Assembly: GCA_028289465.1 (NCBI GenBank)
Contig: JANQPM010000028.1
Span: forward strand, 1 to 52,590
Length of the DNA: 52,590 bases
Direction: 5' to 3'
DNA from: Lysobacterales bacterium
GTDB lineage: Bacteria; Pseudomonadota; Gammaproteobacteria; Xanthomonadales; SZUA-36
The notes under the pieces were generated by a model that saw only the letters and a list, made by a program, of their open reading frames with translations, made no database searches and was not told the origin of the DNA. A program made the translations under genes and the position numbers. Positions 1-52,590 of the stretch are shown piece after piece (the stretch's first letter is position 1; each line of letters starts with the position of its first letter).

Positions 1-109
1 TACCGTGGTGCCGGGCGTGCTGTTCACCAACCGGCCGCTGAAACAACCGGCCGGTTCGCTGCGCGAATTGTCCGCGTCCATTCTGGCCGAATTCGAACAG
101 TCGCGGTGA
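1..109 (+). CDS. C-terminal end of a probable alkaline-phosphatase-superfamily protein (partial)
   Basis: The window opens inside a reading frame (codons start at base 2) that ends with TGA at 107-109. Only about 35 residues are visible, and they include GVLFTNRPL and later LRELSASILAEFE. This resembles the C-terminal end of type I phosphodiesterase/alkaline-phosphatase-superfamily proteins, where a 'GVLF..RP' strand precedes a 'dlaPTILaeFG'-like helix; here the PT pair is replaced. That match is from memory of the family and is weak. The gene lies 166 bases ahead of a second AP-superfamily gene on the same strand, so it may belong to the same cluster. The 5' part is outside the window, so active-site residues cannot be seen. 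Confidence 0.4.
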   Translation, partial: TVVPGVLFTNRPLKQPAGSLRELSASILAEFEQSR

Positions 110-275
110 GTGTTGCGCGCGCCAACTTCTTGCCATTAAGATAATCCGCTTTTGGTAAAGCCCTCCGGCAAGGATCTCGCGCTTGAACGGGTACGGTCGC
201 CAACTACCGCTTCGCTGCGGCCAACGACATGCACCGTGGTTTTCGCAGCGTATCGGAAACTGCGCGCCGCCAGCC

Positions 276-2438
276 ATGCTTCATAAGTGCCTGGCCGCGG
301 TCCCGATATTTATGCCAGTGGCATGTTTGCTGGCCGTATTTATGCTGGCCGCCTGCCAACAGCAACCGCAGCCGCGCTGGAATGTGCTGCTGGTCACGTT
401 CGATACAACCCGGGCCGATTTCATCGGCGCTTACGGCAAGGAAGACGCAAGCACGCCCACGCTGGACGGCATGGCCGCCAACGGCACCCTTTTTGAGCGG
501 GCCATGTCCAGCAACCCGGTTACCCAGCCTTCCCACTCGACCATACTGACCGGTACCTATCCGCTGGCGCACGGTGTTCGGGACAACGGGCTGTTCAAGC
601 TGCCGGAAGCCAGCGAAACGCTGGCTGAAATTCTACGCGCGAACGGCTACCGCACCGGTGCCGCGATAGGCGGTTTTCCTCTGGTCAGGAGCTTCGGTCT
701 GGACCAGGGTTTCGACTTCTACGACGATCATCTGACCGCGGTACGTCAGGACCACCGCGGGCGTCCGGCAGCGCGAGCCCGCAACACCTGGTACGACGAG
801 CGTCCGGCCAGCCATGTGAACGACGCCATTTTGCCGTGGCTGCGCGAGCCCGGCGACCGGCCCTTCTTTGTCTGGCTGCATTACTGGGATCCGCATCATC
901 CGCATATCGCGCCGCCGCCCTACGGACAGCAATTCGAACATGACCCGTACCAGGGAGAAATTGCCTATGCCGACCAGAGTCTGGGTGTCATCCTGCGCGA
1001 TCTGGAATTTCGCGGCGAATTGGACCGTACCATCGTCGTGGTCACCTCCGATCACGGCGAGGGCCGTGGCGAGCACCGGGAAGAAACGCATGCGTTTCTA
1101 GCCTATGACCCGACGCTGCATGTGCCGCTGATTATGCAGGTACCCGACGGGCCAAAGGGGCAGCGCGTTGTCGAACGGGTCGGCACGGTGGATATTGTGC
1201 CGACCGTTCTGGACCTGCTGGGCATTCAAACGCCGGCCGCGGTCCAGGGGCGTTCACTGGTGCAGTTGATGAACCAGCCGGCAGAACCGGCGCCGCGCAA
1301 CCGGCACCGCTATTATTCCGAAAGCATGTCACCCCGCTTCTCGCACGACTTCGGTGAGCTGCGCGCGCTGTATTGGGGGCCTTATAAATTCATCCACGGC
1401 CCGCGTTCCGAACTGTTCAATCTGACTGAAGATCTGGCGGAACTGCATGACCTGATCGGCACCGACCCTGAACTGGCCCGGGAAATGGAGTCGGGGCTGA
1501 AGGACTTCATCGAACAATACGCCAGTCCGGTGGCGGCAGCGGCCACGCATGATTTTGACGAAAGCGTTCGGCGGCGGCTGGCCGCGCTGGGCTATCTGTC
1601 CACTTCCGAAGACAATGCCTCGACCGTCAGCGAAACCCTGCGCACCGACGGTATTGCACCGCAGGACCGGGTCGGCGAAGTCAACCTCCAGCAGCGTTTA
1701 CGCCAGTTGCTGGGCAGAGGTCAGTTCAAGCTGGCCGAGCAAATACTCAAGCGCCTGCTTGGCCCCTACCCGGACCACCCCTACTACCAGGCGAAACTGG
1801 CGCTGGTTTATCTGGGCCAGAACAAGACCGACGCGGCAGCAGCGGTGGTTGACAATACCGACGCCATCGAACCGGCACATGTCACCGATTACCTGGCGGT
1901 CGCGGAATCTTTATTCGCCGCCGGGCAGCAGCAGCGCGGGCTCGCGATGATCACACGCATAACCGAATCGGCCCGAAGCGCACCGGCCTACATGGCGCTG
2001 GCGCGAATGCACCGGCAACGCGACGAAGACGATGCGTTTCTTGCCGCGATAGAAAACGCTCTCGAAGCCCAGTCCGACCACCTCGGTGCGCGCCTCGAAC
2101 TGGCCCGATACCGAATCGAATCCGGCGCGTATCAGCAGGCCGAAGAGCTACTGACCGGTCTGCTGGCCGACTACCCGATTCATCCCGAAGTGAATCTCTG
2201 GTTCGCCCGCTGGTTAAATCAAACCGGCGATTCAGCCGGGGCTATCTCGCGGCTGGACCGCATACTGACGCTATGGCCCGGCCGCTGCGCCGCCCACCTG
2301 CAGCGCCTGGAATGGCTGACCGATGAGCAGCAATCCGGCCGCCTGGAGGCAGCGCAACGGGAACTGCAGAAATACTGCCGCGATCAGGAAACCCTGAGCC
2401 GCGCCACGGAACTGCTGGGAGATGCCTATGCGGGTTGA
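276..2438 (+). CDS. Sulfatase-fold (alkaline phosphatase superfamily) lipoprotein with C-terminal TPR repeats
   Basis: The protein has about 720 residues. A signal peptide ends in the lipobox LAAC (Cys27), so an envelope lipoprotein is predicted. The sulfatase-fold domain follows: FDTTRAD near residues 42-48 (metal ligands), TQPSH near 83-87 at the nucleophile position, a WDPHHPH segment, and TSDHG near 257-261. The nucleophile position is Thr, not the Cys or Ser that would mature to formylglycine, so this is more likely a phosphate-ester hydrolase or transferase than a true sulfatase. Residues about 475-720 are TPR-like helical repeats. The ATG at 276 was chosen because it places a clean lipoprotein signal at the N-terminus; a TTG at 183 has a good AAGGA site 8 bases upstream and would add 31 uncharacteristic residues. 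The 3' end overlaps the next gene, suggesting an operon with the PPIase and the 1030-aa fusion. The substrate is unknown. Confidence 0.8.
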   Translation: MLHKCLAAVPIFMPVACLLAVFMLAACQQQPQPRWNVLLVTFDTTRADFIGAYGKEDASTPTLDGMAANGTLFERAMSSNPVTQPSHSTILTGTYPLAHGVRDNGLFKLPEASETLAEILRANGYRTGAAIGGFPLVRSFGLDQGFDFYDDHLTAVRQDHRGRPAARARNTWYDERPASHVNDAILPWLREPGDRPFFVWLHYWDPHHPHIAPPPYGQQFEHDPYQGEIAYADQSLGVILRDLEFRGELDRTIVVVTSDHGEGRGEHREETHAFLAYDPTLHVPLIMQVPDGPKGQRVVERVGTVDIVPTVLDLLGIQTPAAVQGRSLVQLMNQPAEPAPRNRHRYYSESMSPRFSHDFGELRALYWGPYKFIHGPRSELFNLTEDLAELHDLIGTDPELAREMESGLKDFIEQYASPVAAAATHDFDESVRRRLAALGYLSTSEDNASTVSETLRTDGIAPQDRVGEVNLQQRLRQLLGRGQFKLAEQILKRLLGPYPDHPYYQAKLALVYLGQNKTDAAAAVVDNTDAIEPAHVTDYLAVAESLFAAGQQQRGLAMITRITESARSAPAYMALARMHRQRDEDDAFLAAIENALEAQSDHLGARLELARYRIESGAYQQAEELLTGLLADYPIHPEVNLWFARWLNQTGDSAGAISRLDRILTLWPGRCAAHLQRLEWLTDEQQSGRLEAAQRELQKYCRDQETLSRATELLGDAYAG

Positions 2439-4209
2439 AGCCTGCATTCCGGCGGCGTTGCTGCTGCTGACGCTCGGCGCCTGCGAACCGCAGCAAAAGC
2501 CAGGCAGCGCAGCGTCCCCGCCGACGGCAGCCGATGCAGTAGCCAGCTATCGCGAACGCGATATCTCGCTGGCCGCGGTAGAAGCGGAGATCGCTGCCGC
2601 CAATACTCCTGCCTGCACCCAGGCCAAAGGCGAGCCCGGCAGGGGTTCGCTGGAAACCCTGCTGCCCTGCTACCGGGAGGTGGCCGAAGCGCTGGCCATC
2701 GAAGGCATTGTGCTCGCAGGCCTGTCCGATTCGAATCCGGCCGCCGCGGAACTTGACGATGACATGACCGGACAGCGCGATGCCAGCCTGCTGAATGCCT
2801 ATTCGCAGCAGCTCGCCGATCAACTCGAGGTCAGCGAGGCGGAAATTACCCGCTACTTCGATGACCACAGGGAACAACTAGGCACGCCGCGTCAGTTCAC
2901 CCTGTTTAATATTTTTCGCCGCCACCAGGACCCGGCCAGCCCGGAGGAAACCGTCGCGTTTCTGAACCAGTTGAAATCACGCATCGAAGCCGGCGAAACC
3001 TTCACCGCCATTGCACGCCGGCATTCCGATTCCGAAACGCGGCTGAGAGACGGTCTGGTCGGGCACCTGTCTGAAGACAAACTGCCGGAGCGCCTGCGCC
3101 GTATCGCAGCCGGACTCAAGGCCGGCCAGGTAAGCGAACCACTGCCGGTCAGTGGCGGCGCGGTTATCATCAAGGTCGAAAACATCGCGCCGCCGGTGAT
3201 TCCCGATCTGGAAAATCTGCGTACCGGTATTCGCGCCCTGCTGTTGCAGCAAAAGACCGATGAAGCGGTTGATCTGCGCGCATCGGCCCAGCCTGTGCCG
3301 GCGGACGCGGTGTTGCTGGAGGATGACGAACTGGTGGCGGCGCTGGATGGCGACGATCCCGAACAGGTGGTATTCGACCTGGGCGGGCAGCGCCTGAGCC
3401 GTGCGGAATTCCGCCGTATCGCGAATATGGGGCCGGCCCAGACGGCGGCCGAGCTGCCGACCGCCCGCCGGGACGAGTTGCGCCAGATTTACTACCAGCT
3501 AAAGCAACGACGGCTGCTGCTGATCAGCCTGCTGGAATCCGACCATCCGGCCGATCGGGAACTGCGTGAACAAATCGAAGAGCCGCTGCAGAAAATGCGG
3601 CTTGCACGACTCACCGACCAGCTGCTGCAACAGGATATGTGGCAGGCGGTGGACCGGGACCCGGCATCGCTGGAACGCTACTACCGGGATAACGTGCATC
3701 ACTATCAGAGTCCGTTGAAGTTCAAGCTGCACCGGTGGCAACTGCCGTTTGACCACGACCCGTCGGCACAGTTGGCCGCAATGGAAACCCTGCGTGCGGC
3801 AATGACACGAGGGGAGCATGACCTGGGCAGCGCCGTGCAAAAGCTCGGCGGAACGGTGGAAAACCCGGGCTGGCAGGACTTCGCCGATCTGACCGACTTG
3901 CCGGCCAAGGCGCGCAGCTACCTGCTGCAGGCGCCGGCCGGCGGCTACAGCATTCCGTATCAGCAGAACGACACGCTGCATATGATCTGGGTGGAAGCGC
4001 GCCAGTCACCTTCCGCGCTACCCTACCAGCAGGTGACCGAACAGGTGCGGGAAGACTACTTCAGCCGCTTTGAGCGGCGGCTGTATCAGGACGCGGTAAA
4101 CCGGCGTCTGGCGGCTGCCGATTTCACCTTTCACACGGATAACGTCCGGCGCTTGCTGCTGCCGCCAGGGGTGGAAAAAGAAGCCGTATTGCCGGCCGGG
4201 CATCCTTGA
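2428..4209 (+). CDS. Parvulin-type peptidyl-prolyl isomerase lipoprotein
   Basis: A protein of about 593 residues. The N-terminus is a lipoprotein signal (LLLLTLGAC), so it is probably anchored in the envelope. A PpiC-type rotamase domain lies around residues 145-255 (FTLFNIFRR; ARRHSDSET; GLVGHLSEDKLP; a closing VIIKVENI strand). A second, degraded parvulin-like segment is around 425-525 (KFKLHRWQLPF; then NPGWQDF). Helical regions between them resemble SurA/PrsA-type chaperone parts. Two start codons are six bases apart, ATG 2422 and ATG 2428; GGGAG at 2417-2421 is well spaced only for 2428. It overlaps the upstream TPR-sulfatase by 11 bases and the downstream gene by 4. The likely role is folding of exported proteins, perhaps clients from the same cluster; that client link is inference. 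Confidence 0.8.
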   Translation: MRVEACIPAALLLLTLGACEPQQKPGSAASPPTAADAVASYRERDISLAAVEAEIAAANTPACTQAKGEPGRGSLETLLPCYREVAEALAIEGIVLAGLSDSNPAAAELDDDMTGQRDASLLNAYSQQLADQLEVSEAEITRYFDDHREQLGTPRQFTLFNIFRRHQDPASPEETVAFLNQLKSRIEAGETFTAIARRHSDSETRLRDGLVGHLSEDKLPERLRRIAAGLKAGQVSEPLPVSGGAVIIKVENIAPPVIPDLENLRTGIRALLLQQKTDEAVDLRASAQPVPADAVLLEDDELVAALDGDDPEQVVFDLGGQRLSRAEFRRIANMGPAQTAAELPTARRDELRQIYYQLKQRRLLLISLLESDHPADRELREQIEEPLQKMRLARLTDQLLQQDMWQAVDRDPASLERYYRDNVHHYQSPLKFKLHRWQLPFDHDPSAQLAAMETLRAAMTRGEHDLGSAVQKLGGTVENPGWQDFADLTDLPAKARSYLLQAPAGGYSIPYQQNDTLHMIWVEARQSPSALPYQQVTEQVREDYFSRFERRLYQDAVNRRLAAADFTFHTDNVRRLLLPPGVEKEAVLPAGHP

Positions 4210-7200
4210 ACGAGCACACCGGTACGCCGCCAACCCGTACCCGCCTGGCACTGCTGCTGGGCTGCTTTCTGCTGTCGGGGGTGGCCGGGCTGATCTATGA
4301 GACCGCGTGGACACAGCAGTTCTCACTGGTATTCGGGACCTCGGAGCTGGCAGTCGCCGCAGTGCTGGCGGCATACATGGCCGGTTTGGCCGCGGGCGCC
4401 GGCCTCGCCGCGCGCTGGGCCAGGCGCGTGCGTCGGCCGCTGGTGGCCTATGCATTGATAGAACTCGGCGTTGCCGCGGCCGCGTTGCTGGTGCCGCTGG
4501 GGCTTAAATGGGCATCGGCCATCCAGCTCACTGTGCTTGGCAGCGTCGCGCTGGCCCCGGAATCGGCGTCACTGGCATCGGCACTGTTCTATCTGCTCGC
4601 CGCGTTCGCGGTATTGATGTTACCGACCACCCTGATGGGCGCCAGCCTGCCGGTCCTGGTTCGTCAAACGATCACCGAGGACGCGCAAATCGGCGCCCGG
4701 GTCGGCTGGCTGTATGCAGTCAACACCGGCGGTGCAGCCGCCGGCACACTGCTGGCCGCGTATCTACTGCTGCCGCGTCTGGGTCTGAACGGAACTGTAC
4801 TGGCCGCCGTATCAATCAATGTTGCGGTTTTTCTGCTGGCATTAACGCTGGCGCGTTTCAGCGGTCCGGCCAAGGTCATCGACGGCGCGCGCACCCGGCC
4901 CCTCCGGGGCGCTCGATGGATTCTGCCACTGATATTCGTGTCCGGCATCGTATCGTTTTCCTACGAGGTGCTGTGGACCCGGCTGCTCAGCCATCTGCTG
5001 GGCGGCACGCTGTTCGCTTTCGCAACCATGCTGGCAACCTTTCTGGGCGGAATCACGCTGGGTTCGGCGGCGGCCAGTTTCTACGCCAAAGACCCGGCCA
5101 GCGCGCGCAGGGGTTTTCTGATCGCCCAACTGGGCATCGCGGTTTGCTTTTTGGCCGCCTTCGGGTTCGCCGACGGGCTGACATCTTTTGCCGCCGGCCT
5201 GGCCTCAGGCGGTGGCTCATTCGCCAATATCGCGCTGCTGTCCGCGGCGACCTTGCTGCCCGGCGCGCTGTTTATCGGTGCTGCTTTTCCGTTTGCAGTG
5301 CGTTTGCTGGCCGGTTCCGCAGCCGATGCCGCACCGGCCAGCGGACGGGTTTTCGCATGGAATACCACCGGCGCGATACTCGGCGCTGTCGGCAGCGGAT
5401 TTTTTCTGCTGCCGACACTGCATTTTGCCGGCACGGTACTGGCAGCGACCGCAACAAGCCTGCTGCTTGCGGTATTGACCGCGCTTGGGCCAAAACCGCG
5501 GCTTTGGCGGTGGGCGGTTCCGGCCTTCGCTGTCATGCTGATGGTCTACTGGTGGCCGCCACAACAGCCGGAGCGCGTACTGCGGACCTCGCCATTGACC
5601 GGCAAACCGGTTGTGGGCGACCTGGCCTTCAGTGCCGTCGGCCGAAGTGCAACCACCTTGCTGGTCAGACAGGGACCGAGATGGCGCCTGACGACCAATG
5701 GCCTGCCCGAATCGCAAATTCAGTTGGCCGGCGGCCGCATGGCCCCTGTCTCAATTGCACACTGGCTGGGCCTGCTGCCGCTGGTCAGCCAGCCCGATGC
5801 ACAATCCATGCTGGTCATCGGTTTCGGCGCCGGCCGCACTCTGGAGGCCATCGCCCCCACCGTTGAAGCGCTGCACGTTGTCGAACTGGAACCCGAAGTC
5901 ATTCACGCTAACAGGCTGGTTGCAGCCCGGCGCAGCGACAACCCGTTTGCCGATCCGCGGCTGAAGATTCATCTGAATGACGCGCGCAGTGGACTGCAGC
6001 TGGCCGATCAGCAGTTTGACGCTATCGTTTCTCAGCCTTCCCACCCGTGGACCGCCGGTGCCAGTCATTTGTTTACCCAGGAATTCTTCACTCTGGTTCG
6101 GCAGCGGCTGAACCCGGACGGCGTGTTTGTACAGTGGATCGGCCTGCCCTTTGTCGATCGCCAGACGCTGCTGTCGCTGCTCGCGAGCCTGAATGAAGTA
6201 TTCGACCATGTCGAACTGTATCAACCGCCGCCGGGTGGTGCTGTGCTGTTTCTGGCATCGATGGGCGCACCGACATCCGAGCCTGCAGCGGCGCGCGCGC
6301 TGCAAAATGGCGGCACCCTGTGGCATCGGCTGGGCGTGCTGAATGCGCAGGATATTCTGGCCACCCGAATACTGGATGCCGACGCCTCCCGGCAGATCGC
6401 CGCCAACGCACCGGCAAACCGGGACAATCGCAACCTGCTGCGTCTGCGACCACCGGGCGCGCGTATCAAGAACCTGGACCAGCAAAGCTTTCGGCAGCTC
6501 GTTGCGAAATACGACCCCTTAGGTCAATGGCAACCGGAAAATGGCGATCTGTATCTGTTGCGCCGGTTGTTGGCGGCGCGACAACTGCTGCGCGCCCGCC
6601 AACTGGCCGAGAACCTCGCCGATCAGAACCTGATGCGTACGGCCCAGGCCCTGATCGACCTTAGGCTGCCGGCAAAACGCGAGGCGGCAAAACAGACACT
6701 GGCGCAATCCTTGATGACCGACCCGGATTCCGATGAAGCATTCTATGCGTTGCTGGGCGCCCACCAAGCGGCAGTGATCGCCGGCGACGTTCCGGCTGCG
6801 CTCGCAACCCGCCTGGCCACCGATCCGGTCGCCCGGACCGTTGTCAGCGGCTGGCAGTTCAGCAGTAGCCGGAACACGGCCAAAATCTCGACGCTGGAAA
6901 CCGCGCTGGCCGACATTCCGGCGTCCCATCCGTTGTATTCAAATGCGATTCGGCTGCGCGTCGCCTGGCGGCTCGCCAGCGGCGACCCGGTAAAAGCCCG
7001 CGAAGGCATTCGGCTTTATGATCCCATCCTGGCACTGGACGCGAATCCGCACGAGCTGCTCATTCGGGCCCGGCTGGCCGCGCTGGCGCAGCAGCCCGAA
7101 GCGGTCATCAGCACCTTGTATGAAGTCGCCGGCAAGATAAACACGCGCCGCGGACCGCGGCGACGGGCGCTGGCCATCGAGTCGCTAAAACTGCTGGACA

Positions 7201-7298
7201 ACCTGCCACCGACCCCGGGTCATGCGGCATTGATCGACGATCTGCGTGCCCGGCTCGCGTTTCCAAGACTGATTGAAGCCAGCCATTCCGGTCAGTAG
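4206..7298 (+). CDS. Polytopic membrane protein fused to a spermidine-synthase-like domain and TPR region
   Basis: A 1030-residue three-part protein. Residues 1 to about 460 are a chain of hydrophobic helices beginning FLLSGVAGLIYETAW, typical of the 'fused MFS/spermidine synthase' family. Residues about 470-720 form a Rossmann methyltransferase/aminopropyltransferase-like domain with a SAM-type glycine loop (LVIGFGAGRTLE, about 535-546), an acidic strand end (VVELEPE) and DAIVSQPSHPW in place of the usual DxxDP region. Residues about 770-1030 are alpha-helical TPR-like repeats. The TTG start at 4206 overlaps the PPIase stop (TTGA), which indicates translational coupling. Such proteins are annotated as spermidine synthases, but aminopropyl transfer has not been generally shown and the substrate here is unknown. 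A second, shorter membrane protein with the same kind of domain is encoded on the other strand at 8070. Confidence 0.8.
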   Translation: MNEHTGTPPTRTRLALLLGCFLLSGVAGLIYETAWTQQFSLVFGTSELAVAAVLAAYMAGLAAGAGLAARWARRVRRPLVAYALIELGVAAAALLVPLGLKWASAIQLTVLGSVALAPESASLASALFYLLAAFAVLMLPTTLMGASLPVLVRQTITEDAQIGARVGWLYAVNTGGAAAGTLLAAYLLLPRLGLNGTVLAAVSINVAVFLLALTLARFSGPAKVIDGARTRPLRGARWILPLIFVSGIVSFSYEVLWTRLLSHLLGGTLFAFATMLATFLGGITLGSAAASFYAKDPASARRGFLIAQLGIAVCFLAAFGFADGLTSFAAGLASGGGSFANIALLSAATLLPGALFIGAAFPFAVRLLAGSAADAAPASGRVFAWNTTGAILGAVGSGFFLLPTLHFAGTVLAATATSLLLAVLTALGPKPRLWRWAVPAFAVMLMVYWWPPQQPERVLRTSPLTGKPVVGDLAFSAVGRSATTLLVRQGPRWRLTTNGLPESQIQLAGGRMAPVSIAHWLGLLPLVSQPDAQSMLVIGFGAGRTLEAIAPTVEALHVVELEPEVIHANRLVAARRSDNPFADPRLKIHLNDARSGLQLADQQFDAIVSQPSHPWTAGASHLFTQEFFTLVRQRLNPDGVFVQWIGLPFVDRQTLLSLLASLNEVFDHVELYQPPPGGAVLFLASMGAPTSEPAAARALQNGGTLWHRLGVLNAQDILATRILDADASRQIAANAPANRDNRNLLRLRPPGARIKNLDQQSFRQLVAKYDPLGQWQPENGDLYLLRRLLAARQLLRARQLAENLADQNLMRTAQALIDLRLPAKREAAKQTLAQSLMTDPDSDEAFYALLGAHQAAVIAGDVPAALATRLATDPVARTVVSGWQFSSSRNTAKISTLETALADIPASHPLYSNAIRLRVAWRLASGDPVKAREGIRLYDPILALDANPHELLIRARLAALAQQPEAVISTLYEVAGKINTRRGPRRRALAIESLKLLDNLPPTPGHAALIDDLRARLAFPRLIEASHSGQ

Positions 7299-7463
7299 CC
7301 GGCGTTCATTACGGTGACTAAAGCCATACTTGATTGACAGTGCAAATGGGCGTGTGCCAGACTCATCTACGAAAGTAGCTGTTGTTTTGCAACGAGTGTG
7401 GCTGCGCGATTGTTGGGGGTGTAGCAACGATTCCGACAAGTTAGCCGGGAGGCAAAGATAGCC

Positions 7464-7985
7464 ATGAGAAAAAGAACCTTTCCCCTGAACCCTCTTAAGA
7501 AGAGCCTTTTCAAAACCGGCGTCATCGCCGCTGCCCTGTCAGTCGGAGCGTCAGTTCAAGCCGCAGCGCCCGAAACCTGCAACACCGGTGTGATGTGTAC
7601 CGGCACCGGCCTGACCTTGAACTGTACGATTTCCCTGAGTCCTTTTGACGGCATGGCTTCCCTGGTGCATTTCATCGGCCAGCAGGTCGGCACCAACGGC
7701 ATTAATAACAATGCGATCTGTATTCAGGGCAATGTGACCAATACCTTTACCGGTTCGACCATGCAGGTCGCCTTTGGCATCAATACCAATATGTTCCCGC
7801 TGCTGCTGCAGGCGCGTAAGAACCCGACTGCCAATGTAACCAATCCGACCTGCCGGTTTGTCTGGAAAACGCAAAGCTATGCGACCACTTCCATCTGTAC
7901 CATCAACATGGCGGACGGTCTGCCGGTCGAACTGATGGAGTTCGAAGTGGAAAGCAGCACCGATTCCGAAGAACAGAGCGACTGA
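7464..7985 (+). CDS. Small secreted protein of unknown function with acidic C-terminal tail
   Basis: A protein of 173 residues. It begins with a basic n-region and a hydrophobic stretch (VIAAALSVGASVQAAAPE), giving a clear Sec signal peptide with AXA cleavage near residue 33. The mature part is rich in Thr, Asn and Gly, looks beta-rich, and has six cysteines in CNTG, MCTG, NCTI, ICIQ, CRFVW and ICTI, which could form disulfides. Near the C-terminus is GLPVELMEFEVE followed by a Ser/Glu/Asp-rich tail. Short PVEL-x-x-F motifs occur near the C-termini of various exported proteins, but I cannot assign a sorting system and no hydrophobic anchor follows. A GGGAGG site lies 11 bases before the ATG. 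It is separated from the upstream operon by 165 bases and is followed by a strong hairpin, so it is probably its own transcript. I do not recognise the family. Confidence 0.8.
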   Translation: MRKRTFPLNPLKKSLFKTGVIAAALSVGASVQAAAPETCNTGVMCTGTGLTLNCTISLSPFDGMASLVHFIGQQVGTNGINNNAICIQGNVTNTFTGSTMQVAFGINTNMFPLLLQARKNPTANVTNPTCRFVWKTQSYATTSICTINMADGLPVELMEFEVESSTDSEEQSD

Positions 7986-8013
7986 CACGCTATCTTAAAC
8001 CGTTGAATGACCG

Positions 8014-8037
8014 AACACGCCCCGCCAGGGGCGTGTT
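8014..8037. terminator. Bidirectional hairpin terminator between convergent genes
   Basis: A perfect 10-bp stem (AACACGCCCC paired with GGGGCGTGTT) closes a GCCA loop, in the 84-base gap between the convergent genes ending at 7985 (+) and 8070 (-). On the + strand the stem continues into TTCGTTAT, which is T-containing but not a pure T run. Position and symmetry suit a terminator acting in both directions. Confidence 0.7.
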
Positions 8038-8069
8038 TCGTTATGGGCTCCTGCTAATACTGCCGGTTA

Positions 8070-9476
8070 CTACTGCCGGTCCAGAAAAGAACGGTTCTTG
8101 GTATCGCTGTATATCGTTCCCGGCTCCGCATCCGGATGGTCGCGGTAGATATACAGCGTACCGCTGAATCGTGCCGGATCGTCATTCCATGGCATATATC
8201 GGCGGAAGATCACATGCCGGGAGACATGCGGAAAAACGCTGCGGAAGGTACTGTCGATATTGCGGCTGAACGCATTGGCGAAATTCGGCGATGCAACGAT
8301 ATTGGCTACAACCACGCCATTCGGCTTCAAATGGCGCTTCACTTGTAGAAAAAATTCGCGGGTGATCAAGTGCTCCGGAATGGTGAACCGGCCGAAATAC
8401 GCATCGAGCAGAATCATATCGTAGCGCTTGTCGCTTTGCGCCAGGAACGCTCGCGCCGGCAATGGGTGGAAGGTTTTGTTCTCTCCGATATCCTGCTTCA
8501 GAATTTTCTCCTGCGCGATACCTTTCAGGCTGCCGTCGATATCGACATAATCATAGCGGTTATGCCGGTCATGGTGGCCAAAGGTAAACGCACCGGCACC
8601 GACGACCAGAATCTCCTTCGGCGGATCGGCCTGCAGAACCGGCCGAATGGCAAACGCCTCGAGCAGTTCCACATAGGGATACCGAAGGCCCGACTCGGAA
8701 TACTTCGACGAGGGATCGTTATTCAGATAAAGGTGACGGCCATCGTTGCGTTCTTTTACCGCAATCACGTTGTAGCGGTTCATTTCCACGATGTCATAGC
8801 GTCTGACAAATGCATTACTGTTAATGACCGTACCGACGATCGCCAGCGCCAGCGCCGTAACGGTAAACCCGGACAGTTTTCGCTTGCTGATCAGCACCGT
8901 CAGCGCCGCCAGGATTACGAACACAACCACCGCCGTATAATTCACCCCGATGACCGCCATCAGTACCAGCGAGGAAAGTACCGCGCCGAGAAAGGAACCC
9001 ACGGTAGAGAAAAACAAAATACGCCCGGTAATATCGGCCAGGCGCCGGCGGCCGAAATAGTTGCTGACCAGCGGGATGGTCTGGCCCAGAAGATAGACCG
9101 GGACAACCAGAAAAATTCCGGAATAAAGCGTGATCTGGACCAGCCGGTGACTCAAACCCACCCGGTTCGCCAATTGGTATAACTCGACCAATAACACATA
9201 AGACAGACCGGGAATCAGGATAGCCAGCGCCAACAACAGATTGAACATCAGCTTGCGCCGAATGCTGCGCCGGCCGGACGGCCTGAATCTGCCGCCGGCG
9301 TAGTAGCCCAATGCCAGCGGCATCAAGACTGCCGCGATGATGACCGATACGGTCTCTGTACCGCTGCCGGTAAACGGAATATTCAGCCGAATCGCCAGCA
9401 ATTCCGTTGCCAGCACGGCATATCCTTCGAGAACGATGATCGCAAAGAGATAAAAAGTACTTTTTTTAGTATGCAT
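8070..9476 (-). CDS. Membrane protein with spermidine-synthase-like domain
   Basis: A protein of about 468 residues. Residues 1-225 hold about six hydrophobic helices starting FAIIVLEGYAVLATELLA, the same 'E.yA' type of opening as fused MFS/spermidine-synthase proteins. The C-terminal half carries a Rossmann aminopropyltransferase-like domain: EILVVGAGAFTFG (about 288-300), the acidic strand end YVDID, then DMILLDAYFG (about 353-362) and LKPNGVVVANIVAS. The ATG at 9476 was preferred over a TTG at 9518 because AGG lies about 8 bases upstream and the helix then starts near the N-terminus. No TPR region is present, unlike the 1030-aa protein nearby. Two such proteins within 5 kb suggests a shared pathway; the reaction cannot be read from sequence. 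Confidence 0.75.
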   Translation of the reverse strand: MHTKKSTFYLFAIIVLEGYAVLATELLAIRLNIPFTGSGTETVSVIIAAVLMPLALGYYAGGRFRPSGRRSIRRKLMFNLLLALAILIPGLSYVLLVELYQLANRVGLSHRLVQITLYSGIFLVVPVYLLGQTIPLVSNYFGRRRLADITGRILFFSTVGSFLGAVLSSLVLMAVIGVNYTAVVVFVILAALTVLISKRKLSGFTVTALALAIVGTVINSNAFVRRYDIVEMNRYNVIAVKERNDGRHLYLNNDPSSKYSESGLRYPYVELLEAFAIRPVLQADPPKEILVVGAGAFTFGHHDRHNRYDYVDIDGSLKGIAQEKILKQDIGENKTFHPLPARAFLAQSDKRYDMILLDAYFGRFTIPEHLITREFFLQVKRHLKPNGVVVANIVASPNFANAFSRNIDSTFRSVFPHVSRHVIFRRYMPWNDDPARFSGTLYIYRDHPDAEPGTIYSDTKNRSFLDRQ

Positions 9477-9761
9477 TGCTTTACCTGTACGCTGGCGTCG
9501 GCAAAGAGCCGTATTCAACGGATTTACCGTTGAGCCGCAGGGGAATGCATTCGAACGGCGATGAAAATCCGGGTCGGTTCCGGCCTATAGTCGTCCGCCG
9601 TTAGTCCCCCGAATCCAGTGACCGAAAAACACCGGCCATGCCGCACCAGTATTGAATCTGGCATGCACGGAGTCAACCCAGTCGGCAGGTCCGAAAACCG
9701 AAACGGGCATCCGGGCCGGCAGTTGCACTTGTGAACGGAATTCAAGTATTCTTTGGAATCA

Positions 9762-9849
9762 GCGATGCCGGTGGGGACAGCATCGCCAAACCCCTGAGTA
9801 AGTATTGAGGTAACAATTACTCAGCCTGTGAACCTGAGGGGGTACTCGG
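9762..9849 (+). promoter_or_regulatory. Structured 5' leader of the UbiA-family gene, possible translational switch
   Basis: Within the 373-base gap between divergent genes, the last 90 bases before the UbiA start carry two perfect hairpins: GCGATGC (9762-9768) with GCATCGC (9780-9786), and CTGAGTAA (9794-9801) with TTACTCAG (9817-9824). The left arm of the second, CTGAGTA, can instead pair with TACTCGG (9843-9849), directly before the TTG start, and the adjacent ACCCC (9790-9794) can pair with GGGGT in the Shine-Dalgarno run (GAGGGGG, 9836-9842). The pairings are visible; the idea that they exclude each other to control translation is inference. I match it to no known riboswitch. The rest of the gap (9477-9761) shows nothing I can assign beyond presumed divergent promoters. 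Confidence 0.4.
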
Positions 9850-10887
9850 TTGAGCAGCCGCAATATGTGCTGCAACAACCTCTGCTTCGAAAATGGCTTG
9901 CGTCATTGGCGAAAAGGCAAAGGTATAGTGGCCCGTTCAAGTTTGAAATACCCCACGGCGGCGCCTGAGCGAGTCAATCGCCGGCATTATCCGGATCAGG
10001 CAACGCACTGGACCGACTGGTTCGTCGAGATTCGTGTTCACCACTGGATCAAGAATACCCTGGTCTTCGCACCGCTGGCATTCACACCGCAGTTGTTTTC
10101 CGTCGATTCGCTGACCCGATGCCTGCTCGGTTTCGTCGCGCTGAGTATTGCCTGTTCCGGAACCTACCTGTTTAACGACGTGCTCGATTACCAGGCGGAC
10201 CGGCAGCACTGGTCCAAGCGCAGACGGCCCGTAGCCAGCGGCCGTATTTCCATGATCTCGGCGCTGCTTGCCGCGGCCGGTCTCTGTACGCTGGGCCTGA
10301 CCCTGGCACTGGCGGTCGACGGCTGGTTCGCGATTTTCCTCAGCGCCTATATCCTGATGTCGCTGGCTTATTCCTACCACCTGAAATCACTGGCTCTACT
10401 GGACCTGGTCGCTCTGGCCACCATGTTCAGCCTGAGGATCATGATGGGAACGGCGCTGATCGGCGCGGCATTTTCGCCATGGTTGCCAGTGTTCGTGTTT
10501 TTGTTCTTTGGCGGGCTGTCAACCGCCAAGCGAACCACCGAGCTGGTCAACAGAAATCAAAGAGACGACCATTCCAACAACCGGCGCTGCTATCAAGAAG
10601 AAGACCTGCCATTGCTGATCGCTTTCGGCATCAGTTTCAGCATCGGCGCGCTGATCCTGCTCAGCGTTTTTATTCCCACCGTAGCCATGGCCGATGCGAT
10701 GTACCGCTCACCGCTGCGGCTGTGGATTGCAGCCCCGCTGATACTGATATGGACATTGCGAATCTGGGCGCTGGCAGTACGCGGAAACCTGACCGACGAC
10801 CCCGTGCTGTTCGCACTGAAGGACCAGTTCTCCATTATTATCGGTACGCTGATCGCGCTGTCGCTGCTGAGTATTCATATACCGTAG
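9850..10887 (+). CDS. UbiA-family prenyltransferase, decaprenyl-phosphate phosphoribosyltransferase-like
   Basis: The 345-residue reading frame encodes a polytopic membrane protein. The family motifs are VHHWIKNTLVFAPL (about 64-77), the Asp-rich motif FNDVLDYQADRQH (about 108-120) followed by KRRRPVASG, and a later KRTTEL segment. This pattern matches the branch of UbiA proteins that transfers phosphoribose to polyprenyl phosphate (DPPR synthase type) better than the quinone-pathway UbiA. That would make a polyprenyl-linked sugar donor for envelope glycans; the actual acceptor is unproven. The TTG at 9850 sits 7 bases after GAGGGGG; ATG 9865 and a GTG near 9928 are alternatives, and the first 45 residues are not typical. 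No polysaccharide genes are adjacent; its neighbours are the spermidine-synthase-like membrane protein and the tRNA-Thr repeats. Confidence 0.75.
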   Translation: MSSRNMCCNNLCFENGLRHWRKGKGIVARSSLKYPTAAPERVNRRHYPDQATHWTDWFVEIRVHHWIKNTLVFAPLAFTPQLFSVDSLTRCLLGFVALSIACSGTYLFNDVLDYQADRQHWSKRRRPVASGRISMISALLAAAGLCTLGLTLALAVDGWFAIFLSAYILMSLAYSYHLKSLALLDLVALATMFSLRIMMGTALIGAAFSPWLPVFVFLFFGGLSTAKRTTELVNRNQRDDHSNNRRCYQEEDLPLLIAFGISFSIGALILLSVFIPTVAMADAMYRSPLRLWIAAPLILIWTLRIWALAVRGNLTDDPVLFALKDQFSIIIGTLIALSLLSIHIP

Positions 10888-10929
10888 GTCGGCCGGCGGA
10901 AAGCCACAGGACCGGCACGCGCACTACGG

Positions 10930-11360
10930 CCTAACCTGCGATTCGAATTGTGAAGCCCCTACCGCTGCAGTCGAAACTGTACGCACTGGAATACTCCCCG
11001 GCAGCAGCGAATGGTGTGCTTACGCGCAACGCGCGTATGAAGCCTTGAGCGGAAACAGACCCCCGAAACGCCGGTTGACGGATTGCTCCGCGCGCTGCGC
11101 GTGCTCGCGGTCTTCGTTCGCTGCGCTCACTACGGTCCGAATCCGGGGTTCGAATTGAGAAACCCTGACTCCCGCAACCCAAACTGTACGCACTGGAATA
11201 CTCCCCGGCAGCAGCGAATGGTGTGCTTACGCGCAACGCGCGTATGAAGCCTTGAGCGGAAACAGACCCCGAAACGCCGGTTGACGGATTGCTCCGCGCG
11301 CTGCGCGTGCTCGCGGTCTCCGCAGGCTTTGCCTGCTCCGGCCCGAACCTGCGGTTCGAA
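10930..11360. repeat. Tandem 0.2-kb repeats containing tRNA-Thr 3'-end fragments
   Basis: Two nearly identical blocks of about 140 bases lie at 10974-11113 and 11181-11319 (offset 207), differing mainly by one C in a C run. Each contains GCCGGTTGACGGATT (11070-11084 and 11276-11290), which is exactly the 3' acceptor/T-arm segment of the neighbouring tRNA-Thr gene (11422-11436). Between and around the blocks are three T-arm-like stretches containing TTCGAATTG (near 10942, 11151 and 11356). On the strand of the tRNA these repeats lie directly downstream of it. A 153-codon open frame runs through them only because the period is a multiple of three. No gene is seen in this 530-base gap. Confidence 0.8.
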
Positions 11361-11417
11361 TTGTGGTTTCGCTTCGCGTCCGCGGAACACAAGCGACTCG
11401 GTATTCGGTAGGGTAAT

Positions 11418-11493
11418 TGGTGCCGGTTGACGGATTCGAACCGCCGACCTACTGATTACAAATCAGTTGCTCTACCAGCTGAGCTAAACCGGC
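11418..11493 (-). tRNA. thrT: tRNA-Thr (anticodon UGU)
   Basis: Read on the minus strand, the gene starts GCCGGTTTAGCTCAG and ends AACCGGCACCA, with a 7-bp acceptor stem, a D-arm (GCTCAGCTGGTAGAGC), an anticodon arm CTGATTTGTAATCAG with anticodon TGT, an AGGTC variable loop and the T-loop GTTCGAATC. The CCA end is encoded (11418-11420). This is the standard bacterial tRNA-Thr(UGU) design. Fragments of its 3' end are repeated downstream. Confidence 0.97.
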
Positions 11494-11609
11494 ACGGTGA
11501 AGACGGGCGAGCATTTTAGCGGTACGCCGCCATGCTGGCAACGTTCCGGGATGCGCAGTGCCCGCCTATTTCACTGAAAACAAAGGTCTATTTGGGAAGT
11601 AGATGCGCT

Positions 11610-12353
11610 TTAGTTCGACGCGCTGATATCGTCTGCCGGCGGCTGCGTCTCGGAATCGTCAGTGCCGGTTTCTGCAACGACGCTTTCCGGCGCTGCGGTA
11701 TCAGCTGGACAAGCAGTGCTCAGGTGGCGGGCGGCAGAGTCGTCGCCGATCACATAGTCGGAAGGCATTTCGGGATTACCGACCAGTTCGTAGTCGATCC
11801 AATACTGCGGCACCACTTCGCGGCGCGGTTCGACCTGCACATCGAAACCCAGCGCACGAATTTCGGCTTCCCGCTTTCGGGCGTTGGTCTCGCCATTGAA
11901 CAGACCGAGCGATACCGTGTTCTCCAACTCGCCGCCGGTAACGACGAAATAGTCTTCGACTCCCATCGAGCCGAGCTGATTGGCATATTCCACCGCTTGT
12001 TCGCGCGAGCCCTGCCCGTCGATATAGACCCAGTAGCCGCGTTCCACTTCGGCATCGGTCTGGCGCAGTTCGATCCGTTCTGCGAAGGCGGCCAGGCGCT
12101 CTTGGGTGTGGAGCGATTCATTGGCCGACTGCAGTGGGCCGATGGTATAGCAACTTCTGGCCTCGGGCAGCGTTGCCGATGCCAGTTCGTAGTCCTTGTC
12201 CAGCAGGCGCAGGTGCGGAACCGGGCTGGATTCGGGTGTCTTCGGGGTCGAGACGGTGGAAGCCGGGGGTATCAGACGCGCGCTGGATTGTACCCAGCCG
12301 ATTAACAGAATATTGATCAGCACCAAGCCGATAACGATCAAACGAAGTGGCAT
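11610..12353 (-). CDS. SPOR-domain membrane-anchored protein
   Basis: A protein of 247 residues. A single N-terminal hydrophobic helix (LIVIGLVLINILLIGWV) after a short MPLR start anchors it in the inner membrane, leaving the rest periplasmic. Residues about 65-165 hold a SPOR-like domain: CYTIGPLQS, then YWVYIDGQGSREQAVEYANQLGSMGVEDYFVV and SLGLFNGETNARKREAEIRALGFDV. SPOR domains bind denuded peptidoglycan glycan strands, often at the division septum. The C-terminal 50 residues are acidic and low in complexity. It is the last gene of the FakAB-plsY-birA-coaX operon, four bases after coaX, the usual position in gammaproteobacteria. Its specific role is not known. Confidence 0.85.
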   Translation of the reverse strand: MPLRLIVIGLVLINILLIGWVQSSARLIPPASTVSTPKTPESSPVPHLRLLDKDYELASATLPEARSCYTIGPLQSANESLHTQERLAAFAERIELRQTDAEVERGYWVYIDGQGSREQAVEYANQLGSMGVEDYFVVTGGELENTVSLGLFNGETNARKREAEIRALGFDVQVEPRREVVPQYWIDYELVGNPEMPSDYVIGDDSAARHLSTACPADTAAPESVVAETGTDDSETQPPADDISASN

Positions 12354-12357
12354 AGAA

Positions 12358-13173
12358 TTATTCGATCTCTTGATTCAACCGGTAGCGCATGAGCATCCCT
12401 CTCATCACCAGCCAATCGTCTTCCCGGTAGGAAAGTCCCAGTGCCGGCAGTATATCGTGTCTCGCGCCGCCGGTAATCACCAATTGCGACTTTTTGCGTT
12501 TAGCGGAACCCAACAGTCCATGAAATTGATGAATTGTGCCGATCTGCGCGGCAATCACGCCCCGCCGAATACCGCTTTGCGTATCTGTCGCAAAGCCGAG
12601 GCCGTCGGCCTCGCCAGATGCAAACGGCAGCGCGGCGGTTCGGCTGTTCAGTGCATCGAACATGGTTTCCGGCCCCGGAACGATCCAGCCACCGAGATGC
12701 TGTCCTTTACGATCGACCCAATCCAAGGTAGTCGCGGTACCGATATCGACAACGCAGACTGCCGACTCATAGCCATACCAGGCTGCCAGCATCGCCAGCC
12801 AGCGGTCGACACCCAATTGCTCCGGCCTGGTGTATCCGTTCCGCAGCTCTCCGGTCCGTGCCTCGGTTGCAAAGCGGGTGACTTCCACCGCCCAATGCGA
12901 TTCGCACCAGCGCGTCAATTCCTGCGCCAGCAACGGTTCCGCCACCGCCGACAGCAGGACCCGGTCGGGTTTGGCAAAGCGGCTCAGCGCCTGGGTAATC
13001 ACCAGGCTCTGGCCGGTATGGTAGACCCGGACGATGGTACCCGGCCCGATATCGGGTTCGGCATTGACCCTGGCATTAACGGCGGTATCGGCACTATCCA
13101 CCGCCGCAATCTTGCAGCAGCTATTGCCAAGATCAATCAGCAGCAGGCGCTCAACCGGCACGGACACTGACAT
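12358..13173 (-). CDS. coaX: Type III pantothenate kinase
   Basis: A protein of about 271 residues catalysing the first step of coenzyme A synthesis, phosphorylation of pantothenate. The ASKHA-fold signatures of the type III enzyme are present: LLLIDLGNSCCKIA (phosphate loop, Asp14 and Asn17), GVDRWLAMLAAW, and VVDIGTATTLDWVD followed by GGWIVPG. The open frame extends to 13266, but those residues lie inside birA and lack family similarity. I chose ATG 13173, which overlaps birA by 23 bases; GTG 13167 is an alternative with GGAG six bases upstream. It lies between birA and the SPOR gene. CoaX enzymes are not feedback-inhibited by CoA and usually need a monovalent cation. Confidence 0.9.
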   Translation of the reverse strand: MSVSVPVERLLLIDLGNSCCKIAAVDSADTAVNARVNAEPDIGPGTIVRVYHTGQSLVITQALSRFAKPDRVLLSAVAEPLLAQELTRWCESHWAVEVTRFATEARTGELRNGYTRPEQLGVDRWLAMLAAWYGYESAVCVVDIGTATTLDWVDRKGQHLGGWIVPGPETMFDALNSRTAALPFASGEADGLGFATDTQSGIRRGVIAAQIGTIHQFHGLLGSAKRKKSQLVITGGARHDILPALGLSYREDDWLVMRGMLMRYRLNQEIE

Positions 13174-14161
13174 CTCCAGCCAGAAATTCATGGATTCGAT
13201 TGTCGGCCCTGACCAAAAGCCCGCCGCCGCTGCTGATACCGGCCGCAACGCCACGTACCCGAGCATCGTTGAGTTCGACTGTGACCGGCTGCCCGTTCAG
13301 CTCATCCGCGACCGTCCAGTCATTGGCGAACGCGGCAAATCCGGACTCCGCATAGTCCGTCAGGCCAAGCAGCAGATGCTCGATCAACCGCGCCGCCAGG
13401 TCGTTGCGCCCGACATTCGGGCTGATGGTGCGAACGCAGGTCCAGGCCTGGTCGATCGGCGCATCGGCCGGCATATCGTAATTCAGGCCGATGCCGACGA
13501 TGGCTGTACAAGGTCCCTGGCTGTCGCCGCGGATTTCCACCAGGCAGCCGCCCAGTTTCCGCCCGCGATGGCGAATATCGTTCGGCCACTTTAGTTGTAC
13601 ATCGGCAATCCCGGTTCGCTGCAGCGCCCGAACCACGCAGACGCCAGCGGCCAGGCTCAAACGGGCCAGCGCCGAGATCGCCGCGTCGAACGTCCAGCCG
13701 ACGGAAAGGTAAATATTGGCACCGAACGGCGAATACCACTGCCGCCCTCTTCGGCCGCGGCCGTCGCGCTGGTGTTCGGCCAGAACCACGCAGGCGTGGC
13801 GCCGGGCCGGCGGCAGGCCGGCCACCACTGCATTGGTGGACCCGGTACTGGCGAGCAGGCTGAGTTCAACGGGACGGACGCCGGGCGACAGCGCATTCAA
13901 AATATCATTGCGCTGCAGCAGTTCCACCGGCGGATTCAGCCGATAGCCCTGGCCGCGCACCGCAACCACCGGCAGACCCAGTTCCCGCAACGCGCAAACT
14001 CGTTTCCAGACGGCCGCGCGGCTGATTCCAAGCACCTCGCCCAGCCGGGCGCCCGACCAGACCGAGCCGTCTGCGATTCGGTGAAGTAGCGCTTCGAGCC
14101 CCGGGTTCAATGCAGTAGGGTTCAATGCAGCAGGGGTCAACGCGGCGGGCTCGCGGGTCAT
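13151..14161 (-). CDS. birA: Bifunctional biotin-[acetyl-CoA-carboxylase] ligase / biotin operon repressor
   Basis: A protein of 336 residues. An N-terminal winged helix (about 25-75: SGARLGEVLGISRAAVWKRVCALRELG) precedes the ligase domain: STGSTN (105-110), the biotinyl-AMP loop GRGRRGR (134-140), KWPND (191-195) and KLGG (about 202-205), ending in an SH3-like C-terminal domain. It activates biotin and attaches it to the AccB carrier; the HTH suggests it also represses biotin genes. The ATG at 14161 overlaps the plsY stop (ATGA). The first 20 residues are a threefold five-residue repeat (AALTP/AALNP/TALNP) encoded by a 15-bp DNA repeat (14103-14147), an unusual low-complexity leader. AccB biotinylation feeds fatty acid synthesis, which fits the plsY neighbour. 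Confidence 0.93.
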   Translation of the reverse strand: MTREPAALTPAALNPTALNPGLEALLHRIADGSVWSGARLGEVLGISRAAVWKRVCALRELGLPVVAVRGQGYRLNPPVELLQRNDILNALSPGVRPVELSLLASTGSTNAVVAGLPPARRHACVVLAEHQRDGRGRRGRQWYSPFGANIYLSVGWTFDAAISALARLSLAAGVCVVRALQRTGIADVQLKWPNDIRHRGRKLGGCLVEIRGDSQGPCTAIVGIGLNYDMPADAPIDQAWTCVRTISPNVGRNDLAARLIEHLLLGLTDYAESGFAAFANDWTVADELNGQPVTVELNDARVRGVAAGISSGGGLLVRADNRIHEFLAGDVSVRAG

Positions 14162-14814
14162 CTAAACCAGTTTCGTATTCTGGCCCGTTCGAAGCGATAC
14201 TCTTCCCCCCGACGCATATTCCTGAGATTGGAGCGATGGGTATAGATCACGAAAAGCGCCAGCGCGACCGCGAATATCCCTAGCGAAACGGGCAACGGGT
14301 CCGGCCCTGCGAGCGCAACCGCCGGAACGAGGGATACCGCACCGAGCATCGAAGCCAGACCGACCCAGCCGGTCAGCAGCAGGGTCAGCGCAAAAACTGC
14401 AAGGAACACCGGAATGGCATAGGCCGCCACCGCCAGCAGCACGCCCATCAGCGTCGCGACACCTTTGCCGCCGCGAAACCCGTGGTACAGCGGGTAACAA
14501 TGCCCCAGAATTGCGCAAAAACCGCAAGCCAGTGATAACGCAAAGGGGCTGACAATCGCTTCGGTAACGGAATCGAACGGCAGCGGCACCAAAGGCAGCC
14601 AGGCGGCCGCGAGCCAGCCCTTGCCGATATCTATCACCAGTACCGCAAGCGCAAACCAGAAACCCTGGGTTCTGAGTGCGTTCGTACCGCCGGCATTGCC
14701 GCTGCCCATCTCACGGATATCCACCCGTTTCACCCTTCCGAGCAACAAACTGCCGGACACCGAGCCCAGCAGATAGGCAATAATCAGCTTGATCGCGACG
14801 GCGACAATTCCCAT
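14158..14814 (-). CDS. plsY: Glycerol-3-phosphate acyltransferase (acyl-phosphate dependent)
   Basis: A protein of about 218 residues, an integral membrane enzyme making lysophosphatidic acid from acyl-phosphate and glycerol-3-phosphate. The three PlsY motifs are visible: LLGSVSGSLLLGR with MGSGNAGGTNALR, GHCYPLYHGFRGGKGVAT, and a C-terminal IYTHRSNLRNMRRGEE. About five membrane helices fit the family. The frame includes a GTG at 14817; ATG 14814 is preferred and overlaps the upstream stop by one base (TGATG). It is sandwiched between the FakA-FakB fusion gene, predicted to make acyl-phosphate, and birA, so the operon order mirrors the pathway. Confidence 0.93.
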   Translation of the reverse strand: MGIVAVAIKLIIAYLLGSVSGSLLLGRVKRVDIREMGSGNAGGTNALRTQGFWFALAVLVIDIGKGWLAAAWLPLVPLPFDSVTEAIVSPFALSLACGFCAILGHCYPLYHGFRGGKGVATLMGVLLAVAAYAIPVFLAVFALTLLLTGWVGLASMLGAVSLVPAVALAGPDPLPVSLGIFAVALALFVIYTHRSNLRNMRRGEEYRFERARIRNWFR

Positions 14815-16637
14815 CACCCTCTCCCGGTTACCGGAACGTATTCCTGAACGCCGACCACCAGCCCGCCCGGCCCGAGGTGTACGCCAACCGCCGGACCGGC
14901 ATCGGTAATCATGCAGGAATGCATGCGGCCGTGGTGTTCGAGCAGATATTGCTGAATTCTACGTGCAACCGCTTCTGCCTGACAGTGTCCGATCAGCACC
15001 CGGTACAATTTATGCTGATCCAGCTTGCGCACAATCTGACGAGCGAACTTATCGTATGGATCGCGTTTGCCGAATACGACGCCGCGCACGGCCAGACGCC
15101 CGTCACCGGTATTGGTCAGCAGCAGATTGACATGCAGCCAGTCGACCAGCTTCTTGGCCCATGCCGGTATCCGCCCGCCACGGACTCCCCAGCTCATATC
15201 CTGAACCAGCGCGTACGAGCGGCTGCGGCCACGGGCGGATTCCGCCGTTTGCTTTACTTGCCGGGCCGACATACCGGCAGCCGCCGCTTCGGCGGCGGCC
15301 AGTACCACCAGTCCCTGCCCGGTGCTGGCATTCAGTGAATTCACAATCGAAACCTGCCGGTCGCCATAGTGGGCGGCGGCCGATTCCGCAGCCTGCAGGG
15401 TACCGCTGAGTTTTCGTGACACGCCGATCGACACCACCTGGTGACCGTGGCTGGTCAGCAGCTCGTATTGACGGCGAAAATCGCCGGGCGGCGGCTGCGA
15501 CGTTTTCGGATACTCGTCGCTTTGCGACAGCTTGTCATAGAACTCCGGCGGGGTAATCGACACTTTGTCCAGATAATCCTGGTCGCCGAACATCAACCGT
15601 ACCGGCACCATATGAATGTCCAGGCGTTCGAGTTCGTCCTCGGGTATGTCCGCGCCGGAATCGGTGACCACCATAACCCGGCTGCGCTGCTGAATGACCC
15701 GCTGTTGCTGCTGCATGTCATCGGCCTTTTGCCGAGTGACGCGGCCGAATGTCTCACAGGCGAGAAATACCTGTGCCGGACTGTCCACATGGATATGCAC
15801 GCGAACCCGCTGCTTGCTGCCCGCGACCACCAGGCTGCTGCAATCCAATCCGGTCAGATGTTCGCGCAGGCGGCCGTGATCGATATTCGAACCGCTGATC
15901 AGGCATTCGGTGCAAAAACGGTGGCCGCCAGTGTCTTGCAAATGAACTTCCGCTGCCAGCGCGGCCGGTTCTTCATCGTCTTCCACCGCGTCGTCCACGC
16001 GCCCGTCCTCGATGTATCCCCAGATGCCCTCCAGCAAATCCACAAAACCCTGCCCGCCGGCATCGACAACCCCGGCCTGGCGTAGTACCGGCAGTTGCTG
16101 CGGCGTATTGGCCAGCGATATACGGGCCCGTTCCAAGCCGCGGGCAAACAGTTCGCGAATATCTTGCACGCCTTTCGCCACCTGTGCCTTTAATTCATCG
16201 CCGAAATCGCGCAACACGGTCGGCAGGGTGCCTTCCACCGGTTCTGCCAGCGCACCCCAGGCAGAGCGCGCACCGGATGCCGCGGCGACTGCCAGTTGCG
16301 GCGCACGCAATACCGTCAATTGTTGCGCGGACTCGCGAAATCCCTGGAAAAACTGCGCCATGATCGCACCGGAATTGCCGCGCGAACCGTCCAGTGCCGC
16401 CTCGGCGATCTGTTTCAGCAACTCCGCCATGGTGGAAAAGCGGCTGCCTTGCTGAGCTTCGAGAACAGCGTTCAGCGTGAACACCAGATTGGTTCCGGTA
16501 TCGCTGTCGGGAACCGGGAACACATTGATTTTGTTAATATGGTTTTTCCGCGAAATGACGTGGCGGATGCCGGCTCGAAGCGCCCTTTGCAAGCGTTCGG
16601 CATCGAGGTACAGGATCGCGTTGGACGGTTGGCTCAT
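14814..16637 (-). CDS. FakA-FakB fusion: DAK2-domain kinase plus DegV fatty-acid-binding domain
   Basis: A protein of 607 residues. Residues 1-200 form a DAK2 (dihydroxyacetone-kinase-like) ATP-binding domain with INKINVFPVPDSDTGTN (34-50, Mg-binding aspartates) and GSRGNSGAI (84-92). Residues about 225-300 resemble the FakA middle domain (FCTECLISGS, then VRVHIHVDSPAQ). Residues about 320-605 are a DegV/FakB lipid-binding domain (VMVVTDSGADIPE; SIGVSRKLSGTLQAAE). In Firmicutes, FakA phosphorylates a fatty acid presented by separate FakB; here both are one chain. The expected activity is fatty acid + ATP to acyl-phosphate, the PlsY substrate, and plsY follows with a one-base overlap. It is the first gene of the operon. 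Domain calls are firm; the activity is inferred. Confidence 0.87.
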   Translation of the reverse strand: MSQPSNAILYLDAERLQRALRAGIRHVISRKNHINKINVFPVPDSDTGTNLVFTLNAVLEAQQGSRFSTMAELLKQIAEAALDGSRGNSGAIMAQFFQGFRESAQQLTVLRAPQLAVAAASGARSAWGALAEPVEGTLPTVLRDFGDELKAQVAKGVQDIRELFARGLERARISLANTPQQLPVLRQAGVVDAGGQGFVDLLEGIWGYIEDGRVDDAVEDDEEPAALAAEVHLQDTGGHRFCTECLISGSNIDHGRLREHLTGLDCSSLVVAGSKQRVRVHIHVDSPAQVFLACETFGRVTRQKADDMQQQQRVIQQRSRVMVVTDSGADIPEDELERLDIHMVPVRLMFGDQDYLDKVSITPPEFYDKLSQSDEYPKTSQPPPGDFRRQYELLTSHGHQVVSIGVSRKLSGTLQAAESAAAHYGDRQVSIVNSLNASTGQGLVVLAAAEAAAAGMSARQVKQTAESARGRSRSYALVQDMSWGVRGGRIPAWAKKLVDWLHVNLLLTNTGDGRLAVRGVVFGKRDPYDKFARQIVRKLDQHKLYRVLIGHCQAEAVARRIQQYLLEHHGRMHSCMITDAGPAVGVHLGPGGLVVGVQEYVPVTGRG

Positions 16638-16826
16638 CGCTTTGTTTTTATGAATCGGCGCGAGTGTATCACAGCCACAATCGCCGCTTACGGCACGGTT
16701 TGCTGAAGTTTGGCGAATTTCACCACGATAACGGGCGGACTATGACCTCTGACACAGGTTTTTTGCAACGGATTCTGGCACGGTTCATGCATCTATTCGA
16801 ATATCGGATGATCAACGGGAACCGAC

Positions 16827-17141
16827 ATGACACAAACGCCTTTCGACCATTTCAGAAAAGAGCTTAACGGCAGACCCGGGCAGCCTATTGTGCTGGGCGT
16901 TTGCGTTGCACTGGCCAAGCGGTTGAACCTGGAACCGTGGGTAACGCGTACTGCCGCGATCATTCTGGCGCTGATGTTCAGCTTCCTGACCCTGGTGGCG
17001 TATGTTGTACTGGGTTACCTGATGGAGGAAACCAATCGCCGAACCAGCGGCTTTTTCAGCGGACTGTGGATGACGGTGAAAGAAAAATGCTGTAGCGGCC
17101 GGCGTACCGGGCGGCATGAAGGGCGCGGCCAGTATTATTGA
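16827..17141 (+). CDS. PspC-domain membrane protein
   Basis: A protein of 104 residues. The PspC signature covers residues about 18-70: PIVLGVCVALAKRLNLEPWVTR followed by a membrane helix (AAIILALMFSFLTLVAYVVLGYLM). The C-terminal 35 residues are basic, with a pair of cysteines and a tail rich in Arg and Gly. In enterobacteria PspC senses envelope stress with PspB and PspA; no pspA or pspB is near here, so it is probably one of the stand-alone PspC-like proteins of unclear role. It is read divergently from the FakA-FakB operon across a 189-base gap that should hold both promoters. Confidence 0.8.
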   Translation: MTQTPFDHFRKELNGRPGQPIVLGVCVALAKRLNLEPWVTRTAAIILALMFSFLTLVAYVVLGYLMEETNRRTSGFFSGLWMTVKEKCCSGRRTGRHEGRGQYY

Positions 17142-17166
17142 AACAACAGCGACGACGCACTGCCGC

Positions 17167-18330
17167 CTAGTCGGGACAGCGCACCGCCGGACGGTCCCTT
17201 GCAGAAAAATCGTCCTGGGAAAGGTGGTCCTGGGAAAAATCGTTCAGGGAAAACCGGTATACCCGGTCCGACACTTGCTGGTTTCGCAGCATACCGCCAA
17301 CGACATAGTAATCCCGGCCATCGAACAACAGGCTGCGGTGATCCATCGTTGCGACTTGCGCGACGCCGTCACAACGCCATAACGAGCTGGCAAAATCAAA
17401 GCTGAAAATCAGTCTGGCGGGTTCTGACGGCTCGCCGTTGTAACCGATGCCATCATAATTGTAAGGGTTGGTCGAACCGCCAACGAACACAAGCTTCCCG
17501 CGGCCGTCACCAGCTGCCGCCATCCGGTATCTTGCCGGGCCCGGATGGGCCGGCAGCGGCTGCCATTGAATGCGCCGGTAGTCCTGCTCGTTCACCTCGC
17601 CGAGCCAGCATTCACCGGACGGCAGAAACTCGCGCGGCTGGTCTGTTGACGTATAGCGGATTTTCACGCCGTCACAAATCACCATGCGCCGGTCCAGCAT
17701 GCCGCCGGCGTGGCCGAATACCGGCTCGCCGGGAAACGGCGTCGCCTGGGCCCAGCGGTTCTGCTGCGTATCGAATACCTGAACCAGGTTGACATTGCCG
17801 ACGTCATGCCAGCCGCTGACCAGGTAGATATAGCGATCGCGGTAGACCAGCGCGACCGCATCGTCCACCGGCACCGGCATCGGAGACAAGGCGTCGTACC
17901 GGTCGGGCTGCAGCGCATTCACGCGGTAGATTTCGGGGGTCGAAAGCTCACCGCCATCCTTTGCGACGGTATACCCGCCGATTAAGTAGATCGCATCGCC
18001 GACGCGAACGGCCACCGAGGCCAGCCGACCTTGCTCGCCCGGCACTGCCGGCAGGTACTGCCAGGCGTTCTGACCGGCGGTATAGCTCGCAGCCTGCCGG
18101 GTGATGTCCTGCCAGCCTTTGGCCTGGCCCAAACCGAGAAAGCTGAACAGTCTGACCTGTCCCGCCCGGGTATGGATGGCTACCGCATTGTTGCTGACCG
18201 GCGCCGGCAGCGACGAATGGTGCTCGAACGGAATAACCGGCAGCGGTGCGGATTCCGGTATTGCACAGGACGAGCCCAGCAGGCCGAATCCGGCCGCCAT
18301 CAGCAGCTTGCCGATCGCACACCGGATCAT
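17167..18330 (-). CDS. Kelch-repeat (beta-propeller) lipoprotein
   Basis: A protein of 387 residues. The N-terminus is a lipoprotein signal with LLGSSC at the lipobox. The mature part contains about five or six Kelch-type blades, seen as repeated 'R.G..IYLIGG', 'RYIYLVSGW', 'KLVFVGGSTN' and 'DYYVVGGM' strands followed by 'W....P.P' segments. It resembles galactose-oxidase-like or NanM-like propellers, but no catalytic set is clear, so the function is unknown; surface or periplasmic binding is possible. The C-terminal tail has a short repeated pattern (FSLNDFSQD, LSQDDFSAR) encoded by imperfect 12-15-bp DNA repeats near 17204-17250. Its ATG overlaps the glutaredoxin-like stop (ATGA), so the two are co-transcribed. 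Confidence 0.8.
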   Translation of the reverse strand: MIRCAIGKLLMAAGFGLLGSSCAIPESAPLPVIPFEHHSSLPAPVSNNAVAIHTRAGQVRLFSFLGLGQAKGWQDITRQAASYTAGQNAWQYLPAVPGEQGRLASVAVRVGDAIYLIGGYTVAKDGGELSTPEIYRVNALQPDRYDALSPMPVPVDDAVALVYRDRYIYLVSGWHDVGNVNLVQVFDTQQNRWAQATPFPGEPVFGHAGGMLDRRMVICDGVKIRYTSTDQPREFLPSGECWLGEVNEQDYRRIQWQPLPAHPGPARYRMAAAGDGRGKLVFVGGSTNPYNYDGIGYNGEPSEPARLIFSFDFASSLWRCDGVAQVATMDHRSLLFDGRDYYVVGGMLRNQQVSDRVYRFSLNDFSQDHLSQDDFSARDRPAVRCPD

Positions 18331-18563
18331 CGCAGCCAGTCCGTCAGCCGGTCGAGATCGAACGGCCAGTCCAGACTCTTGCCGCGTTCGGCGTCATAGA
18401 GCACCGGAATGCGCTCGCCGTATTGCCGGATCAGCGCGAGATCGCATTCGATATCGGTGACCGTCACCTGAGCGGCCAGGCCGGCGGACGTCAACAAATC
18501 CTGCGCCAGTTCGCAGAGATGGCAATCGGGGCGTGTATATAACTTGTAGTTATCGCTAGGCAT
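18327..18563 (-). CDS. Glutaredoxin-like (DUF836-type) small thioredoxin-fold protein
   Basis: A protein of 78 residues. It starts [19 protein letters not shown], the beta-alpha start of a thioredoxin fold with a CxxC motif (CHLC, about residues 14-17). A cis-Pro-like RIPVLYD follows around 51-57, and the helix ends at [10 protein letters not shown]. This is the short glutaredoxin-like family common in gammaproteobacteria, whose substrates are unknown. It is translationally coupled by a 4-base overlap to the Kelch lipoprotein gene. It is divergent from sdaA, with 75 bases between the starts. Confidence 0.85.
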
Positions 18564-18638
18564 TTTTCATTCGGCAAGGGTGAAACCAGGCAACAGTCAG
18601 AGTACACTCACCGAAAATTTCTGCAACGGTGTCAGTAC

Positions 18639-20018
<1,380 letters not shown>

Positions 20019-20090
20019 TCGCGACAGGCGGAATCGCGCCCGGTAAACGCTAGTAGCGACATGCCCCATGCTCCGTGTAACAGGGGGCCA

Positions 20091-20120
20091 GGGTTAAAAA
20101 GGGTTAAAAAGGGTTAAAGA
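20091..20120. repeat. Three tandem 10-bp repeats
   Basis: GGGTTAAAAA occurs twice and is followed by GGGTTAAAGA, back to back, in the 272-base gap between sdaA and the LtaS-like gene. It is A-rich in a GC-rich background. No known function; it could be a protein-binding array or a slippage tract. The rest of this gap holds no gene that I can see. Confidence 0.75.
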
Positions 20121-20290
20121 GGCTTGCGAAGCGATCGCGACAGGCCATACTATCGGTCGTCAGGTACGATTTACTGAGCAGTTCCGACAGATTCGTCTGC
20201 GGCAGCAGTCCGGGCATTAGGGGATTCAGACCAGATTCATTGTCACCGGTCCAAAACGGACTCTGAAGTGATAAGCAGGGATTGGCTATC

Positions 20291-22552
20291 GTGACACAAT
20301 GGAAATCAACGTTACAGCTACCTTTGATGAGCTGGCTGATGAACTGGCTGGTTTGCGGACTGCTGCTGTCAGCGCCGGTTTTTTATGTCGCTCTGGTTTC
20401 TTCCGAACAGACAAACCCGGGGCTGATCGCATTGTCTGCATTCGGTATTGCCGGTATCTATGCCTTACTGGCCCAAGCCGCATTTAAATGGTCGCGCATT
20501 GCAGGCCTTGCCGTAGTTGCCGTTTTTATCGGCGCGTTATCCGTCCGCCTGGTATACGCACTGCTGATCCATTTCAGCGGCAACGGGTTCACCGATGAGG
20601 TGTTCTTCCATATCGAACCCACCTCGTTCCGGATCGCATGGCAGCAGTACGGCCCGGCATTTATCGTCGCGTTGCTCTGCGCGGTGCTGCTGATGGCATT
20701 GATAGGCCGGCTGGCCAGACCCGTTCGAATACGCGGCTATGCATTGATCGCGTCAATCAGTGTGCTGGCCGGTCTGAGTTGGTTCAGCCGCGCGGCAAGC
20801 CCGGAATATTTAATGCTTGCCGGCTATCGGCATTACCAGCTTTTGTCGCAACCGGTCAGCTTCGATAAAAAAACCCTGGAGACACTGGCGTCGATACCCT
20901 CGTTTGCACCACTGAAAGTACATAAATGGGGTGTCGAAGCCGAGGCGCCGAACGCCAGGAATCTGATCCTGGTCTATCTGGAATCGTTCAACTACGGCCT
21001 GACCCGTCACCCCGACTACCCCGGCCTGACACCGAATCTTAACCGGCTGATGGGTCAGCACCGCTCCCTGCATCCCAACTATTCTTCGTCCTACGTCACC
21101 ATAGAGGGCATCGTAAACAGCCAGTGCGGAACCATCACCACGATGAACCGCGGGAACAACTCGTTCATGGGCGAGCGTGGCGCATTGCCGATGTGGCCTT
21201 GTCTCGGCGACGTGCTGGGCCGGGCCGGCTACCGGCAGATCTACCTCGGCGGCGCGGTAACGGCGTTCGCCGGTAAAGGCGAGTTCTTGAAAAGCCATGG
21301 CTATCACGATGTTTACGGCTGGGAATACTGGGAACAGCAAGGCCACAAACTGATCGGTGATTCCTGGGGCCTGCCCGATAGCGAGTTATTCGATCAGGCT
21401 GTGCGGACCATCGCGCAGCTAAGACAACGCCCGCCCTACAACCTGACCCTGCTGACCCTGGGCACTCATATCCCCGGCTACCAGTACCGGGGCTGTTCCG
21501 ACTATGCGCCTAATGCGGACCGGTTCGTCAACGCGATCCACTGCACCGATTACCTGGTCGGCAAATTTGTCGACGATTTGACCGGTCGCGGTTTACTGGA
21601 TGACCGGACTTTGCTGGTAATCACCGGCGATCACGGTATTTTCCCGACCCCGGATATGAAGCGCCTGTTTGGCGATCTGGTAGACGACCGCCGCCTGCTT
21701 ACTGTTGTTATCGGCAAGCCTTTCGAGAAAAATCTGCCGGCCGCGGATTCGATTCCAATGGCCAGCTATGACCTGACGCCGACCCTGCTGGACTTGCTGG
21801 GCGTGGAGCATAATGCCAGTTTTGCATTCGGGCGCTCGATCCTGTCATCCGAGCATGATCCGGGCTACATGACGACCCGTTTCGGCGACTATCAGGATGG
21901 GAAATACATTAAAAACAACTCGACCATCTGCACCGATGCGACCGCAGCCACGGACCTTGAGCCGCCTTTCAGCGCCTGCGATAAACGCCGGCTGTTAAAC
22001 GCGCTGGCAAGCTACCAATACACGCTGAACCGCCCTGAGAGCCGAAGCGCCGAATTATGCAACCATCGCCAGTTGATCGATATCGAGATTTCCGATACTG
22101 CCGAAGCACCGATCAGCGTCCGCTATCACGGCAAGGATCTGAGCGGAAGCTTCGCCCATGAAGGCTACTATCAGAAAAACCTGAAACACGGAGCCTACCT
22201 GCTGCTGGCCAGCAGCCGGTCGGTATTGGCCGAACAATTGTATTTTCGACTGGAAAACGCCGCGGAACGGGAAAATCTGCTGAATATACTGAACGCCGCG
22301 GCCGGCACTCAGTTAACGGCCTTGGCCGTCAAAACGGATTCGCCTGACGATATTCCAGTCCCGGTCCGGGAATATTTCGCCGACGCCGGCCTGCCGCTGC
22401 GCGATTCGACTCAGTCGCTGGCGCTGATTGCGCTGGGCTCGATCAGCAAAAAGACCGCACTGCTAAAGCAGGTCGATGCCAGGCGTGCGCTCAGCGTCAG
22501 GCTGAATCCTGACCAGTGCAACGACTGGCTGGCAATGCTGGATCAAAATTAA
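20291..22552 (+). CDS. LtaS/OpgB-like membrane phosphotransferase (sulfatase fold)
   Basis: A protein of about 753 residues. The N-terminal 170 residues contain about five membrane helices. A periplasmic alkaline-phosphatase/sulfatase-fold domain follows: LVYLESFNYG (metal ligand Glu231), SYVTIEGIVNSQCG (nucleophile Thr270), and ITGDHGIF (Asp447, His448). This set matches lipoteichoic acid synthase and OpgB-type phosphoglycerol transferases, which move phosphoglycerol from phosphatidylglycerol to a glycan; in a Gram-negative cell the acceptor would be periplasmic glucans or another envelope sugar. The C-terminal 200 residues are extra and less conserved. GTG 20291 was chosen because AGGGA lies 9 bases upstream; the open frame reaches a TTG at 20282. 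No glucan biosynthesis genes are adjacent. Confidence 0.82.
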   Translation: MTQWKSTLQLPLMSWLMNWLVCGLLLSAPVFYVALVSSEQTNPGLIALSAFGIAGIYALLAQAAFKWSRIAGLAVVAVFIGALSVRLVYALLIHFSGNGFTDEVFFHIEPTSFRIAWQQYGPAFIVALLCAVLLMALIGRLARPVRIRGYALIASISVLAGLSWFSRAASPEYLMLAGYRHYQLLSQPVSFDKKTLETLASIPSFAPLKVHKWGVEAEAPNARNLILVYLESFNYGLTRHPDYPGLTPNLNRLMGQHRSLHPNYSSSYVTIEGIVNSQCGTITTMNRGNNSFMGERGALPMWPCLGDVLGRAGYRQIYLGGAVTAFAGKGEFLKSHGYHDVYGWEYWEQQGHKLIGDSWGLPDSELFDQAVRTIAQLRQRPPYNLTLLTLGTHIPGYQYRGCSDYAPNADRFVNAIHCTDYLVGKFVDDLTGRGLLDDRTLLVITGDHGIFPTPDMKRLFGDLVDDRRLLTVVIGKPFEKNLPAADSIPMASYDLTPTLLDLLGVEHNASFAFGRSILSSEHDPGYMTTRFGDYQDGKYIKNNSTICTDATAATDLEPPFSACDKRRLLNALASYQYTLNRPESRSAELCNHRQLIDIEISDTAEAPISVRYHGKDLSGSFAHEGYYQKNLKHGAYLLLASSRSVLAEQLYFRLENAAERENLLNILNAAAGTQLTALAVKTDSPDDIPVPVREYFADAGLPLRDSTQSLALIALGSISKKTALLKQVDARRALSVRLNPDQCNDWLAMLDQN

Positions 22553-22600
22553 CGAATCTCGCCTTCGGATCGCCGCGACCCAACCGGCTGGCATTGCAAG

Positions 22601-22658
22601 AGCGCCTTCAGGCGCGAATGTCTTTCTGTAATCAAACCTCATCGCGCCTGAAGGCGCT
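22601..22658. repeat. REP-type inverted pair (REPIN-like)
   Basis: A perfect 17-bp inverted repeat, AGCGCCTTCAGGCGCGA at 22601-22617 and its complement at 22642-22658, separated by 24 bases, lies in the gap between the LtaS-like and M23 genes. Each arm is itself palindromic (GCGCCTTCAGGCGC), the usual design of REP elements. A related single unit is at 34406-34426. REP pairs of this kind are often moved by a RAYT transposase encoded elsewhere; none is in this window. Confidence 0.75.
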
Positions 22659-22804
22659 CCTATACAGCAGGGTACTTTCAGACCGCCGTTTCGAACTGCC
22701 GGATAGGCCCACATCGCCGGCACCCGCCCGGCGGATGCATTCGACCGCTTTTTCATGATTGTTTACGAACGGGGCCGGTCAAACCTGCGCTAGAATGACC
22801 GGCG

Positions 22805-23746
22805 ATGAGAAAAGTCGGCAAAATCCTGCTGCTGGTGATTCTGGTGTTGCTCGCAATCGCGATCTCCGCCAAGCAGCTCTATAAGTGGAAGGACGAGGAC
22901 GGCGTCTGGCATTTCTCCGATAAAAAACCGGCGACCGACCAGCCGGTTGAATCGCGACCGATGGAGGTTGAACCCAGGCCGCTGCTGGAAATGCACCGGC
23001 AAGGCGAAGACGCACGTCCCGAATACCGCTTCGTCAACAATCTGTACGGTCCGATGGAAGTCGAGGTCAGCCTGCCGGAAGCCGATAATATTCGTACCCA
23101 TCCGCCGCTGCCCCGGCGTTTCGTGCTGGAAGAGCGGCAGGAAAAAGTGCTGGTCAGAATGGAAGCGGCAAACCCGAACGCCGCCTGGTCGTTCAGGATC
23201 GGTTCGCGCTTCGTTCCCGGGTGGCCCGGCGCCGAACACCTGGACAGCTTTCAATATCTGCCGCCTTTTCCAGCCGGAGACCGGTATCCGATCAGCCAGG
23301 GGTTTAACGGCCAGCAGACCCATACCGACGACGATTCGCGCTACGCAGTCGATATCGTGATGCCGATCGGCACGCCGGTACTGGCTGCGCGCGACGGCGT
23401 GGTCATGGACGTCGAAGACGATTTCTTTCGCGGCGGTACCGACCTGCAGCGTTATGCCAGCAAGGCCAATGTAGTTCGCATACTGCACGAGGACGGCAGC
23501 ATGGCGGTCTACGCGCATTTAAAGCTGGACAGCATACGGGTGCGGCCCGGTAACGGGGTTTTGATGGGCGAGCAGATCGCCGAGTCCGGCAATACCGGGT
23601 ACAGTTCGGGCCCGCATCTGCACTTTGCCATCCAACGCAACGCCGGCATGAAACTGGAATCTGTGCCGTTTGTGTTTGCCCGGCGTGACGGAAGCGCCAT
23701 CAGGCCGGACCGGCCGATGCCGCTTGACGGTGTACCACTGCGATAA
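22805..23746 (+). CDS. M23-family (LytM) metallopeptidase with DUF4124-like N-terminus
   Basis: A protein of 313 residues. An N-terminal hydrophobic helix (ILLLVILVLLAIAIS) acts as signal or anchor. It is followed by a DUF4124-like motif (QLYKWKDEDGVWHFSDKKP, about 25-43) and, at about 165-285, an M23 peptidase domain: Gly-Gln-Gln-Thr-His...YAVDIVMPIGTPVLAARDG, VYAHL, and GPHLHF with His271 and His273 as zinc ligands. Such enzymes cut peptidoglycan cross-links in the periplasm or activate amidases. Between the His and Asp ligands of the first motif are eight residues, longer than the classical HxxxD spacing but seen in this subfamily. The start lies just after a TAGAAT box at 22791-22796. It appears monocistronic. 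Confidence 0.88.
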   Translation: MRKVGKILLLVILVLLAIAISAKQLYKWKDEDGVWHFSDKKPATDQPVESRPMEVEPRPLLEMHRQGEDARPEYRFVNNLYGPMEVEVSLPEADNIRTHPPLPRRFVLEERQEKVLVRMEAANPNAAWSFRIGSRFVPGWPGAEHLDSFQYLPPFPAGDRYPISQGFNGQQTHTDDDSRYAVDIVMPIGTPVLAARDGVVMDVEDDFFRGGTDLQRYASKANVVRILHEDGSMAVYAHLKLDSIRVRPGNGVLMGEQIAESGNTGYSSGPHLHFAIQRNAGMKLESVPFVFARRDGSAIRPDRPMPLDGVPLR

Positions 23747-23760
23747 GTCCGGCAGCATAA

Positions 23761-24193
23761 GGAGCCGCAGGCGACCCGCCGGAGCGGGCACCGTGAAGCA
23801 CGGCTTGCTCTCCCGGTTAGGTGAGCGAGCAGCACGAGCGGCACCAGAGGGATCGTGCGTTAGTTGCATGTCGTAGCCCCGGCTGGACAGTCTGGCGGCT
23901 TTCCAAAGGAAAGAAGCCAGACTGGAAAATCGTTGGGGCGTGCGGTTGCGGTTTTCGCCGTCACGCGCTTAACGGTTCCCTCAGAAGGCTTCTTCGCTAT
24001 AGCGAAACCGCAGCGCAGGTGACTTGGCCGGCGGTTTTGCCAACGGCAAAGAAGCTGGCCAGCAGGCACCGTTAAGCGCGTCTGACTCCACCTGCACGCG
24101 CTTAACGGCTGCGCCAGAAGGCTTCTTCACTGTCGTGAAACCGCCATCCGGCTTCGCCTACGCTACGAAAGAAGTGGGCGCTAGACTCCTTTT
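23761..24193. repeat. Mosaic intergenic repeat, largest copy (site R1)
   Basis: This 497-base gap before prfC holds no gene. It is built of repeat modules: A, GGAGCCGCAGGCGACCC and continuing (23761-23789); B, GTGAGCGAGCAGCACGAGCG and continuing to 23874; C, GGTTGCGGTTTTCG (23944-23957); three copies of CGCGCTTAACGG in both orientations (23964, 24069 inverted, 24097); and a closing GAAAGAAGTGGGCGC stretch before CTAGACTCC. Four hairpins of one design are visible at 23889-23923, about 23982-24009, 24024-24062 and 24114-24151. Modules recur at 28677, 34451, 38696 and 47182. Confidence 0.85.
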
Positions 24194-24243
24194 TCTGCCT
24201 GTTGATTTGATAGAATGCACGGTCTTTTGACCGCGCATACGCC

Positions 24244-25848
24244 ATGAGCCAGGACCGAAAACAACTCGAACGAGAACTGCAACGTCGCCGGACCTTTGCA
24301 ATTATTTCGCATCCCGATGCCGGCAAGACCACCCTGACCGAAAAACTGCTGCTGTTCGGCGGCGCGATTCAAATGGCAGGCGCCGTCAAAGCCAAGAAAG
24401 CCGCCCGCCATGCCACTTCCGACTGGATGAAGCTGGAACAGGAACGCGGCATTTCTGTGACCAGTTCGGTAATGCAGTTCAAATACCGCGACTACATCGT
24501 GAACCTGCTCGATACTCCCGGCCACGCGGACTTCTCCGAGGATACCTATCGCACACTGACCGCGGTGGACTCAGCGCTGATGGTCATCGACTGCGCCAAA
24601 GGCGTGGAAGCGCGGACCATCAAGCTGATGGAAGTCTGCCGGCTGCGCACCACGCCGATTTTCACCTTTATTAACAAGCTCGACCGCGAGGGCCGGGATC
24701 CGATCGAGCTGCTGGACGAAGTGGAGTCGATTCTCAACATTCAATGCGCGCCGATAACCTGGCCTATCGGCATGGGACAGCGCTTAAAAGGCGTCTACCA
24801 TATTCCGGACGACAGCGTGCACTTGTACGAACATGGGAAAAACTACGTGACCCAGCAGGCCCGCCTGATTCAGGGCCTGGATAACCCGGAGCTGGACCAT
24901 GCGCTCGGCGACGCGGCGGCCGAGCTGCGCGAAGAGATCGAACTGGTCAGGGGCGCCAGCCATGAATTCGACCCCGCCCGGTACCTCAGCGGCAAGCAGA
25001 CACCGGTGTTTTTCGGGTCCGCGATCAATAACTTCGGAGTCACGCCGCTGCTGGACGCGTTCGTCGCCAATGCGCCGCCGCCGCAGCCCCGCGATACCAC
25101 TACCCGCGCCGTTTCCAGCATGGAGGCCAAGCTGGCCGGTTTCGTCTTCAAGATTCAGGCCAATATGGACCCGGCACACCGCGACCGGGTCGCGTTTATG
25201 CGCATCTGTTCCGGCAGCTTTGAAAACGGCATGAAAATGCATCATGTCCGGCTCGGCAAGGATATCAAGATTGCCAATGCGCTGACTTTCATGGCACAGG
25301 ACCGGGGGCACGTAGAGCGGGCCTGGCCGGGAGACATTGTCGGCCTGCACAATCACGGCACCATCTGTATCGGCGATACCTTCACCGAAGGCGAGGCCCT
25401 GCAGTTCACCGGTATCCCGAACTTTGCGCCGGAGCTGTTCCGGCGCGCGCGCCTGAAAGATCCGCTGAAACTGAAACAATTGCAAAAAGGACTGGAACAG
25501 CTCTCAGAGGAAGGAGCCACCCAGTTTTTCAAACCGTTAATCGGAAATGAGCTGATTCTCGGCGCGGTAGGCGTGCTACAGTTTGACGTCGTGGCCTACC
25601 GGCTCAAGAACGAATACAACGTACAGGCGCTATTTGAGAACGTGAACGTCCAAACCGCGCGCTGGATTCACTGCGAGGACGATCAATTGCTCAACGATTT
25701 CAAGCGTCAGCACCAGGCTCAGCTCGCGATAGACAACGCGCGGCAACTGGTTTACCTGGCACCGAGCCGGGTCAACCTGCAGCTTACCGAAGAACGCTGG
25801 CCGAATATTCAGTTTTCCGCCACGCGCGAAAACCTGCTGTTCGCCTGA
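24244..25848 (+). CDS. prfC: Peptide chain release factor 3
   Basis: A protein of 534 residues, a translational GTPase that recycles RF1/RF2 after peptide release. G-domain motifs are complete: [15 protein letters not shown] (G1), ERGISVTSS (G2), [14 protein letters not shown] (G3), [12 protein letters not shown] (G4). The C-terminal EF-G-like domains follow, including RPxx-type [11 protein letters not shown] and [20 protein letters not shown]. Length fits the family. The preceding repeat region ends about 50 bases upstream, and a TAGAAT box at about 24210 could be the -10 element. The MATE transporter gene follows after 7 bases, so the two are probably co-transcribed. Confidence 0.97.
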
Positions 25849-25855
25849 GCACCGT

Positions 25856-27214
25856 ATGGCGACGACCGCGTCCACCGCCAGACCCTGGTTTCCCGGCCGC
25901 GACCGGCGCGCCCAGATATGGGCTATTGCGCTGCCGATCATGGGCGGGATGCTGTCCCAGAACGTTTTGAACCTGGTCGATGCCGGCATGGTCGGCCGGC
26001 TCGGCGATACCGCGCTGGCAGCCGCAGGGCTCGGCAGTTTCGCCAACTATCTGGCCATTTCGTTTATTCTCGGACTGGCCACCGGCGTGCAGGCGCTGGC
26101 GGCCCGGCGGCTGGGCGAAGGCAAGACCGATGAGACGGCGATCCCGCTGAACGGCGGTCTGATGCTGGCACTGATGATCGGCGTCCCGCTGTCGCTGTTA
26201 CTGTACTGGCAGGCGCCAAATATCATGACGCTGCTGAACAGCGATCCGGCCGTCGTGGAACAAGGCACACCCTACTACCGTATGCGCCTGCTGGGGATGG
26301 TCGCCGTCGGTATGAATTTTTCGTTCCGCGGCTACTGGAGCGCCGTCCATCTGACCAGGCTGTACCTTCGCACCATCGTCGCGATGCACATTCTGAACGT
26401 GTTTCTGAACTGGGTGCTGATCTTCGGTAATCTGGGCGCGCCGGAAATGGGCGTGGTCGGGGCCGGTCTGGCAACCAGCATTTCCCTGATTTTCGGCACT
26501 TTCCTGTATTTTTATCTCGGTTGGAAACACGCCCGAAAGGCTGGTTTTATCGAGCGTTTGCCGTCCCGGCAGACCTTATGGGAGCAGCTCAAGCTGTCGC
26601 TGCCCAGCAGCCTGCAGCAATTGCTGTTCTCCGGCGGCATGGTGATGCTGCTGTGGATTCTCGGCCGTATCGGTACCCAGGAAGTGGCGGCCGCGCACGT
26701 GCTGATCACCTTCACTCTGGTTGCGATTCTGCCGGCCATGGGCATCGGCATTGCAGCGGCAACCCTGGTCGGCAATGCACTCGGCCGCGACGAGCCCGAA
26801 GACGCCCGCCAGTGGGGCTGGAACGCAGCGTCTCTGGCAGCGGTTTACGGCCTGATCATCGCCGTACTACTGTTCGCGCTGGGCGACCCGGTATTAAAAG
26901 TATTTCTGACCAATCCGGAAACTCACCACATCGCGCTGGTACCGCTGTACCTGATGGCCGCGGTACTGGTAATCGACCTGGCAGCGATGGTGATAATGAA
27001 CGCGCTGTTCGGCGCCGGCGATACCCGTACGCCGGCGATTATCTCCATCGTCGGCCAGTGGGCGATATTCCTGCCGCTGGCCTGGCTGGTCGGCCCGGTA
27101 CTGGGCTACGGGCTGACCGGCGTCTGGTTCGTGCAGGGCCTCTACCGGCTGGGCCAGGCCGTATTGCTGCTGGCTGCGTGGAAGAAAGGGCGCTGGGCCA
27201 AGATCAAGATTTAA
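25856..27214 (+). CDS. MATE-family multidrug efflux transporter (NorM-like)
   Basis: A protein of 452 residues with twelve predicted membrane helices arranged as two MATE repeats: the first begins IWAIALPIMGGMLSQNVLNLVDAGMVGRLGD, the second SLPSSLQQLLFSGGMVMLLWILGRIG with AAAHVLITFT. LFGAGDTRTPA near residue 385 is a conserved MATE signature. The protein should export cationic drugs or metabolites using a Na+ or H+ gradient; the substrate cannot be told from sequence. It follows prfC by 7 bases. Confidence 0.9.
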   Translation: MATTASTARPWFPGRDRRAQIWAIALPIMGGMLSQNVLNLVDAGMVGRLGDTALAAAGLGSFANYLAISFILGLATGVQALAARRLGEGKTDETAIPLNGGLMLALMIGVPLSLLLYWQAPNIMTLLNSDPAVVEQGTPYYRMRLLGMVAVGMNFSFRGYWSAVHLTRLYLRTIVAMHILNVFLNWVLIFGNLGAPEMGVVGAGLATSISLIFGTFLYFYLGWKHARKAGFIERLPSRQTLWEQLKLSLPSSLQQLLFSGGMVMLLWILGRIGTQEVAAAHVLITFTLVAILPAMGIGIAAATLVGNALGRDEPEDARQWGWNAASLAAVYGLIIAVLLFALGDPVLKVFLTNPETHHIALVPLYLMAAVLVIDLAAMVIMNALFGAGDTRTPAIISIVGQWAIFLPLAWLVGPVLGYGLTGVWFVQGLYRLGQAVLLLAAWKKGRWAKIKI

Positions 27215-27325
27215 CGGCCGGAATTCAAGCGCCTGTACTATTCCGCGCGCCATCGCAAATTCGCCAACGCCCGATAAACAAACTAGAATGCCAGGCGAAT
27301 AACAACAAAGGCAGAGGCCCGACAA

Positions 27326-28594
27326 ATGGATATTCTGTTCGGTTTATTCGGTCTGGCGGTGCTTGTCAGCATCGCGTTTTTGTTCTCCAATAATCGAAGA
27401 GCCGTTAATTGGCGGCTGGTTTCCGCCGGTGTCGGGCTGCAGCTCAGCTTTGCTGTTCTGGTGATTCTGGTTCCTGGCGGAAGACAGTTTTTCGAGGCGC
27501 TGAGCAGGATATTCGTCACCATTATCAGCTTTGCAACAAACGGTGCCGCTTTTATTTTCGGCGATCTCGCCTACCCGCAGAACTTTGGCTTCATTTTCGC
27601 GTTTCAAGTACTGCCGACGATCATCTTCTTCGCCTCGCTGATGGGCGTGCTGTACCACCTGGGACTCATGCAAAAAATCGTCAAGGGGATGGCCTGGGTC
27701 ATGTACAAGGTTATGGGCATCAGCGGCAGCGAATCCCTTGCGGTGGCCGCTAACGTTTTTGTCGGCCAGACCGAGGCACCGCTGGTAGTCCGGCCCTATA
27801 TTGCCAAAATGACCCAGTCCGAACTGCTAACGATGATGGTCGGCGGTATGGCCACGATTGCCGGCGGCGTGCTTGCAGCCTATATCACGATGCTGGGCGG
27901 CGGTGACGAAGCGCAGCAGATTTACTACGCCAAACACTTATTGTCCGCCTCCATTATGGCAGCTCCCGCCACTATTGTCCTGGCGAAAATATTGATTCCC
28001 GAAACCGAAACATCGCTGACCAAGGGCGAAGTAAAAGTAAACGTCGAAAAAACCGCTTCCAATGTAATCGAAGCCGCCGCCAACGGGGCGGGCGACGGCG
28101 TAAAGCTGGCGTTGAATGTCGGTGGTATGCTGCTGGCCTTTCTGGCCTTGATCGCGATGGTCGACTATCCGCTGAACTGGATCGGCGAGATCACCGGATT
28201 AAACGAATCGCTGGGCGAACCGCTCAATCTGTCGCTGATACTCGGCTATATCCTCTCGCCGCTGGCCTGGGTCATCGGCGTGCCGTGGCAGGATGCGATA
28301 ACCGTCGGCGGGATGATCGGCCAGAAGGTGGTTGCGAACGAATTTGTCGCCTACACCACGCTGAATGAGATTCAGGATACGCTGTCTGACAAAGCGCGCC
28401 TGATTTCGACCTATGCGCTGTGCGGCTTCGCCAATTTTTCCTCGATTGCGATCCAGATCGGCGGTATCGGCGGCCTGGCTCCGGAACGGCGCTCCGATCT
28501 GGCGCGTTACGGACTGCGCGCGGTGCTCGGCGGGACCCTCGCGACCATGATGACAGCGACCATTGCCGGGGTGTTGACCGCCTATGCCAGTTAG
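27326..28594 (+). CDS. nupC: Concentrative nucleoside transporter
   Basis: A protein of 422 residues with about ten membrane segments. CNT family motifs are clear: GQTEAPLVVRPYIAKMTQSEL (nucleoside/cation site around 148-168), MVGGMATIAGGVLAAYI, LIPETE, and CGFANFSSIAIQIGGIGGLAPERR near the C-terminus. It imports nucleosides with a cation gradient. A possible promoter upstream has TTCGCC (27260-27265), an 18-base spacer and TAGAAT (27284-27289), a decent -10 with a weak -35. It appears to be a single-gene unit, followed by a hairpin and a repeat element. The gene symbol marks the family; substrate range is not shown. Confidence 0.93.
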   Translation: MDILFGLFGLAVLVSIAFLFSNNRRAVNWRLVSAGVGLQLSFAVLVILVPGGRQFFEALSRIFVTIISFATNGAAFIFGDLAYPQNFGFIFAFQVLPTIIFFASLMGVLYHLGLMQKIVKGMAWVMYKVMGISGSESLAVAANVFVGQTEAPLVVRPYIAKMTQSELLTMMVGGMATIAGGVLAAYITMLGGGDEAQQIYYAKHLLSASIMAAPATIVLAKILIPETETSLTKGEVKVNVEKTASNVIEAAANGAGDGVKLALNVGGMLLAFLALIAMVDYPLNWIGEITGLNESLGEPLNLSLILGYILSPLAWVIGVPWQDAITVGGMIGQKVVANEFVAYTTLNEIQDTLSDKARLISTYALCGFANFSSIAIQIGGIGGLAPERRSDLARYGLRAVLGGTLATMMTATIAGVLTAYAS

Positions 28595-28634
28595 CCGGCG
28601 CAAACAGCAGCCAACCTAGCAGGTATCAAAGCCG

Positions 28635-28657
28635 CTTCGGCTGAAAAGAAGCCGAAG
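28635..28657 (+). terminator. Hairpin downstream of nupC
   Basis: CTTCGGCT (28635-28642) pairs with AGCCGAAG (28650-28657) across a GAAAAGA loop, 40 bases after the nupC stop. There is no T run after the stem, so it may be a weak terminator or a transcript-end stabiliser. Confidence 0.4.
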
Positions 28658-28676
28658 TCCGCTTGCTCGGAAAAAA

Positions 28677-28814
28677 GGAGTCTTGCGCCCGCTTCTTTCG
28701 TCCTGCGGACGAAAACCGCAACCGCAAGACGACATGCAACTAACGCACGACCCCTCTGGTGCCGCTCGCGTTGCTCGCTCACCCAACCAGGGTCGGCGGG
28801 TCGCCTGCGGCTCC
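28677..28814. repeat. Mosaic intergenic repeat, compact copy (site R2)
   Basis: This lies in the 372-base gap between nupC and the small lipoprotein gene, in the opposite orientation to R1. Read on the minus strand it runs: module A, then GTGAGCGAGCAACGCGAGCG, TTAGTTGCATGTCG, then a complete hairpin (28685-28725) with 8-bp outer arms (one mismatch), a GG/AA internal loop and a 9-bp inner stem, ending GCGCAAGACTCC. It is the simplest full-length version of the family in the window. No gene is seen in the gap apart from this element and the hairpin at 28635. Confidence 0.85.
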
Positions 28815-28966
28815 CGTAACAATGCAGCGGTTTTAGGGTTGCCGGCATCACTCAGCGGGCGAGAAACACCTTTAGTCGCGTTGCGCTGACACCAACGCCC
28901 GGAGATTCTGCTAGACTTGATATCAACAGCATTACTGCCACCATCGGCACAGGCGAGGGACGGTCT

Positions 28967-29299
28967 ATGCGATGGAATCCGAAATTACGCAAATCTGGTG
29001 CGGGTTTGCTCAAAGGCTGCATGCTACTGGTTGGTCTGGTTTTGGGGGGATGCGGGGAAGCCACCGGTCTGGCGCGGCCGCTTGACGGCACGAGCATCGA
29101 CAATTTCAACCAGTCGGTCACGCAACTGGAGCACGAGCTGAGCGCAGCCGAATTTCGCCGGTTTCGTTCCGCGCTGAATTACTTGCAGGTTCATGCACTG
29201 GAGCACGATTCCGTCGCGGGCTTTTATCGCAGTCTGGACGGTAAGACCGCCACTGCGATTATCCAGACTGCGGACGACCAGCGCGCAGAAGAGCAGTAA
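28967..29299 (+). CDS. Small lipoprotein of unknown function
   Basis: A protein of 110 residues. A long basic n-region (MRWNPKLRKSG) and hydrophobic core end in the lipobox LGGC (Cys about 29). The mature part of about 80 residues contains LDGTSIDNFNQSVTQLEHELSAAEFRRFRSALNYLQ, a helical pattern reminiscent of small DUF6694-type lipoproteins; that assignment is tentative. GAGGGA lies 6 bases before the ATG, a strong ribosome binding site. The next gene begins 150 bases downstream. No function can be assigned. Confidence 0.75.
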   Translation: MRWNPKLRKSGAGLLKGCMLLVGLVLGGCGEATGLARPLDGTSIDNFNQSVTQLEHELSAAEFRRFRSALNYLQVHALEHDSVAGFYRSLDGKTATAIIQTADDQRAEEQ

Positions 29300-29450
29300 C
29301 GCTGCCGCACGCCCGTTCGGGCAATCCCATTTGGACAACCCGAAGTAGCGGATTTCAAGACTCCGATCGGCATCCGGCTGATGCCGATTGATCGGTGCTA
29401 AGATAAGCGCCAGGCATCGCACTGCAGAATAGACAAGAACCCAAAGCGCC

Positions 29451-31337
29451 ATGGCTTCCGAGCACTCCCAATTCGGCTTGTTTAAAACCCGGCGTTTCGG
29501 ACCGTTCTTCAGCACCATGGCCCTGGGCGCGCTGAACGACAACATCTTCAAAAACGCGCTGGCTGCGTTGATGGTCTTTGAAGGCAGTCGCATCGCCGGT
29601 CTGGACGATAAACTGCTGGTCCCGCTGAGCGGCCTGGTATTCATCCTGCCGTTTTTCATGTTCTCCGCACTGTTCGGCCAGTTCGCAGACAAGTATGAAA
29701 AGTCGGTGCAGATACGCCGGGTGAAGCTGCTGGAAATCGGCATTATGGTGCTGGCCACACTGGGGTTTTTGTTTTCCAACCTGTTCTTGTTGTTCGGCGT
29801 GCTGTTTCTGCTCGGCCTGCAGTCGACGATTTTCGGACCGATCAAATACGGCATATTGCCCCAGGTGCTGAAAAAAGAAGAACTGGTCGGCGGCAATGCG
29901 CTGGTTGAAATGGGGACTTTTGTCGCGATCCTGCTCGGGACCATCGCCGGTCCGCTGCTGGTTCGTATCGAAGCGCCATGGCCGGTCTGGGTATGCGCCG
30001 CCTGCCTGGTCGTCGCGGTTTTCGGCTGGCTTTCCAGTCTTCGGGTGCCGCTGGCTGACGCGTCCGACCCGGCGCTGAAAATCAACTGGAATATTCCGAC
30101 CGAGACGGTTCGCAATATTCGATTTATCAACGAAAACCGGACGGTGCTCAACAGCGTGCTCGGCATTTCGTGGTTCTGGTTTTACGGCTCCATTTTCCTG
30201 TTGCAGATCTTCGGTTATACCAAGCACATCTTGGGCGGAGACGAGCAGTTGGTGTCGATGCTGCTGGCGTTGTTTATCGTCGGCATCAGTTCGGGCTCGC
30301 TGCTGTGCGAAAAGCTGTCCGGCAAACAAGTGGAGATCGGCCTGGTGCCGTTCGGTGCAATCGGCCTGACCATATTCGGCCTGGACTTGTACTTCGCCAG
30401 CCCGGCCGGCAACGCTGCGGAAGCCGTGTCCATCGCGCAGTTCTTCTCCGAGCCGTCGAACTGGCGGATCATCGTCGACCTGCTGCTGATCGGGGTCTTC
30501 GGCGGTTTCTATACCGTACCCTTGTATGCGCTGGTACAGCAGCGCTCGCACCCTGGGCACCGCTCGCGGGTAATAGCCGGGCTGAATATTCTGAACGCAT
30601 TGTTCATGGTGGTCTCGGCCGGTTTCGCGATTCTGCTGCTGGGCCCGATGGGGCTGAGTATTCCGGAACTCTTTATGGTAACGGCCATCGTCAACGCCAT
30701 CGTTGCAATCTATATCTTTACCCTGGTGCCGGAATTCCTGATGCGCTTTCTGGTATGGATTCTGATCCACAGCATCTACCGTGTCAGGTCTTCAGGGTTG
30801 GGCAGGATTCCGGAGCAAGGGCCGGTGATCGTTGCCGCGAATCATGTCAGCTACGTCGACGCGCTGATTCTGGGCGGCCTGGTGCGCCGGCCGGTGCGCT
30901 TTGTGATGTACCACAAGATTTTCAAGATTCCGCTGCTGAATTTCATTTTCCGTACCAGCAAGGCGATCCCGATTGCGTCACGCAGCGAAGATCCCGAACT
31001 GCTGGATCGGGCCTACCTAAAAATTCACCAGGTGCTTGATAACGGCGATGTACTCGGCATTTTTCCGGAAGGCGGGATTACACGCGACGGCGAAATCCAG
31101 ACGTTCAAGAAAGGTATCGACAAGATTATCCTTGAGCAGCCGGTACCAGTAGTGCCGATCGCGCTTTGCCATCTGTGGGGCAGCCTGTTCAGCCGCAAAG
31201 ACCCGTTGGTCAAAAGACGGCCGAGAAAATTCTGGAAGCTGATCGAGCTTCGGGTCGGCGACCCGATCCCGCCCGATCAAGTGAACTCAGAACGGCTGGA
31301 AGCCGAAGTACGGCGGCTGCGCGGCGAGGACCGCTAG
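29451..31337 (+). CDS. Lysophospholipid transporter-acyltransferase fusion (LplT-PlsC)
   Basis: A protein of 628 residues. Residues 1-425 form an MFS transporter like LplT: FFSTMALGALNDNIFKNALAAL near the start, about twelve helices, and the cytoplasmic loop FADKYEKS. Residues about 440-628 are a PlsC-type acyltransferase with NHVSYVD (HX4D catalytic pair) and IFPEGGITRDGE. In E. coli the flippase LplT and the acyltransferase-ligase Aas are separate and recycle lysophosphatidylethanolamine. Here transporter and acyltransferase are one chain and no AMP-ligase domain follows, so the acyl donor is probably acyl-ACP made elsewhere. That donor is inference. Three-domain fusions also exist, so a lost C-terminal ligase is possible. 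Confidence 0.88.
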   Translation: MASEHSQFGLFKTRRFGPFFSTMALGALNDNIFKNALAALMVFEGSRIAGLDDKLLVPLSGLVFILPFFMFSALFGQFADKYEKSVQIRRVKLLEIGIMVLATLGFLFSNLFLLFGVLFLLGLQSTIFGPIKYGILPQVLKKEELVGGNALVEMGTFVAILLGTIAGPLLVRIEAPWPVWVCAACLVVAVFGWLSSLRVPLADASDPALKINWNIPTETVRNIRFINENRTVLNSVLGISWFWFYGSIFLLQIFGYTKHILGGDEQLVSMLLALFIVGISSGSLLCEKLSGKQVEIGLVPFGAIGLTIFGLDLYFASPAGNAAEAVSIAQFFSEPSNWRIIVDLLLIGVFGGFYTVPLYALVQQRSHPGHRSRVIAGLNILNALFMVVSAGFAILLLGPMGLSIPELFMVTAIVNAIVAIYIFTLVPEFLMRFLVWILIHSIYRVRSSGLGRIPEQGPVIVAANHVSYVDALILGGLVRRPVRFVMYHKIFKIPLLNFIFRTSKAIPIASRSEDPELLDRAYLKIHQVLDNGDVLGIFPEGGITRDGEIQTFKKGIDKIILEQPVPVVPIALCHLWGSLFSRKDPLVKRRPRKFWKLIELRVGDPIPPDQVNSERLEAEVRRLRGEDR

Positions 31338-31360
31338 ATCACCGCCCGAATTGGCGGCCG

Positions 31361-31678
31361 CTATGCGGGCTGCGGCGAGGCACCGCATTTCCAGCAGAGA
31401 CCGAATTGCCCCTCGATACGGGTTTGGCACGCCTGGCAAACCCAGGCGATCTGTTTTGTACCATAGTCGCGCTCCAGTTCTTCGATAATCCGCAATGCGC
31501 GCAGCTTGTCCGTGCCGCGCAAAACCCACAACTCCGGAACGGTTTCGGTAAACGGTACCTCACCGGTGATGCTGCTGGTGAACTGGTTTTTTACCACGCA
31601 GGCGATACTTTGCGCTTCCAACACCGATTGATAGTAACCAACCTTGGTGAAGTCGAAATCTTCAAATACTTTGATCAA
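31361..31678 (-). CDS. DUF2007-type protein with C-terminal zinc ribbon
   Basis: A protein of 105 residues. Residues 1-70 match the DUF2007 'putative signal transducing' fold: a ferredoxin-like strand-helix pattern with VGYYQSVLEAQSIACVVKNQ and PELWVLRGTDKLRALRIIEEL. The C-terminal part, WVCQACQTRIEGQFGLCWKCGA, supplies two CxxC pairs for a zinc ribbon. The start is a TTG at 31678; no ATG is available in the frame. It lies 18 bases after the stop of the VOC-family gene on the same strand. Its role is unknown. Confidence 0.8.
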   Translation of the reverse strand: MIKVFEDFDFTKVGYYQSVLEAQSIACVVKNQFTSSITGEVPFTETVPELWVLRGTDKLRALRIIEELERDYGTKQIAWVCQACQTRIEGQFGLCWKCGASPQPA

Positions 31679-31696
31679 TATTCCGCGCCTTAACGA

Positions 31697-32134
31697 CTAG
31701 CCAGCCTGAAACAGCCGGCTTCGGTCTTTAAACCCTTTGAACTCCAAAACATTACCCGACGGGTCTGCAATAAACAACGTTGCCTGCTCGCCCGGTTCTC
31801 CGACAAAACGGTAGTCCGGCGGAATCAGGAAATCCGCGTCTTGATCCCGGAGCCTTCCGGCCAGCGACCCCCAATCTCCCAGACCCAGAACCACACCGAA
31901 ATGCGGTACTGGGACGGAATGGCGGTCAACCGGATTGCAATGGTTCTCGATTTTTCCCCGCCGTCCCAGGTTCGGGTTCAGGTGACAGACCAGTTGATGG
32001 CCATAGCAATCGAAATCCACCCACATAGCCGCGGAGCGCCCTTCCGGGAAACCCAGCATTTCACCGTAAAAGCGCCGCGCTTCGCCAAGGTCTCGGACTT
32101 GAATGGCCAGGTGGAAAGGCGGGAGCAATGACAT
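31697..32134 (-). CDS. VOC-family (glyoxalase/extradiol dioxygenase-fold) protein
   Basis: A protein of 145 residues. The vicinal-oxygen-chelate pattern is clear: FHLAIQVRDLGEARRFYGEMLGFPEG at the start (metal His8) and ATLFIADPSGNVLEFKGF at the end (metal Glu near 132). A second His lies mid-chain in VPHFGVVLG. Members act as glyoxalases, dioxygenases or resistance proteins, so the reaction is open. AAAGGG sits about 9 bases before the ATG. Probably co-transcribed with the DUF2007 gene; divergent from the tonB-like gene 66 bases away. Confidence 0.85.
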   Translation of the reverse strand: MSLLPPFHLAIQVRDLGEARRFYGEMLGFPEGRSAAMWVDFDCYGHQLVCHLNPNLGRRGKIENHCNPVDRHSVPVPHFGVVLGLGDWGSLAGRLRDQDADFLIPPDYRFVGEPGEQATLFIADPSGNVLEFKGFKDRSRLFQAG

Positions 32135-32200
32135 CGGGACTAACCCTTTATTATGGCTGTCGGCGTTTGTACCGATAATATACCTGATCGGAGACGCACG

Positions 32201-32827
32201 ATGTATGCCCGCCGCCTGTTCGCATCCTCGCTGATCGGCAGCGTTACGACGCTCCTTGTATTCTTATTCATGGCCTCGCTGATATCGAGAGACGGTATTG
32301 AATCCTTGCGCTGGCCGGACCATTGACCGACGATTCGCTTTGACCAGGTTCTACCGCCACAGCCGGTGCCGCCAAGAGTCCGCAAAATACCGCAAAAACC
32401 CAACCCGGCACCGCGCACTCACCTTTCGTTTCTGCAAAACCCGGTGAGGCCACCGGCACCGAATACCGATATCCCCGCATTTCCGGCTGCGGACGGGCTG
32501 ATGGGTGTGTGGCAATTCGGATCGTCCGCAGGTCACGGCAGCGCGATCAACCATGTTCCGATCAAGCGGCTGGCGCTAGCGCCGCAATATCCACCCGAAG
32601 CGCTGCTCAGGGGTATCGAGGGTGAAGTGGTAGTCGAGTTCACCGTGGCGGAGACCGGCACCGTCGAAGACCTCCGAATTATCGCTGCGAAACCGCCGAG
32701 GCTGTTTAACCGCGAGGTCATCAACGCAGTACGGCGCTGGCAGTTTCGGCCGGCGATGGAAAACGGCAAACCGGTTGCGAGGCGGGTTCGCGAAACCGTC
32801 AGCTTTGTGCTGGAGAATCAGCACTGA
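32201..32827 (+). pseudogene. TonB-like energy transducer interrupted by an in-frame TGA
   Basis: GGAG lies 7 bases before the ATG at 32201, which opens a frame encoding a short basic N-terminus, one membrane helix (IGSVTTLLVFLFMASLI) and then RDGIESLRWPDH before TGA at 32324-32326. The same frame continues without shift after the stop: TIRFDQVLPPQPVPPRVRK, a proline-rich linker, and a TonB C-terminal domain (LAPQYPPEALLRGIEGEVVVEF...AVRRWQFRPA). Together the parts make one normal TonB-family protein of about 208 residues. The stop is therefore a nonsense change, a sequencing error, or a readthrough site; other genes here end normally with TGA, so general recoding is excluded. The 3' end overlaps the convergent DUF72 gene by 29 bases. 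Confidence 0.75.
32366..32827 (+). CDS. TonB C-terminal domain reading frame (downstream part of the interrupted gene)
   Basis: This 153-residue frame starts at a GTG after the internal TGA and would produce the proline-rich linker and the TonB C-terminal domain without the membrane anchor. The C-terminal domain looks intact (RGIEGEVVVEFTVAETGTVEDLRI and NAVRRWQFRPAMENGKPV). Without the anchor it could not couple to ExbB/ExbD, so if translated alone it is unlikely to act as a TonB. No good ribosome binding site precedes the GTG. I list it because automatic annotation would probably report this frame. Confidence 0.5.
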   Translation: MPPRVRKIPQKPNPAPRTHLSFLQNPVRPPAPNTDIPAFPAADGLMGVWQFGSSAGHGSAINHVPIKRLALAPQYPPEALLRGIEGEVVVEFTVAETGTVEDLRIIAAKPPRLFNREVINAVRRWQFRPAMENGKPVARRVRETVSFVLENQH

Positions 32828-33788
32828 CATTGGCCCCATCGTCAATGGCCTCATTGACAATAGCTTGAGCCAGCTTGATGACTGACAGCGGTGCGCTGCC
32901 TTCTGCTTTATTGTTGATAATACCGAGTACCGGCAGCCCGCGGCCGGTCGCGCACCGGCAGGCTGCCGCCAGCACCCGACGGGTTTCAGGGTCTTCGTCC
33001 ACCAGGCGCGCAAACGGGCTGTAGCGGGCCTTGGCCACGGCATAGGACAACGCGGGATTCAGATTCCAGCGAAAAATCAGCTGGCGAAACGGATAGCGAA
33101 AAAACCAGTCGATCTGGTCGGCGATACGGACAGCTTGGGGGTGAACGCTAAGGCAGGGCACGCTATGGCTTTGCGCAATCAACTCATATAGGTCGGCCCG
33201 CAAGGTCTGTGGATGACGAAATTCCAGTGCGACACTCAGCGCATCGGAAAAGCTGTTCAGCAATGCCTCAAGGCGGTTGCGAAAGCGCGGGAAATTCTCT
33301 CCGACATAGCGACTGGCATTCGGCGTGAATTGGAACACCACAGCCGCTGCCTTGCCGGCGCTGCCGGCAAGCAGTGGCTCCAAAAAGCGTTCGGCGAAGT
33401 AGCCGGCATCCAGAAAACGTGGATTGGGCTGCGATTTAGCGTACGGTTCGGTCAGCAAGCGCGGTACTTTGTACAGCAGGCGAAAATCGTCCGGAGTCTG
33501 TGCCGAATAGTCCCGATAGACGGAAATATCGACAGGTCCGTAGAACGTCCGGTCGACGCCGACCGTTCTCAGCAGCGGGTGTTTGGCGTACGCGACGAGC
33601 CCATGCCGGCTCACTTGCTGCTGGCTGGCCTTGATGCCCCAGACCAGACCTTCCCAACCCGGGAAATACCAGGATGACGTGCCAAGACGAATGGTCTCGG
33701 GCAGGCGCCCGGCCAGCTGCCTGATTCGCGGTTCCTGGTCTGCGGCCGGAATCATCTCCCCGCCGAATAATGATTGCTGTCCTGTCAT
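32799..33788 (-). CDS. DUF72 family protein
   Basis: A protein of 329 residues with a TIM-barrel-like DUF72 pattern: IRLGTSSWYFPGWEGLVW at the first strand, then TFYGPVDISVYRDYSAQTPDDFRLLYKVPRLLTE, AVVFQFTP, VALEFRHPQTL, and a C-terminal LPVLGIINNKAEGSAPLSV. The usual 'FYRLP' segment is recognisably replaced by TFYGPVD. The family is widespread and of unknown function; E. coli YecE is an example. No ribosome binding site is evident before the ATG. It converges on, and overlaps by 29 bases, the tonB-like gene, and follows msrB on the same strand. Confidence 0.85.
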   Translation of the reverse strand: MTGQQSLFGGEMIPAADQEPRIRQLAGRLPETIRLGTSSWYFPGWEGLVWGIKASQQQVSRHGLVAYAKHPLLRTVGVDRTFYGPVDISVYRDYSAQTPDDFRLLYKVPRLLTEPYAKSQPNPRFLDAGYFAERFLEPLLAGSAGKAAAVVFQFTPNASRYVGENFPRFRNRLEALLNSFSDALSVALEFRHPQTLRADLYELIAQSHSVPCLSVHPQAVRIADQIDWFFRYPFRQLIFRWNLNPALSYAVAKARYSPFARLVDEDPETRRVLAAACRCATGRGLPVLGIINNKAEGSAPLSVIKLAQAIVNEAIDDGANVSADSPAQS

Positions 33789-33819
33789 AGGAGATGGAGC
33801 GCTTTATTCAGCGCCTGCA

Positions 33820-34221
33820 TTATTCGTCGTCCGCAGGAATGAAGTCCAGCGACGCGGAATTGATACAGTAGCGCAGACCGGTCGGTGGCGGCCCGTCGCT
33901 GAAAACATGCCCGAGGTGGGCATCGCAGCGGGAGCAGACCAGTTCGGTCCGGCGCATACCGTGGCTGTCGTCAAACCGCTGCGCGATATTGGCGTCCCCG
34001 AGTTCGGAATGAAAACTCGGCCAGCCGCAGCCGGAGTGGAATTTGCTATCGGAACCGAACAGCGCATGACCGCAGCACACGCAGTGATAGGTTCCCCGGT
34101 CCTGGTGCAAGTTGTAGCGGCCGGTATGCGGCAGCTCGGTACCGGCCTGCCGCGTCACCCGGTATTGCTCATCGCTTAATTGCGCCCGCCATTCGGCCTC
34201 TGTCTTGTGTACTTTTTCCAT
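33820..34221 (-). CDS. msrB: Peptide-methionine (R)-S-oxide reductase
   Basis: A protein of 133 residues that reduces methionine-R-sulfoxide in proteins. Two CxxC pairs bind structural zinc (CVCCG around residue 47 and CSRCD around 95). The catalytic cysteine is in [13 protein letters not shown] near the C-terminus, and [10 protein letters not shown] is the substrate-binding region. The domain is stand-alone, without MsrA fusion or signal peptide, so it is cytoplasmic. It lies 31 bases upstream of the DUF72 gene. Confidence 0.96.
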
Positions 34222-34405
34222 GGAAATCCAAGCTCCTAATCGGGAGTCTTCACCGCTTTTTTCTGTAGCTTTGAGGCGGCGAGTTTAGCCGATTGCTTCT
34301 TCCGATCGCCTTTAGCTCCGATCGCTGCAGGGGCGTCTTTAGGGACGAGTGCTTTTTGCCTATTGAAAGACTCGTTAATCATAGCCCGGTCACCAGTATC
34401 CGGTT

Positions 34406-34426
34406 ATCGCGCCCAAAGGCGCTCCT
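34406..34426. repeat. REP-like palindrome
   Basis: GCGCCCAAAGGCGC (34409-34422) is palindromic and sits in the context ATCGCGCC..AAGGCGCTCCT, matching the right arm of the REP pair at 22601-22658 apart from the two central bases. It is in the 274-base gap between msrB and the methyltransferase gene; no gene is seen in this gap. Confidence 0.55.
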
Positions 34427-34450
34427 GCGGAAAACCCCGCCTAGGAACCA

Positions 34451-34482
34451 CAGGCGACCCGCCGGAGCGGGCGCGAGACTCC
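34451..34482. repeat. Mosaic repeat, module A only (site R3)
   Basis: CAGGCGACCCGCCGGAGCGG followed by GCGCGAGACTCC, the two ends of the family joined without the central modules. It lies 14 bases beyond the stop codon of the minus-strand methyltransferase gene. Confidence 0.7.
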
Positions 34483-34495
34483 TTTCCATGGCTCC

Positions 34496-35239
34496 CTAGT
34501 TGCCGGCCACGATCAGCAGGCGCTCCGAATCCAGGTTGTATTCAGACCCGTCCAGGCCGCCGTAGATCGCAACCGACTTGAATCCGGCCGCAAACAGCCG
34601 GTCCTCCAGCTCCAGCGCGCTGTAGCAGCGGTGCGAGAATGACGTCCGGTATACCGAATCGCCGCGTACCAGGGTCCAGCGATTGCTGAGCCGGGTCATG
34701 TTGTCGATCAGACAGGGCTGTTCGATCAGCATTGCGCCGTCCGGGAAATCGCGAACCATCACCGGTTCGAGCTGGCGGGCCAGATACTCCTTGCCGACGA
34801 CATCCAATACGAATCGGCCACCGGCATTCAGCGCAGCGACCACGTTTTTCAGGACTTTCAAGTCGTCTTCCGGCCGATCGAAATAGCCGAACGAACTCCA
34901 CATGCATAGCGCCAAATCGTAGCTGTCCGGCCGGGTGAACTCGCGCATATCCCGCTGTAACACTTCGGCCGACAACCCCTCGTGCTGCAGCCGCCGCCTC
35001 AGGTCGGTCAGCAGATACTCGCTGCTGTCCACGGCTGTCACCGCGAACCCGGCGCGGCATAGCGGCAGCGTGTGGCGGCCGGGACCGCAGGCCAGATCCA
35101 GCACCCGTTCCGGCTCTCTGCCAAGCAGGCCGATTAACTGCGAGACCTGCGCTTCGCCAGCTTCAAATTGCGCCGCGGAAAACATGCAGTCGTAGAACTG
35201 TTCCCACAGTCGCTCGTCAAAATACCATTCGTCGGCCAT
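34496..35239 (-). CDS. Class I SAM-dependent methyltransferase
   Basis: A protein of 247 residues. The SAM-binding motif is VLDLACGPGRHTLPLCRAG (about 46-64), followed by VTAVDSSEYLL (acidic strand 2), DLALCMWSSFGYFD (motif IV region) and AGGRFVLDVVGKEYLA (motif V). The type resembles small-molecule methyltransferases of the UbiE/cyclopropane group without specific features. The substrate is unknown. Its ATG is only 18 bases from the ATG of the divergent aminopeptidase gene, so the promoters must lie inside the opposite coding regions. Confidence 0.85.
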   Translation of the reverse strand: MADEWYFDERLWEQFYDCMFSAAQFEAGEAQVSQLIGLLGREPERVLDLACGPGRHTLPLCRAGFAVTAVDSSEYLLTDLRRRLQHEGLSAEVLQRDMREFTRPDSYDLALCMWSSFGYFDRPEDDLKVLKNVVAALNAGGRFVLDVVGKEYLARQLEPVMVRDFPDGAMLIEQPCLIDNMTRLSNRWTLVRGDSVYRTSFSHRCYSALELEDRLFAAGFKSVAIYGGLDGSEYNLDSERLLIVAGN

Positions 35240-35257
35240 CTTGTTTATCCTGCGCCT

Positions 35258-36304
35258 ATGCGTATATCGGTCATCGGCATCATCTTCTCAATTATGGTAC
35301 TGACCACAGTTGCCTGCAGCACGCTTGGCTATTATAGCCAGGCCATCGGCGGTCAATTGCGCTTAATGCATGCACGCGAGCCGATTCGAAAACTGCTGGC
35401 CGCCGAGGATACCGATCCGAACCTGAAGGCGCAGCTTGCCGAAATATTGGAAATGCGCCGTTTCGCCAGTTCGGTTCTGCTGCTGCCGAACAATAAAAGC
35501 TATACCGCGTATGCCGAAACCGGCAAACCGGCCCTGGTCTGGAACGTCGTTGCAACCGAACCCTTCTCGCTGCAGGCCCGTAATTGGTGCTTTCCGGTGG
35601 CTGGCTGCGTGCCGTACCGCGGTTATTTCAAGCGCGAGAACGCCGAGCGCTTTGCCCGGCGGCTGCGCCGGCAGGGTCTGGATGTTGCGGTCAGCGGCGC
35701 CACCGCCTACTCCACGCTTGGCTATTTCGCCGATCCGGTACTCGATACCATGCTGGACTATCCTGACTATCAACTGGCCGGGCTGATCTTTCATGAACTT
35801 GCACATCAGCACCTGTATCTGAAAGGCGATGCCGATTTCAACGAATCCTTTGCCACTGCGGTGGAGCGCATCGGTGTCGGGCGCTGGCTGCAGGCCACCG
35901 GCTCGGGAAGCCAGCGCGAACGCTGGTTGTCCGAGCGTGCCAGAGCCCGGGATTTCAGTGAGTTGCTGATAAGCACCCGCAACGCATTGGAAGCGCTGTA
36001 CCACCAACCGCTGGACCGTGAACAAATGCGCATCCGCAAAGCCGACATCTTTCGCAACCTGCAAAATCGTTATCAGAAGCTGAAAGCGTCTCGCTGGAGT
36101 GGCTATGACGGCTACGATAACTGGTTCCAGCGCGACTTAAACAACGCCCATCTGGCATTGTTTGCGACCTACGAGGGCGGCACGCAGGCGTTCCTGACCC
36201 TTTACCGCGAACATGACAACAACCTGCCCGCTTTTTACGCCGCGGTCGAAGCGATCAGCCGGCAGGGGCCGGAGCAGCGGCGGCAATGGATGAACAGTCC
36301 CTAG
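35258..36304 (+). CDS. Putative zinc aminopeptidase lipoprotein
   Basis: A protein of about 348 residues. A lipoprotein-like signal ends in LTTVAC, giving a Cys close to residue 17. The family signature NWCFPVAGCVPYRGYF (about 110-125) and the zinc motif HELAHQ (179-184) with a downstream FNESFATAVE identify the 'predicted aminopeptidase' family (PF10023 type), which is widespread in proteobacteria. The open frame extends to 35168, but ATG 35258 gives the signal sequence. Location is predicted to be periplasmic, membrane attached. It lies 116 bases ahead of lptD on the same strand. Confidence 0.87.
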   Translation: MRISVIGIIFSIMVLTTVACSTLGYYSQAIGGQLRLMHAREPIRKLLAAEDTDPNLKAQLAEILEMRRFASSVLLLPNNKSYTAYAETGKPALVWNVVATEPFSLQARNWCFPVAGCVPYRGYFKRENAERFARRLRRQGLDVAVSGATAYSTLGYFADPVLDTMLDYPDYQLAGLIFHELAHQHLYLKGDADFNESFATAVERIGVGRWLQATGSGSQRERWLSERARARDFSELLISTRNALEALYHQPLDREQMRIRKADIFRNLQNRYQKLKASRWSGYDGYDNWFQRDLNNAHLALFATYEGGTQAFLTLYREHDNNLPAFYAAVEAISRQGPEQRRQWMNSP

Positions 36305-36420
36305 TGCATAATCCCCGAATAGAAAACCCATGCCCCCGATCGGCCATCAGCGTTTCAAATTCGATTGCACCGTTCTGCGATCTATGCCACCGTAACGCCC
36401 TTTCGACGGCATCCCTGTCT

Positions 36421-38619
36421 ATGTCCGCAGGTTTTTTTAAACGACTGCTGCCCGGTCTGGCGCTGGTGATCGGCGGCACGGTGTCCGGGGCGCTGATCGG
36501 CCAGCCGGCCGCAACCGGCGCCACAGCGCAGTGCCCGGACCCACGCAGCGCGTTTGAGCTGCCCGACACGCCGGACCGCGGTCATCTGCCACTCTGGGTT
36601 ACAGCCGATTACTGGGATATCGAGCAGCGGGTCTCGCGCTTTCGCGGCAGCGTCAAACTGGAACGCGGCGACCAGCTTCTGCTGACCGAAAGGCTGGACT
36701 ACGATGCCGACAGCGGCCGGATCAGTATGCCGCAGCCTATGCAATACCGGGATCAGAATTTCAGCCTGTCTGCAGGTACTGCGGACTACAATCTTGCCGA
36801 TGAGTCAGGGCAGTTCAGCGCAGCGCGCTACGGTATCAGCGGCGGCCTCGGCAACGGCAAGGCCGAACAGGTGCAATTGCAAAACGCGGTCTTGGATCTC
36901 GGCGGGGTCAGCTACACCACCTGCGAGGGCGACAACCCGGACTGGCAACTGGAAGCGGACCGGATCGTGCTCGACCAAAGCACCGGCCGGGGCAGTGCGC
37001 GCGGCGCGAAACTGAAATTCAAAGGCGTGCCGCTGCTGTATTCACCGTGGTTCAGTTTTCCGCTCGACGACCGGCGCAAATCCGGCCTGCTCTACCCTTC
37101 CATCGGCAGCGCCAATGACAACGGCTTCGACCTCAGCATTCCCTACTACTGGAACATCGCCCCGCAGCAGGATGCGACCTTTACACCGAGACTGATCACC
37201 GACCGCGGCGTGATGCTCGGTACCCAGTACCGTTGGCTGACCGGTAAAACCCGCGGTCAGGTAGAGGTCGATTTTCTACCGGATGACGACGAACTCAACG
37301 ATAACCGGTATCGCTACCAAGTCGACCATATCGTCCGCTGGTCGCCGCAGTGGCAGTCCAGCCTGCACCTGGAGCGGGTCAGCGACAACGCCTATTTCGA
37401 GGATTTCGGTCAGGGCCTGGCGCAGACCTCCCGCCAGTACCTGCGCAGTCAGGCACAGCTTCTGGGCCGCGGCCGCTATTGGACTTTCGACGTTACAGCC
37501 GATGACTTTCAGGTTATCGACCAGGCGGTCGGGCCGCTGCAGGAACCCTACAGCCGCTTTCCGCGTTTCGGGTATCGGCTGGATGCGCCGATCGGCCGCA
37601 GCCTGTGGGACGTCCGGCTGGATTCGGAACTGGTTTATTTCGACCGGACCGAAGGCGTCACCGGTGCGCGCTTCGACCTCTACCCGCGCCTGATCGGCAA
37701 CTACGAGTGGGCCGCGGGATTCGTCCGGCCGTCCGTGGGCTACCGAAGCACGCGCTATAGCCTGGACCGGCTGGCCGGTTTCAGCGATGACTCACCGAGC
37801 CGCAGCACCCCGATTGTCAGCCTGGACAGCGGGCTGTTTTTCGACCGCAGCCTGAAAAGCGGCGCGCTGCAGACGCTGGAACCGCGACTGTATTATCTGT
37901 ACGTTCCGTTCGAGAACCAGGATGATCTGCCGGACTTCGATACCTCCGAACTGACTTTCGGCTTCAGCCAGCTGTTCCATCACAACCGCTTCGCCGGCGC
38001 GGACCGCCAGGCCGATGCCAACCAGCTCACACTGGCGCTGAGCTCGCGCATACTGGACCCATCCAGCGGCCGCGAGCAGTTCAGCCTGAATGTCGGCCAG
38101 ATCGTTTTCTTTACCGATCAGCGCGTGCAGTTGAACAGCAGCCAGCCGCCGACCGACCGGGATCGTTCCGCGTTTCTGGCCGAAATCAACTACCAGGCCA
38201 CTTCGCAGCTCTCCACCCGCTTCGGCATTCAGTGGGACTGGGACGAAAGCCAGATCGACGTCGGCTATGCCGGGCTCGCCTACCGCAACCGGAAAAACTG
38301 GGAATGGGCTTTCGACTACCGCTTTCGCCGCGACCGCGTGGAACAGGCGGATATCCGCGCGTCTTTTCCGCTGCGTTCCAACTGGCGCCTGATCGGTCGC
38401 CTGAACTTTGACCTGGAAAACAGCGATGTTCAGGAAGCGCTGGCCGGATTCGAATACAACAGTTGCTGTTGGGCTCTGCGTCTGCTGGGCCGGCGGTACC
38501 TGAAAAACCGTCAGGGCGAAAGCCGCAACGCGATCTACCTGGAGCTGGAGCTGACCGGGCTGGGCAGCATCGGCCGGCGGCCGTTCCCGCTGCTGCAGCC
38601 CGATCGCTATCAGCCGTAG
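36421..38619 (+). CDS. lptD: LPS-assembly outer membrane protein LptD
   Basis: A protein of about 732 residues that, with LptE, inserts lipopolysaccharide into the outer leaflet. After a signal peptide (LLPGLALVIGGTVSGALIG...ATA), Cys38 begins the mature protein. An OstA-type jellyroll follows (QRVSRFRGSVKLERGDQLLLTERLDYDAD), then a long beta-barrel from about residue 200. Cysteines at the N-terminus (AQCPD), in YTTCEGDNP, and the pair in YNSCCWALRL match the four disulfide-forming cysteines of E. coli LptD, so oxidative maturation should be conserved. The ATG 36421 gives the signal peptide; the frame opens at 36286. It heads the classic lptD-surA-pdxA-rsmA-apaG-apaH series. Confidence 0.95.
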   Translation: MSAGFFKRLLPGLALVIGGTVSGALIGQPAATGATAQCPDPRSAFELPDTPDRGHLPLWVTADYWDIEQRVSRFRGSVKLERGDQLLLTERLDYDADSGRISMPQPMQYRDQNFSLSAGTADYNLADESGQFSAARYGISGGLGNGKAEQVQLQNAVLDLGGVSYTTCEGDNPDWQLEADRIVLDQSTGRGSARGAKLKFKGVPLLYSPWFSFPLDDRRKSGLLYPSIGSANDNGFDLSIPYYWNIAPQQDATFTPRLITDRGVMLGTQYRWLTGKTRGQVEVDFLPDDDELNDNRYRYQVDHIVRWSPQWQSSLHLERVSDNAYFEDFGQGLAQTSRQYLRSQAQLLGRGRYWTFDVTADDFQVIDQAVGPLQEPYSRFPRFGYRLDAPIGRSLWDVRLDSELVYFDRTEGVTGARFDLYPRLIGNYEWAAGFVRPSVGYRSTRYSLDRLAGFSDDSPSRSTPIVSLDSGLFFDRSLKSGALQTLEPRLYYLYVPFENQDDLPDFDTSELTFGFSQLFHHNRFAGADRQADANQLTLALSSRILDPSSGREQFSLNVGQIVFFTDQRVQLNSSQPPTDRDRSAFLAEINYQATSQLSTRFGIQWDWDESQIDVGYAGLAYRNRKNWEWAFDYRFRRDRVEQADIRASFPLRSNWRLIGRLNFDLENSDVQEALAGFEYNSCCWALRLLGRRYLKNRQGESRNAIYLELELTGLGSIGRRPFPLLQPDRYQP

Positions 38620-38695
38620 CGCCGGCGATCGCAATCTCCACAACGCTGCGCCGCTTCCGGTAGAATAACCGCTGGAAAAGGTCTGCTCGCCAGCG

Positions 38696-38734
38696 AGGAG
38701 CAGCAAGCGACCCGCCGGAGCGGGCGCGAGACAC
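38696..38734. repeat. Mosaic repeat, module A only (site R4)
   Basis: GAGGAGCAGCAAGCGACCCG is followed by CCGGAGCGGGCGCGAGACACC, a variant of module A, in the 197-base gap between lptD and surA. A TAGAAT box at about 38661 precedes it. This copy separates two genes that are co-transcribed in many relatives. Confidence 0.7.
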
Positions 38735-38816
38735 CTCAATGCCATCGCACGGCGATCGCAGCGAACCCAGACGTTTTTTTGGCGTCCAACGCAGGGAATA
38801 ATTCGAGTAGGCTTAT

Positions 38817-40124
38817 ATGATCAGTCAATACACTACCTTGCCCGGCATTCGGCCGGCATACATCCTGCTGGCTGCCCTTCTGCTGACCGGCGCGGCCGCT
38901 AACGCACAACAGGCGCGGGTCATTGATTCCATCGTTGCGGTTGTCGATCAGGACGTAATCATGCGCAGCGAACTGAATCAGGCGATCGCCAGCATCGTGT
39001 CCCGGCTGCAAGCCGAAGGCGGCAATTTGCCGCCACGCGACCTGCTGGAAAAACAGGTGCTGGAAAACCTGATCCTGACGCGGCTGGAAATCCAGCGCGC
39101 CAGCCAGACCAACATTCGGGTCAGCGACGCGGATGTCGACCAGGCGCTGATGCAGGTCGCGCAGCAAAACCGCCTGAGCGTCGATCAACTGCGCCGTGCG
39201 ATCGAGGCCGACGGCTTCGATTTCACGGAATTTCGCCGCACCCTCGGGGAAGACATCATGTCTCAGCGTCTGCGCCAGCGGGTTATCGACGGTTCGGTGA
39301 ACGTGTCCGAAACCGAAGTCGATATTCTGCTTGCGTCCGATGCATTAAACAGCGGCGAATACAATCTGGCCCACATTCAGATATCGGTGCCCGACGGCGC
39401 GACCCCGGCGCAGATCGCAGAGGCCAAAAATCGGGCCGACGACGTCTACAGCCGGTTGCAGAACGGTCTGGATTTCCGCTCTGCGGCGATCACCTACTCG
39501 GACGCGCAGGACGCGCTGCAAGGCGGTGAAATCGGCTGGCGCGACTTGAATTCCGTACCGCGCCTTTTCGCCGATGCGATCGCCGAGGTCAGCGTCGGGG
39601 AAACCACCAGCCCGCTGCGCAGCCCCGCCGGCTACCACATCATTCATGTGCTGGACCATCGGGACACCGCCCAGGTGATCGTGCGCGAGTTCCGCGCCAA
39701 GCACATCATGATACAGACCAACGAACTGGTCTCTCCCCGCGATGCGCTGCAGACCATTCAGGAACTCCATCGGCGCTTAAAGGACGGCGAATCGTTCGCG
39801 GATCTGGCCAAGGAGCACTCCGATGATGTCAGCTCGGCCAATCTCGGCGGCGATCTGGGTTGGTTTGAGCCCGCGACATTCGGGGGGCGGGTGCAACAGA
39901 CGCTGGAATCCCTGGTTGACGGGCAGCTTAGCGAACCGTTTCAGTCACAGTCGGGCTGGCATCTGATCCAGCGGGTCGCGGTCAGGGAAACCGACCGCAC
40001 CGACGAGATGCTGCGCGCATCGGCCAAGGAAAAAATCCGCCAGCGCAAGGCCGACGTGGAACTGAACCAGTTTCTGCGCCGGATGCGCGATGAAGCCTAC
40101 GTCGATATTCGGCTATCTTCTTAA
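38817..40124 (+). CDS. surA: Periplasmic chaperone / peptidyl-prolyl isomerase SurA
   Basis: A protein of 435 residues. A signal peptide ends in GAAANAQQ. The chaperone N-domain follows (ARVIDSIVAVVDQDVIMRSEL), then two parvulin domains: about 175-280 (NLAHIQISVP; GEIGWRDL; SPAGYHIIHVL) and about 285-390 (RAKHIMIQTNE; SANLGGDLGWFEP; SGWHLIQRV). It escorts outer membrane proteins, including LptD, across the periplasm. It follows lptD in the conserved order, but a 197-base gap holding a mosaic repeat lies between them. Confidence 0.96.
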   Translation: MISQYTTLPGIRPAYILLAALLLTGAAANAQQARVIDSIVAVVDQDVIMRSELNQAIASIVSRLQAEGGNLPPRDLLEKQVLENLILTRLEIQRASQTNIRVSDADVDQALMQVAQQNRLSVDQLRRAIEADGFDFTEFRRTLGEDIMSQRLRQRVIDGSVNVSETEVDILLASDALNSGEYNLAHIQISVPDGATPAQIAEAKNRADDVYSRLQNGLDFRSAAITYSDAQDALQGGEIGWRDLNSVPRLFADAIAEVSVGETTSPLRSPAGYHIIHVLDHRDTAQVIVREFRAKHIMIQTNELVSPRDALQTIQELHRRLKDGESFADLAKEHSDDVSSANLGGDLGWFEPATFGGRVQQTLESLVDGQLSEPFQSQSGWHLIQRVAVRETDRTDEMLRASAKEKIRQRKADVELNQFLRRMRDEAYVDIRLSS

Positions 40125-40142
40125 CCATCGGCGGCACCGGCC

Positions 40143-41126
40143 ATGGCTGGCGGTGATCACACCCTGTTTTTGACGCCCGGCGAACCGGCCGGGATCGGCC
40201 CTGAACTGGCCATCAAGGCAGGGCTCGAAAATGACGGCATACCGCTGGTCGCGATTGCCGACAAATCGCTGCTGGCCGCCGTTGCACATTCACTGGCGCT
40301 GCCAATCAAACTGACCGACTGGACACCCGGCACGGAACGGTCGAGCGGGCCGGGCAAGCTGGCTGTCTGGGACACTCCGCTCGAGACGGCTGCCACCGCC
40401 GGGCTGCTTGACCCGACCAATGCCGCCTATGTGCTGAAAACCCTCGAACGGGGTATCGGAGCCTGCCTTTCCGATCCGGACCGGAACGCACTGGTCACCG
40501 GGCCGGTACACAAAGGGGTAATCAACGACGCGGGCATTCCGTTCACCGGCCATACGGAGCTGCTGGCGCAGCGCAGTGCAGCGGGCAAGGTGGTCATGAT
40601 GCTGGCCAGCAAACGGTTGCGGGTGGCACTGGCAACCACCCATCTGCCGCTTCGGCATGTTGCCGATACGATTAATCGGGCGCTGGTGCTCGAAACGCTT
40701 GAAATCGTTCACCGCGAGTTGAAAAACCGTTTCGCCATTGCGCATCCGAGAATTGCGGTCTGCGGGCTGAATCCGCACGCCGGCGAGGGCGGGCATCTGG
40801 GCGACGAAGACCAGCGGGAAATCCGGCCTGCGATAGAAAGTGCGCTGGCAAAAGGCATACTGGCGGACGGTCCGTGGCCGGCCGATACGCTGTTTACCGC
40901 CAAACATCTGCAAAAAACCGACGTGGTACTGGCGATGTACCACGACCAGGGCCTGCCGGTGCTGAAGTACGAGGGTTTCGGCGCCGCGGTAAACATCACG
41001 CTTGGCCTGCCGTTCGTTAGAACTTCGGTGGACCACGGTACGGCAACAGATATCGCCGGCCGCGGGATCGCCGATTCCGGGTCGATGATGCATGCGATCC
41101 GCACTGCGTATCGAATGCTTTCATGA
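40143..41126 (+). CDS. pdxA: 4-hydroxythreonine-4-phosphate dehydrogenase
   Basis: A protein of 327 residues in the DXP-dependent pyridoxal phosphate pathway. Typical stretches are LTPGEPAGIGPELAIKAG near the N-terminus, GPVHKGVINDAGIPFTGHTELLA (metal His), LATTHLPLRHV, GLNPHAGEGGHLGDED, and MYHDQGLPVLKYEGFGAAVNITLGLPFVRTSVDHGTA. All metal-binding histidines seem present. It starts 18 bases after surA and its stop overlaps the rsmA start by 4 bases, so coupling is likely. Confidence 0.97.
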   Translation: MAGGDHTLFLTPGEPAGIGPELAIKAGLENDGIPLVAIADKSLLAAVAHSLALPIKLTDWTPGTERSSGPGKLAVWDTPLETAATAGLLDPTNAAYVLKTLERGIGACLSDPDRNALVTGPVHKGVINDAGIPFTGHTELLAQRSAAGKVVMMLASKRLRVALATTHLPLRHVADTINRALVLETLEIVHRELKNRFAIAHPRIAVCGLNPHAGEGGHLGDEDQREIRPAIESALAKGILADGPWPADTLFTAKHLQKTDVVLAMYHDQGLPVLKYEGFGAAVNITLGLPFVRTSVDHGTATDIAGRGIADSGSMMHAIRTAYRMLS

Positions 41127-41917
41127 ACCACAGACCGCGCAAGCGTTTCGGACAGAATTTTCTGATCGACCCGAATATCAGCGGGAAGATTGCGGCATTG
41201 ATTGACGCCGGACCGGATGACACCGTGGTGGAAATCGGTCCCGGCCAGGGCGCACTGACTGCGATACTGCTGGCCACCGGCTGCGAACTCCACTGCGTGG
41301 AAATCGACCGCGATCTGCAACGAACGCTGGCCCGGCGGTTTTCCGCCAGCGACCGGTTTCATCTGCACCCCGGCGATGCGTTAAAAACGGATTTCCACGC
41401 GCTGACCGGCGGAAAGCCTTTTCGACTGGTCGGCAATCTGCCGTACAACATTTCAACCCCGCTGATATTCCATGCGATGAACTTCTGCCCGGTGATTCGG
41501 GATATGATTTTCATGCTGCAGAACGAAGTAGTGATGCGCATGACCGCCGCGCCCGGCAGCAAATCCTATGGACGCCTAAGCGTGATGACTCAGTTACATT
41601 GCCGGGTGACGCCGCATTTCATGGTAAGGCCCGGCGCGTTTCGGCCGGCGCCGGCGGTCGACTCGCGGATCGTGCAGCTAGTGCCGCACACGAGCCCGCC
41701 GGTCGAGCTGGACGATCGCGAGCATTTCGCCCAATTGGTCCAGCGGGCTTTCGGGCAGCGCCGGAAAACGCTGCGCAATGCATTAAAGGGCATACTCGAT
41801 GCCGATGCGATCCGCGGCTGCGGAATCGACCCCGGTGCGAGAGCGGAAAACCTGGACTTGAAGGCTTTCGCCGTATTGAGCCGCGTGGCAAAAGCCGGCC
41901 ATTCCAGTAAACTCTGA
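41123..41917 (+). CDS. rsmA: 16S rRNA (adenine1518/1519-N6)-dimethyltransferase
   Basis: A protein of 264 residues (KsgA) that dimethylates two adjacent adenines near the 3' end of 16S rRNA. KRFGQNFLIDPNI opens the protein; the SAM motif is VVEIGPGQGALT, the acidic residue is in HCVEIDRDL, and the catalytic motif is VGNLPYNISTPL. The C-terminal helical domain is complete. It overlaps pdxA by 4 bases and is followed 19 bases later by apaG. Confidence 0.97.
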   Translation: MNHRPRKRFGQNFLIDPNISGKIAALIDAGPDDTVVEIGPGQGALTAILLATGCELHCVEIDRDLQRTLARRFSASDRFHLHPGDALKTDFHALTGGKPFRLVGNLPYNISTPLIFHAMNFCPVIRDMIFMLQNEVVMRMTAAPGSKSYGRLSVMTQLHCRVTPHFMVRPGAFRPAPAVDSRIVQLVPHTSPPVELDDREHFAQLVQRAFGQRRKTLRNALKGILDADAIRGCGIDPGARAENLDLKAFAVLSRVAKAGHSSKL

Positions 41918-41936
41918 ACAAACAGATTCCCGAGAA

Positions 41937-42308
41937 ATGGCCGCACAGCAACACTCACACATCACCGTGCATTCGGAAACCAAGTTTCTTGGAATGCACG
42001 AGGACGGCTACGCATTCGCTTATCAAATCACGATTCGCAACCACGGTCCGCTGGCCGTGCAACTGCTGTCTCGCCACTGGGTCATCACCCACGGCAGCGG
42101 CCAGATCGAAGAAGTTAACGGCGACGGCGTAGTCGGCGAACAACCCCGTCTTCAGCGCGGCGAGCAGTTCACCTACACCAGCGGCGCCGTTTTGCAGGCG
42201 CCGACCGGTTCCATGCGTGGCGAGTATCTGTTCACGACCGACGATGGCGACCGGTTCGAGGTGCCGATACCCGAATTCGCGCTGATCATGCCTTCGGCGG
42301 CGCACTAG
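41937..42308 (+). CDS. apaG: ApaG protein
   Basis: A protein of 123 residues with an immunoglobulin-like fold of the ApaG/DUF525 family: YAFAYQITIRNHGPLAVQLLSRHWVITHGSG, then VVGEQPRLQRGEQFTYTSGAVLQAPTGSMRGEY. It is associated with Co2+/Mg2+ homeostasis in enterobacteria, but its biochemical role is uncertain. The usual next gene, apaH, is displaced by 1.7 kb because a sulfotransferase gene lies in between on the other strand; the last 23 bases of apaG overlap that gene. Confidence 0.95.
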   Translation: MAAQQHSHITVHSETKFLGMHEDGYAFAYQITIRNHGPLAVQLLSRHWVITHGSGQIEEVNGDGVVGEQPRLQRGEQFTYTSGAVLQAPTGSMRGEYLFTTDDGDRFEVPIPEFALIMPSAAH

Positions 42309-43899
42309 CGCCGGAATTCAGCGCGTCGATCAATACATCAAGCCGGGACTCGTAACGCCGCCAGGCGCCGATATTGCGATCGTGTATCGGTTCTCTGACC
42401 TGGGCTGCGCTGGCCGTGGCCACCGGGCGGGTGTGCCGGTGACCGGTCAGCACCGATTCGTCCCAGTCAAGCTGGCAGAAATCGAGCAAGCGGCGGGCCA
42501 CGGCTTCAGGTGCAGTAACCAGGTCTTCGTACCGGACATCGAATATTCGGTCCGGTGCTCGCTCGTACCAGAACGCCATCGTCTGCCGGTAGCTGCGGTA
42601 GTAGGCCGCCAGTTCGTCCAACTGGTAGCTGAATTCCTGTCCGCGCACGAAAAGCTGGCGGTAGCAGCTCACGCAGGTATCCCGCGAATCCCGCCGGCAG
42701 TCGACGATTAAAGCCTGTGGAAACATCGATAGTATCGCGCCGATATAGACCCAGTTGCCCGGCAGCTTGTCGCAGAAAACCGGCGTTCGGCGGGACCACT
42801 GCCCGCAGCGCTGCAAATAGGCCCGGCCCAGTTCCCGCCACTGCGATGCGGTGGCCGCCGCCGCCCATTGCACGAACGGCTGACGGCAGCGCCTGCCGTA
42901 CTCGCCGATAAGCTGTGGAATATGCGGTAGCTCGTCAGCCGCAGTCACCGCCGGGTGTGCGCCCAGCAGTTGCTCGGTCAACGTGGATCCGGAACGCGGC
43001 AGGCTGACGATAAACACCGGGCGGGCCTCACCCGCGATGTCTTCCGCGACGGACCAGCGCCGGTCTTCAAAGGCTGCCTGAACCCGTTCCATCCAGCGTT
43101 TAAAGCCCTGTGCATCCCAACGCAGCTTGGCCCGCTTCACCCGGTTGGCCATCTCGAAACGCTGCCAGGCCTGATCGTATTGCCGCTGGTCTTCCAGCGC
43201 CTTGGCCAGTGCGAATTGTGCGTATTCGTCATGCTCGCGTGCATCGGCCACCGCCGTCAGCCGCTGCCGTTCCCGGTCGCTCAGCCGAACCGTCTTCAAA
43301 TTGGATAAAGACCACCAGGCCGGTGTGTAATCCGGCTTGACGGCGACCGCGGCGCGGTAGCTTTTCGCGGCCTGCTCGACTCGACCCAGCGCTTTTTGCA
43401 CATCGCCCAGCACCACCCATGCGCCCAGATGGCCGGCTGCCGTATCCACCAGCTTCAGTAATTCTTGCTCGGCCTCGGCATAGCGGGATTCCGCCTTCAA
43501 CGTACGGGCCAGATTAAAGCGTGCTGGAACCTGCCCCCGGTCTATTCGCAGCGCGCGCTCGAAATGGGCTATCGCGTCGCCTGAGCGCCCGGACTCCAGC
43601 AGCGCATAGCCCAGATCGTTCCAACTGTCGGCGTCCTTCGGCAACAGTTCCGCACGCCGCTCGAACGCCGCGATCGCAGCGGCCGGACTGCCGGAGCGCT
43701 GCAGCGCTATGCCGTACATGCGCAGCAATATCTCGTGGTAGGGATAGATTTCCAGCAGTGGCCGCAACTGCCTGATCGCGCCGGCAAAATCGCTCTGTTC
43801 GATGCACCGCTGTATCTGCTGCATCTGCTTCGGCAGGGGCTGCGGCCGGGCCGAAGAACCGTGATCGGCGTGCGCATTGGCGCGGGAATGCTTGGTCAT
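42286..43899 (-). CDS. TPR-repeat sulfotransferase-family protein
   Basis: A protein of about 537 residues. Residues about 20-250 are TPR repeats (PYHEILLRMYGIALQRSGSPAAAIAAFERRAELLP; DSWNDLGYALLESGRSGDAIAHFERALRI). Residues about 290-525 are a sulfotransferase-type domain with the PAPS 5'-phosphosulfate loop LPRSGSTLTEQLLGAHP (about 298) and a 3'-phosphate region including DCRRDSRDTCVSCYRQLF. The pattern resembles bacterial tyrosine- or glycan-sulfotransferase-like proteins; acceptor unknown, cytoplasmic as no signal is seen. The ATG 43899 was chosen because the upstream frame is uncharacteristic. It is inserted antisense between apaG and apaH. Confidence 0.82.
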   Translation of the reverse strand: MTKHSRANAHADHGSSARPQPLPKQMQQIQRCIEQSDFAGAIRQLRPLLEIYPYHEILLRMYGIALQRSGSPAAAIAAFERRAELLPKDADSWNDLGYALLESGRSGDAIAHFERALRIDRGQVPARFNLARTLKAESRYAEAEQELLKLVDTAAGHLGAWVVLGDVQKALGRVEQAAKSYRAAVAVKPDYTPAWWSLSNLKTVRLSDRERQRLTAVADAREHDEYAQFALAKALEDQRQYDQAWQRFEMANRVKRAKLRWDAQGFKRWMERVQAAFEDRRWSVAEDIAGEARPVFIVSLPRSGSTLTEQLLGAHPAVTAADELPHIPQLIGEYGRRCRQPFVQWAAAATASQWRELGRAYLQRCGQWSRRTPVFCDKLPGNWVYIGAILSMFPQALIVDCRRDSRDTCVSCYRQLFVRGQEFSYQLDELAAYYRSYRQTMAFWYERAPDRIFDVRYEDLVTAPEAVARRLLDFCQLDWDESVLTGHRHTRPVATASAAQVREPIHDRNIGAWRRYESRLDVLIDALNSGASAPPKA

Positions 43900-43989
43900 G
43901 ACTTGCAAGACTAGCAGAACCCTGCTGCAATCTGCATCCTTCGAAACGGGCAATCGGCCCGTGACCGAAGTCAAAACTGGATGGCATTG

Positions 43990-44799
43990 ATGGCTCACTA
44001 TATCGTCGGCGATATTCAAGGCTGCTACGATCCGTTGCAGCGCCTGTTGGATCGGCTGGACTTCGACCCCGGCAAGGACCGGCTATGGTGCTGCGGCGAC
44101 CTGGTCAACCGCGGTGGAAAATCGCTCAAGGTCCTGCGCTTTATCTACCGTATGCGCGATTGCATGGACTCGGTGCTGGGCAACCACGATCTGGACCTGC
44201 TGGGCGCGGCCAGCGGTATCAAGCGCTACCGCAGCAACGCCGAACTGAACAAGATCATTCAGGCGCATGACAGCGACGAACTGCTGGACTGGCTGCGCCA
44301 CCGGCCGATGGTGCTCAGGAGCAAAAAACACCATGTGCTGGTCGCGCATGCCGGCATTCTGCCGCAGTGGGACATGGCGCAGACCCTGAAAGCCGCCCGC
44401 GAGATTGAAGAAGCGTTATGCGGCGACCGGCACCACAGGTTTCTGAAAACCATGTATGGCATCCGCCCCCGGCGCTGGCGGGCTTCCCTGCCCCGCTGGC
44501 AGCGGTTGCTTACCGCCACCAGCATTTTCACCCGAATGCGCTATTGTTCGGCCAAGGGCAAGCTGAATCTGACCAATAAGGGCGCGCCGGGCAGCCAGCG
44601 CAAAGGCTACCGCCCGTGGTTTGAATATCCGCGCCAGATCAAGCCGAAATGGACCATCGCCTTCGGCCACTGGGCTGCGCTGGGCCTGCACCGGGGAGAA
44701 CGCCATATCGGCCTCGATTCCGGCTGCGTCTGGGGTAGAAAGCTCAGCGCATTGCGATTGGAGAACCGCGAGGTAATTCAGGTACCCGGTCAGTCCTGA
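43990..44799 (+). CDS. apaH: Symmetrical bis(5'-nucleosyl)-tetraphosphatase
   Basis: A protein of about 269 residues that splits Ap4A into two ADP. The metallophosphatase motifs are GDIQGCYDPL, GDLVNRG, GNHDLDLLG, and later VAHAGILPQW and FGHWAALGLH. ATG 43990 gives the family-typical short start (MAHYIVGDIQGC); ATG 43981 in the same frame is possible. In most relatives it directly follows apaG; here the sulfotransferase gene separates them, so it probably has its own promoter. The 3' end overlaps the convergent folA by 10 bases. Confidence 0.95.
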   Translation: MAHYIVGDIQGCYDPLQRLLDRLDFDPGKDRLWCCGDLVNRGGKSLKVLRFIYRMRDCMDSVLGNHDLDLLGAASGIKRYRSNAELNKIIQAHDSDELLDWLRHRPMVLRSKKHHVLVAHAGILPQWDMAQTLKAAREIEEALCGDRHHRFLKTMYGIRPRRWRASLPRWQRLLTATSIFTRMRYCSAKGKLNLTNKGAPGSQRKGYRPWFEYPRQIKPKWTIAFGHWAALGLHRGERHIGLDSGCVWGRKLSALRLENREVIQVPGQS

Positions 44800-45329
44800 G
44801 GGCCGGGTGGCTGCCCGGCGGAAGGCTGCTCGGCGGATACCCGGCGCAGATCGACGATAGAAAACGCGTACGCATTGCGCTGATCCGCAGCCACCTCGGT
44901 ACATCCCGCCTGCTGCCAGTCTGCCGCATCCCATGCCGGGAAAAAAGTATCGGCTTCGATATCGCAATCCACCAGGGTCAACACCATGCGGTCGGCATGG
45001 GGCAGCGCCTGCCGGTAAAGCATGCCCCCGCCGATAACCATCACCTCGTCGGTATGCGCTATTTGAAGCGCGTATTCCAGGCTGGTCGCGATCTCGCAGC
45101 CGGGCAGGCGCAGATACGGATTATTGGTCAGCACGATATTCTGCCGCTGCGGCAGCGGCCGTCCGATGGATTCATAGGTACGGCGGCCCATCAGCACGCT
45201 GTGGTTCAGCGTCAGCCGCTTGAAATGCGCCAGTTCGGCCGGCAGATGCCACGGCATCTTGCCGCCGATGCCGATACCGCGGTTCTTCGCCATTGCCGCA
45301 ACCAGGGTCAGAGACTTGCCGGCCAGCAT
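44790..45329 (-). CDS. folA: Dihydrofolate reductase
   Basis: A protein of 179 residues. The active-site region KNRGIGIGGKMPWHLPAELAHFK (about 15-37) and LMGRRTYESIGRPLPQRQNIVLT (NADPH site) are intact, and VMVIGGGMLYRQALP follows. The enzyme makes tetrahydrofolate, restoring what thymidylate synthase oxidises, and folA follows thyA by 20 bases, so the two form a functional pair. The C-terminus has a Ser/Pro/Gly-rich tail of about 15 residues not typical of E. coli FolA. It overlaps apaH by 10 bases tail to tail. Confidence 0.96.
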   Translation of the reverse strand: MLAGKSLTLVAAMAKNRGIGIGGKMPWHLPAELAHFKRLTLNHSVLMGRRTYESIGRPLPQRQNIVLTNNPYLRLPGCEIATSLEYALQIAHTDEVMVIGGGMLYRQALPHADRMVLTLVDCDIEADTFFPAWDAADWQQAGCTEVAADQRNAYAFSIVDLRRVSAEQPSAGQPPGPQD

Positions 45330-45349
45330 CGGAAACCCCCGCGAGCCGC

Positions 45350-46183
45350 CTAGACCGCAATCGGCGCCTTGATCGGCGCATGGCTGCGATAATCGCGCAA
45401 TTCGAAGTCCTGATAGCGGAATTCAAACAAATCGCGCCGTTCCGGATTCAGATGCATGCTCGGTGCCGGATAGCACGAGCGCGACAACTGCGTTTCGACC
45501 TGCTGCATATGATTCAGGTAGATATGCGCGTCGCCGAGCGTCAGGATAAACGCGCCGGGCTGCAAATCGACGACCTGCGCAACCATCATGGTCAGCAGCG
45601 CGTAGGATGCAATATTAAACGGTACGCCCAGAAAAACGTCGCCGCTGCGCTGATAGAGCTGGCATGACAGCCGCCCTTCGGCGACATAGAACTGAAACAG
45701 CGTATGGCAGGGCGCCAGCGCCATCCGTCCTGCGGCGGCATTTTGCTGGGGCGGGACGGATTCATCCGGCAACAGCGCCGGATTCCAGGCCGAAACAATA
45801 TGCCGCCGGGAATGCGGCCGCTGTCTGAGGTCGTCGACGACTTGTCTGATTTGATCGATCGTCCGGCCGTCGGCGGCCGGCCAGGAGCGCCATTGCGCAC
45901 CGTAAACCGGACCGAGGCTGCCGGTCTCATCGGCCCATTCGTCCCAGATACTCACACCGTGCCGATTCAAGTAATCGACATTGGTATCGCCGCTGAGGAA
46001 CCACAGCAACTCGTGGATAATGGATTTGAAATGCAATCTCTTGGTCGTTACCGCCGGAAAGCCCTGTTGCAGATCGAACCGCATCTGATAGCCGAATACG
46101 CTCAGGGTGCCGGTGCCGGTTCGGTCCGCCTGACGCACACCGTGGGACTGAATGTGACGCAGCAGATCGAGGTATTGCTGCAT
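45350..46183 (-). CDS. thyA: Thymidylate synthase
   Basis: A protein of 277 residues making dTMP from dUMP with methylene-tetrahydrofolate. The catalytic cysteine is in [12 protein letters not shown]; the phosphate-binding arginines are in [11 protein letters not shown] and [19 protein letters not shown]. An insertion of about a dozen residues ([14 protein letters not shown]) precedes the catalytic loop compared with E. coli ThyA. GGAGAGG lies about 6 bases before the ATG. It follows lgt by 54 bases, a gap that contains a 9-bp inverted repeat. Confidence 0.97.
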
Positions 46184-46209
46184 GTTTTTCCTCTCCGTTA
46201 GAGTTATAT

Positions 46210-46237
46210 GATTCCAGATGAATATGATTCTGGAATC
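46210..46237. other. Inverted repeat between lgt and thyA
   Basis: GATTCCAGA (46210-46218) and TCTGGAATC (46229-46237) form a 9-bp perfect inverted repeat with a 10-base spacer directly after the lgt stop codon on the minus strand. No T run follows in either direction. It may be a processing or attenuating hairpin, or an operator; nothing more can be said. Confidence 0.45.
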
Positions 46238-47107
46238 TTATGCTTGTTTTTTATCGTGCGCGGTCGCCATCAGATAAATCCCGAATGCGACCATCGGCAG
46301 TGACAATAGCTGGCCCATGGTCAGCCAGTCAAATGCGATAAAACGCAGGTGCGCGTCCGGTTCGCGGACAAACTCCACCAGTATTCTAAACAGCCCGTAG
46401 CCGATTAGAAACAGGCCGGATATCGAACGCGTCGGGCGCTGCCGCGAAGAAAACCACCACAAGATCAAAAACAAAGCCAGGCCTTCCAGGCCGGCCTGGT
46501 AGAGCTGCGAGGGATGACGCGCCTCTGCGTTAAGCGCTCCGGCCGCATGGGCCTGCGCCAGGCTGGCATGCTCTCCGGCCCAGACCGCAGGCGATACCGC
46601 ATTGGGAAAAAGCATCCCGAATATGCTTTCGGTTTTCCGCCCCCAGAGCTCGCCACCGATGAAATTGCCGAGACGGCCGAGCATCAGACCCAGCGGCACC
46701 ATCGGTGCGATAAAATCGCCGACCTGCCAGAAACCTCTGCCGGTCTGTCGCGCATACCAGTACGTCGCGGCCAGCACGCCGACCAAACCACCGTGGAACG
46801 ACATGCCCCCTTCCCATATTTTGAACAGAAACAGCCAGTCCTGCTTCAGGTTGGCCAGACCGTAAATCAGCACATAGCCGACACGGCCGCCGAGGATTAC
46901 GCCGAGCATGCCGTAGAACAGGAAATCGCCGACTTCGGCCGGTTGCCAGCCCCACCATTTCTGGTGTCCCGCCTTCCATCGTCCGAACCACCAGAAGGCC
47001 GCAAAAGCCGCCATGTACATCAGACCGTACCAGTGAACCTGAAGCGGCCCGAGGCTAAACGCCACCGGATCGAAATTCACGAGATAGGGTATATCGGTGC
47101 TGGCCAT
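46238..47107 (-). CDS. lgt: Phosphatidylglycerol-prolipoprotein diacylglyceryl transferase
   Basis: A protein of 289 residues, the first enzyme of lipoprotein maturation; it attaches diacylglycerol to the lipobox cysteine in the inner membrane. Seven hydrophobic segments are visible, with GGRVGYVLIYG, GGMSFHGGLVGVLAATYWYAR (the HGG motif), RLGNFIGGELWGR (the Lgt signature) and RHPSQLYQAGLEG. The ATG 47107 starts MASTDIPYLVNF; AGGA lies about 8 bases upstream. The frame stays open through the upstream repeat as far as 47689, but that part is not Lgt. Many lipoproteins in this window would be its clients. Confidence 0.96.
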   Translation of the reverse strand: MASTDIPYLVNFDPVAFSLGPLQVHWYGLMYMAAFAAFWWFGRWKAGHQKWWGWQPAEVGDFLFYGMLGVILGGRVGYVLIYGLANLKQDWLFLFKIWEGGMSFHGGLVGVLAATYWYARQTGRGFWQVGDFIAPMVPLGLMLGRLGNFIGGELWGRKTESIFGMLFPNAVSPAVWAGEHASLAQAHAAGALNAEARHPSQLYQAGLEGLALFLILWWFSSRQRPTRSISGLFLIGYGLFRILVEFVREPDAHLRFIAFDWLTMGQLLSLPMVAFGIYLMATAHDKKQA

Positions 47108-47181
47108 CGAGCATTCCTGTTGTGAGTGTTCCCGTCGTGGATATTTATGGTCTGGCGAAGCCGCAAGCCCAGGCGCGTGAA

Positions 47182-47445
47182 GGTGTCTTGCGCCAGCTCC
47201 GACGGGTCGCCGGCGGCTCCGTCGATGCACCGGCTCCATAAGGAGTCTCGCGCCCGCTTCTTTCGTAGCGCAGGCGAAGCCAGATGGTGGTTTCGCGATA
47301 GCGAAGAAGCCTTCTGGCTCAGCCGTTAAGCGCGTGCGGACGAAAACCGCAACCGCAAGACAGCATGCAACTAAAGCGCGCCCCCTCTGGTGCCGCTCGC
47401 ACTGCTCGCTCACCCAACCGGGGTCGGGGGGTCGCCTGCGGCTCC
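47182..47445. repeat. Mosaic intergenic repeat, nested copy (site R5)
   Basis: This fills most of the 466-base gap between lgt and the YyaL gene. It shows module A twice (47182-47220 and around 47420-47445, reading on the minus strand), the GTGAGCGAGCAGTGCGAGCG module, TAGTTGCATGCTG, and a hairpin at 47279-47318 with 10-bp outer arms (one mismatch), a GG/AA internal loop and a 6-bp inner stem. The hairpin sits between GGTTGCGGTTTTCGTCC and CTACGAAAGAAGCGGGCGC (minus strand), the two halves of the hairpin found intact at site R2. CCGTTAAGCGCG (47323-47334) is shared with R1. No gene is seen here. Confidence 0.85.
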
Positions 47446-47573
47446 TCTGCGGTCGGCCGGTGTGCCCGCGCAGCATAAGGCAGTGGCGAAACACTGGCAA
47501 GCCGGGTATCGCGGCGATGCATTGAAGCCGGCGCGGACTGGCCAGCAAGAATAAACGCGGTAGGATAAGCGCC

Positions 47574-49601
47574 ATGAATGAAAACCGACTGCATTCAGAA
47601 ACCAGCCCGTACCTGCGGCAGCACGCGGACAACCCGGTTGCGTGGCAGCCGTGGGATGAACAGGCACTGCAGCAAGCCAGAACGCTCAACCGGCCGATCC
47701 TGCTGTCGATCGGCTACAGTGCATGCCACTGGTGCCATGTGATGGAACACGAATCTTTTGAAGACGAGGGTACGGCCCGGGTGATGAACGAGCTGTTTAT
47801 CAATATCAAGGTAGACCGCGAAGAACGGCCGGATCTGGACAAAATCTATCAATTAAGCCACCAGTTGCTCAGCCAGCGCGGCGGTGGCTGGCCGCTGACG
47901 GTCTTTCTGGAGCCCGGCACGCAGATTCCGTTTTTTGCCGGCACCTATTTCCCGCCGGAAGCGCGGCACGGCCTGCCCGCCTTCAAAGACCTGCTGGTTC
48001 GAATCCGCAATTTCTTCGACCACCACCAGGAAGAACTGGCCAAACAAAACGCATCGCTGATGGATGCACTCAATAGCCTGAACCGCAGCGAGCCGCATCG
48101 CGAATCGATCAACAAGGCGCCGCTGGAGGCCGCTGCAACCGAACTCGGACGCTATTACGATTCGCTCAACGGCGGTTTTGGTGGCGCACCGAAATTTCCG
48201 CAAACGCCGCTGCTGGAGCTCGCCAGGGTGCTGTCCGGCAGTCATCCGGAGCATCGCGCCGCATTGCAGCATAGTTTGCAGAAAATGGCCGATGGCGGAC
48301 TGCAAGACCATCTCGGCGGCGGTTTTTTCCGCTATACGGTCGACGACGACTGGAGCATTCCGCATTTCGAAAAAATGCTGTATGACAACGCGCAACTGCT
48401 GCCGGTTTACGCGGCCGCCGCCGCATCGGGAGACTCGGCAGCAGCAGTGGTCGTGGACGGCACCGTACAGTGGCTGAACACGGAGATGCGCACCGAAGAT
48501 GGCATTTTCTATTCCAGCATGGATGCCGACTCCGAAGGCCGCGAAGGAAAATACTACGTCTGGGGCGCGGACGATATCGCCGAACTGCTGGCCGATAACG
48601 CGCACCAGGCATTTATTCACCGCTACGGCCTGAATCTGCCGCCGAATTTCGAGCGTCGCTATTGGCACTTGAAAGTTCGGCAGCCGATCGACACGGTCGC
48701 CGCAAACCTGAAACTCGATTCAGGCCTGACCGGGCGCCGGATTGAGCAGACCCACCGGCACCTGCTGCAGCATCGTAGCGAACGCATACGGCCGGCACGA
48801 GACGACAAACGGCTGACCGCGTGGAACGCGCTGGCGATTTCAGGCCTGGCCAGGAGTGCACGCTATCTTCGGCGGCCGGTGCTGGCTGACAGCGCCGCGC
48901 TGGCCATGGATACGCTGGTCGACAAAACCTGGGTCGATGGCCGCCTGTATGCCAGCTATCAGCACCGCCGCGCCCGCTTCCCGGCGTATCTGGACGATCA
49001 CGCTTTTCTGCTGCAGGCGCTGATGGAACTGCTTGCCGTACGCTGGTCCGATCCGTATCTGCATCTGGCCGTGACCCTGGCCGACCGTCTGCTGGACCAT
49101 TTCCAGGATCCGTCGCAGGGCGGCTTCTTTTTTACCGGCAAACATCACGAAAAACTGATACAGCGGCAAAAAACGCTGCAGGACGATGCGTTGCCGAACG
49201 GCAATGGCATCGCGGCCCAGAGTCTGCTGAAACTGGGCCATCTGCTCGGCGACAACCGCTACCTGAAGGCTGCCGAAAGCACCCTTCGAACCGCCTGGGA
49301 AGCCATGCAGCGGGCGCCGCTGGGTCATGCCACGCTGCTGACTGCGCTGCAGCAATACCTGGAACCCGCGGCTCAGGTCATTTTGATCGGGCCTGAAGAT
49401 CAGTGCCTGGAATGGCGTAAAAAGTTGCCGGTGCTTGATATTCGATGCTATCTCCCCGGCCGGGATACCGGACACCTGCCCGGACTTCTGGCACACTATA
49501 ACGTTGAAGGACCGGTGACAGCCTATGTTTGCAGCGGTCAGCGATGTCTGCCGCCCGTCACTGAATTGAAAAGCCTGCAAGAACAACTAAAGACGGTCTA
49601 G
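47574..49601 (+). CDS. Thioredoxin-domain protein of the YyaL/DUF255 family
   Basis: A protein of 675 residues. The N-terminal 160 residues form a thioredoxin-like DUF255 domain ([35 protein letters not shown] with the CHWC motif; [14 protein letters not shown]). The remainder is an alpha/alpha toroid like glycoside hydrolases and N-acylglucosamine epimerases ([51 protein letters not shown]). The human homologue is SPATA20; bacterial function is unknown. It lacks a signal peptide. It is followed 21 bases later by the SLC13-like permease gene, suggesting co-transcription. Confidence 0.92.
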
Positions 49602-49622
49602 CTTCAAGGTAACCGGCGTTTT

Positions 49623-51461
49623 ATGCTTGATTTAGCCCTGCCTAACGCGCACGCCATCGCGGTGATGATCCTGATCGTCGTGGCGCTGGTGATGTTCACT
49701 CGCGACTCGATCCCGCTGGAAACCACCAGTCTGTTTGTACTGGTCACGCTGGCGGTGGGCTTCTCACTGTTCCCGTTCTATATTGACGATCGGCCGCTCA
49801 GCGCCGCCAGTTTCTTCAGCGGTTTCGGCCACAAGGCGCTGATCGCGGTATCGGCACTGATGATCGTCGGACGCGGCCTGATCAGCACCGGTGCGCTGGA
49901 ACCTATCGGACGCTTTCTCGCGCGGCTATGGCACCGCTGGCCGAAGGTCTCGTTGCTGATTACGCTGCTGATTTGTGCGGTGCTCAGCGCGTTTATCAAC
50001 AATACACCGATCGTGATTCTGCTGCTGCCGCTGCTGATCGGCGTCGCGGTACGAACCGGCGGTTCGCCAACCGGCACACTGCTGCCGATGGGGCTGGCCA
50101 GTATCGTCGGCGGCATGGCGACCACTATCGGCACATCGACCAATCTGCTGGTGGTGAACGTTGCGGCCGATATGGGCGTGGAAGCGTTTAATATGTTCGA
50201 CTTTCTGGGCCCGGCAGCCATATCCGGTATCGTCGCGATACTTTATCTGTGGCTGATCGCACCGCGTTTGATTCCGGAACGCCAGGCGCCGATCAACACC
50301 GCGGTTTCACGGCTGTATACCGCCCAGGTCAAGCTGAATGAAGACAGTATCTCGGTCGGCAAGACACTGGCCGATGCGATTGACCGGACCGGCGGCATGA
50401 AAGTGGAAAAAATACAGCGCGGCCCCGGCGTCTTCGTCACCCCGCTGCCGGACGTGAAACTACGCGGCGGCGACCGCATCACCATCACCGATACCCAGGC
50501 CAATGTCTACGAATACGCCCGCGTGCTCGGTGGCGTGCTGTATTCCGGCGAGCATATGGTCGACGCGGAACATCCGCTGTCCAGCGAAGGTGAACAGATT
50601 GCCGAGGTCGCGATCACCCCGGCATCGCGGCTGAACGGCGTGCGCATCGGCGATGCGAAGCTGAACTCCTATTACGGCCTGCGGCTGCTCGCGTTTCATC
50701 GCTTCGAAGGCACCCAGGAACGCCAGTCGTCCGGTTTGAACCGGGTGATCCTGCGCTCCGGCGATGTGCTGCTGGTACAGTCCAGCCCGGAAACGCTGCA
50801 AGCCCTGAAAGGCGGTGCCGATTTCGTCGTGCTGGACGGTTCGGAGAAACTGCCGAAGACCAGCAAGGCACCGATTGCATTGCTGACCATCGTCGGCGTG
50901 GTACTGCTGGCTGCGTTCGATTTCCTGCCGTTTCATATACCGATTGAAGTCAGCGCACTGCTCGGGGTCATGGTTCTGATCCTGACCGGCTGTCTGAGCT
51001 GGAAAGAGGCCATTAACGCCCTGAGCGCGCAGGTGATTTTGATTATCGTTTCCTCGCTCGCAATGGGTGCGGCCTTGATGCAGACCGGCGGTGCCGAATA
51101 TCTGGCTCAGCTATTCCTGGCCATCACATTCGGCGCGCCGAACTACATCATCGTGGCCGGCGTGATGCTGATGATGGGCGTGCTCACCAATGTGGTGTCG
51201 AATAATGCGGCGGCGGTGATCGGCACGCCGATCGCGATCGGCATCGCGCAAAGCCTCGGTCTGCCGGCCGAACCGTTCATCCTGGCGGTGCTGTTCGGCG
51301 CGAACCTCAGCTTCGCAACGCCGATGGCCTATCAGACCAATCTTCTGGTGATGAATGCCGGCGGCTACAAATTTGTCGACTTCGTACGCGTCGGGCTGCC
51401 GCTGATGCTGCTAATCTGGCTGGTATTGACCGCCGTGCTGGTCGTCGCCTACGGTCTGTGA
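49623..51461 (+). CDS. SLC13/DASS-type anion permease with TrkA-C domains (copy 1)
   Basis: A protein of 612 residues. About five N-terminal helices include the hairpin and binding-site signature FINNTPIVILLLPL and GTSTNLLVVNVAADMG (SNT-like motif of divalent anion:Na+ symporters). Residues about 210-400 hold two cytoplasmic TrkA-C-like ligand-binding domains (GPGVFVTPLPDVKLRGGDRITITDT). The second transporter half follows, with VVSNNAAAVIGTPIAIG and FGANLSFATPMAYQTNLLVM. Substrates of such proteins are sulfate, dicarboxylates or related anions; not determinable here. A paralogue begins 163 bases downstream. Confidence 0.9.
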   Translation: MLDLALPNAHAIAVMILIVVALVMFTRDSIPLETTSLFVLVTLAVGFSLFPFYIDDRPLSAASFFSGFGHKALIAVSALMIVGRGLISTGALEPIGRFLARLWHRWPKVSLLITLLICAVLSAFINNTPIVILLLPLLIGVAVRTGGSPTGTLLPMGLASIVGGMATTIGTSTNLLVVNVAADMGVEAFNMFDFLGPAAISGIVAILYLWLIAPRLIPERQAPINTAVSRLYTAQVKLNEDSISVGKTLADAIDRTGGMKVEKIQRGPGVFVTPLPDVKLRGGDRITITDTQANVYEYARVLGGVLYSGEHMVDAEHPLSSEGEQIAEVAITPASRLNGVRIGDAKLNSYYGLRLLAFHRFEGTQERQSSGLNRVILRSGDVLLVQSSPETLQALKGGADFVVLDGSEKLPKTSKAPIALLTIVGVVLLAAFDFLPFHIPIEVSALLGVMVLILTGCLSWKEAINALSAQVILIIVSSLAMGAALMQTGGAEYLAQLFLAITFGAPNYIIVAGVMLMMGVLTNVVSNNAAAVIGTPIAIGIAQSLGLPAEPFILAVLFGANLSFATPMAYQTNLLVMNAGGYKFVDFVRVGLPLMLLIWLVLTAVLVVAYGL

Positions 51462-51623
51462 TCCGACAGCCGGCCGGACACTGACAGCGAATTCTGGCAC
51501 ACTATCATGCGGCGGGACCCGTGGCCGTCGACTTTAGCGGTCGCCGGGTGGTCCGGTCCCGGAATCCCCGAATGCGTTACCCAGGACACGCTATTGAGCA
51601 CGACGTGTTAGAGAATAGCAGCG

Positions 51624-52590
51624 ATGCTTGATTTAGCTTTACCCAATCCGCACGCGATCGCTGTCATGATCTTGATCGTGATTGCACTGGTGATGTTCAC
51701 GCGGGAGTCCATTCCGCTGGAAACCACCAGCCTGTTCGTGCTGGTCGCACTGGCCGGCGGCTTTACGCTGTTTCCGTTCTACGTCGACGGCAAGCAAATC
51801 ACCGCATCTGATTTTTTCACCGGTTTCGGCCACAAGGCGCTGATCGCGGTCTGTGCGTTAATGATTGTCGGGCGCGGCTTGATCAATACCGGAGCCTTGG
51901 AGCCGGTCGGTCGCCTGCTGGCCCGGTTATGGCACCGCTGGCCGAAGATATCGTTACTGTTTACATTGCTTATTTGCGCTATTTTAAGCGCATTTATCAA
52001 CAATACACCGATAGTTATACTGCTTTTACCGCTTTTAATCGGCGTTGCAGTGCGTACCGGGACCTCGCCGACCGGCACACTGTTGCCGATGGGGCTGGCC
52101 AGTATCGTCGGCGGCATGGGGACCACCATCGGCACGTCGACCAATCTGCTGGTGGTGAACGTTGCGGCCGATATGGGCGTGGAAGCATTCAGTATGTTCG
52201 ATTTTCTGGGTCCGGCGGCGATTGCCGGTGCCGTCGCGATCTTCTACCTGTGGCTGATCGCGCCGCGTTTGATTCCGGAACGTCAGGCGCCGATCAACGC
52301 CGCGGTTTCGCGACTGTACACCGCGCAAATCCGAATGGACCACGACAGCCCGTTCCTCGGCAAAACGCTGGCCGATGCCATTGAGCGCACCGGCGGCATG
52401 AAAGTGGAAAAAATACAGCGCGGCCCCGGCGTCTTCGTCACCCCGCTGCCGGACGTGAAACTGCGCGGCGGCGACCGCATCACCATCACCGATACCCAGG
52501 CCAATGTCTACGAATACGCCCATGTGCTCGGCGGCGTGCTGTATTCCGGGGAACATATGGTCGACGCGGAACATCCGCTTACCGATGCCG
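51624..52590 (+). CDS. SLC13/DASS-type anion permease, tandem copy 2 (partial at window end)
   Basis: The gene begins at ATG 51624 and runs off the window; 322 residues are visible. It aligns without gaps to copy 1 over the visible part (offset 2001 bases). It carries the same FINNTPIVILLLPL and GTSTNLLVVNVAADMG motifs and the first TrkA-C domain. Similarity is uneven: 133 of 134 bases match at 52388-52521, while 51955-52050 differs at many third positions and uses A/T-ending codons. Having two adjacent copies suggests a duplication with different substrates or dosage. The gap between copies (51462-51623) shows no gene. Confidence 0.9.
   Translation, partial: MLDLALPNPHAIAVMILIVIALVMFTRESIPLETTSLFVLVALAGGFTLFPFYVDGKQITASDFFTGFGHKALIAVCALMIVGRGLINTGALEPVGRLLARLWHRWPKISLLFTLLICAILSAFINNTPIVILLLPLLIGVAVRTGTSPTGTLLPMGLASIVGGMGTTIGTSTNLLVVNVAADMGVEAFSMFDFLGPAAIAGAVAIFYLWLIAPRLIPERQAPINAAVSRLYTAQIRMDHDSPFLGKTLADAIERTGGMKVEKIQRGPGVFVTPLPDVKLRGGDRITITDTQANVYEYAHVLGGVLYSGEHMVDAEHPLTDA

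Follow-up and report, generated by a model that had tools for sequence, protein, structure and literature searches.

In the type IX secretion system (T9SS) of Bacteroidota, cargo proteins with a folded C-terminal domain (CTD) are handled by the sortase PorU. In the PEP-CTERM/exosortase, GlyGly-CTERM/rhombosortase and MYXO-CTERM/myxosortase systems, phyletic profiles pair one enzyme with a C-terminal tag borne by many proteins (PMC1569441, PMC3237569, PMC11980579). The tags of these CTERM systems combine a motif with a transmembrane helix and a basic tail, and the enzyme is embedded in the membrane. Completion of an Ig/FN3-like fold that lacks a strand by a strand from another chain is known as donor-strand complementation in chaperone-usher pilins, and swapping of the N-terminal strand (strand A) of an FN3 domain has been solved in PDB 4m6a. 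The polyprenyl-phosphate pentofuranose pathway, with a UbiA-type PPPRS and DprE1/DprE2, yields lipid-linked pentose, a known donor for extracytoplasmic glycosylation (PMC11127046).

The locus described here shares features with each of these. As in T9SS, a C-terminal signal is found on many cargo proteins together with a C25 peptidase related to PorU, and the tag and its receptor correspond to parts that are united in a single domain of T9SS type A cargo. Unlike T9SS, the signal is a short terminal strand and not a folded CTD, the system is found in Lysobacterales and Acidobacteriota, and the C25 peptidase is a relative and not an equivalog of PorU (NF033707, 238 bits against a cut-off of 420). 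The scanned tagged proteins match no T9SS model, type A and B CTDs included, and the SprA/Sov translocon model TIGR04189 had no match in 14 C25-positive genomes or in any control genome. As in the CTERM systems, a single processing enzyme is paired with a C-terminal tag that recurs on many proteins; unlike them, the locus has a short helix-less strand as the tag, an enzyme of the C25 type and a receptor encoded separately. It differs from chaperone-usher pilins and 4m6a in that, going by sequence and models only, many unrelated cargoes would offer their C-terminal tag as the strand to one receptor, with no polymer. Literature searches on the motif, on PorU outside Bacteroidota and on the gene trio described below found no description. 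The cluster is likely to be part of an undescribed bacterial system that sorts or processes proteins by a C-terminal tag.

Gene content of the window and the adjoining contig

The window (the whole stretch of DNA analysed, 52,590 nucleotides) begins with the last 35 codons of AP2 (2-109, forward strand; PF01663), a gene for an AP-superfamily phosphodiesterase-like lipoprotein. Its remainder closes contig C26 (L055:12885-14777, forward strand), to which the left end of the window is joined by a 37-bp contig overlap. The open reading frame of 649 amino acids is unbroken across the junction and matches its counterpart in the related genome G040 across the same point. Contig C26 carries the genes for the PorU-like C25 peptidase and for the small receptor; only part of the core of the system falls within positions 1-10887, the piece first read.

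The six genes that a preliminary description placed in this piece are all present according to the open reading frames of the window and profile searches. Three overlapping genes on the forward strand, whose overlaps are real, encode SULF-TPR, a lipoprotein with a sulfatase fold (AP superfamily) and TPR (276-2438; PF00884, TPR_19; open reading frame 183-2438, with 276 the likely start), a parvulin-type peptidyl-prolyl isomerase (PPIase) lipoprotein (2422-4209; PF13145, PF00639) and SPD, a fused MFS-like membrane/spermidine-synthase-like protein with a long C-terminal extension (4206-7298; NF037959, PF01564). A TPR region had been reported in the last of these as well, but Pfam finds none. Downstream are an open reading frame for an exported, tagged cargo protein of 173 amino acids with a signal peptide (7464-7985, forward), a second membrane spermidine-synthase-like gene (8070-9518, reverse; NF037959) and a gene for a UbiA-family polyprenyl-phosphate phosphoribosyltransferase-like protein (9850-10887, forward; NF006088/PRK12324). 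The last belongs to the decaprenyl-phosphate phosphoribosyltransferase branch.

The cargo protein has no Pfam or NCBIfam match, and used as the sole query it found one weak relative. Its tag, LPVELMEFEVE (7920-7952, forward), is not terminal and is followed by an acidic tail of 10 residues. The preliminary description missed the tag, the receptor and the PorU-like peptidase, and did not recognise that many other proteins carry the tag; what it observed is partly confirmed and its interpretation partly supported.

Distribution of the tag, the peptidase and the receptor

The consensus [LVTI]PVEL[QM]SFS[VI][ED] was found exactly at the end of tens of unrelated exported proteins in relatives; the general form of the tag is PVELxxFxVE. 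The 68 tagged proteins fall into 41 sequence clusters after removal of the tag, and 61 of them stop exactly at the last residue of the motif; 61 are also signal-peptide-like by a simple heuristic. One tag is thus carried by many non-homologous exported proteins, as in the CTERM systems, while the tagged proteins have neither a transmembrane helix after PVELxxFxVE nor a basic tail. The variants LPVELIEYDVQ and LPAELTTFEVSED occur in G044 and G045, respectively. The catalogue was gathered with the pattern itself and its internal conservation is therefore partly selected, which does not apply to the controls and the co-distribution.

The C25 peptidase (E<1e-50) and the receptor (E<1e-17) are found in the same 10 of 61 related genomes. 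These 10 genomes span seven families, most of which also hold negatives, and the chance of identical sets is 1 in C(61,10), about 1e-11, uncorrected for kinship. The strict tag followed by a stop is present in 8 of the 10 and in none of the 51 others (p 1.5e-8). Among 28 genomes picked for C25, the tag occurs in 21, with up to 20 copies; the strict form was not found in the other seven, nor in G047. Tag and enzyme are in this way co-distributed as in the CTERM systems. Many of the sampled genomes are MAGs. A class-wide sample of 369 genomes gave a strong receptor in two and a real tag with stop in one; a further tag match, in G235, was discarded because of an in-frame stop. The same set of tag, receptor and C25 peptidase recurs in Acidobacteriota.

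The receptor gene lies less than 500 bp from the C25 gene in 22 of 80 loci and elsewhere in the locus in 16, and the fetched flanks of the remaining 42, of which 15 were short, held no receptor. All-against-all clustering of the neighbours was dominated by antisense open reading frames in these high-GC genomes, and the receptor and UbiA clusters alone were used.

A predicted split FN3-like domain

In Bacteroidota T9SS proteins, LP[VI]ELxxFxA is followed by WxTAxE within one domain. All 44 receptors match this domain starting from position 7-22, and none of them has a strand-A motif upstream of the receptor domain, which comprises about 95 residues. By sequence comparison, the tag and the receptor are the two halves of one FN3-like domain of these proteins. 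The AlphaFold models of the intact domain and of the receptor both have a pLDDT of 90.9; VELTGFAAKR forms the strand at 9-18 in the former, and the first strand of the latter is strand B. Aligned with the titin FN3 domain 4o00, the intact model matched from residue 3 and the receptor from residue 19. The FN3 identity of the receptor is that of a predicted structure, the PDB sequence matches being weak. In both sequence and models the receptor has no strand A, and the tag is the counterpart of that strand. Given the split domain in the sequences and in the AlphaFold models, mutual recognition of tag and receptor probably takes place through strand complementation.

Proposed sorting route, accessory genes and alternatives

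In the proposed route, cargo proteins would be exported by means of a signal peptide and have the short strand [LVTI]PVEL[QM]SFS[VI][ED] as their C-terminus. The receptor, itself small and exported and in many cases a lipoprotein, would bear the FN3-like domain without strand A and capture the cargo by strand complementation as the tag fills the vacant position. The PorU-like C25 peptidase, with its intact His/Cys pair, would most likely cleave the captured cargo, transfer it, or both, a role like that of PorU towards T9SS cargo. In some genomes the trio of SULF-TPR, PPIase and SPD may assist at particular tagged cargoes, and the polyprenyl-phosphate pentose pathway (UbiA, DprE1 and DprE2) may also help. 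In certain Lysobacterales and Acidobacteriota, tens of uncharacterised exported proteins in each genome would thereby share a common fate, and a sortase-like C25 enzyme would act outside Bacteroidota on a signal far simpler than the T9SS CTD.

In its most specific form, offered tentatively and at somewhat below even chances, the proposal is that of a new sorting class, in which dozens of cargoes share a C-terminal strand tag read, through domain complementation, by a strand-lacking FN3-like receptor. Here the C25 peptidase would attach the cargo to an anchor at the surface, perhaps one based on polyprenyl-phosphate pentose, and the parts would descend from a single-piece type IX cargo domain. 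Non-covalent surface display, in which the receptor itself is the anchor that holds tagged proteins by strand complementation and the peptidase only matures receptor or cargo, is rather unlikely. It agrees with the lipobox-like motif of 17 of the 44 receptors and with a tag that lacks the transmembrane helix or basic tail of LPXTG or PEP-CTERM tags. The His and Cys are however retained in 80 of 80 C25 proteins, and the close gene linkage, together with the fusion of receptor and C25 in locus L231, points to a joint step.

The preliminary description read the AP-superfamily, PPIase, UbiA and two spermidine-synthase-like genes as a stand-alone envelope-modification cluster with a glycan or a single exported protein as its target; this now appears improbable. 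In line with this reading, the three genes of the trio are conserved together, being adjacent in the relatives G040, G043 and G045, the only genomes with strong orthologues of SPD; the PPIase gene adjoins SULF-TPR in relatives. Strong trio members, on the other hand, came only from genomes with C25 and receptor, five of them for SULF-TPR (E<1e-90), and in all 10 loci read the trio has an exported protein with a C-terminal tag as its neighbour. The trio appears to play an accessory part next to such proteins, and the suggestion that the genes handle an exported protein fits. Co-occurrence in relatives extends to the first three genes and not to 8070-9518, for which the fetched loci showed no linked orthologue and which is probably a bystander. 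The pair of spermidine-synthase-like genes, singled out earlier as unusual, is thus not a conserved feature.

The two spermidine-synthase-like domains are only relatives. The catalytic segment SDCTDP (D-x-x-D-P) of E. coli SpeE aligns with SQPSHP in SPD, where the catalytic Asp is not kept. Aminopropyl transfer is unlikely and was rejected on the loss of this motif. Sulfate-ester chemistry was likewise rejected for SULF-TPR, which reads T-Q-P-S-H where sulfatases have the formylglycine motif C/S-x-P-S-R; the homologues in G045 and G040 also have T-x-P-S-H.

The stand-alone reading further draws on the UbiA, DprE1 and DprE2 genes, which together predict a polyprenyl-phosphate pentose. As in the described pathway, a UbiA-branch enzyme is accompanied by DprE1-like (301 bits) and DprE2-like genes beside C25 in the genome of the window, in G028 and in L180. 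The DprE1- and DprE2-like adjacency to the peptidase strengthens the earlier assignment of the UbiA protein to polyprenyl-phosphate sugar synthesis. In G028 the UbiA gene, 65% identical to that at 9850-10887, directly adjoins a tagged protein and C25, and UbiA-type genes lie near C25 in further loci. Unlike those of the described pathway, the genes score below the equivalog cut-offs, and most other C25 loci showed none of them nearby.

A function of the tag as a signal for degradation or quality control, with receptor and peptidase removing proteins with an exposed C-terminus in the way that DegS and Tsp read C-termini, is very improbable. A protease beside a binder of C-terminal peptides would suit proteolysis too, but dozens of unrelated proteins with signal peptides have the tag encoded as their natural C-terminus, and among solved enzymes the sortase PorU is the closest (PDB 6za2, E 2.8e-32 with the C25 profile). 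Coincidence, with decayed domains as receptors and PVEL as a chance C-terminal beta-strand, is hardly credible: FN3-like domains with LPVEL starts do occur in Bacteroidota surface proteins, but the receptors are strongly conserved (15 invariant columns over 39 sequences), the phyletic match is exact, and control patterns gave no match in the 61 related genomes or, reversed, in any of the 28 C25 genomes.

If the preferred route of capture by strand complementation is correct, recognition of a tag by a naturally split domain is directly testable with a short peptide and the receptor domain, and the natural pair could serve as a laboratory tool. Cultured strains with both C25 and receptor are Pseudofulvimonas gallinarii DSM 21944, Tahibacter harae and Tahibacter aquaticus.

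The C-terminal tag of exported proteins

The small secreted protein of the window (7464-7985) ends in DGLPVELMEFEVE-SSTDSEEQSD. In relatives, the preceding trio of genes, encoding a sulfatase-fold lipoprotein (276-2438), a parvulin PPIase (2422-4209) and the MFS/spermidine-synthase-like fusion SPD (4206-7298), is flanked by other exported proteins with PVELxxFxxE ends. This tag was searched for with a codon-degenerate pattern for PVELxxFx(V/I/M)(D/E) plus stop, with the reversed pattern as control; many of the surveyed genomes are MAGs. The pattern matched 8 of 61 related genomes and the control none. All 8 belong to the 10 of 61 with strong C25, a PorU-like cysteine peptidase (p 1.5e-8). Without the stop requirement the motif lay near a stop at 20 of 21 sites in C25-positive genomes versus 3 of 9 elsewhere; one of the 20 (locus L058) looks spurious. 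The class-wide survey of 369 genomes gave a real match in the own genome only. In a set of 28 genomes selected because they have C25, the tag was present in 21, at as many as 20 copies per genome, and the control gave no match; the strict pattern was not found in the other 7 or in G047.

The consensus of 68 tagged proteins is [LVTI]PVEL[QM]SFS[VI][ED], which is the exact protein end in 61; a signal-peptide-like N-terminus was likewise found in 61 of the 68. With the tag removed the proteins form 41 clusters, including FG-GAP, kelch and P-domain proteins. Xanthomonadaceae bacterium DHS20C11 (G045) has more than 20 tagged proteins over many contigs, some of them at short distances from each other (for instance C45:27160 and 27449, C47:6747 and 9796). 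FG-GAP/UnbV (CRTAC-type) proteins recurrently adjoin C25 and tagged proteins (L037:14438-16042, L038:16349-18571, L146:7153-8790).

The C25 locus and its putative receptor

The window is a complete contig (C74) of a 2.95 Mb genome in 121 contigs, and its bases 1-37 are identical to terminal sequence of contig C26. Across the joint the AP-superfamily gene AP2 is continuous, a single 649-aa ORF matching genome G040 on both sides, which most likely places the C26 end ahead of the window. A fold-back at this end, an inverted copy of window 31-56 at C26:49753-49778, is an assembly artefact of the junction. The C26 end (locus L055) carries, on the minus strand, DprE2-like (6260-6997) and DprE1-like (7006-8793) genes, a 125-aa ORF (9663-10040) and the adjoining C25 gene (10041-12686), followed on the plus strand by AP2 (from 12885) and the window genes. 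The top NCBIfam match of this C25 protein is PorU, the T9SS sortase, sub-threshold at 238 bits against a cut-off of 420.

The 125-aa ORF, here called the receptor for its proposed role, has a signal-peptide-like start and a single conserved domain, WxTASExxNFGFDVYRG...GAGTTDxxxxYxFxDxxI...YYYVESIS...RxxFTP. This domain (E<1e-17) and strong C25 occur in the identical 10 of 61 genomes. These span seven families, the majority of which include negative genomes too; across the class, 2 of 369 genomes have a strong receptor. A named scan with C25 gave loci across Lysobacterales (Dokdonella, Tahibacter, Pseudofulvimonas, Rudaea) and in Acidobacteriota. Of 80 C25 loci, 22 have the receptor no more than 500 bp from C25 and another 16 have it at some other place in the locus; in L231 the two are fused. 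All 80 C25 proteins have the catalytic His and Cys.

In G028 (L052, L147) and G047 (L167, L173, L176) there are either two pairs of C25 and receptor or three genes of receptor type, which suggests paralogous tag specificities. Large C25 surface proteins of another type (G000:C41:54177-56570, in L108 and L174; likewise G039, G043, G059) have a domain of the receptor kind N-terminal to the peptidase, with strand A intact in some. Diverged receptor-like domains without strand A, C-terminal in longer proteins (L292, 451-536 of 538 aa; L184, 534-612 of 620 aa), are possibly a second receptor family.

Tag and receptor as counterparts of the two halves of one domain

In Bacteroidota proteins (Flammeovirga, Aureispira, Hymenobacter) annotated 'T9SS type A sorting domain-containing', LP[VI]ELxxFxA, a short loop and WxTAxE... 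form one domain; the same intact arrangement is found in L288 of a gammaproteobacterial relative. All 44 receptors align to the intact domain only from position 7-22 onward, and no strand-A motif lies upstream in any of them. AlphaFold predicted the intact domain and the receptor alike as FN3-like sandwiches, each with pLDDT 90.9, the first strand being VELTGFAAKR in the intact model, while the receptor model starts with the second strand. Against titin FN3 (4o00) the intact model aligned from residue 3 and the receptor from residue 19; 3mpc and Ihog 2ic2 behaved in the same way. Judged from these sequence and model comparisons, the tag is the specific counterpart of strand A, and tag and receptor probably come into physical contact. 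In the most likely working order the signal peptide would export the cargo, the receptor would capture its C-terminal strand and C25 would process or transfer it. The analysis shows the parts, the tag, their co-distribution and the correspondence of the split domain, and from these we infer tag binding, chemistry, destination and the roles of trio and pentose. The system resembles T9SS in enzyme family and domain origin, and CTERM sorting pairs in having many cargoes for one enzyme, but differs from both in tag type and receptor. No published description of a tag/receptor/C25 system was found in the literature searched.

The trio, a predicted pentose pathway and the remaining window genes

All six genes of the preliminary description are present in the window at the positions given there, the first three overlapping on the plus strand. 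TPR domains had been assigned to the first gene and to SPD; Pfam finds them in the first only. Strong orthologues of the first gene (E<1e-90) are restricted to the own genome (G000), G040, G043, G044 and G045, four of which have strong SPD orthologues. Ten loci carrying two or all three of these genes were read (own, two each in G040 and G045, one each in G043 and G044, L201, L220, L255). A tagged protein lies in the same stretch at all ten, ending in the variant LPAELTTFEVSED at the C18 locus of G045, and we therefore infer that the trio is accessory to certain tagged cargoes. Because its AP-superfamily member has T-x-P-S-H in place of the sulfatase C/S-x-P-S-R, phospho-transfer or hydrolysis seems likelier than sulfate chemistry. 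The spermidine-synthase-like domain of SPD lacks the SpeE catalytic segment. The second such gene (8070-9518, minus strand) has no linked orthologue in the loci compared.

In G028 the UbiA gene (9850-10887 in the window; 65% identity) adjoins a tagged protein and C25, and DprE1 and DprE2 are also near C25 in G028 and L180. UbiA-type PPPRS and DprE1/E2 together make polyprenyl-phosphate ribose or arabinose, sugar donors used outside the cytoplasm (PMC11127046), and in T9SS a linking sugar attaches the cargo to a glycolipid (PMC7468200). By analogy, one might speculate that a pentose is the linking sugar here. The UbiA gene ends before tRNA-Thr (11418-11493). Adjoining this tRNA, 10931-11392 is repetitive, with a translation that repeats SVSAQGFIRALRVSTPFAAAGEYSSAYS, and is probably a non-coding repeat element.
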